Virus record (IMG/VR): IMGVR_UViG_3300008448_010871
Span: 1 to 28,764 of that record
DNA: 28,764 nt
Reading direction: 5' to 3' (one strand)
From: a virus
Shown: in pieces, positions 1 to 28,764 of the stretch
How the letters are laid out: the number at the start of each line of letters is the position of its first letter
Position numbering within the stretch: position 1 is the stretch's first letter
Position numbers and translations under genes: made by a program
Notes under the pieces: model-generated
Seen by the model: only the letters and a program-made list of their open reading frames with translations
Told to the model about the DNA's origin: nothing
The model's database searches: none

Positions 1-1
1 A

Positions 2-190
2 GGATCATTATATGATCCCCTTCTTAATCTATGGACAGATAAAGAACTAGAATACGTTTCCACTAACACCAATTCAATAGTAGATTGGATAGAGCGAATA
101 GGATTAAAATGGGGATTTTGGACTGAAAGGCTCATTTACCTATTGCTAACTATTATAACTGGATTATTGTATGCAGTCAGCTACACTTAA
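2..190 (+). CDS. C-terminal end of a membrane protein (5' truncated by window edge)
   Basis: An open frame enters from the left edge of the window and runs 62 codons to a TAA at 188-190. The visible tail contains a charged stretch (DKELEYVSTNTNSIVDWIER) and then a strongly hydrophobic segment, LIYLLLTIITGLLYAV, that looks like a C-terminal transmembrane helix ending almost at the stop. The last 20 bases overlap the start of the metalloprotease gene, which suggests translational coupling in one operon. I do not recognise the family. A membrane protein directly before a secreted protease would fit a lysis or envelope role, but that is inference from position only. Confidence 0.6.
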   Translation, partial: GSLYDPLLNLWTDKELEYVSTNTNSIVDWIERIGLKWGFWTERLIYLLLTIITGLLYAVSYT

Positions 191-1103
191 AATTTTATTA
201 TTTACATTATTCTTATCGGTATTGTTACAGTTTTGTAAAAAACAAGATTACGCAGTAACAGAAGATAAACAACCCGAATCATGTGACTTTCTACAAGGTA
301 ATTACAATACTGTAGCTAGAATGTCTCCTAAAGAACAATCGATCGCTTTTAGAACAAGAGTAAGGGATACAGATAAAGATGGCATACCCAACACACATGA
401 TAACTGTTCTGCTACATTTAACCCAGACCAGTTAGATAGCGATAAAGACGGAATAGGAGATGCTTGTGATGCTACACCGTTTCCTCCTGTTGTAGGAACA
501 GGACAATGGATAATATTTTTAGACTTTGATGGTCATTATGTAAGCGATGCTTATTGGACAGCTCAAAACGGAGGACTTCCGTTTTATGCTACACCATCAG
601 GGCTTAGCTCAACAGAAATTAAAAATATTGTAGATAGTGTTAAAGTGGACTTTGCTTCTTTCAAGAATATAAACATTACCACTGATTCAAATGTTTACAA
701 TTCTGCTTCAATTGTTCGTAGACAAAGAGTGATAGTTACGCAATACAACGAGTGGTACGGATCTACAGGCGGGGTTGCATACATCGAATCTATAAAATGG
801 GGACTTGATGTTGCTTGTTTTTCATTTAGTAAAGCACTATCGTACAGTCAAAAGAGAATTGCAGAGTGTATATCACATGAAACAGGACACACATTAGGAC
901 TCTATCATCAAATATCGTGTTCTTCTACAGGAGCATTTGTTGCTGAGTATAACTCAGGAACAGGGACTTCTACAACAGGCGGAGCACCTATAATGGGTAA
1001 TTCATACGCCAGACCAGGATATTGGTGGATTGGGCCTAATTCGTTTGGATGCAGTACAATTCAAAACGACAGCTTAGTTATTAGAAACTTAATAGGATAT
1101 TAA
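171..1103 (+). CDS. Secreted metzincin-type zinc metalloprotease with thrombospondin type 3 repeats
   Basis: This 310-residue protein is probably exported and zinc-dependent. Residues 5-21 form a hydrophobic signal segment followed by Cys22 and KK, so it may be a lipoprotein, although the lipobox (LLQFC) is loose. Residues 66-100 hold thrombospondin type 3 calcium-binding repeats (DTDKDGIPNTHDNC, DSDKDGIGDACD). The catalytic motif HETGHTLGLYH lies at 236-246 and matches HExxHxxGxxH exactly: three zinc histidines plus the general-base glutamate. A plausible Met-turn (APIMG, Met275) follows, then a W-x-x-G and Q-x-D region like that of bacterial secreted proteases of this type. The next gene starts one base after the stop. 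The target is unknown: host surface protein, S-layer, or lysis are possible. Protease assignment is strong; the role in infection is inference. Confidence 0.85.
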   Translation: MQSATLKILLFTLFLSVLLQFCKKQDYAVTEDKQPESCDFLQGNYNTVARMSPKEQSIAFRTRVRDTDKDGIPNTHDNCSATFNPDQLDSDKDGIGDACDATPFPPVVGTGQWIIFLDFDGHYVSDAYWTAQNGGLPFYATPSGLSSTEIKNIVDSVKVDFASFKNINITTDSNVYNSASIVRRQRVIVTQYNEWYGSTGGVAYIESIKWGLDVACFSFSKALSYSQKRIAECISHETGHTLGLYHQISCSSTGAFVAEYNSGTGTSTTGGAPIMGNSYARPGYWWIGPNSFGCSTIQNDSLVIRNLIGY

Positions 1104-1104
1104 C

Positions 1105-1389
1105 ATGATACGATTTAAAAAATTAGACGACGAAATGCATTTTTGGGCAGGAATACTCATTTGGTTTGTTGCTTTCTTTATAGCAAACTTTCTATTTAAC
1201 CAATCTGTATCTGCTATAGTAGGATTTGGTGTAGCTGGTTTAGCGGCTATTGGAAAAGAGCTATACGATAAACATATCAAGAAAACATATTTTGATTGGA
1301 GAGACGCGAAATGGACACTTATCGGAGCTGTTATTCCAACGCTAATATTTATAGGTACAGACATCATCTACTACTATTCAAAACCTTAA
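1105..1389 (+). CDS. Small three-helix membrane protein, holin-like or YfiM/DUF2279-like
   Basis: The 94-residue product has hydrophobic segments near residues 13-31, 35-49 and 72-88, and ends in a short charged tail. Between the second and third helices is KELYDKHIKKTYFDWRDAKWTLIG, which resembles the KE-x-YD...DW-x-D signature of small bacterial membrane proteins annotated as predicted periplasmic lipoproteins (YfiM/DUF2279 type). The gene sits one base after the metalloprotease stop and one base before the next start (TAAC-ATG at both joints), so the three are surely co-transcribed. Size, topology and the neighbouring hydrolase-like gene make a holin possible, but no motif proves this. Confidence 0.6.
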   Translation: MIRFKKLDDEMHFWAGILIWFVAFFIANFLFNQSVSAIVGFGVAGLAAIGKELYDKHIKKTYFDWRDAKWTLIGAVIPTLIFIGTDIIYYYSKP

Positions 1390-1390
1390 C

Positions 1391-1780
1391 ATGGTACAAG
1401 TACAGCTAAAAGCAAAACACTATTACCTAATCGCAGATATACTATTTACAACAGCGGCTTACGTTTCGTTTTCAATATTAGAAAAAATTAAAACAGCTTG
1501 TCAAGGTCTACAAGATAACGATACAACAACAGTTGAAATAGATGTTACAACTTTCGTAACCATATTTTCTGTGCTAGCGCAAAAACCAGAAGGTAGCTAC
1601 AATAATGTGAATACAGAGATGATGAATATGCTTACTCCACAAATTCAAGCAGGCATTGCAAATAACGACCCTGAATGGATAAGCTTAGGAGAACAAGTAA
1701 CAGCTATAAGAGAAATTAACTTAGAAGTAGTAAGTAATTCTATTGAAAATGGTAAGAACAAATTATATTACCAAGGATAA
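1391..1780 (+). CDS. Hypothetical phage protein, 129 residues
   Basis: I do not recognise this protein. It opens with an aromatic, moderately hydrophobic stretch (KHYYLIADILFTTAAYVSFSIL) that could be an amphipathic or membrane-associated helix. It continues through a polar central region rich in Thr and Asn and ends with a predicted helical segment (VTAIREINLEVVSNSIENGKNK). There is no signal peptide cleavage site, cysteine cluster or known catalytic motif. It begins one base after the preceding membrane protein and its end overlaps the most likely start of the DUF1353 gene, so it belongs to the same operon. Confidence 0.6.
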   Translation: MVQVQLKAKHYYLIADILFTTAAYVSFSILEKIKTACQGLQDNDTTTVEIDVTTFVTIFSVLAQKPEGSYNNVNTEMMNMLTPQIQAGIANNDPEWISLGEQVTAIREINLEVVSNSIENGKNKLYYQG

Positions 1781-2168
1781 TGTCATAGAACAGTTGATGT
1801 CAGATGAATTGATTGTTCAATCGTATGTATATTCAAATAAGAGTCAAAAATATTGGAAGATACAACAACCCATAACGGTACGTTTAAGCAATGAGGAGAT
1901 CATAAACATACCAAAAGGTTTTTTATACGATATGTCAACAGTTCCCAAGTGGCTCTGGAGCTTCGTCAGACCGTTCAATGATGGGCTTTTTGGTTACCTA
2001 GTCCACGATGTTTTGTATGTCCAGAGAGCTTCTGGTATGACTAGGGCGCAGTGTGACAAAGAGATGCTATTTTGGACTAATATAACAAACAGAAATAAGT
2101 TCGATAACTATTTAAGGTACTATATAGTCAGACTTTTAGGTTGGCTGTGGTGGTACAAGATAATCTAA
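1749..2168 (+). CDS. DUF1353 family protein
   Basis: The protein matches the DUF1353 pattern common in phages and prophages: a beta-rich N-terminal part, then IPKGFLYDMSTVPKWLW (compare the family's PxGFxTDxxSxPxxxW), then GYLVHDVLYVQ with an invariant-looking His-Asp pair, then a C-terminal helical part with RAQCDKEMLFW. The family has no firm biochemical function but is often found near lysis or tail genes. Start choice is uncertain. ATG at 1749 gives 139 residues and a 32-base overlap with the previous gene; an in-frame TTG lies at 1743; ATG at 1797 would remove the overlap and still keep the whole domain. Confidence 0.7.
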   Translation: MVRTNYITKDNVIEQLMSDELIVQSYVYSNKSQKYWKIQQPITVRLSNEEIINIPKGFLYDMSTVPKWLWSFVRPFNDGLFGYLVHDVLYVQRASGMTRAQCDKEMLFWTNITNRNKFDNYLRYYIVRLLGWLWWYKII

Positions 2169-2179
2169 AACAAAAAAAC

Positions 2180-2425
2180 ATGTCAAATTTAATCGATCAA
2201 GCAAGAGTTAAAGCTGGAAGACTAATCAGAGTTTGGAACAGCGAAAAGAAAAAATTTTCTAACGCAGCTGCTCAATACGTATCAGTTTGGGTAGAAGACG
2301 CTGACGGTAAAAACGAACAGTGCTTGTTATTCACAGAAAAAGAGATACAGAGAGCAGTCGACAGAGCCAAAAAGAACGAAGAGGATTTAACAAATAAGGG
2401 TTGGGTCACAGATTTGTTGGATTAA
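2180..2425 (+). CDS. Small conserved-looking phage protein, 81 residues
   Basis: I recognise no named family. The product has a compact alpha/beta look: a basic N-terminal helix (IDQARVKAGRLIRVW), a polar strand region (AAAQYVSVWVEDADG) and a C-terminal helix rich in Lys and Glu (FTEKEIQRAVDRAKKNEEDL). ATG at 2180 was chosen because the longer frame opens with TTG at 2141 inside the DUF1353 gene and would add a frame-shadow peptide. The gene lies 11 bases after the DUF1353 stop and before a promoter-bearing gap, so it is probably the last gene of the first operon. Confidence 0.65.
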   Translation: MSNLIDQARVKAGRLIRVWNSEKKKFSNAAAQYVSVWVEDADGKNEQCLLFTEKEIQRAVDRAKKNEEDLTNKGWVTDLLD

Positions 2426-2472
2426 TGTAACGTTACCAAAAAGATATATTGCGTAGTTTTCTTAAAATTGCG

Positions 2473-2486
2473 TATATTTATATTTG
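2473..2486 (+). promoter_or_regulatory. Putative promoter: TATATTTATA overlapping TATATTTG
   Basis: In the 91-base gap before the gene at 2517, TATATTTATA (2473-2482) overlaps TATATTTG (2479-2486). The first matches the recurrent phage motif and the second matches the Bacteroidota -7 box TAnnTTTG. No convincing -33 TTTG lies at the right distance. The leader to the ATG is about 30 bases. The rest of the gap shows no gene. Confidence 0.45.
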
Positions 2487-2516
2487 TAAATACATACGTT
2501 AACAAAAAAACAAATT

Positions 2517-2780
2517 ATGTTACTAACAATTTTAGTTTCCGCAGCCGTTTTGGCAGTTTTGATTTATCTGGGTTTAAACAAAAAGAAGTCCAAGTTACAA
2601 GAACCAGAAATAAAACACGTAATCGCTGAGGTAGACCCGGTGGATTTTGAGTCAGAACAAGCTGAGTGGCCAAATCCAGAACCAGTTATCGAAAGCAAAG
2701 CAAAGAAAACAGCTACCAAAAAAACTGCTACGAAGAAACCAGCTGTTAAAAAGACAAAAGCGACAAAAGATGGAAAATAA
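2517..2780 (+). CDS. Membrane-anchored protein with lysine/alanine-rich histone-like tail
   Basis: The 87-residue product starts with one transmembrane helix (residues 2-20, LLTILVSAAVLAVLIYLGL) followed at once by NKKKSK, which predicts the C-terminus stays in the cytoplasm. A central acidic, Pro-rich stretch leads to a tail made of degenerate KKTATKK repeats (about residues 63-84) like the C-terminus of histone H1 or phage DNA-compaction proteins. Such a tail could bind DNA or the peptidoglycan/inner membrane surface. Function is unknown. It overlaps the next start by 11 bases, indicating translational coupling. Confidence 0.65.
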   Translation: MLLTILVSAAVLAVLIYLGLNKKKSKLQEPEIKHVIAEVDPVDFESEQAEWPNPEPVIESKAKKTATKKTATKKPAVKKTKATKDGK

Positions 2781-3012
2781 GTTAACGCAAACAGAGTTAG
2801 ATCGCGTAAAGCTCGTAAGAGAAGATGTTCTACAAGCTGTCTCCGCTTTGGGAGAATTGGAATATCAAAAAACGCTAATAGAAGATCAAGTAAAACAGAT
2901 CAAATCCAACATTTTGGAAATAAAAAAGAAAGAAACACAGCTTTTTTCTGAGTTACAGGACAAGTACGGAATGGTCTCCATTAATTTGGAAACGGGAGAG
3001 TTCAATAAATAA
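2770..3012 (+). CDS. Short coiled-coil phage protein, 80 residues
   Basis: The real start is taken as ATG 2770, inside the end of the previous gene. A longer frame from 2647 exists but its extra 41 residues are only the Lys-rich tail of the neighbour read in another frame. The product is almost entirely helical with heptad-like spacing (LDRVKLVREDVLQAVSALGE, then DQVKQIKSNILEIKKKE) and ends in a small strand segment (YGMVSINLETGEF). This looks like a small oligomeric structural or chaperone protein. It directly precedes the tail sheath gene. I do not know a named function. Confidence 0.65.
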   Translation: MENKLTQTELDRVKLVREDVLQAVSALGELEYQKTLIEDQVKQIKSNILEIKKKETQLFSELQDKYGMVSINLETGEFNK

Positions 3013-3029
3013 GTTTTGAAAGAAAGCGA

Positions 3030-3039
3030 CATATTTATT
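3030..3039 (+). promoter_or_regulatory. Putative phage promoter CATATTTATT before tail sheath
   Basis: This copy of the recurrent motif (nine of ten bases identical to CATATTTATA) lies 21 bases before the sheath ATG, in a gap with no other signal. The high demand for sheath protein fits a dedicated promoter. Confidence 0.5.
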
Positions 3040-3060
3040 GATAGATAAAACCCATACACA

Positions 3061-5223
3061 ATGAGCGAAGTGTTGATTTCACCCGGCGTTTTCTTACAAG
3101 AGAACGATCTATCACAAATAACCCAAGGCCCAGTACAAACAGGAGCCTCATTAGTAGGTCCAACCGTAATAGGACCAGTAAACGTACCAACCGTAGTAAC
3201 TTCTTATTCGCAATTCAAAGCGTTATTCGGTGCACCCTTCGTTTCAGGAGGATACAGTCACGAGTACTTAACAAGCGTTGCGGCTTTGAACTACTTTGAG
3301 CAGGGAGGAGACTCCCTTCTAGTTACTAGAGTTGCATCAGGTTCTTACACAGCAGCAACAGCTTCTGTATCAAACGGAATTTCTGCAGTAGTAGGCGCGT
3401 CAGCAACTGCGTCTATAGATGTATCAAGCTTTACAGCTGCAGATACGGGCTCAGGATTAGCGTTTACGGTAGTAGATGCTAACGGAAATTACACTTATTT
3501 AGCCGCAGCTGCTTTTGGATTTGATTATAATAATTATTTTGACACACTAGATTACGGATACTTTAGTCCAAATACTGGAAACTCATATAATCTAGGTCAG
3601 TGGACGAGCTCTTTGATCTCTTTTGCAAATAGTGTGTCTGAATTGGGTTTAACCTTTTCTTCTCAAGGAAGTAACATAATCATAAGTGGTAGCATTGATA
3701 AAAATGGTACAAAAATATACACTGGATTAAATATAGGAGCGCCTACTGGATCTTCAGTGATAAAAGCAACACTTTCCGGCGGTACACCATCAACACCAGC
3801 CACTTCGTTTACTTTAGAAACGCTATCTACAGGTGTTGTAATGAATAACGTTGGTGCACCGTATACAAACGGCTTATTGCCCTCAGGCTCTAGCGCAAAC
3901 GTAAGATGGGAGATTGCTTCTGTAGATTCTGGATCAGGTACATTTAGCTTAATAATTAGAAGAGGGGACGACTACGAAAACAACAAAACCATATTAGAAA
4001 CTTGGACCGGTCTTTCTTTAGATCCAAACCAAAACAATTATATAGGATTTGTAATAGGAGATCAATATCAGACAGCTGTAGCCGATGAATTCGGAAACTA
4101 CTATCTACAAACTGTTGGTAGCTATCAAAACAAGAGCAAGTATGTCCGCGTTAAAACTGTTAACACACCAACTCCTGGATACCTAAACGCTAGCGGACAA
4201 CCAAACTCAAGCTACTTTACTAGTCTACCTTTAATAGGTTCAGGATCTGTAGCAGGATCTTTCGGAGGCGCAACTGGAGCCCTCTACGGATGTTTCGGAT
4301 TAGCTCCGCTTAACATGTACGAGAGCATTCCGGTGACTTCAACAGATACAAACTCAAACAACATACAAGGTCTTCTTAGATCAAACTACAATATCGCTAT
4401 AAGCCTATTGGGTAACAAAGACGCTTATAAATTCGATACAATTTTTGTACCTGGTCTAACAAGCCAAAACGCTCCTAGCCAAATAAACAGCGTATTAACA
4501 CTAGCACAAGATCGCGGAGATTGTATAGCTGTTATAGACATGGTTGGATACGGTCAAAACCTATCTCAAGCAACTACACAAGCAGCATCTTACGACAACT
4601 CTTATGGAGCTACTTACTGGCCTTGGTTGCAAGTTAGAAGTCGCGAAACCGGTAAATTGAATTTCGTACCCGCTTCTACTTTGATCCCCGCAATATACGA
4701 ATACAACGATAAAGTGTCTGCAGAGTGGTTCGCACCAGCAGGTCTTAATCGCGGAGGAATGGGTACAGTGCTTCAGCCAGAAAGAAAGCTTAGCATAACA
4801 GACAGAAACAATCTCTATCAAGGTAAAGTTAACCCTATCGCTAACTTCCCAGGAGTAGGAACAGTAGTATACGGTCAGAAGACTCTTCAGTCTGCTGCAT
4901 CTGCTCTAGATCGCGTTAACGTTAGAAGATTGTTGATAGCACTTAAGAACTACATCGGTCAGATAGGAGATACTTTGGTATTCGAACCAAACACCCAAGC
5001 AACAAGAAATAAGTTCTTAAATCAGGTTAATCCTTACCTAGAGACAGTTCAACAGCGTCAAGGTCTATACGCTTTCCAAGTAATAATGGACGAAAGCAAC
5101 AACACTCCAGATGTGATAGATAGAAACCAATTGATAGGTACTATATATCTACAGCCTACAAGAGCTGCTGAATTCATCTACTTGAACTTCAACATATTGC
5201 CAACGGGAGCTACGTTTTCTTAA
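3061..5223 (+). CDS. gp18: Tail sheath protein (T4 gp18-like)
   Basis: The 720-residue protein forms the contractile tail sheath. The N-terminus is typical of the family (ISPGVFLQENDLSQITQGPV, then VGPTVIGPVNVPTVVTSYSQF and YFEQGGDSLLVTRV). The conserved C-terminal half has WPWLQVR, LNRGGMGTVLQPERKLSITDRN and NFPGVGTVVYGQKTL, ending with the long helix-strand region that assembles into the inner sheath layer. A variable middle domain (about residues 100-400) accounts for its size being slightly above T4 gp18 (659 residues). It sits with its own promoter directly before the tube gene, the standard sheath-tube order. Confidence 0.96.
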   Translation: MSEVLISPGVFLQENDLSQITQGPVQTGASLVGPTVIGPVNVPTVVTSYSQFKALFGAPFVSGGYSHEYLTSVAALNYFEQGGDSLLVTRVASGSYTAATASVSNGISAVVGASATASIDVSSFTAADTGSGLAFTVVDANGNYTYLAAAAFGFDYNNYFDTLDYGYFSPNTGNSYNLGQWTSSLISFANSVSELGLTFSSQGSNIIISGSIDKNGTKIYTGLNIGAPTGSSVIKATLSGGTPSTPATSFTLETLSTGVVMNNVGAPYTNGLLPSGSSANVRWEIASVDSGSGTFSLIIRRGDDYENNKTILETWTGLSLDPNQNNYIGFVIGDQYQTAVADEFGNYYLQTVGSYQNKSKYVRVKTVNTPTPGYLNASGQPNSSYFTSLPLIGSGSVAGSFGGATGALYGCFGLAPLNMYESIPVTSTDTNSNNIQGLLRSNYNIAISLLGNKDAYKFDTIFVPGLTSQNAPSQINSVLTLAQDRGDCIAVIDMVGYGQNLSQATTQAASYDNSYGATYWPWLQVRSRETGKLNFVPASTLIPAIYEYNDKVSAEWFAPAGLNRGGMGTVLQPERKLSITDRNNLYQGKVNPIANFPGVGTVVYGQKTLQSAASALDRVNVRRLLIALKNYIGQIGDTLVFEPNTQATRNKFLNQVNPYLETVQQRQGLYAFQVIMDESNNTPDVIDRNQLIGTIYLQPTRAAEFIYLNFNILPTGATFS

Positions 5224-5240
5224 TCGATAAAAAGCAGTAA

Positions 5241-5375
5241 ATGAAGAAGATAGACGATAACACAATGCTTAGAATCAGCGTACCAAAAGCGCTTTACGAG
5301 AGCATCAAGAAGCAGTTAGAGAAGAAGAAAGACGTTAAAAAGAAAGAGGTTGCTAAAGACGAAAAAAAGAAATAA
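5241..5375 (+). CDS. Small lysine-rich protein between sheath and tube, 44 residues
   Basis: An ATG at 5241 opens a 44-codon frame ending at TAA 5373-5375. The sequence begins MKKIDDNTMLRISVPKALYE, with a short strand and helix, and ends in a run of Lys and Glu (KKKDVKKKEVAKDEKKK). It starts 17 bases after the sheath stop and fills the gap up to the tube promoter. Codon use (GAG, AAG, ATA) resembles its neighbours. The LRISVPKALYESIKKQL segment resembles a ribbon-helix-helix core, but this is weak. It could be a small tail-assembly factor; function unknown. Confidence 0.55.
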   Translation: MKKIDDNTMLRISVPKALYESIKKQLEKKKDVKKKEVAKDEKKK

Positions 5376-5376
5376 G

Positions 5377-5386
5377 CATATTTATA
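5377..5386 (+). promoter_or_regulatory. Putative phage promoter CATATTTATA before tail tube
   Basis: An exact copy of the recurrent motif begins two bases after the stop of the 44-residue gene and ends 22 bases before the tail tube ATG. It would give the tube its own transcript in addition to read-through from the sheath. Confidence 0.55.
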
Positions 5387-5408
5387 AAAGAATAAAAAAG
5401 AACGCAAA

Positions 5409-5894
5409 ATGCCTATATTGGACGCAAACGAGATAATGTTCACAGCCTTTGAACCAACGGTAAACAACCGATTTGTGTTCTTTGTGGATGGTATACCTTC
5501 ATTCATGATTAAAAAGGCCGATGCTCCCGGTGTTACTTTGAACGAGATCAAGTTGGATCACATCAACGTATACCGTAAGCTCAAAGGTCGTGCTGAGTGG
5601 AGAGATATGACTCTATCGCTTTACAACCCTATTAGCCCAAGCGGTCAACAAGCCGTTATGGAATGGGTGAGACTACATCATGAGTCTGTAACCGGCCGCG
5701 ATGGATACTCCGATTTTTATAAGAAGGACTGTAGTTTGAATGTGCTTGGTCCCGTAGGAGATATCGTATCAGAGTGGATTCTTAAGGGAGCTTTCATCAA
5801 GGAAACAAACTTCGGATCTTACGACCACTCTTCACAAGATCCTACAGAGATCAGTTTGACACTCGCGATGGATTACTGTATACTCAACTACTAG
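5409..5894 (+). CDS. gp19: Tail tube protein (T4 gp19-like)
   Basis: This 161-residue protein (T4 gp19 has 163) is the major tail tube subunit. It shows the family pattern: NNRFVFFVDGIPSFMIKKAD near the N-terminus, KLDHINVYRKLKGRAEWRDM in the middle, WVRLHHESVTGRDGYSDFYKKD, then LKGAFIKETNFGSYD and a final strand SLTLAMDYCILNY. The order sheath, small gene, tube is as expected. A hairpin terminator begins 48 bases after its stop, so it likely ends the sheath-tube transcription unit. Confidence 0.95.
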   Translation: MPILDANEIMFTAFEPTVNNRFVFFVDGIPSFMIKKADAPGVTLNEIKLDHINVYRKLKGRAEWRDMTLSLYNPISPSGQQAVMEWVRLHHESVTGRDGYSDFYKKDCSLNVLGPVGDIVSEWILKGAFIKETNFGSYDHSSQDPTEISLTLAMDYCILNY

Positions 5895-5942
5895 TTTTGA
5901 ATTATTAAGACTACTCGCATACTTAATTATTAATTAACGAAA

Positions 5943-5977
5943 CCTCTGCATATTTATAATAAAGCGGAGGTTTTTTT
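5943..5977 (+). terminator. Hairpin terminator after tail tube, with a promoter motif in its loop
   Basis: Arms CCTCTGC (5943-5949) and GCGGAGG (5964-5970) pair over seven base pairs with one G-T pair; the 14-base loop is ATATTTATAATAAA and seven T follow (5971-5977). This is a standard intrinsic terminator for the sheath-tube unit. Unusually, the loop and last arm base contain CATATTTATA (5949-5958), and the 3' arm supplies GGAGG seven bases before the HNH start codon. Confidence 0.8.
5949..5958 (+). promoter_or_regulatory. Putative phage promoter CATATTTATA inside terminator loop
   Basis: An exact copy of the recurrent motif lies in the loop of the 5943-5977 hairpin, 19 bases before the HNH ATG. 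A transcript begun here would lack the 5' arm of the hairpin, so it could neither terminate there nor hide the GGAGG at 5966-5970. Confidence 0.55.
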
Positions 5978-6664
5978 ATGCTTACAACTTACTTCAAAAT
6001 TATTAGAACAGCGTTGCTTAGCAATCGCAAAAAGAGTGGAGATATATACTATGAGTCGCATCACATTATCCCACAATCTTTCAATAAAAAAAGCACAGAA
6101 GTATTATTAACTGCAAGAGAACATTACAGAGTTCACAAAATACTTGCAGAAGAATTCAAATCTCATCCAGTTTATGGTCAAAAAATGTTGTGGGCTTTCC
6201 ATAGAATGGCTTATGATGGAAAAAGAAAATTATCAGAGCAGGAATATGCAGAAGCCAGAGAGTTGCTTATGCCGCTTTGGAAGAGAGAAAAGAAAGATAG
6301 TTGGAAATTGGAAATGAGCGAAAAAATGAAAGGCAATAAAAATGGATTAGGAAAAAAGAAAACTTGGATTCCAACAGAAGAACAAAGAGCTAATTATTCT
6401 AAAGCGGCAATAAAAAGACAAATTGGAAAAGTTGGAGAAGAATCTAGAGCGAGCAAAGGAGTTGTCGTATGCGAAAATATATTAACAGGAGAAAAAATAG
6501 AAGCCGGTTCAGCACTACAACTAGCTAAAAAATTAAATATGAACTGTAGTGTTTTTCATGAAGTTTTAAATGGTTCTAAGTATGGAAATAGTCCCAAACC
6601 AAAATCCGCAAAAAGCAAATACTACCAGTTCCTCCAAGATCACAAAATATACTACAAAGACTAA
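5978..6664 (+). CDS. Free-standing HNH homing endonuclease
   Basis: The 228-residue protein has an N-terminal HNH nuclease core, YYESHHIIPQSF (His28-His29) followed by LLTAREHYRVHKIL, the His-His-Asn type layout used in phage homing enzymes. A basic linker with a NUMOD3-like repeat (EMSEKMKGNKNGLGKKK) follows, then a C-terminal helix-turn-helix DNA-binding module of the NUMOD1/IENR1 kind (ENILTGEKIEAGSALQLAKK ... NCSVFHEVLNGS). It is a selfish DNA element inserted between the tube gene and the next tail cassette. Its ATG directly abuts the T-run of the terminator and is preceded by GGAGG, rare in this genome. Its target is probably the neighbouring gene region in related phages. Confidence 0.9.
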   Translation: MLTTYFKIIRTALLSNRKKSGDIYYESHHIIPQSFNKKSTEVLLTAREHYRVHKILAEEFKSHPVYGQKMLWAFHRMAYDGKRKLSEQEYAEARELLMPLWKREKKDSWKLEMSEKMKGNKNGLGKKKTWIPTEEQRANYSKAAIKRQIGKVGEESRASKGVVVCENILTGEKIEAGSALQLAKKLNMNCSVFHEVLNGSKYGNSPKPKSAKSKYYQFLQDHKIYYKD

Positions 6665-6670
6665 ATGTAG

Positions 6671-6680
6671 CATATTTATA
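6671..6680 (+). promoter_or_regulatory. Putative phage promoter CATATTTATA, cassette 1
   Basis: An exact motif copy, 16 bases before the ATG at 6697. The leader contains TAAAAGATA, as does the leader of the second cassette (18298-18323), which has the same 16-base spacing. Confidence 0.6.
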
Positions 6681-6696
6681 CTAAAAGATAAACAGT

Positions 6697-7140
6697 ATGA
6701 AACACTTCGACTATAACAATTACTTAAAAAACAACCCGCTTCTGAAGGAAAGCATCGAAGAAGCTAAGTTAAGTCCAATAGACCAAGAATTAAAAAATAA
6801 ATACATAGACGATTATTTGACTTTAACTATAGACCCTTATGCAGCTGATGAAGTTGATGGTATAGCTGATATAGATACTATCGAAGCTCACGCAAAACAG
6901 TTCGGATACGAAGATACGCTAAGAACGATAGATGCTAAAGAAGATCCTAAATACGCTAAGCGAGGAATACCTGTGGGCGGATTCGATCCTTTACAGGGAA
7001 AAGTCGTAGGCCGCTGGATGGGAGGAGACGTATCTGCTTATAGAAGAGAGCCTGTGATTACTAAAAAAGGGAAGATGCATAAATACGATGTAGATCTTAT
7101 AAAAAATAAAATAAAATCGAATTTAGGGTTAAACTATTGA
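6697..7140 (+). CDS. Tagged phage protein 1: putative capsid-targeted (internal) protein
   Basis: The 147-residue product begins with an 18-residue peptide, MKHFDYNNYLKNNPLLKE, that is 16/18 identical to the N-terminus of the gene at 18324, while the remainder of the two proteins is unrelated. The peptide ends in Leu-Lys-Glu, which fits the (L/I)xE consensus cut by the T4 prohead protease gp21, and its length and charge recall T4 capsid-targeting propeptides of internal proteins. The rest is a mixed polar region (AADEVDGIADIDTIEAHAKQ, then GIPVGGFDPLQGKVVGRWMG) ending in basic residues. It has its own promoter and terminator. The targeting role is inference; no known family is recognised. Confidence 0.7.
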   Translation: MKHFDYNNYLKNNPLLKESIEEAKLSPIDQELKNKYIDDYLTLTIDPYAADEVDGIADIDTIEAHAKQFGYEDTLRTIDAKEDPKYAKRGIPVGGFDPLQGKVVGRWMGGDVSAYRREPVITKKGKMHKYDVDLIKNKIKSNLGLNY

Positions 7141-7160
7141 TTTATACTAAATAAAAAAAG

Positions 7161-7188
7161 AAAGCCTCTCTACTCGAGAGGTTTTTTT
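7161..7188 (+). terminator. Intrinsic terminator, cassette 1
   Basis: CCTCTC (7165-7170) pairs with GAGAGG (7176-7181) across the loop TACTC, followed by seven T. An almost identical terminator lies at 18803-18829. Both are followed by ATGCA. Confidence 0.85.
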
Positions 7189-7209
7189 ATGCAGTAAATT
7201 TTATATACG

Positions 7210-7219
7210 TATATTTATA
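7210..7219 (+). promoter_or_regulatory. Putative phage promoter TATATTTATA before gp26-like gene
   Basis: Nine of ten bases match CATATTTATA; the motif ends 13 bases before the ATG at 7233 and directly follows a terminator, so it must start the long baseplate/tape-measure operon or share that task with the promoter at 8337. Confidence 0.5.
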
Positions 7220-7232
7220 TTAAAACAAATCT

Positions 7233-8000
7233 ATGTCAGAAAAGAAATTCTCAGTTCCAACAGAAATGATAGACCTACCAAGTAAAGGTCTCTTATATTC
7301 AAAAGACAGCCCGCTATCAACAGGCAAAGTAGAAATGAAATACATGACAGCTAAAGAAGAGGACATTCTCACTAACGCTAATCTATTACGTCAGGGTACA
7401 GCTATAGAGAAGATGCTTAAGTCTGTTATAAAAAGTGATATAAAATATGAGGATCTTCTCCTTGGTGATCGTAATGCGCTTCTTATCGCAGCAAGAATAC
7501 TGGGTTACGGAAAGGACTATTCTTTCAAATACAAAGCAAACGGTTCAGATGAAGAAGAAACAATAACAATCGATCTTCAAACTTTGAATTATAAAGAAGT
7601 TGATTACGATTTATACACCGATAAGAATGAGTTTACTTTTGAACTCCCTCATTCAAAAAACACTGTGACGTATAAGCTTTTAACAGTAAATGACGATAGA
7701 AAGATTGATGCTGAAATAAAGGGGATGAAAAAAATCGCGAATTCAGACATCGGTCAATTAACAACGAGACTCAAACACCAGATTACCTCTGTTAATGGAG
7801 ATTACAGCACTAAAACGATTAGAGAATTCATTGACGATGGGTACCTTTTGGCACGAGACGCAGTTGCTCTAAGACAAGACATGGCAAAGAACACGCCTGA
7901 TATTGATACAAAGGTTACTTTTATGGTCAACACAGGGGAAGAGGTTACCACAGATCTTCCTTTGGGAGCTTCGTTCTTCTTTCCACAATTCGAAGATTAA
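7233..8000 (+). CDS. Baseplate hub assembly protein (T4 gp26-like)
   Basis: The 255-residue protein resembles the T4-type base plate protein family that includes gp26. Diagnostic parts are the N-terminal VPTEMIDLPSKGLLYSKDSP, then STGKVEMKYMTAKEEDILTN, then LLLGDRNALLIAARILGYGK. The C-terminal half holds a helical region with DIGQLTTRLKHQI and ends TDLPLGASFFFPQFED. In related phages this protein acts in assembling the hub from which the tail tube grows. It heads an operon with a small partner gene four bases downstream. Confidence 0.8.
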   Translation: MSEKKFSVPTEMIDLPSKGLLYSKDSPLSTGKVEMKYMTAKEEDILTNANLLRQGTAIEKMLKSVIKSDIKYEDLLLGDRNALLIAARILGYGKDYSFKYKANGSDEEETITIDLQTLNYKEVDYDLYTDKNEFTFELPHSKNTVTYKLLTVNDDRKIDAEIKGMKKIANSDIGQLTTRLKHQITSVNGDYSTKTIREFIDDGYLLARDAVALRQDMAKNTPDIDTKVTFMVNTGEEVTTDLPLGASFFFPQFED

Positions 8001-8004
8001 TTAA

Positions 8005-8328
8005 ATGACTTACGGAACTATTTCATGGTATCCGCTTTTTCCGGGTCCTGAACACAGGAGCGCGTTTATGAACGAGTGCTTTGAATTGGTTTATCACGGA
8101 GGCGGAGGTTTTTCGTGGTCAGAAGTTTGGAATATGCCGATAGTTCATCGTAGATACAATATCAGAAAAATCAACGAACATTTGGAAAAGCTACAACAGA
8201 TAAGAGATGAACAAAATAAAGTCTTAACAAATAAGACAGACATGAACAAGGTAAAGATACCAAAAGAAGTTCTTGAAGCATCAAAACAATATTCTTATTC
8301 TACAAAGGCAGCACAGCCAAAAAAATAA
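8005..8328 (+). CDS. Small baseplate/tail-assembly protein, 107 residues
   Basis: The product contains FELVYHGGGGFSWSEVWNMPIVHRRYNIRKINEHLEKL, a pattern (Gly-rich turn, EVxxMP, then RRYxIRKxN) seen in small proteins that follow the gp26-like gene in T4-type phages. This may be the equivalent of a gp51-like or tail-assembly-chaperone factor. The C-terminus is charged and helical. It begins four bases after the gp26-like stop, so the two are co-translated and probably act together in hub assembly. The exact T4 counterpart is uncertain. Confidence 0.65.
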   Translation: MTYGTISWYPLFPGPEHRSAFMNECFELVYHGGGGFSWSEVWNMPIVHRRYNIRKINEHLEKLQQIRDEQNKVLTNKTDMNKVKIPKEVLEASKQYSYSTKAAQPKK

Positions 8329-8336
8329 ACGTTACA

Positions 8337-8346
8337 CATATTTATA
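8337..8346 (+). promoter_or_regulatory. Putative phage promoter CATATTTATA before tape measure
   Basis: An exact motif copy ending 18 bases before the tape measure ATG at 8365. Confidence 0.55.
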
Positions 8347-8364
8347 CCTACACAGACGTAATAA

Positions 8365-10722
8365 ATGGCTGAAAAGAATTTAGATCCCAAAGAAGTAAGA
8401 GCTCTAGCAGAAGAGTATAAAAAAGATCAAGGCGATTATAATAATCTATTAAAAGATTCTATAAAATACCTTAATCAAATGATGGGTTCTTATGAAAAAA
8501 TTCAAGGTAAACTACAGGGTTTAAATAAAGATACTATTAACTTAAAAACTATAAATAAAGAGTTAGAAAAATCAAGGCAAAAACAAATAACTGAAGTAAA
8601 TAGGTTAAAAGATTTAGAAAAAGAACTACAAAAAGACGGTAGAACTGGAGTTTCAAATGTTAACGAGTATTTTAAAGCTTCTAAAAAATTAAGCGAATTA
8701 GAAAAAAGAAAAGTTGATGCTACCTTATTAGGAGATACTCAAAAATTAGCTAACTTAAATAAAATATTAAAATACGAAAGAGATCGTCAAGAACGATTGA
8801 AATCCGCATTAACAGTTGACGAAGTAGCATATATGACTCAGTTGCAAACTGTAGATTTAGCAAAAAAACAAATAGAGTATGCACAAGAGCAGTATGAAAC
8901 AGAACAAGATGTAGCTAAAACTATAGGGTTAACTGGTAGATTGTTGGGGCTAATGAATAAACACTTGGGCGTTGGAAAAAATCTATACGGAAAAATTGTT
9001 ACCGAAGCACGAGAAGGCACAAATACAACCAAAACCTTCGTTAAAATAGTCAGCGGTTTAGCTTTAGGTTTTGCAGCAGCAGCCTCAGGCGCACAAAAGC
9101 TTGCGATGGGTGGTATAAACAAATTGCAAAGTGGAATGAAAGCTATGGGCGGAGAAGAAGGGACTATAACTAAGCTAACTAGTAACGTTACTGGTTTAAT
9201 AAAACAAATACCGTTTATTGGCGGTTTACTAGGCGGAATCATCGACTCTTTTGCAATGCTTCTCGACTTCGCGGTAGGTGCAAAATCAGAGTTTCACATG
9301 ATAGGTAGAGAAATCGGTTTAAGCGCAAATGAATCGATGAGATTGGTTGGAGGCTTAAATAGCGCAGCTACCGCTACAGGTCAAGCTTCTCTGAACGGTA
9401 AAGTGCTTTTAAGAACATACGTAGACATAAACAAAGCATTAGAGGACACAAATAGGATCTCTACAGCAAACGCAATAACTGCTTATCAACTACAAAAATT
9501 CGCAGGTGTAGAGCTTGAGACAGTAGCTCAATTAGAAAAATTAAGTAGAATAACAGGTAAAAATCAGTCGAATATAGCTGGAGCTGTGATGAGCCAAGTA
9601 AACAGTTTCAAGCGTTTAACTGGTTTTGGATTCTCTTTCCAATCTATACTCAAAGAAGTAGCTAGTCTTTCTGGTTACTTGGGTTTACAGTTAGCCAAGT
9701 ATCCTGGACACATGATAAAGTCTTTAGTTGCAGCTAAAGGTTTAGGACTAGAATTGAAACAGCTGGATCAGATTGCAGACGGTTTTTTAGATTTTGAATC
9801 AAGCATAACTAAGCAATTTGAAGCACAACTATTAACAGGCAAAGAAGTCAATCTTAACAAAGCGAGAGAGCTGTTTTTAAACAACCAGCTTTTAGACGCA
9901 GGTATAGAAATAACCAAACAGATAGGTAATTCTACCGAGTTCTTAAACATGAATAGGATAGCTGCAACTGCCTACGCAGAGCAGTTTGGTATGACTCGCG
10001 ACCAAATGGGAGACTTTTTAAAACAGCAAGAGCACTTAGCTGCTTTTGGCGTAGGTTCTACAAAAGAGCTAGAAAAGAAGGTTGCTCTCATGAGAGAACA
10101 AGGTCGCGCTCAAGAAGCCATAAACATGCTAGGTAGCGAAGAAGCGTTTAACAAGTACGTAACAGCGTCTGCTACTGAAGATCTATCTGGTTTCATAGAA
10201 AAGATAAAAGTATCTTTAGCTCAATTAGTTGCAAATACGGGTCTTGCAGATATGGTTCAGAACTTCATAGGTTTTTTGTCAAAACCAGAAAACATAATGT
10301 CGTTAGTGAACAAAATACGCAGCGTTTTTGCGAGTATAGTTGGCGTAATAGGTACAGTTATAGGAGGAATAATGAGAGCTATAAATGGATTGGCTGGTAG
10401 TTGGGTTGGTGAATGGATGGGAATGGGTGATTTTAGAATAGACGAAGGCATGATAAATATGGTAGAAGGGGTCGGAAGTATGATTCGTGGCTCTAGCGCC
10501 GGAATGTCAGCACCAACAAGCATAGGTGGTACCATACAAAGTCAAAACGCAACTAATGCGATGCCGAATTACCAAGTATTAGGAACTTCACAAACAGGAA
10601 ACAATCCAGCATACGTTTCCGTTGAGTTGATGGTAGACGGACAAAAGATGACCAAGGTTGTCAAGAAAGTGGATCTACAAGACGCCAGTGGAAAATACGA
10701 TTACAATAGGTTGTTCAGATAA
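8365..10722 (+). CDS. Tail tape measure protein
   Basis: At 785 residues this is the length-setting scaffold of the tail tube. Residues 1-180 are a long charged helical/coiled-coil region. A hydrophobic, Gly/Ala-rich block follows at about 229-252 and a second at 278-306 (LIKQIPFIGGLLGGIIDSFA), then a long helical core with little charge, and a third hydrophobic block near 648-685 (SIVGVIGTVIGGIMRAINGL). Helical coiled coil plus several membrane-like segments is the usual tape measure signature. The position between the hub assembly genes and the tube-cap/baseplate genes agrees. The last 100 residues are polar and may be trimmed or bind the hub. Confidence 0.85.
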   Translation: MAEKNLDPKEVRALAEEYKKDQGDYNNLLKDSIKYLNQMMGSYEKIQGKLQGLNKDTINLKTINKELEKSRQKQITEVNRLKDLEKELQKDGRTGVSNVNEYFKASKKLSELEKRKVDATLLGDTQKLANLNKILKYERDRQERLKSALTVDEVAYMTQLQTVDLAKKQIEYAQEQYETEQDVAKTIGLTGRLLGLMNKHLGVGKNLYGKIVTEAREGTNTTKTFVKIVSGLALGFAAAASGAQKLAMGGINKLQSGMKAMGGEEGTITKLTSNVTGLIKQIPFIGGLLGGIIDSFAMLLDFAVGAKSEFHMIGREIGLSANESMRLVGGLNSAATATGQASLNGKVLLRTYVDINKALEDTNRISTANAITAYQLQKFAGVELETVAQLEKLSRITGKNQSNIAGAVMSQVNSFKRLTGFGFSFQSILKEVASLSGYLGLQLAKYPGHMIKSLVAAKGLGLELKQLDQIADGFLDFESSITKQFEAQLLTGKEVNLNKARELFLNNQLLDAGIEITKQIGNSTEFLNMNRIAATAYAEQFGMTRDQMGDFLKQQEHLAAFGVGSTKELEKKVALMREQGRAQEAINMLGSEEAFNKYVTASATEDLSGFIEKIKVSLAQLVANTGLADMVQNFIGFLSKPENIMSLVNKIRSVFASIVGVIGTVIGGIMRAINGLAGSWVGEWMGMGDFRIDEGMINMVEGVGSMIRGSSAGMSAPTSIGGTIQSQNATNAMPNYQVLGTSQTGNNPAYVSVELMVDGQKMTKVVKKVDLQDASGKYDYNRLFR

Positions 10723-10736
10723 TAAAACAATAAAAA

Positions 10737-12578
10737 ATGCCGCTGTTAGACCTAAAAACAAATTTAACATCTCTAAAATTTGGTCGTGATAGACTAAACA
10801 ATGGAGATTCTGGGCAACCTTACATACAGACTCCCATAATAGGAGATAGGTATGCAACCCAAAACGCTCCCCAAACGCTTGTAGACTACGCCAACAGCAA
10901 CAAAAACTCTTTAGATTATCCTATAAGGGGCGGTGGATTGGATTTCCAGATAGGCTCCCAAACGCTCACAATAAGCTCTAAAATAGATAGACAAAGAATT
11001 GAAAAGTTTTTGAAGGATGCTCCAAGAGGGCAAGCTTTTATAAATAAACAAATAGGATTACAACTAAGCAATCCGAAAACAGAAACAGGTAACACCTTCA
11101 CAAGCGCTTTCAACGACGTAAGTGCAGTACCAGGCGTAATAGAAAATACTAGAATTTATAACTATGCAAAAAATACAATAGCACAAGTAGGAGTTTCAGG
11201 TACAGGATTTCATTTACCTAGAGCGGGATTGTTTCCATTTGACCTTACTGCAAAATATTACAGCGACATAGTTGGAAGACAAAATAGGATGAGTTCAGAC
11301 GAAGTTCAACTAGAGAATAGACTTATTATATTACAACAGCTCAAACTTAGAAGTTCAGGACAGATAGTAGAAAAAGGAACTGTACTGGGTGCAATTAACA
11401 AGATAAATCAACTTGGAATATCTCTAAATAGAGACGTTATACAAAATTACTTAGGTGGACCGGGATCTGTTTACGGTGTTGGTAATACAATAATTAGACG
11501 TTTTGATGATACCTCTACCGCTGTTAGAAAAACTAGGAGCGGTGCTGCAATGACTTATGATGCTATAATGAGTCAAAAAGTTAACGAGAATAGAAAATCA
11601 AACACAAGCCTAACTAATCGTGTAATCACAGAAGAGCCTTCAGGCGCAGCCACTTTCCACGATTACCCTGTTCAGTTAGATATACAAGATTTTAAATCAG
11701 GTGATACAGGTGCAGATTTTCCAAGCAGAGAGATACGATATAAGATGTCTAATGGTTACAAAGCGGGAGACAACATTAGTGAATCTGATAGCATTGCGCA
11801 AAATGCAATAAAAGATTATCAAAATAATGCGTGGACAGAAGAATCTACAGCTGTAGACGATATGATAAAATTTGGTTTTGAGTGTGTAAACAACGATAAT
11901 CCTTACTTTGGAATATTTCTTCAGTTTAGAGCATATTTAACAAGCGGTATAACTGATAATCACCAAGGCACATACAACTCCTTTAAGTATATGGGTCGAG
12001 GCGAAGATTTTTTTATATATCAAGGATTTAGTAGAACAATAAGTTTTGGCTTTAGAGTAGCTGTAGAAAATCCAAAAGACCTCTTGCCGTTATACAAAAA
12101 ACTCAACGCATTAGCTTCTCAAGTTTACCCGGACTATTCAAATTCTGGAGTAATGAGAACTTCAGTAACACGTGTTACGGTAGGTGATTATTTATATCGT
12201 GTACCCGGTTTTCTAGAAAGTGTAAACATAACAATTCCTCAAGATTCTTCTTGGGAAATAAACGAAGGGTATCAACTACCTCACTACTTAGACGTGCAGT
12301 GTACTTTTAAACCAATTCATAGTATGTTACCCAAACGTGTGGTTTCTAGTGATGGACCTAACGAACTGCTTTATAATTATCCTATAGATGAAAACTCTAC
12401 GGGTCCTGATCAACTTAATAGCGATTTTTATGATAATGAACCTAGGAGATTAACCGATGCAGAAATAAGAAAAAATAAAAGACTACAAAAAAGACAGAAT
12501 AATAAAGCTACTAGACAATATAATCGCGATCAAAAAGCTTTAGAAAAAAATAATCCAATAGCACCCAGATACTTTTAA
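10737..12578 (+). CDS. Putative baseplate / tail-tube-initiator protein (gp48/gp54-like role)
   Basis: The 613-residue product starts MPLLDLKTNLTSLKFGRDR, an N-terminus I associate with T4-like phages of Bacteroidota. The C-terminal half (about residues 380-535) looks like a beta-rich tube-like domain: GEDFFIYQGFSRTISFGFRV, LLPLYKKLNALASQVYP, YRVPGFLESVNITIPQDSSW and YLDVQCTFKPIHSMLPKR. The C-terminal tail is very basic. Lying after the tape measure and before a LysM baseplate protein suggests a baseplate cap or tube initiator. The assignment to gp48/gp54 is by position and fold impression, not by clear homology. Confidence 0.65.
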   Translation: MPLLDLKTNLTSLKFGRDRLNNGDSGQPYIQTPIIGDRYATQNAPQTLVDYANSNKNSLDYPIRGGGLDFQIGSQTLTISSKIDRQRIEKFLKDAPRGQAFINKQIGLQLSNPKTETGNTFTSAFNDVSAVPGVIENTRIYNYAKNTIAQVGVSGTGFHLPRAGLFPFDLTAKYYSDIVGRQNRMSSDEVQLENRLIILQQLKLRSSGQIVEKGTVLGAINKINQLGISLNRDVIQNYLGGPGSVYGVGNTIIRRFDDTSTAVRKTRSGAAMTYDAIMSQKVNENRKSNTSLTNRVITEEPSGAATFHDYPVQLDIQDFKSGDTGADFPSREIRYKMSNGYKAGDNISESDSIAQNAIKDYQNNAWTEESTAVDDMIKFGFECVNNDNPYFGIFLQFRAYLTSGITDNHQGTYNSFKYMGRGEDFFIYQGFSRTISFGFRVAVENPKDLLPLYKKLNALASQVYPDYSNSGVMRTSVTRVTVGDYLYRVPGFLESVNITIPQDSSWEINEGYQLPHYLDVQCTFKPIHSMLPKRVVSSDGPNELLYNYPIDENSTGPDQLNSDFYDNEPRRLTDAEIRKNKRLQKRQNNKATRQYNRDQKALEKNNPIAPRYF

Positions 12579-12589
12579 CTTTTATTATT

Positions 12590-12898
12590 ATGCCTTATAG
12601 ATACGAAACTATACCAAAAAATACAAATGTAGACGATAAAGTTACTTACTACCAAACTAACGTCTATCCCGATATTCCAATTTTACAAGGCGACAACTAT
12701 GTTATAACGACTTTGGGAGATAGATTAGATTTGATTGCTTTGGATTTTTATGGTGACATGAGCTACTGGTGGGTCATCGCAACAGCTAATGCCCTTCCTG
12801 GAGACTCTATATATCCACCAATAGGGATGCAATTGAGAATACCTGCAAATCCAGTACCTATAAACAATTTATACAAAACAGAAAATTCAACAAGATAA
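12590..12898 (+). CDS. LysM-like baseplate protein (gp53-like)
   Basis: The 102-residue protein is one LysM-type module: YVITTLGDRLDLIALDFYGD, SYWWVIATANALPGDS and IYPPIGMQLRIPA. Such small LysM proteins are found in contractile baseplates (T4 gp53 contains a LysM fold; contractile injection systems have a similar subunit) where they clamp hub and wedge together. The stop codon TAA is immediately followed by the ATG of the giant hub protein with no gap, so the pair is translationally coupled. Confidence 0.8.
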   Translation: MPYRYETIPKNTNVDDKVTYYQTNVYPDIPILQGDNYVITTLGDRLDLIALDFYGDMSYWWVIATANALPGDSIYPPIGMQLRIPANPVPINNLYKTENSTR

Positions 12899-15800
12899 AT
12901 GGGTTACACAGAATTAGATAGCATATTAGGACAACCTGTCCCGCAATACGTCATAAATCAGTTTTACATACGAAGTAAGAAAACTTTAGAGGAAAGAGAC
13001 AATAACTCTTTAGTTTATATGGCCAATAAGTCGAGTTGGATAAGAGTTATATCTTCTGTAAATATAAGTCCAAGCTATTCTGATAAAATAACTAGAATCA
13101 CTAAAAAAACATCAGACCAAGATAATTTAGCAAAATCGTTTGTTCTTTTTGGAGGAACTAGTGCTTATCAAGGCACTACGCAAATGTATCAAGATAAAGA
13201 TGTTCTTAGTTTTGCTGATGATATTGCAAAAGGTAAAAAGTTAGAAGACTATAACGTAAAAAATGTTCCAAACTATTCTCCAGAGCCTTATTTTTCCGAA
13301 CCGTATGGTAATATAGATGGAGAATACGGATTAAGGCCTATAGCTGGTATAACTAGTGTAAAAATAGCTACTCAAGGTAAATTGGGATCTATACTTCAAG
13401 CAGACATAGATTTTAAAGTAAATACAAAGACACAGCTTGATATTGTAGACATACTATATTTCAAATTAGGATACACTATATTCATTGAGTGGGGAAATAC
13501 CTTTTTCTTTAAACAAAAGAAGACTCCTGTAGATCAACTAGATACGTACGACGTTTTACAAAAATCTGAAGATTACGCAGTAGATCCCTTTCAACCTGGA
13601 ATGGACGAAGCGAAATTGAGAATAAAAATAGCCAAAGCTATAAGAGAAACAGACGGGAATTACGATGCAATGGTGGGTATGGTTACCAACTTCAGTTTTA
13701 CGTCAAATACCGAAGGCGGGTACGATTGTAAGTTAAAAGTCATTGGACCGGGTATGCTAGCAGAGTCCATGAGAACTAATGCAATCCCCGTACTTCCAAC
13801 TATATTTAAAGATGCGATTGATCGTATAGCGAATATAATAACGAACATAAACAAAGAGCGTGCTGAGGAAGAAGCGAAAAGACTTTACGATCAACAATTG
13901 GCGTTAATTGCAGCTTCTCAAGCTGCAGCAAAAAATGATCCAAACAATAAAGACAACTATCCGCCTTGTATAAGAGATAGGATAACTTCTGGTGAGTTTC
14001 AAATAGTTACAGAGAATAATCAAACATTCGCAAAAGCAAAAGAAATAACATCAGAACTAAAAGACTATAAGTTTTTTATAGACTCAAGGTATTATAAAAC
14101 CACTTCAGCTTCGGGTGGAGTAAACGCTCCGTTTGTTTGCGATGGAGCAAATATTAAAAATACTGCAGACGGTAAAATATTAAACAGCCCATCAGCACAA
14201 GCTCTTAAATTTGAAAATTTTGTTAAAGAAGTTACCACAAATACAAAAAGGTATACTACTAGAAATGATGATAAAAATCCTGGATCAACACAAAATTTAT
14301 ATGTAACCGACAACGAAGAGAAAAAAGATGATCAAAAGCACTATTACATTTTACAAAAACAAAAAACGATCGTAAGACTTAAAGATATTTCTTATCCAGG
14401 TAAAGTTCTTTATCCAAAAAATGTACAAGTTTTATTTAATTGGAATTCACCTGAAAATTTAAAAAATCTTGGTCTTTCTGGCGCATCTAACGTAGATTGG
14501 GCTTTTATATTGGGACCAAAACAAGAACGTAGTACACGTAATTTAGCTGGATCTACGGATTGGTTGATTCAAGACGATGGAACAACGAAAGAAATAGTAT
14601 CAGAAACTAAAACAAACGGTAAACTTACATATTTTGCAGTAACTGATTATGATCCAAATGATACGCTCACTGTTAATGACTTTGGAAATTTTCCATCTAA
14701 CGAAGATGATGGGTATTACATTATAGAATACGCTGATGCTTCTCGCGGATTTACCAAAACTAGAACAATAAGAATACGTTATTCTACAAAATTCGCAAAA
14801 ATAACAGGATTAGCATATAGTCCAGATTTTCACGCAGGAAGCGTAAAGACTGAAAATTCAAACGAAGGAGAAACAAGAAAAAAGATAATAGACGGTATAG
14901 TTAGAGTTTTATCTGGAAAATACTACATGAATTTGCTACAAGTTCAAGTAAATAAAGAATATGGAGCGGTGTTTGAAGGTTTTATAAACATCGATAATCT
15001 TCCTGGAGTCTTGGGTCCAATAGTCAAATCGGGTCAAAAAACAGTTCCTGCGACCACTATCTATACAATGCAGAACGTTAGAGTTGGTATAGCGATAGAG
15101 GATTTTGATCTAGTTTCAGAGTGGAAATTTACTGATCCTTTCATTGGCCAACCAATACAAACACCACAACAAACATCTCCACAAGCAGCAGCTGGTACAG
15201 CACTGCCACCGCCGCCTGAAGTAGTGTATAATACAATAAATGTAAAAGACTTGCAAGATTCTGAAGCTGCGATGTATAAGTCTCAACTTGAGGCGATGTT
15301 AAGAACAATACAACTTATAACAATATCTAGGTTTATTCAAAACGATGGAACTATAAAGGATGTTTCTTCTATACAATGGACAAAGGATAATGATAAATCT
15401 CAGCTGTATGAACTATTTAAAGATGGAGCCTTTGGTGATACAGTTTTACAGAAGGTAATAGAATCAAGAGACGAGGTTTTAAAAAATAAACAAAACTATT
15501 ACGGAGATATGGAAAAAAAGGAGAGATTTTTAATAAATCTCCTTTGTGGTTTCCATAGATCTCTAATGAAAGATAGCGGAGATGTAGATGAACCCGGTAA
15601 AGCTACAGTATTAGATGAACTAACAAAAAAAGACAGCGAATATGAAGTCAATTTTCATCAACTACTACAATCTTTTGTTATCCCTTATTATCAAACAAAA
15701 AATTTGGTTGAGGGAGGAGATATTCACTATCCGACTTACGTTACTTTAGGTTTCTTCTTTATGATGTTAAACCACTGCGCATTTTTGTATGATACCGACG

Positions 15801-17629
15801 AGGATAAGTTGAATATACCCCTTTTTTATCTAGATTTCAATCAGGGAAGCAATATTATACTGTCCTCTGATTTCATGTTAAGCGCAAATCCTTATAGGTT
15901 TTTTATACCTTTTACTGGAGATTTTAACTCATATAAGAAATTATTTGATAAAAACATACTTTCTGGAGATAACATAATAAAGAGTGCAGATGACAGATCG
16001 GAAACAAAACTATGGACCGGGGATGGAGTGTCTAACAAACTTCCCCCTTTTAAATTTAATAAAACTGCGACAGGCGCGCAAACTGTTTATAGGGGTAAGT
16101 TGATGAACGCGTTAGTGAGTATAGATTACTTATTAGATTTGATAAAAAAACACGCGACATCAGACGAGAGTAACTCTGTTTATTTTAGATCTTTAATGGA
16201 TGAAATACTAATAGATCTTGGAAAAGCGTTAGGAAACTTTAATGTATTACGATTAGCTTACGATGATTACTCAAATTGTTTTTATGTGGTAGACGACCAA
16301 GCAATCCCAGGAGAGAACGTTCTTAGCAATATAGTAGACTATAAAAACATAATATCGAGTATTCCACAAGAGATACCGCTATTCGGAAAAGAATCTGTAG
16401 CGAGATCGTTTACTATACAAACAGACATGAGCACTAAAATAGGAAACATGCTAGCTGTAAGTGCGAATTCAGAAGTAAAAAATCAAACAACTGCGGGTAT
16501 AGACGGTACGACGATTGGAAATTCAAGTTTATACGCAATTGATAGATACAAAAAGGCGGTCACCGCGGTTAACGATAATTCAGCGAATAAAACAAAAGCT
16601 GATAGTGGATCTTTACAAAGAAAAGCTTTAGCTGCTACAAGATTTAATGCATCAGTAGAAAGTTATTACATTGGAGGTACTAGATCAGAAGAGGGCGTAG
16701 AACAGGCCACAAACTATTATATAGAAGCGGTAGCAAAAGCAAGAAATAGTGAAGAAGATCCAGAGTTAAAAGCAACAATGCTGTTACCGCTCTCAGTCAA
16801 TTTTAGCACAGACGGAATATCTGGTCTTGGTATATATCATGCGTTTACAATATCTGAAAACTTATTGCCTTATTCGTATACAACAGAAGCCGGAGGTCTT
16901 GGACAAACATCGACTCGAAGAGTGGGATTTATTGTAACTGGTCTTGATCATATTATAGAAAACAATTCATGGACTACTAACGTTAAAGGTAGCATGTATT
17001 ATGTTAAAAACATAAATAATTACAAAACAAAATTGGGCAATCAATCTGTAGGTACTTTTAGAGGAGTACCACCACCGCCAAGTCAAAATCAAGGATCTTC
17101 CGGAGGATTTGGATCAACTGGAATAGGTGGAACCGGAGTGTATACTGGAGACAACGGTAGACTGCCAGATTCAAGTTTAACTAGCATAGGCATAGGTAGC
17201 CATAAATTAAGACCTGACGCTGCTGCTGCTTTCATAAAAATGGCAGATGCAGCAAGAAAGCTTGGTATAACAGTAACAGTAACCGATTCTTATAGAACTT
17301 ACGAAACGCAAAACGCTATATTCGATTGGGATTTGTATGTTTCTACTGGAGGTAATCGTAGCGATACCGCTAGTAATTATTGTAAAAAATCATCACCATA
17401 TTGTTTAAAAAGAAAGATTAACACAAATGGAGGTACAGCAGCAGCTTTTCCAGGTACTTCTAATCATGGACTTGGAATTGCTATAGATGTGCCGTCTGGT
17501 AAATTTCAAGAGTTCGTTAGATCAGATGGTTGGAATTACGGATGGTCTTGGTTGGTTGAAGGCGCTAAAATTAACGAACCTTGGCATTTTAAATACGATC
17601 CGACAAAAGCAGCAGAATTAAAAGGATAA
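12899..17629 (+). CDS. Giant baseplate hub protein with C-terminal M15 (VanY-type) peptidase
   Basis: At 1576 residues this is the largest gene. The N-terminal 700 or so residues are beta-rich with an inserted helical segment (RIANIITNINKERAEEEAKR, about 303-330). A linker rich in Pro, Gly and Ser (about 1390-1430) leads to a peptidase M15 domain: DSYRTYETQ (Arg1466), SNHGLGIAID (His1523, Asp1530; SxHxxGxAxD) and EPWHF (Glu1560, His1563). These are the zinc ligands and catalytic residues of VanX/VanY-like D,D-peptidases. The tail would thus carry a peptidoglycan-cutting domain for DNA entry, in place of the lysozyme of T4 gp5. Hub role is inferred from size, fusion and position. It follows the LysM gene with zero spacing. 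Confidence 0.85.
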   Translation: MGYTELDSILGQPVPQYVINQFYIRSKKTLEERDNNSLVYMANKSSWIRVISSVNISPSYSDKITRITKKTSDQDNLAKSFVLFGGTSAYQGTTQMYQDKDVLSFADDIAKGKKLEDYNVKNVPNYSPEPYFSEPYGNIDGEYGLRPIAGITSVKIATQGKLGSILQADIDFKVNTKTQLDIVDILYFKLGYTIFIEWGNTFFFKQKKTPVDQLDTYDVLQKSEDYAVDPFQPGMDEAKLRIKIAKAIRETDGNYDAMVGMVTNFSFTSNTEGGYDCKLKVIGPGMLAESMRTNAIPVLPTIFKDAIDRIANIITNINKERAEEEAKRLYDQQLALIAASQAAAKNDPNNKDNYPPCIRDRITSGEFQIVTENNQTFAKAKEITSELKDYKFFIDSRYYKTTSASGGVNAPFVCDGANIKNTADGKILNSPSAQALKFENFVKEVTTNTKRYTTRNDDKNPGSTQNLYVTDNEEKKDDQKHYYILQKQKTIVRLKDISYPGKVLYPKNVQVLFNWNSPENLKNLGLSGASNVDWAFILGPKQERSTRNLAGSTDWLIQDDGTTKEIVSETKTNGKLTYFAVTDYDPNDTLTVNDFGNFPSNEDDGYYIIEYADASRGFTKTRTIRIRYSTKFAKITGLAYSPDFHAGSVKTENSNEGETRKKIIDGIVRVLSGKYYMNLLQVQVNKEYGAVFEGFINIDNLPGVLGPIVKSGQKTVPATTIYTMQNVRVGIAIEDFDLVSEWKFTDPFIGQPIQTPQQTSPQAAAGTALPPPPEVVYNTINVKDLQDSEAAMYKSQLEAMLRTIQLITISRFIQNDGTIKDVSSIQWTKDNDKSQLYELFKDGAFGDTVLQKVIESRDEVLKNKQNYYGDMEKKERFLINLLCGFHRSLMKDSGDVDEPGKATVLDELTKKDSEYEVNFHQLLQSFVIPYYQTKNLVEGGDIHYPTYVTLGFFFMMLNHCAFLYDTDEDKLNIPLFYLDFNQGSNIILSSDFMLSANPYRFFIPFTGDFNSYKKLFDKNILSGDNIIKSADDRSETKLWTGDGVSNKLPPFKFNKTATGAQTVYRGKLMNALVSIDYLLDLIKKHATSDESNSVYFRSLMDEILIDLGKALGNFNVLRLAYDDYSNCFYVVDDQAIPGENVLSNIVDYKNIISSIPQEIPLFGKESVARSFTIQTDMSTKIGNMLAVSANSEVKNQTTAGIDGTTIGNSSLYAIDRYKKAVTAVNDNSANKTKADSGSLQRKALAATRFNASVESYYIGGTRSEEGVEQATNYYIEAVAKARNSEEDPELKATMLLPLSVNFSTDGISGLGIYHAFTISENLLPYSYTTEAGGLGQTSTRRVGFIVTGLDHIIENNSWTTNVKGSMYYVKNINNYKTKLGNQSVGTFRGVPPPPSQNQGSSGGFGSTGIGGTGVYTGDNGRLPDSSLTSIGIGSHKLRPDAAAAFIKMADAARKLGITVTVTDSYRTYETQNAIFDWDLYVSTGGNRSDTASNYCKKSSPYCLKRKINTNGGTAAAFPGTSNHGLGIAIDVPSGKFQEFVRSDGWNYGWSWLVEGAKINEPWHFKYDPTKAAELKG

Positions 17630-17646
17630 AAATAATTATATAAAGT

Positions 17647-18282
17647 ATGTCTATAAGATATTATCCATCTTTCAGAGTAAAAACAAACCTAAACACAGCA
17701 GGAAATGAATTCCAGCTAAACGGCGCACCTTACACTGGAAAATACTATGCTACCTTCGATGGAAAATTTTACGCTGGGGCCAATCCTATTTTTGGTAGTA
17801 ATGAAAGACTGCTGCCTATAGCAAAATACATTAATGATGTTGGATTAAAAAAATTAGGCTTAAGAGAAGAAGCCAGAGCAGAATTTGCAACAAGAACGAA
17901 AGTACAGATTGATTTATCAAATAGCGTTGAACCAACCAGTTATCAAGCTAGACCAACAGAAGAAGATTATTCGAAGGGCTACTTTTTTAGATTTTTTGTA
18001 AAAAAAGTTAACGAAAAAGGATATATAAAAGAAATATCCGAGCAAGAATTCGTAGGAATAAATAGCGGTACAGTGCCGTACGACGTTTCATATTACCAAA
18101 CAGAATCTGTGATGTGGAAGTTAACAGGTCCGTTAAATACAGTAAGACTTTCGCAATACGATATAAGAGCGGGCATAATAGATACAAACAAGAGATTGGT
18201 AGAAACTAAAGATGTTAAATTTTTGGGATTAAAAACTTTCATAGGCGAAGAGTACGCAAAGTTTTCCAGAGCCATTCAATAG
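17647..18282 (+). CDS. Unknown tail/baseplate-associated protein, 211 residues
   Basis: The sequence has a distinctive N-terminus (RYYPSFRVKTNLNTAGNEFQ, then LNGAPYTGKYYATFDGKFYAGANP) that reads like a small beta domain. A central helix (AKYINDVGLKKLGLREEARAEF) and a second beta region (YFFRFFVKKVNEKGYIKEIS) follow. It lies 17 bases after the hub gene with no promoter of its own, so it is the last gene of the baseplate operon and is probably a virion or baseplate part. I do not know a T4 counterpart. Confidence 0.65.
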   Translation: MSIRYYPSFRVKTNLNTAGNEFQLNGAPYTGKYYATFDGKFYAGANPIFGSNERLLPIAKYINDVGLKKLGLREEARAEFATRTKVQIDLSNSVEPTSYQARPTEEDYSKGYFFRFFVKKVNEKGYIKEISEQEFVGINSGTVPYDVSYYQTESVMWKLTGPLNTVRLSQYDIRAGIIDTNKRLVETKDVKFLGLKTFIGEEYAKFSRAIQ

Positions 18283-18297
18283 CTTGATTTTTTTTTG

Positions 18298-18307
18298 CAT
18301 ATTTATA
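18298..18307 (+). promoter_or_regulatory. Putative phage promoter CATATTTATA, cassette 2
   Basis: An exact motif copy, 16 bases before the ATG at 18324, with TAAAAGATA in the leader exactly as in the cassette at 6671. Confidence 0.6.
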
Positions 18308-18323
18308 GTAAAAGATAGATAAC

Positions 18324-18791
18324 ATGAAACCATTTGATTATAACAATTATGTAAAGAACAACCCTCTACTGAAAGAGGATTTGGAATCAGACATAAGACA
18401 GGATTTAGAGAAAGTATCAGAGATTAAAAATCTCAAACCCAATGAAGACTCTTCTGGTTTAGCTGAAAAAGTTTCAAATCTGTATGAAAAAATGCTAAAG
18501 GTAGCACGCGCTACCAGTTTTGATATTGATGATGATGCAGTAGACGACACTATGGAAGAAATAGTAAAAAAAGTAGGGCATACTGATAAACAGAAAAAGA
18601 AAAAGGGATATTACAAATTTGCTTTCGGGGCGCACCCAGAATTTGAAACGTTAAATGACAAACAACTACAAGCGATTATACCATTTTTAGAAGCAGTAAT
18701 AAAAGAACGCTACTTCGGTAAATTTGATGAATGGGATGGAACTAAAATAAAGTCCGATGATGAGGATGAGTATGAAGATTCAGATGTCTAA
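18324..18791 (+). CDS. Tagged phage protein 2: putative capsid-targeted (internal) protein
   Basis: The 155-residue product begins MKPFDYNNYVKNNPLLKE, 16/18 identical to the start of the 6697 protein, then diverges completely. At the DNA level the shared segment differs at eight synonymous codons, so the peptide itself is under selection. The tag ends in LKE, a plausible prohead-protease site. The remainder has a helical acidic N-part (ESDIRQDLEKVSEI), a basic middle (HTDKQKKKKGYYKFAFGAHP) and a strongly acidic C-terminus (SDDEDEYEDSDV). The acidic tail could mimic DNA or mediate protein contact. Function unknown; internal-protein role is inference. Confidence 0.7.
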   Translation: MKPFDYNNYVKNNPLLKEDLESDIRQDLEKVSEIKNLKPNEDSSGLAEKVSNLYEKMLKVARATSFDIDDDAVDDTMEEIVKKVGHTDKQKKKKGYYKFAFGAHPEFETLNDKQLQAIIPFLEAVIKERYFGKFDEWDGTKIKSDDEDEYEDSDV

Positions 18792-18802
18792 ATAACAAAA
18801 AG

Positions 18803-18829
18803 AAAGCCTCTCTACTAGAGAGGTTTTTT
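18803..18829 (+). terminator. Intrinsic terminator, cassette 2
   Basis: CCTCTC (18807-18812) pairs with GAGAGG (18818-18823) across TACTA, followed by six T. It differs from the 7161-7188 terminator by one loop base and one T. It separates the structural genes from the replication genes. Confidence 0.85.
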
Positions 18830-18862
18830 ATGCAATCTACTCAATAGTTATTTTTCTTCGTT

Positions 18863-18870
18863 TATATTTA
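18863..18870 (+). promoter_or_regulatory. Weak promoter-like box TATATTTA before polymerase gene
   Basis: After the terminator a new transcript is required for the polymerase gene. TATATTTA lies 29 bases before the ATG at 18900 and shares ATATTTA with the recurrent motif; it is one base from the host-like TAnnTTTG. No -33 box is clear. Confidence 0.35.
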
Positions 18871-18899
18871 GTTGTTTACATTAGAACAAAATAAGGGTT

Positions 18900-20174
18900 A
18901 TGTATTTTCTCATAGAAACAGAGGATCAGCTGTTAAGATTAGAACCGCGAGACAGTTGTTTTCTTCAAGTAATTCCAAACAACTACATCTACCATCCAAA
19001 AGTCTCGAAGGTTTGTTTATACTATTACAGAAGCGGAGACAAAGGCTACATATTCAGCATAGATCACAGCGAGTCATTTCCTCTGGACAACAAACAAGTG
19101 CTAGACTTCGTTAAAAAACACAAGAGCGTTTACGTAGTCGACAAGAAATACCACTCCCACTTCATAGATCACCCAAAGCTAGTAGACCTGCAGTTTTTAA
19201 AATCCGGAGTAGAAGATAAAAAAACTCGCATACAACTAGAGTACGAGTCTAATTATAGGAATTTTTCTGGATTGAATAATATAATCCCTATAGTAAAGCA
19301 CTATGAACATCTCGAAAGCGTATACGCAGCTTACGAAGATTGCTTAAATAAGTTGTATAATAAAAGATTAGACACAGTAATAGACGCTTATTCGTACGTA
19401 GAAAGCAATCCCATAAAAGTGAATTTAAAAAAGTTTGAACAGACATACAAACTTACAGAGAACAATGCTTCTCTAAAAGGAGATCTGCTCTACAACCAAT
19501 ACAACCTACACAACCCCACAGGAAGACCAACAAACGCTTTCAACGGAGTGAACTTCCTAGCTATACCAAAGGACGAAGAGCACAGGGACTGTTTCGTACC
19601 AACAAACGACTATTTCGTAGAGTTTGATTTTGATGCGTACCACCTAAGACTAATAGCTAGAGAAACAGGGCATACATTTAGTAAAGAGTCGGTTCATGAA
19701 CAGCTTGGAAAAGAGTACTTTGGTAAAGAAACACTTACAGACGAGGAGTATAAGCAATCCAAAGCAATAAGCTTCAGAAACATGTATGGGAACGCACCCG
19801 AAGAGCACCAACACATTCCTTTCGTAAAGTCTATGGTTACTTTATCCAAAAAACTAAGTGACCTGTGCGCTCCCGGTGAGTCCATGGAGCTGCCCACAGG
19901 GATGACCCTGGTGAGAGATATGGACATGTACGATAACAAGCTGATGAACTACTATGTACAGAACTTGGAGACTTACGAAAATGCTAAGAAAATATTAAAA
20001 CTAAAAGAAGCACTAAATCAAAAGAAATCTAAGCTTGTATTGATAACGTACGACTCTTTTTTATTGGATTACAGCTTAGAAGACGGTAAGGACTTGTTAT
20101 TAACAATAAAATCTATTTTAGAGCAAGGGGAAATGGTAGTTAAACACAAACACGGAAAGACATACTTTTTGTAA
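18900..20174 (+). CDS. Divergent family A DNA polymerase module without exonuclease domain
   Basis: The 424-residue protein lacks the N-terminal exonuclease part of Pol I. Polymerase motifs are readable. NPTGRPTNAFNGVNFLAI corresponds to the TGRxSSxxPNLQNI region. Motif A is FDFDAYHLRLIA (catalytic Asp243; the Pol I Glu710 position is His248). Motif B is KAISFRNMYG with Lys288 and Tyr296 spaced exactly as Lys758 and Tyr766. Motif C is LITYDSFLLD with Asp385 in the HDE position, where His becomes Tyr384 and Glu becomes Ser386. Both metal-binding aspartates are therefore kept. A separate 3'-5' exonuclease gene starts at 28555, giving a split polymerase as I recall for Rhodothermus phage RM378. 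Activity is likely but not proven. Confidence 0.8.
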   Translation: MYFLIETEDQLLRLEPRDSCFLQVIPNNYIYHPKVSKVCLYYYRSGDKGYIFSIDHSESFPLDNKQVLDFVKKHKSVYVVDKKYHSHFIDHPKLVDLQFLKSGVEDKKTRIQLEYESNYRNFSGLNNIIPIVKHYEHLESVYAAYEDCLNKLYNKRLDTVIDAYSYVESNPIKVNLKKFEQTYKLTENNASLKGDLLYNQYNLHNPTGRPTNAFNGVNFLAIPKDEEHRDCFVPTNDYFVEFDFDAYHLRLIARETGHTFSKESVHEQLGKEYFGKETLTDEEYKQSKAISFRNMYGNAPEEHQHIPFVKSMVTLSKKLSDLCAPGESMELPTGMTLVRDMDMYDNKLMNYYVQNLETYENAKKILKLKEALNQKKSKLVLITYDSFLLDYSLEDGKDLLLTIKSILEQGEMVVKHKHGKTYFL

Positions 20175-20182
20175 AAAACAAA

Positions 20183-20192
20183 CATATTTATA
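20183..20192 (+). promoter_or_regulatory. CATATTTATA motif abutting a start codon
   Basis: An exact motif copy ends one base before the ATG at 20194. A start from it would fall inside the annotated gene, so either it is not active, or it drives a shorter product from ATG 20239, or it supplies the downstream gp32 gene. Confidence 0.35.
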
Positions 20193-20193
20193 A

Positions 20194-20631
20194 ATGTTAC
20201 AATACGAAATACAAGAAAACGCGATAATAACGAGAGAGATGCTGAAGAACAAGCTGTTTTGCACTTTCACCACAGAAGAAGAGTTGGACGAATTGATACA
20301 CTCGATAAATAGAGAGTACGCGGTTATGTACAAAAAAATCTTCGTGCTCAGTTCTCCAGACTCACACGAACTCATGTGTACCTACAACATAGAGGAGACA
20401 GATAGTCAACCTCGCATCATGAAGAACACAATACTCGTTCACAGAAAAAAAGACACCAACACACTTTACACCATAAACTCACTCAATGCGCTTATTAAAA
20501 GCCTAAACGGCGGAGTGTTGGACACGAAGTATCCCATAAATTGGCAGGACTATAAGAACTGCATACTTCTTTATCAGAACGACAATCTAAAGCGGTTAAA
20601 CACCGAAATCAAAAAAATTGTGAACTTGTAA
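20194..20631 (+). CDS. Unknown protein in replication cluster, 145 residues
   Basis: The protein is not recognised. Its N-terminal helix-rich part (ITREMLKNKLFCTFTTEEELDELIHSINREY) is followed by a beta hairpin (YKKIFVLSSPDSHELMCTYNIEE). A C-terminal part follows with TLYTINSLNALIKSLNGG, WQDYKNCILLYQNDNLKRLN and a final basic helix. The C-terminal half looks like a small DNA-binding or oligomerisation module. It sits 19 bases after the polymerase and 63 bases before the SSB gene, a position that suggests a replication or transcription accessory factor. The start is uncertain: ATG 20194 touches a promoter motif, and ATG 20239 (MLKNKLFC) is an alternative. Confidence 0.65.
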   Translation: MLQYEIQENAIITREMLKNKLFCTFTTEEELDELIHSINREYAVMYKKIFVLSSPDSHELMCTYNIEETDSQPRIMKNTILVHRKKDTNTLYTINSLNALIKSLNGGVLDTKYPINWQDYKNCILLYQNDNLKRLNTEIKKIVNL

Positions 20632-20661
20632 AATATTTTTTTTACAGTTCTAAACGTTTGT

Positions 20662-20669
20662 TATATTTG
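20662..20669 (+). promoter_or_regulatory. Host-like promoter box TATATTTG before SSB gene
   Basis: TATATTTG fits the Bacteroidota -7 consensus TAnnTTTG and lies 25 bases before the ATG at 20695, in a 63-base gap rich in T. A matching -33 TTTG at the usual distance is not seen. An early, host-polymerase promoter for the SSB is plausible. Confidence 0.45.
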
Positions 20670-20694
20670 TGAATACTAAATAAAGTAAACCGTT

Positions 20695-21483
20695 ATGGAC
20701 ATTAATCAACTAAGACAAAGGTTACAATCTTTGCAAAATCCCAAAGGCGGCGGGAAAGGAGAGCTACAAAAAACGCTCTGGTCGCCAACAGTAGGCAAAC
20801 ATTCTGTAAGAATTCTGCCTTCTGCTTTTAACAAGTCAAATCCATTTAAAGAGCTGTATTTCCACTACGAGATCGGCAACAAGACCATGATCGCTCTCAC
20901 CAATTTTGGAGAGAAAGATCCCATCGTAGAGTTCGCTCAAGGCTTAAGAAAGTCTTCCAACAAAGAAGATTGGTACTTAGCCAAGAAGCTCGAACCAAAG
21001 ATGCGCGTATTTGCTCCCGTTATTGTTCGTGGAGAAGAAGACAAAGGCGTTATGCTTTGGGGCTTCGGTAAACAGATCTTCATGGATCTACTGTCTATCG
21101 CTGAAGACGAGGACGTAGGAGACTACACAGATCCTTTACAGGGCCGCGACATTACCATCGAAACGCTTGGTAAAGAATCAACTGGTCTGACTTATAACAA
21201 ATCAACAATCCGCGTTAGAACTAAGACAACTCCTCTTTCAGAGAACGCAGATCAAGTTAAAAAGTGGCTTAGTGAACAGCCAGATCCAACCGCTCAATTC
21301 AAAAAGTATGGCTACGACGATATGAAGTCAGCTCTACTATCTTACTTGAGTCCTGAAGCTGAGAGCGAAGAAGAAGAAACTACAGGATCTCCAACAGAAC
21401 CGGTTGTTGAAACTCCAAAGTACGCTTTAAATACAACAAAGCAAAGTTTGGATTCTAAGATCGATGACATTTTCAACTTTTAA
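20695..21483 (+). CDS. gp32: Single-stranded DNA-binding protein (T4 gp32-like)
   Basis: This 262-residue protein coats ssDNA at the fork. The basic N-terminus (MDINQLRQRLQSLQ) resembles the gp32 cooperativity arm. The core has KTLWSPTVGKHSVRILPSAF, NPFKELYFHYEIG, DPIVEFAQGLRKSS, FAPVIVRGEEDKGVMLWGFG and GDYTDPLQGRDITI, all typical of the gp32 family. The C-terminus is acidic (EAESEEEETTGS) and ends SKIDDIFNF, a partner-docking tail. There is no cysteine at all, so the zinc site of T4 gp32 (His plus three Cys) is absent. It is bounded by a promoter box upstream and a strong hairpin terminator downstream, consistent with separate high expression. Confidence 0.92.
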   Translation: MDINQLRQRLQSLQNPKGGGKGELQKTLWSPTVGKHSVRILPSAFNKSNPFKELYFHYEIGNKTMIALTNFGEKDPIVEFAQGLRKSSNKEDWYLAKKLEPKMRVFAPVIVRGEEDKGVMLWGFGKQIFMDLLSIAEDEDVGDYTDPLQGRDITIETLGKESTGLTYNKSTIRVRTKTTPLSENADQVKKWLSEQPDPTAQFKKYGYDDMKSALLSYLSPEAESEEEETTGSPTEPVVETPKYALNTTKQSLDSKIDDIFNF

Positions 21484-21488
21484 AAAAA

Positions 21489-21510
21489 GCCCCTCCCAGA
21501 GGGGCATTTT
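21489..21510 (+). terminator. Intrinsic terminator after SSB gene
   Basis: GCCCCTC (21489-21495) pairs perfectly with GAGGGGC (21499-21505) around CCA, followed by ATTTT. Seven A precede the stem. The short T-run suggests partial read-through into the recombinase gene, whose ATG is only 8 bases on. Confidence 0.85.
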
Positions 21511-21518
21511 AATCTAAT

Positions 21519-22586
21519 ATGGCAAAATCTACAAAGAGTTTGAACGGCGCCGTGTCTGGAGCGGTCAAGGGCCAGTTCAACTTAGAGAACTTCAAAAAGA
21601 AGAAGAACTTAAGCACCACGTCTGTAAAGTTTAAAGACGACAGGTGGATACCGCTCTCAAAGGCTTTCCAAGACGCTTTACAAGTACCAGGTCTACCAGT
21701 AGGTCACATCAGTTTATTGCGTGGCCATTCGGATACTGGAAAGACCACAGCTTTGTTGGAAGCAGCTGTATCTTGTCAAAAGATGGGTATACTTCCCGTA
21801 TTCATTATCACAGAGATGAAATGGTCTTGGGAACACGCTCGACTTATGGGACTCCAATTTAACGAGGTTGCTAACGAAGACGGTGTTGTGTGCGATTACG
21901 ATGGTTTCTTCATATTCGTAGACAGAGAGAAGCTAAATTGCGTTGAAGACGTAGCAGCGTTTATAGCAGACATACTTGACGAACAGAAGAAGGGCAACTT
22001 GCCTTACGATCTATGTTTCTTCTGGGACTCTGTTGGTTCGATACCTTGTAAAATGTCTGTTGAGAAGTCGACTAATAACAACGAGTGGAACGCAGGAGCG
22101 ATGTCTCAGCAGTTCGGTAACTTCATCAACCAAAGGATCGTATTGTCTAGAAAGGAAAGTCAGCAGTACACAAATACCCTCATCGCTATTAACAAAGTAT
22201 GGGTAGCAAAGCCTGACAATCCAATGAGTCAACCGACTTTGCAAAATAAAGGAGGTAATACTATGTACTTCGACGCATCTTTAGTAATTACTTTTGGTAA
22301 CGTAGCAAAAGCTGGTACAAATAAGATCAAAGCTTCAAAGTCTGGTAAGGACATCGAATTTGCAAAGAGAACAAGGATTTCGTGCGATAAGAACCACGTT
22401 ACTGGAGTTACAGCTGTTACAAAGGTGATAATGACTCCTCACGGCTTCATTGACGATACGCCAGCAGCTATAAACAACTACAAGAACGAACATTCTGAGG
22501 AATGGATACGAGTGCTTGGGTCTGCAGACTTTGAGTTGATTGAAGAGCAAGTGGAAACATCGGTAGTGTACGACGATTCAGAATAA
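21519..22586 (+). CDS. uvsX: RecA-like recombinase (UvsX-like)
   Basis: The 355-residue ATPase performs strand exchange on gp32-coated DNA. Walker A is GHSDTGKTT with Lys75, preceded by VPGLPVGHISLLRG, the usual RecA-fold entry. Glu in FIITEMKWSWEHAR follows strand 2, Walker B lies in YDLCFFWDSVGSI, and the DNA-binding loop 2 region is NKGGNTMYFDASLVITFG. The C-terminal region is acidic. Length is near T4 UvsX (about 390). It lies between the SSB and the 5'-3' exonuclease/helicase genes, a recombination-dependent replication cluster. Confidence 0.92.
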   Translation: MAKSTKSLNGAVSGAVKGQFNLENFKKKKNLSTTSVKFKDDRWIPLSKAFQDALQVPGLPVGHISLLRGHSDTGKTTALLEAAVSCQKMGILPVFIITEMKWSWEHARLMGLQFNEVANEDGVVCDYDGFFIFVDREKLNCVEDVAAFIADILDEQKKGNLPYDLCFFWDSVGSIPCKMSVEKSTNNNEWNAGAMSQQFGNFINQRIVLSRKESQQYTNTLIAINKVWVAKPDNPMSQPTLQNKGGNTMYFDASLVITFGNVAKAGTNKIKASKSGKDIEFAKRTRISCDKNHVTGVTAVTKVIMTPHGFIDDTPAAINNYKNEHSEEWIRVLGSADFELIEEQVETSVVYDDSE

Positions 22587-22595
22587 AACTAAACA

Positions 22596-23612
22596 ATGAA
22601 AGAAGATTACAAAAAACTATTCGACTCCCTAAAACAAGAAAAAGAGGAGTTGAACATAGACAGTCGTGTGTTGTTGATAGATTCGTTGAATATGTTCATG
22701 AGATCCTTTGCGATCATTCAGCACACAAACAAAAGCTTAACGCCCATAGGAGGCCTAACTGGCTTCCTTAGGTCGTTGGGAAGTACAATAAATTTGGTAA
22801 GACCTACTAGAACGATACTTGTGTTCGATGGAAAAGGGTCTTCTACAAATAAACGCTATATCTATCCTGAATACAAGGCAAACAGGGGTATTAGAAGGAT
22901 CACAAATTGGGACCACTACGAGAGTCAAGAAGAAGAGTCCGAATCTATGACTAACCAGCTAGTAAGACTTATCGAATATCTAAAGTGCTTACCGGTAGAT
23001 TTGGTGTCTATCGATAAAGTGGAAGCCGACGATGTGATAGGTCATTTAGCAAAGCGATACGGTAAAGAGGTTACTATAGTTTCAAGCGATAGGGACTACC
23101 TGCAGTTAGTTGACGAAAGAATAACTGTTTTCTCTCCTACAAAAAAGATATTCTACAACAAACACAGGGTTATTGATGAATATGGTGTACACCCAAACAA
23201 TTTTTTGATCCAAAAAATGCTTCTCGGCGACACTGGTGATAACGTACCTGGTGTTAATGGTCTGGGGCAGAAGACACTATTGAAGGAGTTTCCGATGCTG
23301 GCCAATGAGACGCCAATAGTTCTGGATGAAATTTTGAAAGTGTGTGAAGAAGGAAATAAGAAAGTTCACGGAAATGTACTAAGTTTCAAAAATCAACTGA
23401 AGATAAATCAGCTGTTGATGGATCTCAATAATCCAAATATACCAGACGAAGACGCACTCGCTCTCGAAAACATGCTACTAGAACCATATAAGCAGTTTGA
23501 TTCCCAGGAATTTGTAAAATTGTACAACGAAGACGATTTAGGAGCAAGCATAAAAGATCCAAAATCGTGGGTATACAACGTCTTTTACGAATTAAGCAAA
23601 TACAAAATATGA
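22596..23612 (+). CDS. 5'-3' exonuclease / flap nuclease (T4 RNase H-like)
   Basis: The 338-residue protein belongs to the PIN-fold 5' nuclease family that removes RNA primers and flaps. Metal-binding acidic motifs are present: VLLIDSLNMFMRSF (Asp29), TILVFDGKGSSTNKR, KVEADDVIGHLAKR and VSSDRDYLQLV. The helix-three-turn-helix DNA-binding element is GDTGDNVPGVNGLGQKT. T4 RNase H (305 residues) is similar in size. The stop overlaps the helicase start as ATGA (23609-23612), giving tight coupling of lagging-strand maturation and unwinding genes. Confidence 0.9.
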   Translation: MKEDYKKLFDSLKQEKEELNIDSRVLLIDSLNMFMRSFAIIQHTNKSLTPIGGLTGFLRSLGSTINLVRPTRTILVFDGKGSSTNKRYIYPEYKANRGIRRITNWDHYESQEEESESMTNQLVRLIEYLKCLPVDLVSIDKVEADDVIGHLAKRYGKEVTIVSSDRDYLQLVDERITVFSPTKKIFYNKHRVIDEYGVHPNNFLIQKMLLGDTGDNVPGVNGLGQKTLLKEFPMLANETPIVLDEILKVCEEGNKKVHGNVLSFKNQLKINQLLMDLNNPNIPDEDALALENMLLEPYKQFDSQEFVKLYNEDDLGASIKDPKSWVYNVFYELSKYKI

Positions 23613-24988
23613 GTACATTAAATACACTACAAGCGTACGGCGTATCATTTCAGATCAAAGTGATTTCGTCTTTACTAAAACACAAAGAGTTCCTTCACGG
23701 AGTCTACGATCTACTTAACCCAGAAGAGTTCGATAATCCAGCGCACAAGTGGATAGTTGAAGAAACACTTAAATACTATTCTAAGTATCACACCAACCCA
23801 ACGCCAGAATACATGTCAGTTGAGGTGAAAAAGATAGAGAACGAAGTACTAAAGATCAGCATCGTAGAACAGTTGAAAGAGTCGTTAAAAGCGGTAAACC
23901 AAGATCAAGAGTATGTAGAGACTGAGTTCAGTAACTTTTGTAAGAATCAGCAGTTAAAGAAGGCTTTGATGAACTCTGTTGAATTGTTGACAAAAGGTCA
24001 GTACGATGACATTCGTTCTATGATTGACCAAGCTTTAAAAGCAGGACAAAGCCGAGATTTGGGACACGAGTACGAAAAAGATCTTGAAACTAGGTATCGT
24101 CTAGAAGAAAGAGGTGCAGTACCAACTGTTTGGCCACACATCAACGATCTACTAATGGGAGGTCTTGGAGCAGGCGATCTTGGAATGGTATTGGGTTCGC
24201 CAGGTGGAGGTAAGTCTTGGTTCTTGATAAGCTTAGGTGCAAGTGCTGTTAAATTGGGTTACACGGTTTGTCACTACACTTTGGAACTTTCGCAAGACTA
24301 CGTAGGAAAACGATACGATTCAATATTCACTGGTATCGAATTTCAGAATATTCACAAGCAAGAGAATAGAGAAACTATCGAAAAACTATTGGAATCTTTG
24401 CCCGGCAAGCTGATTATTAAGGAATTTCCAATGGGCAAAACAACGCCTTCGAGCATTGAGACGCACATACAGAAGTGTACAACTCTAGGAATAAAACCAG
24501 ATCTGGTAATAATTGACTACGTTGACTTATTGAGATCAAAATCAAAGTCTTCAGAAAGAAAAGATCAGATTGACGATGTGTATACTTCTATAAAAGGTCT
24601 TGCTAGACAGATTAAGACACCAATATGGACAGTGAGTCAAGTAAATCGTATGGGTTCCAAAGATGACATCATTGAAGCAGATAAGATAGCTGGATCATAC
24701 GATAAGATCATGATCGCAGACTTTGCTATGTCTTTATCTAGAAAAAGAGGAGACAAATTGGCAGGAACCGGTAGAATTCACGTTATAAAAAATAGATTCG
24801 GAGCAGATGGTATGACTTTTGGAGCAAAGATAAATACCTCCAATGGTCACATAGATATAGACCAATCTGAGTTGGATGACGCTGAGTTAGTTACCGATTC
24901 GCAAAATCAATCCCAAAATGGCTTTAAAAGAATAGACGATAGCGAGAAAAAATATCTGTCGAACAAGTTTTTCGAATTAGGACTGTGA
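23609..24988 (+). CDS. gp41: Replicative DNA helicase (DnaB/T4 gp41-like)
   Basis: Starting at ATG 23609 the product has 459 residues; a longer frame from GTG 23567 would only add out-of-frame exonuclease sequence. The N-terminal domain (about 1-110) matches the DnaB primase-interaction fold (LLNPEEFDNPAHKWIVEETL). The RecA-like motor has Walker A GSPGGGKS (Lys202), TVCHYTLELSQDYVGKRYDS, Walker B PDLVIIDYVDLLRS, TPIWTVSQVNR and a C-terminal arginine region RIHVIKNRFG. It unwinds DNA at the fork as a hexamer. No primase, clamp or clamp loader gene is visible in this window. Confidence 0.93.
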   Translation: MSTLNTLQAYGVSFQIKVISSLLKHKEFLHGVYDLLNPEEFDNPAHKWIVEETLKYYSKYHTNPTPEYMSVEVKKIENEVLKISIVEQLKESLKAVNQDQEYVETEFSNFCKNQQLKKALMNSVELLTKGQYDDIRSMIDQALKAGQSRDLGHEYEKDLETRYRLEERGAVPTVWPHINDLLMGGLGAGDLGMVLGSPGGGKSWFLISLGASAVKLGYTVCHYTLELSQDYVGKRYDSIFTGIEFQNIHKQENRETIEKLLESLPGKLIIKEFPMGKTTPSSIETHIQKCTTLGIKPDLVIIDYVDLLRSKSKSSERKDQIDDVYTSIKGLARQIKTPIWTVSQVNRMGSKDDIIEADKIAGSYDKIMIADFAMSLSRKRGDKLAGTGRIHVIKNRFGADGMTFGAKINTSNGHIDIDQSELDDAELVTDSQNQSQNGFKRIDDSEKKYLSNKFFELGL

Positions 24989-25003
24989 ACTAGCGAAAAT
25001 TAG

Positions 25004-25013
25004 CATATTTATT
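25004..25013 (+). promoter_or_regulatory. Putative phage promoter CATATTTATT
   Basis: Nine of ten bases match the recurrent motif; it ends 19 bases before the ATG at 25033, just after the helicase stop. Confidence 0.45.
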
Positions 25014-25032
25014 AATACAAAACGGATTATTT

Positions 25033-25230
25033 ATGAGTTTACTTAATGTATTCAACAAATCTCCAAAAGGAGACAGCTACAGAATAGTTGACAATCCAAT
25101 AAAATATGTAGGCTACGTGTTAAGCGAAATCCTTAAAAGAGGAACGTCGAATAATGCAGCTAGCAAAACTAAATCGAATCCGTCTTCTACAGTAAGTTCG
25201 CAGGATAGCGGTGGTGTAACACCTAAATAA
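25033..25230 (+). CDS. Small unknown protein, 65 residues
   Basis: The protein starts MSLLNVFNKSPKGDSYRIVD, has one short predicted helix (KYVGYVLSEILKRG), and ends in a low-complexity Ser/Thr/Asn/Pro tail (ASKTKSNPSSTVSSQDSGG) that is probably disordered. It has its own motif-type promoter despite lying in the replication region, so it may be expressed late, unlike its neighbours. I recognise no family. It is a real gene by promoter spacing and start context, but support is modest. Confidence 0.55.
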   Translation: MSLLNVFNKSPKGDSYRIVDNPIKYVGYVLSEILKRGTSNNAASKTKSNPSSTVSSQDSGGVTPK

Positions 25231-25322
25231 TCCTATTCACCGACATTTTGGACCTATTTGTCTAAAGTCTAAAGGGCTTTAGGGTAAAATATATTGTTTA
25301 AAAATTAAAACTATTATGTAAA
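25231..25322 (+). promoter_or_regulatory. Leader of nrdJ with a small inverted repeat
   Basis: This 92-base gap before the ribonucleotide reductase holds no gene. CTAAAGGGCTTTAG (25269-25282) is an inverted repeat (CTAAA/TTTAG), and CTAAAG also occurs at 25262-25267. AT-rich sequence follows up to the ATG. It could be an operator, a short terminator stem without a clear T-run, or leader structure. No cobalamin-riboswitch-sized element fits in this space. Confidence 0.3.
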
Positions 25323-27179
25323 ATGCACATTACACAGTCGATACTAAGCGACCTAACCACGTACATGAAGTATTCAAAGTACAAAAAAGAGTTAAAGAGA
25401 AGGGAATCTTGGACAGAATTAGTTGATAGAAACAAGAACATGCACTTGAAAAAGTTTCCCGAGTTGGCAGATGAGATTGAACACGCTTATTCGTTTGTGT
25501 ACAATAAAAAAGTTTTGCCTTCAATGAGAAGCATGCAGTTTGCGGGAAAACCCATCGAGATTTCTCCAAATCGCATATACAACTGCGCTTATTTACCTAT
25601 TGATGACATTCGTTCGTTCTCTGAGGTTATGTTTCTTTTGTTAGGAGGTACGGGCGTTGGATATTCTGTACAAAGGCATCATATAGATAAATTGCCCGAA
25701 ATAGTTAAACCCAATCCAAAGAAGCACAGACGCTTTTTAATCGGAGATAGCATCGAAGGGTGGGCTGACGCGGTGAAGGTGTTAATCAGATCTTATTTTG
25801 AAGGCGGATCTACTATCATTTTTGATTTTTCAGATATTCGTCCAAAAGGTGCAGAGTTAGTAACTTCAGGTGGTAAAGCGCCCGGTCCTCAACCTCTAAA
25901 AGAATGCTTAGTTAAGATCGAAGGCATACTATCAGCAAAAGAGAATAATAGCAAACTATCTTCAATAGAAGTTCACGACATAGTTTGTTACATTGCAGAT
26001 GCTGTTCTTGCAGGCGGTATTCGTAGAGCGGCATTGATCAGTCTATTTAGCGCCGACGACGAAGAAATGATTTCAGCAAAATCAGGAGCTTGGTGGGAAA
26101 GCAATCCACAACGAGGAAGAGCAAACAACTCTGCGGTATTACTAAGAAACAAAGTTACAAAAGAGTTCTTCATGTCGTTATGGGAAAAGATTAAAAACTC
26201 TGGATCAGGAGAACCCGGAATATACCTAAACAACGATAAAGATTGGGGAACTAACCCGTGCTGTGAAATCGCTTTACGCCCTTACCAATTCTGTAACCTT
26301 TGCGAAGTAAACGTTAGCGATGTCGAAGATCAACAAGACCTTAACGAGCGAGTAAAAGCAGCTGCATTCATCGGCACTTTACAAGCATCATACACAGATT
26401 TTCATTATTTGAGAGCTGTGTGGCAGAGAACAACAGAAAAAGAGGCTTTGATAGGGGTTGGCATGACTGGAATAGGATCTGGAAAGGCTCAAAAGCTGGA
26501 TCTCAAAGAAGCAGCTGAACAAGTTAAGATAGTAAACGAGCAGGTAGCTAAGCTTTTAGGCATTAATTCAGCCGCACGTTGCACAACAATCAAACCTTCA
26601 GGCACCAGCTCTCTTGCTTTAGGAACTTCATCAGGAATCCACGCTTGGCATAACGAGTACTACATCAGACGCATAAGGGTTGGTAAGAATGAAGCTATAT
26701 ACACTCACCTAGCGCTACATCACCCAGAGTTAGTAGAGGACGAATATTTCAGACCTCACGATACCGCAGTTATCTCTGTTCCTCAAAAAGCTCCAGACGG
26801 CGCTATATTAAGAACAGAATCGGCTTTAGATTTATTACAGCGTGTTAAGTTTTTCTACGAAAACTGGATAAAGCCGGGTCACAGAAGCGGACAAAATACT
26901 CACAACATATCTGCAACTGTATCTATAAAGGACGACGAATGGGAAAAAGTAGGAGAGTGGATGTGGGAAAATAAGCACTGCTACAACGGGCTCTCAGTGT
27001 TACCGTACTCTGATCACACGTACGTTCAAGCACCTTTCGAAGATTGTACAAAAGAAAAATATGAAGAGATGCTTTCCCACCTAACTTCTTTGGATTTGAC
27101 AGAAGTCGTAGAATTTGAGGATTTAACGGATCATAAGAATGAGGTTGCCTGTGGATCTGGTCAATGTGAGATAGTATAG
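25323..27179 (+). CDS. nrdJ: Class II (adenosylcobalamin-dependent) ribonucleotide reductase
   Basis: This 618-residue enzyme converts ribonucleotides to deoxyribonucleotides using B12 to make the thiyl radical. The redox and radical residues align with Lactobacillus RTPR spacing. Cys88 (RIYNCAY) and Cys324 (FCNL) form the active-site pair. Cys313 with Asn311 and Glu315 (NPCCE) is the thiyl site; 313 to 324 equals RTPR 408 to 419. The C-terminal shuttle pair Cys610/Cys615 (CGSGQC) equals 731/736. Other marks are LPSMRSMQFAG, GGTGVGYSVQ, GSGEPGIYLNND and TTIKPSGTSSLALGTSSGIHAWH. It is shorter than RTPR (739) with no ATP-cone. It needs host cobalamin and supplies dNTPs in low or high oxygen. 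Confidence 0.93.
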   Translation: MHITQSILSDLTTYMKYSKYKKELKRRESWTELVDRNKNMHLKKFPELADEIEHAYSFVYNKKVLPSMRSMQFAGKPIEISPNRIYNCAYLPIDDIRSFSEVMFLLLGGTGVGYSVQRHHIDKLPEIVKPNPKKHRRFLIGDSIEGWADAVKVLIRSYFEGGSTIIFDFSDIRPKGAELVTSGGKAPGPQPLKECLVKIEGILSAKENNSKLSSIEVHDIVCYIADAVLAGGIRRAALISLFSADDEEMISAKSGAWWESNPQRGRANNSAVLLRNKVTKEFFMSLWEKIKNSGSGEPGIYLNNDKDWGTNPCCEIALRPYQFCNLCEVNVSDVEDQQDLNERVKAAAFIGTLQASYTDFHYLRAVWQRTTEKEALIGVGMTGIGSGKAQKLDLKEAAEQVKIVNEQVAKLLGINSAARCTTIKPSGTSSLALGTSSGIHAWHNEYYIRRIRVGKNEAIYTHLALHHPELVEDEYFRPHDTAVISVPQKAPDGAILRTESALDLLQRVKFFYENWIKPGHRSGQNTHNISATVSIKDDEWEKVGEWMWENKHCYNGLSVLPYSDHTYVQAPFEDCTKEKYEEMLSHLTSLDLTEVVEFEDLTDHKNEVACGSGQCEIV

Positions 27180-27209
27180 GTGCGAAATTACATAAAAACT
27201 TCACAGTCT

Positions 27210-27219
27210 GATATTTATA
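27210..27219 (+). promoter_or_regulatory. Putative phage promoter GATATTTATA before GIY-YIG gene
   Basis: Nine of ten bases match the recurrent motif, ending 20 bases before the ATG at 27240. It overlaps the palindrome TTTATATATAAA (27214-27225), and the leader again contains AAAAGATA. Confidence 0.45.
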
Positions 27220-27239
27220 TATAAAAGATATAAATTAAC

Positions 27240-27983
27240 ATGGAGTATATATATAAAATAACAAATTTAAAAAACGGAAAATTTTATATAGGTAAAACTA
27301 AAAACGTAGATAAAAGGTGGAAAGAGCACATATCTCTAGCAGGTAAAAAAAGGCATCCATTATATGACGCTATTCAGCATCATGGAGTTGAAAATTTTTT
27401 AGTAGAAACTATAGATCAGGCAGATACTAATTTTATTGATGAATTAGAAAGACGTTGGATATTACAAACAAATGCAATTTCTTTTGGATACAATATTACC
27501 GCTGGAGGTAATGGAGGTGATACATTTTCAAACAAACCCGAAGAGTTAAAAGAGATTACTAGAAAAAAAATATCTAAAGCTTCTAAAATATCAAATGAAA
27601 AAAATCTTGAGCTCAATAGAAAAAATGGAATAAGACTATGGCAATCGGATGACTATGTAAAAAAGGTCAAAGAAGCTCATAAAAATGCTACAATGAATTA
27701 TGAGTATAAAAAGAGAGTAAGCGATGGAGTTAAATTGGCTTTACAATCTGAACAATTGAGAAAAAAATGGAGTGATGTAAAGAAAGGTTCTTTAAATAAT
27801 AGGTGGCTTGGATATGTTATTGCCACAGATTTAAACGGAAACGAAAGTAAATATGAAACAGCAAAAGAAGCTAGTGACAAACTTAGAATAACCGCCCATT
27901 TAATAAGAGAGCATTGTAGAAATAATACGACATTTAAAAGAGGACTATATAAAGGTTGGAAATTTAGATTTGAAATAGTCTGA
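27240..27983 (+). CDS. Free-standing GIY-YIG homing endonuclease
   Basis: The 247-residue protein opens with a GIY-YIG nuclease domain (about 1-90): IYKITN (Tyr5), KFYIGKTKNVDKRWKEH (Tyr16, Gly18, Arg26), and FIDELERRWI with the metal-binding Glu. A long basic helical linker follows (about 100-185, NUMOD3-like). The C-terminal module YVIATDLNGNESKYETAKEA ... LIREHCRN ... YKGWKFRF is a NUMOD1/IENR1-type DNA-binding end. It lies 60 bases after nrdJ; T4-like phages often have homing genes in or next to ribonucleotide reductase genes. It is more A-rich than its neighbours, as expected of a mobile gene. Confidence 0.9.
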   Translation: MEYIYKITNLKNGKFYIGKTKNVDKRWKEHISLAGKKRHPLYDAIQHHGVENFLVETIDQADTNFIDELERRWILQTNAISFGYNITAGGNGGDTFSNKPEELKEITRKKISKASKISNEKNLELNRKNGIRLWQSDDYVKKVKEAHKNATMNYEYKKRVSDGVKLALQSEQLRKKWSDVKKGSLNNRWLGYVIATDLNGNESKYETAKEASDKLRITAHLIREHCRNNTTFKRGLYKGWKFRFEIV

Positions 27984-27985
27984 TC

Positions 27986-28168
27986 ATGAAAAAGGACTTC
28001 ATAGAAAACGTTCACTACTACACCGAAAACGGAAGAATCATATTCACAGAAAAATTTCACTTGGATAGGGGTAGTTGTTGCGGCAATGGGTGTCGACACT
28101 GCCCCTATCACCCAAAATATATTAAAGGTACCACCAAAACCGATAATTTTAAAGAGGGACAAAATTAA
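27986..28168 (+). CDS. DUF5522-like cysteine-rich protein, 60 residues
   Basis: The sequence IENVHYYTENGRIIFTEKFH then LDRGSCCGNGCRHCPYHP is the pattern of the small DUF5522 family of cellular bacteria (YYxENGxxVFTxxxHLxRGxCCGxGCRHCPY). Four cysteines in CC-x3-C-x2-C with nearby histidines suggest binding of zinc or an Fe-S cluster. The tail after residue 45 is short and polar. It begins two bases after the homing endonuclease stop. Its function in bacteria is not known to me. In a phage it was probably taken from a host. Confidence 0.75.
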   Translation: MKKDFIENVHYYTENGRIIFTEKFHLDRGSCCGNGCRHCPYHPKYIKGTTKTDNFKEGQN

Positions 28169-28170
28169 GT

Positions 28171-28178
28171 TATATTTA
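28171..28178 (+). promoter_or_regulatory. Weak promoter-like box TATATTTA
   Basis: TATATTTA lies 10 bases before the ATG at 28189 in a 20-base gap. It shares ATATTTA with the recurrent motif but the spacing is shorter than at the other sites. Confidence 0.25.
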
Positions 28179-28188
28179 CAATAAAAAC

Positions 28189-28389
28189 ATGACATTCGTT
28201 ATAACAAAAGAAAATGTATATTTTACTATATGCATAATACTATTAATTTTACAAGTGTATCAACACTCTAAATTAGTAAAACTTAAGAAAGACTTTCAAA
28301 ATCTAGCGAACCAGGTGATGATACTGTTCTTCAGCGCAAAATTAAAACAAGATGAAGAAAAACAAGCAGAAAGAAAAGAAAACGTCTGA
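28189..28389 (+). CDS. Small single-pass membrane protein, 66 residues
   Basis: The product has one transmembrane helix near residues 10-26 (VYFTICIILLILQVYQH) followed by a positively charged, helical cytoplasmic part (SKLVKLKKDFQNLANQVM) and a C-terminal run of Lys, Gln and Glu. This is a common layout for small phage membrane peptides, and no family can be named. Its end overlaps the next gene by 38 bases, so the two are translated from one mRNA. Confidence 0.55.
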   Translation: MTFVITKENVYFTICIILLILQVYQHSKLVKLKKDFQNLANQVMILFFSAKLKQDEEKQAERKENV

Positions 28390-28552
28390 AGGTCTGGGCG
28401 ATACAATAGCTAAAGTCACAGAGTTTCTCATGATCGATCAATTAGCCCAAAAATTAGCAGAAGCTATGGGAGAAGAGGATTGCGGTTGTGAAAGAAGACG
28501 AGAGAAGCTCAACGAAATTTTTCCATACAAAAACAAAGACAAAGAAGAATAG
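28352..28552 (+). CDS. Small phage protein with CGC motif, 66 residues
   Basis: After a Lys-rich start, residues 13-35 form an amphipathic segment (EGLGDTIAKVTEFLMIDQLA). Then comes DCGCERRREKLNEIFPYKNK, a CGCxxRxxxLNxxFP motif I have seen as a conserved feature of small hypothetical phage proteins. The two cysteines could bind metal, but one pair alone is weak evidence. The gene lies just before the exonuclease start and overlaps the preceding membrane protein, so a role at the replisome or membrane is possible but not shown. Confidence 0.6.
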   Translation: MKKNKQKEKKTSEGLGDTIAKVTEFLMIDQLAQKLAEAMGEEDCGCERRREKLNEIFPYKNKDKEE

Positions 28553-28554
28553 TT

Positions 28555-28764
28555 ATGACAACAAAAAGTTACGTAATAGTAGATACAACAGAAAAGGTAA
28601 AAGAATTAGCAAAATACATATTGGAATCGGACTTGATAGCGTTCGATACTGAGACCAACTCACTCAATCCCAGAAAAGGCAAAGTTATAGGCTTCTCAGT
28701 AACTTCTACAGTTGGTACAGGTTACTATCTGCCAACAATGATTTACGAAAACAGGGAGCTCATA
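28555..28764 (+). CDS. DEDD-type 3'-5' exonuclease, N-terminal part (cut by window edge)
   Basis: From ATG 28555 the frame stays open for 70 codons to the end of the window. It begins with a helix (TTEKVKELAKYILESD) followed by LIAFDTETNSLNPRKGKVIG, exonuclease motif I with Asp31 and Glu33, as in the proofreading domain of family A polymerases. GYYLPTM then matches the next strand. Because the polymerase gene at 18900 has no exonuclease domain, this gene probably supplies proofreading as a separate protein. It could instead continue into a full second polymerase; the missing downstream sequence would decide. Confidence 0.8.
   Translation, partial: MTTKSYVIVDTTEKVKELAKYILESDLIAFDTETNSLNPRKGKVIGFSVTSTVGTGYYLPTMIYENRELI

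Follow-up and report, generated by a model that had tools for sequence, protein, structure and literature searches.

Unrelated, interchangeable N-terminal tags in aquatic T4-like phages probably act as capsid-targeting propeptides for diverse cargo proteins

Proteins that are packaged with phage DNA and ejected along with it are the first to act during infection and frequently block host defenses. These packaged proteins share no common fold and are normally found singly by proteomics. In phage T4, unrelated internal proteins have in common a propeptide of 10–19 residues, which carries them into the prohead core and is then removed by the protease gp21, and the internal proteins form a diverse, defense-related set united only by this targeting sequence (PMC9026906, PMC3012670). 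A related arrangement has been described in the phiKZ-like phage SPN3US, where the ejection or inner-body proteins gp53 and gp54 have identical 15-residue N-termini (PMC5694885). As is predicted for the case described below, the propeptides of the phiKZ-like giant phages are paralogous, a protease related to gp21 cleaves them behind Glu, and one propeptide can hold several such sites. However, they belong to a limited conserved set of proteins and use an A/S-x-E motif, whereas the tags reported here precede diverse accessory cargos and end in [LI]xE.

The DNA analyzed in this work is a 28,764-base IMG/VR fragment (the window), in which two genes, starting at 6697 and 18324, encode proteins with nearly the same N-terminus. 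The window comes from a T4-like phage related to Immutovirus: it encodes a T4-type sheath, tube, and hub; gp20, gp21, gp22, and gp23 are found in relatives; and the gene order is common to the window and these relatives. The nearest sequenced isolate is Flavobacterium phage vB_FspM_immuto (immuto; host Flavobacterium sp. LMO8), whose sheath protein is 44% identical over the full length and which has the same gene order and a T4-like head module as the relatives of the window phage. The features of the two loci are as follows, with an arrow marking the position of a known or predicted cut.

5409–5894, plus strand: tail tube protein gene, upstream border of the tube-hub insertion site
6671–6680, plus strand: late-type promoter box CATATTTATA of the first tagged gene; boxes of this type are general late elements in the phage
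6681–6696, plus strand: 16-nt leader of the first tagged gene
6697–6750, plus strand: class A tag MKHFDYNNYLKNNPLLKE of the first tagged gene, ending in LKE18
6751–6762, plus strand: SIEE, residues 19–22 of the 6697 protein, with a second site IEE22↓A
6763–7137, plus strand: predicted mature cargo 1, starting at Ala23 (stop codon 7138–7140)
7160–7190, plus strand: stem-loop terminator after the 6697 gene, found directly 3' of the tail tube gene in relatives
7233–8000, plus strand: baseplate hub protein gene, downstream border of the tube-hub insertion site
17647–18282, plus strand: conserved gene 5' of the second tagged gene, directly adjoining the DNA polymerase gene in most relatives
18298–18307, plus strand: late-type promoter box CATATTTATA of the second tagged gene
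18308–18323, plus strand: 16-nt leader of the second tagged gene
18324–18377, plus strand: class A tag MKPFDYNNYVKNNPLLKE of the second tagged gene, ending in LKE18↓D
18378–18788, plus strand: cargo 2 (stop codon 18789–18791)
18802–18830, plus strand: terminator after the second tagged gene, nearly identical to the terminator at 7160
18900–20174, plus strand: homologue of the immuto gene gp001, which is annotated as a family A DNA polymerase; it borders the second insertion site downstream

The coordinates, tag, leader, and terminators of the two genes agree with those given in a first-pass annotation of the window. The tags follow the pattern MKxFDYNNYxKNNPLLKE and are identical at 16 of 18 residues, and the eight synonymous codon differences reported between them were found again, together with 2 non-synonymous codons (Sd 8.5/9.0 sites, Nd 2.5/42). 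Also as reported, the proteins are unrelated after the tag: BLASTP aligned the pair at the N-terminus only, and the cargos of 129 aa (6697) and 137 aa (18324), with net charges of -3 and -13, are mutually unrelated and have their own relatives elsewhere. Both genes are insertions, and the nearest relatives lack such a gene both at the tube-hub site and before the polymerase. With only two copies in the window, the pair could in principle have arisen by coincidence, or by a recent duplication followed by divergence of the cargo, but this is extremely improbable given that an N-terminal match of this kind is expected by chance at about 1e-13 (simple binomial over all gene pairs of the window), that relatives contain many copies, and that the relatives of each cargo are separate.

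The matched promoter and terminator, which had been taken as parts of a cassette, are indeed present at both genes but are not special to it. The box CATATTTATA lies upstream of 12 of the 33 window genes and was therefore rejected as a cassette feature in favor of a general late-type element. The terminator was likewise rejected as a cassette end, since the same stem-loop stands directly 3' of the tail tube gene, as its terminator, in three relatives (L001, L002, and L014). The leader string TAAAAGATA also occurs 5' of the gene at 27240. Because the promoter box is general and the terminator belongs to the tube gene, the tag, and not the whole cassette, is the signal to be explained.

Whole-protein searches with the 6697 or 18324 gene gave no matches, owing to the shortness of the tag and the divergence of the cargo; tag-only and cargo-only alignments did give matches. 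The tag-only search of relatives returned the tag, hereafter class A (consensus FDYNKYLKNNPLLKE), in 6 of 15 related records, with up to four copies in one 39-kb record, and in 31 viral contigs. About 50 distinct tagged proteins were listed, and the class A collection comprises 44 proteins. The longest tandem run, in L120, has five tagged genes, and a sixth lies close by. In a position-specific scan of predicted genes, the class A tags scored 38–54 bits, against a maximum of 11 bits among 347,327 internal windows, so the tag is strictly N-terminal. Leu occupies P3 of the tag end in 44/44 and Glu occupies P1 in 43/44 of the collected proteins, counts that partly reflect a collection motif that included the tag end. 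Across class A tags (n = 40), pS is 0.80, near saturation, and pN is low at 0.14; it is therefore the peptide and not the DNA that is conserved. This pattern and the separate relatives of the cargos bear out the earlier proposal that the peptide is selected and that the pair is not a fresh duplication. The class A tag was found in no GTDB genome and in no named phage, and a search of 5.4 million papers found none of the tag strings of this class or of the two classes described next.

Related aquatic phages have at least three such modular tags at their protein N-termini, here called classes A, B, and C. The class B tag, FDLKKFLVENKLTxNSxLLKE, looks similar to class A and was first met on four immuto genes (gp003, gp076, gp077, and gp092), with a similar N-terminus on gp069; immuto is the only named phage in which it was found, and the class A tag was not found there, in contrast to the window. 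All of the tagged immuto genes are annotated as hypothetical except gp077, annotated as a cob(I)alamin adenosyltransferase. The class B tag matched 271 IMG/VR stretches, from which 92 tagged proteins were collected. For the class C tag, SELRxLIREEIxKVLKE, 79 tagged proteins were collected with a short, helix-like pattern that may have drawn in some unrelated genes, and the only matches in named phages were chance-level ones in mycobacteriophages. Together, 216 tagged proteins of the three classes fall into approximately 135 cargo homology clusters, five of which mix tag classes.

One case of tag exchange is the 6697 cargo, which occurs with all three tags. It is 43–45% identical to the cargos of two class B proteins (L221 and L226; E about 2e-26), and a cargo-only search placed it behind the class C tag in two further contigs (L287 and L288) at 53–56% identity. 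In a five-way alignment of the window protein and these four homologues, the cargos match and the tags do not; Met1 and the junction Glu (LNE↓V, LKE↓A, LSE↓V, and IEE22↓A in the window) are the only invariant residues in the tag region. In the window protein this residue is Glu22, which falls in the same column as the Glu at the end of the class B and class C tags, and the cargo alignment starts at the residue after IEE22. Likewise, in B–C cargo pairs homology starts at offset +1,+1, which is the first residue past Phi-x-E in both proteins; the junction was set by a rule seeking [LIVM]xE near the tag end, and the homology start was determined independently of that rule. The same offset of +1,+1 was observed between immuto gp069, whose gene lies between gp21 and gp22, and a class C protein (L309:5568) with the same cargo.

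The occurrence of the tag on dozens of unrelated proteins, always at the N-terminus, and of one cargo behind three tags strongly supports the modular-tag idea of the first-pass annotation. The shared ends of the window genes could alternatively be recombination arms of a mobile cassette with a functionless peptide, as the common promoter, leader, and terminator, the tandem arrays, and a homing-endonuclease-like gene adjoining the first cassette might suggest. We consider this very unlikely, because it is contradicted by the pS and pN of the class A tags, by the service of one cargo by three tags without common sequence, and by the terminator, which belongs to the tube gene in relatives.

The cargos themselves gave few hints of function. 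Sequence searches of 54 tagged proteins against Pfam, PHROGs, PADLOC, and PDB returned weak, isolated matches (best 2e-4), none shared and none convincing, and among these proteins there was no convincing enzyme or tail-family match that would place the tag on proteins clearly outside the particle. AlphaFold2 modeled the 6697 protein with a pLDDT of 38 alone and of 59 (pTM 0.50) with five homologues, too weak for a fold search.

A link of the tags to the head and to gp21 is well supported, though indirectly. The 28.8-kb window holds no head module and no gp21 gene; among the 15 related records, gp21 (PF03420) was detected in 8, including four that bear tags (G001, G011, G015, and G017), and gp23 (PF07068) was detected in 10. 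Nine gp23 homologues of relatives have a conserved [LIV]xE↓[SAT] site of the QLVVE↓SS type near residue 60, at the position where T4 gp23 is cut (SFLTE65↓A), so the LxE site that a gp21-like protease would use is present in the major capsid protein of these relatives. Moreover, the terminase-portal-gp21-gp22-gp23 cluster contains tagged genes of all classes. Those of class A are located between portal and gp21 in two records (G011 and L130), those of class B are located in many contigs between gp21 and gp22, between a core gene and gp21, or 5' of TerL, and class C genes adjoin gp21 on its 3' side in three contigs (L293, L297, and L300).

Other tagged genes occupy fixed sites elsewhere, at DNA polymerase-SSB, tube-hub, DnaG, and GroEL, and the many tagged genes outside the head cluster, near DNA polymerase, DnaG, GroEL, and tail genes, count against the propeptide reading. 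Such neighbors, including SSB, would be in line with the tag being an uncut docking signal for another phage structure, such as a replication compartment, a membrane, or the tail. This is unlikely in our view, because one and the same cargo moves between sites: the 6697-type cargo is at the tube-hub site in the window and at the polymerase-SSB site in L226 and L288. A docking signal also predicts neither that homology should start exactly past Phi-x-E nor that class B and C cargos should be depleted of gp21 sites, as is described below.

If the cargos meet gp21 inside the prohead, gp21 sites are expected to be missing from them. Among 125 non-redundant class B and C cargos, counted from residue 31 onward, [LI]xE[ASG] was observed 21 times versus 37 in shuffles (ratio 0.57, 95% interval 0.31–0.85), whereas in untagged neighbors (n = 318) it was observed 131 times versus 88 in shuffles (1.48, 1.24–1.76). 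Control motifs with D, K, or Q replacing E showed no difference. The cargos of classes B and C avoid cut sites and therefore appear to be selected to survive intact. In T4 IPII and IPIII, [LI]xE occurs once per protein, where the tag ends; in the 6697 protein it occurs twice, both times at the tag junction. Cargo 2 has additional [LI]xE sites (LAE↓K, LYE↓K, and IKE↓R), which count against the propeptide reading.

Alternatively, the tag could be a signal for prohead-core binding and cleavage on cargos that are structural, serving as core filler or capsid-conditioning peptides and not as injected effectors. We regard this as a possible but less probable explanation. In its favor, gp21 degrades the T4 core proteins gp22, gp67, and gp68 (PMC5694885), many of the cargos are acidic, and the gp069-type cargo sits between gp21 and gp22 and is swapped between tag classes like the others. 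However, approximately 135 clusters in 216 proteins, with a presence that varies among close relatives, are atypical of structural parts and typical of accessory effectors, and the avoidance of cut sites by class B and C cargos is unlike degraded core proteins.

The explanation that we find quite likely is a capsid-targeting propeptide system that works like that of T4 but whose tags are unrelated, whose cargos are interchangeable, and whose class A members include multi-module proteins. The tags are probably a family of swappable address labels, which load diverse cargos into the head and are then cut off. The tagged protein would be made late, and its tag, a short amphipathic peptide, would bind the prohead core and bring the cargo into the assembling prohead. 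A prohead protease of the gp21 type would then cut past Phi-x-E at the tag end (LKE18), and in the 6697 protein also at IEE22↓A23, to free the cargo in the head. The cargo would stay with the DNA, probably enter the host at infection, and may do phage-specific work there, for example countering host defense. The tag acts as a module, in that phages swap cargos under it and stack tagged genes in tandem, and class A proteins string several modules together at further Phi-x-E sites. The sequences themselves show the modularity, the selection on the peptide, the swapping of tags at Phi-x-E, the proximity to head genes, the presence of gp21 in relatives, and the scarcity of cut sites in class B and C cargos; core binding, cleavage, ejection, and effector function are inferred from them.

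The likeness to T4 extends to several features. As in IPI, IPII, IPIII, and Alt, a short N-terminal peptide ending in (L/I)xE is common to unrelated small proteins, a gp21-family protease and a major capsid protein with a corresponding cut site are encoded (here by relatives), cargo turnover is rapid, and the cargo of the first window protein has no further exact cut sites. The resemblance to T4 tags that had been noted earlier thus holds for layout and cut motif but not for sequence: by inspection, the tags are not homologous to MKTYQEFIAE, and those of the window are longer, at 18 residues against 10. Unlike the T4 system, the present one has three or more tag classes that exchange the same cargos, tandem arrays of up to six tagged genes, and class A multi-module proteins. 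In addition, the T4 internal proteins are described as basic, whereas the small window cargos are acidic and others here are often so. Because of the acidic cargos and the non-homologous tags, and because the system is described from sequence and from the head genes of relatives, we describe the system as working like that of T4 and do not file it in the T4 internal-protein family. If the tags are head-targeting propeptides, an N-terminal scan would yield a large catalogue of candidate packaged proteins from uncultured phages, with predicted mature N-termini. Recognition of a targeting peptide by the prohead core would also become directly testable, because several unrelated tags appear to serve the same cargo, and the tags would provide cargo-loading labels for Bacteroidota phages.

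A broader proposal, to which we give an even chance, is that tag-addressed cargo loading is general in aquatic T4-like phages. The prohead core and gp21 would recognize several unrelated, interchangeable tags, each of which could be joined at Phi-x-E to any member of a large pool of packaged and ejected effectors, here more than 100 clusters, and some multi-effector polyproteins would be cut by gp21 in the head. The polyproteins are suggested by class A, in whose cargos internal [LIVM]xE[ASG] is enriched 2.0-fold, or 1.65-fold (z 2.8) once redundancy is removed. This enrichment arises from several class A proteins that are built as chains of modules, and it fits the propeptide reading only with the extra assumption of multi-module proteins; since it fell on redundancy removal and stems from these proteins, we relied instead on the depletion in classes B and C. 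Modules of the class A chains (SFMGPDTD..., AKNVKKDG..., and DDEEGSG...) recur elsewhere directly behind a tag. Of 57 breakpoints, 18 lie within 4 residues of [LIVM]xE versus 8.8 expected (p 0.0015); because the sequences compared are related and partly redundant, we take this as supportive only. For cargo 2 of the window, a relative was found in the first module of a class A protein of 321 aa (record G009; E 1e-9, 28% identity).

Window 5978-6664, which immediately precedes the tagged gene at window 6697, encodes an HHIIPxSF motif that appears HNH-like by eye, and a Pfam search with this gene returned no match. The tube-hub site occupied by the two genes is an insertion hotspot, because two related records, G012 and G003, hold genes similar to window 5978-6664 at the equivalent position, where no tagged gene is present.

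In a class A protein of G012 (L107:8419-9234), the tag end is repeated internally as NEAKNNPLLKE followed by SFMGPDTD, and the module behind this internal tag end is the same as that following the N-terminal tag at L120:4386. The G012 gene looks as though two tagged genes had fused to form it. Tags of class A lie adjacent to class B-like ones within one phage in L182:18669-19714 (G018), L134, L140 and L177, so that a single phage may use two tag classes. In the window's subclade (L105, L107, L120 and L121), the tagged arrays are flanked on one side by a DNA polymerase gene and on the other by genes resembling those for GroES and a small heat shock protein, after which comes the GroEL gene.

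Gene gp077 of Flavobacterium phage immuto (L166:17631-18632), which starts with a class B tag and adjoins the terminase gene, is annotated as a cob(I)alamin adenosyltransferase, an assignment that we regard as doubtful. In G002 (81609-83132; L189/L190), the match to the gp21 prohead protease is split into two pieces, both within a single open frame of 576 aa; this pattern suggests that the protease carries an in-frame insertion, possibly an intein-like one.

Other genes in the window encode the following products:

171-1103, thrombospondin type 3 repeat and metzincin-like protease region in one protein, within a phage tail cluster

12899-17629, large baseplate-type protein with a VanY D-Ala-D-Ala carboxypeptidase domain at its C-terminus (E 1e-14)

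27240-27983, GIY-YIG endonuclease (Pfam E 4e-12), its gene adjoining the ribonucleotide reductase gene

The counterpart of the 171-1103 gene is kept close to the sheath gene in relatives. The leader of the GIY-YIG gene contains TAAAAGATA, which is common to the leaders of the tagged genes.
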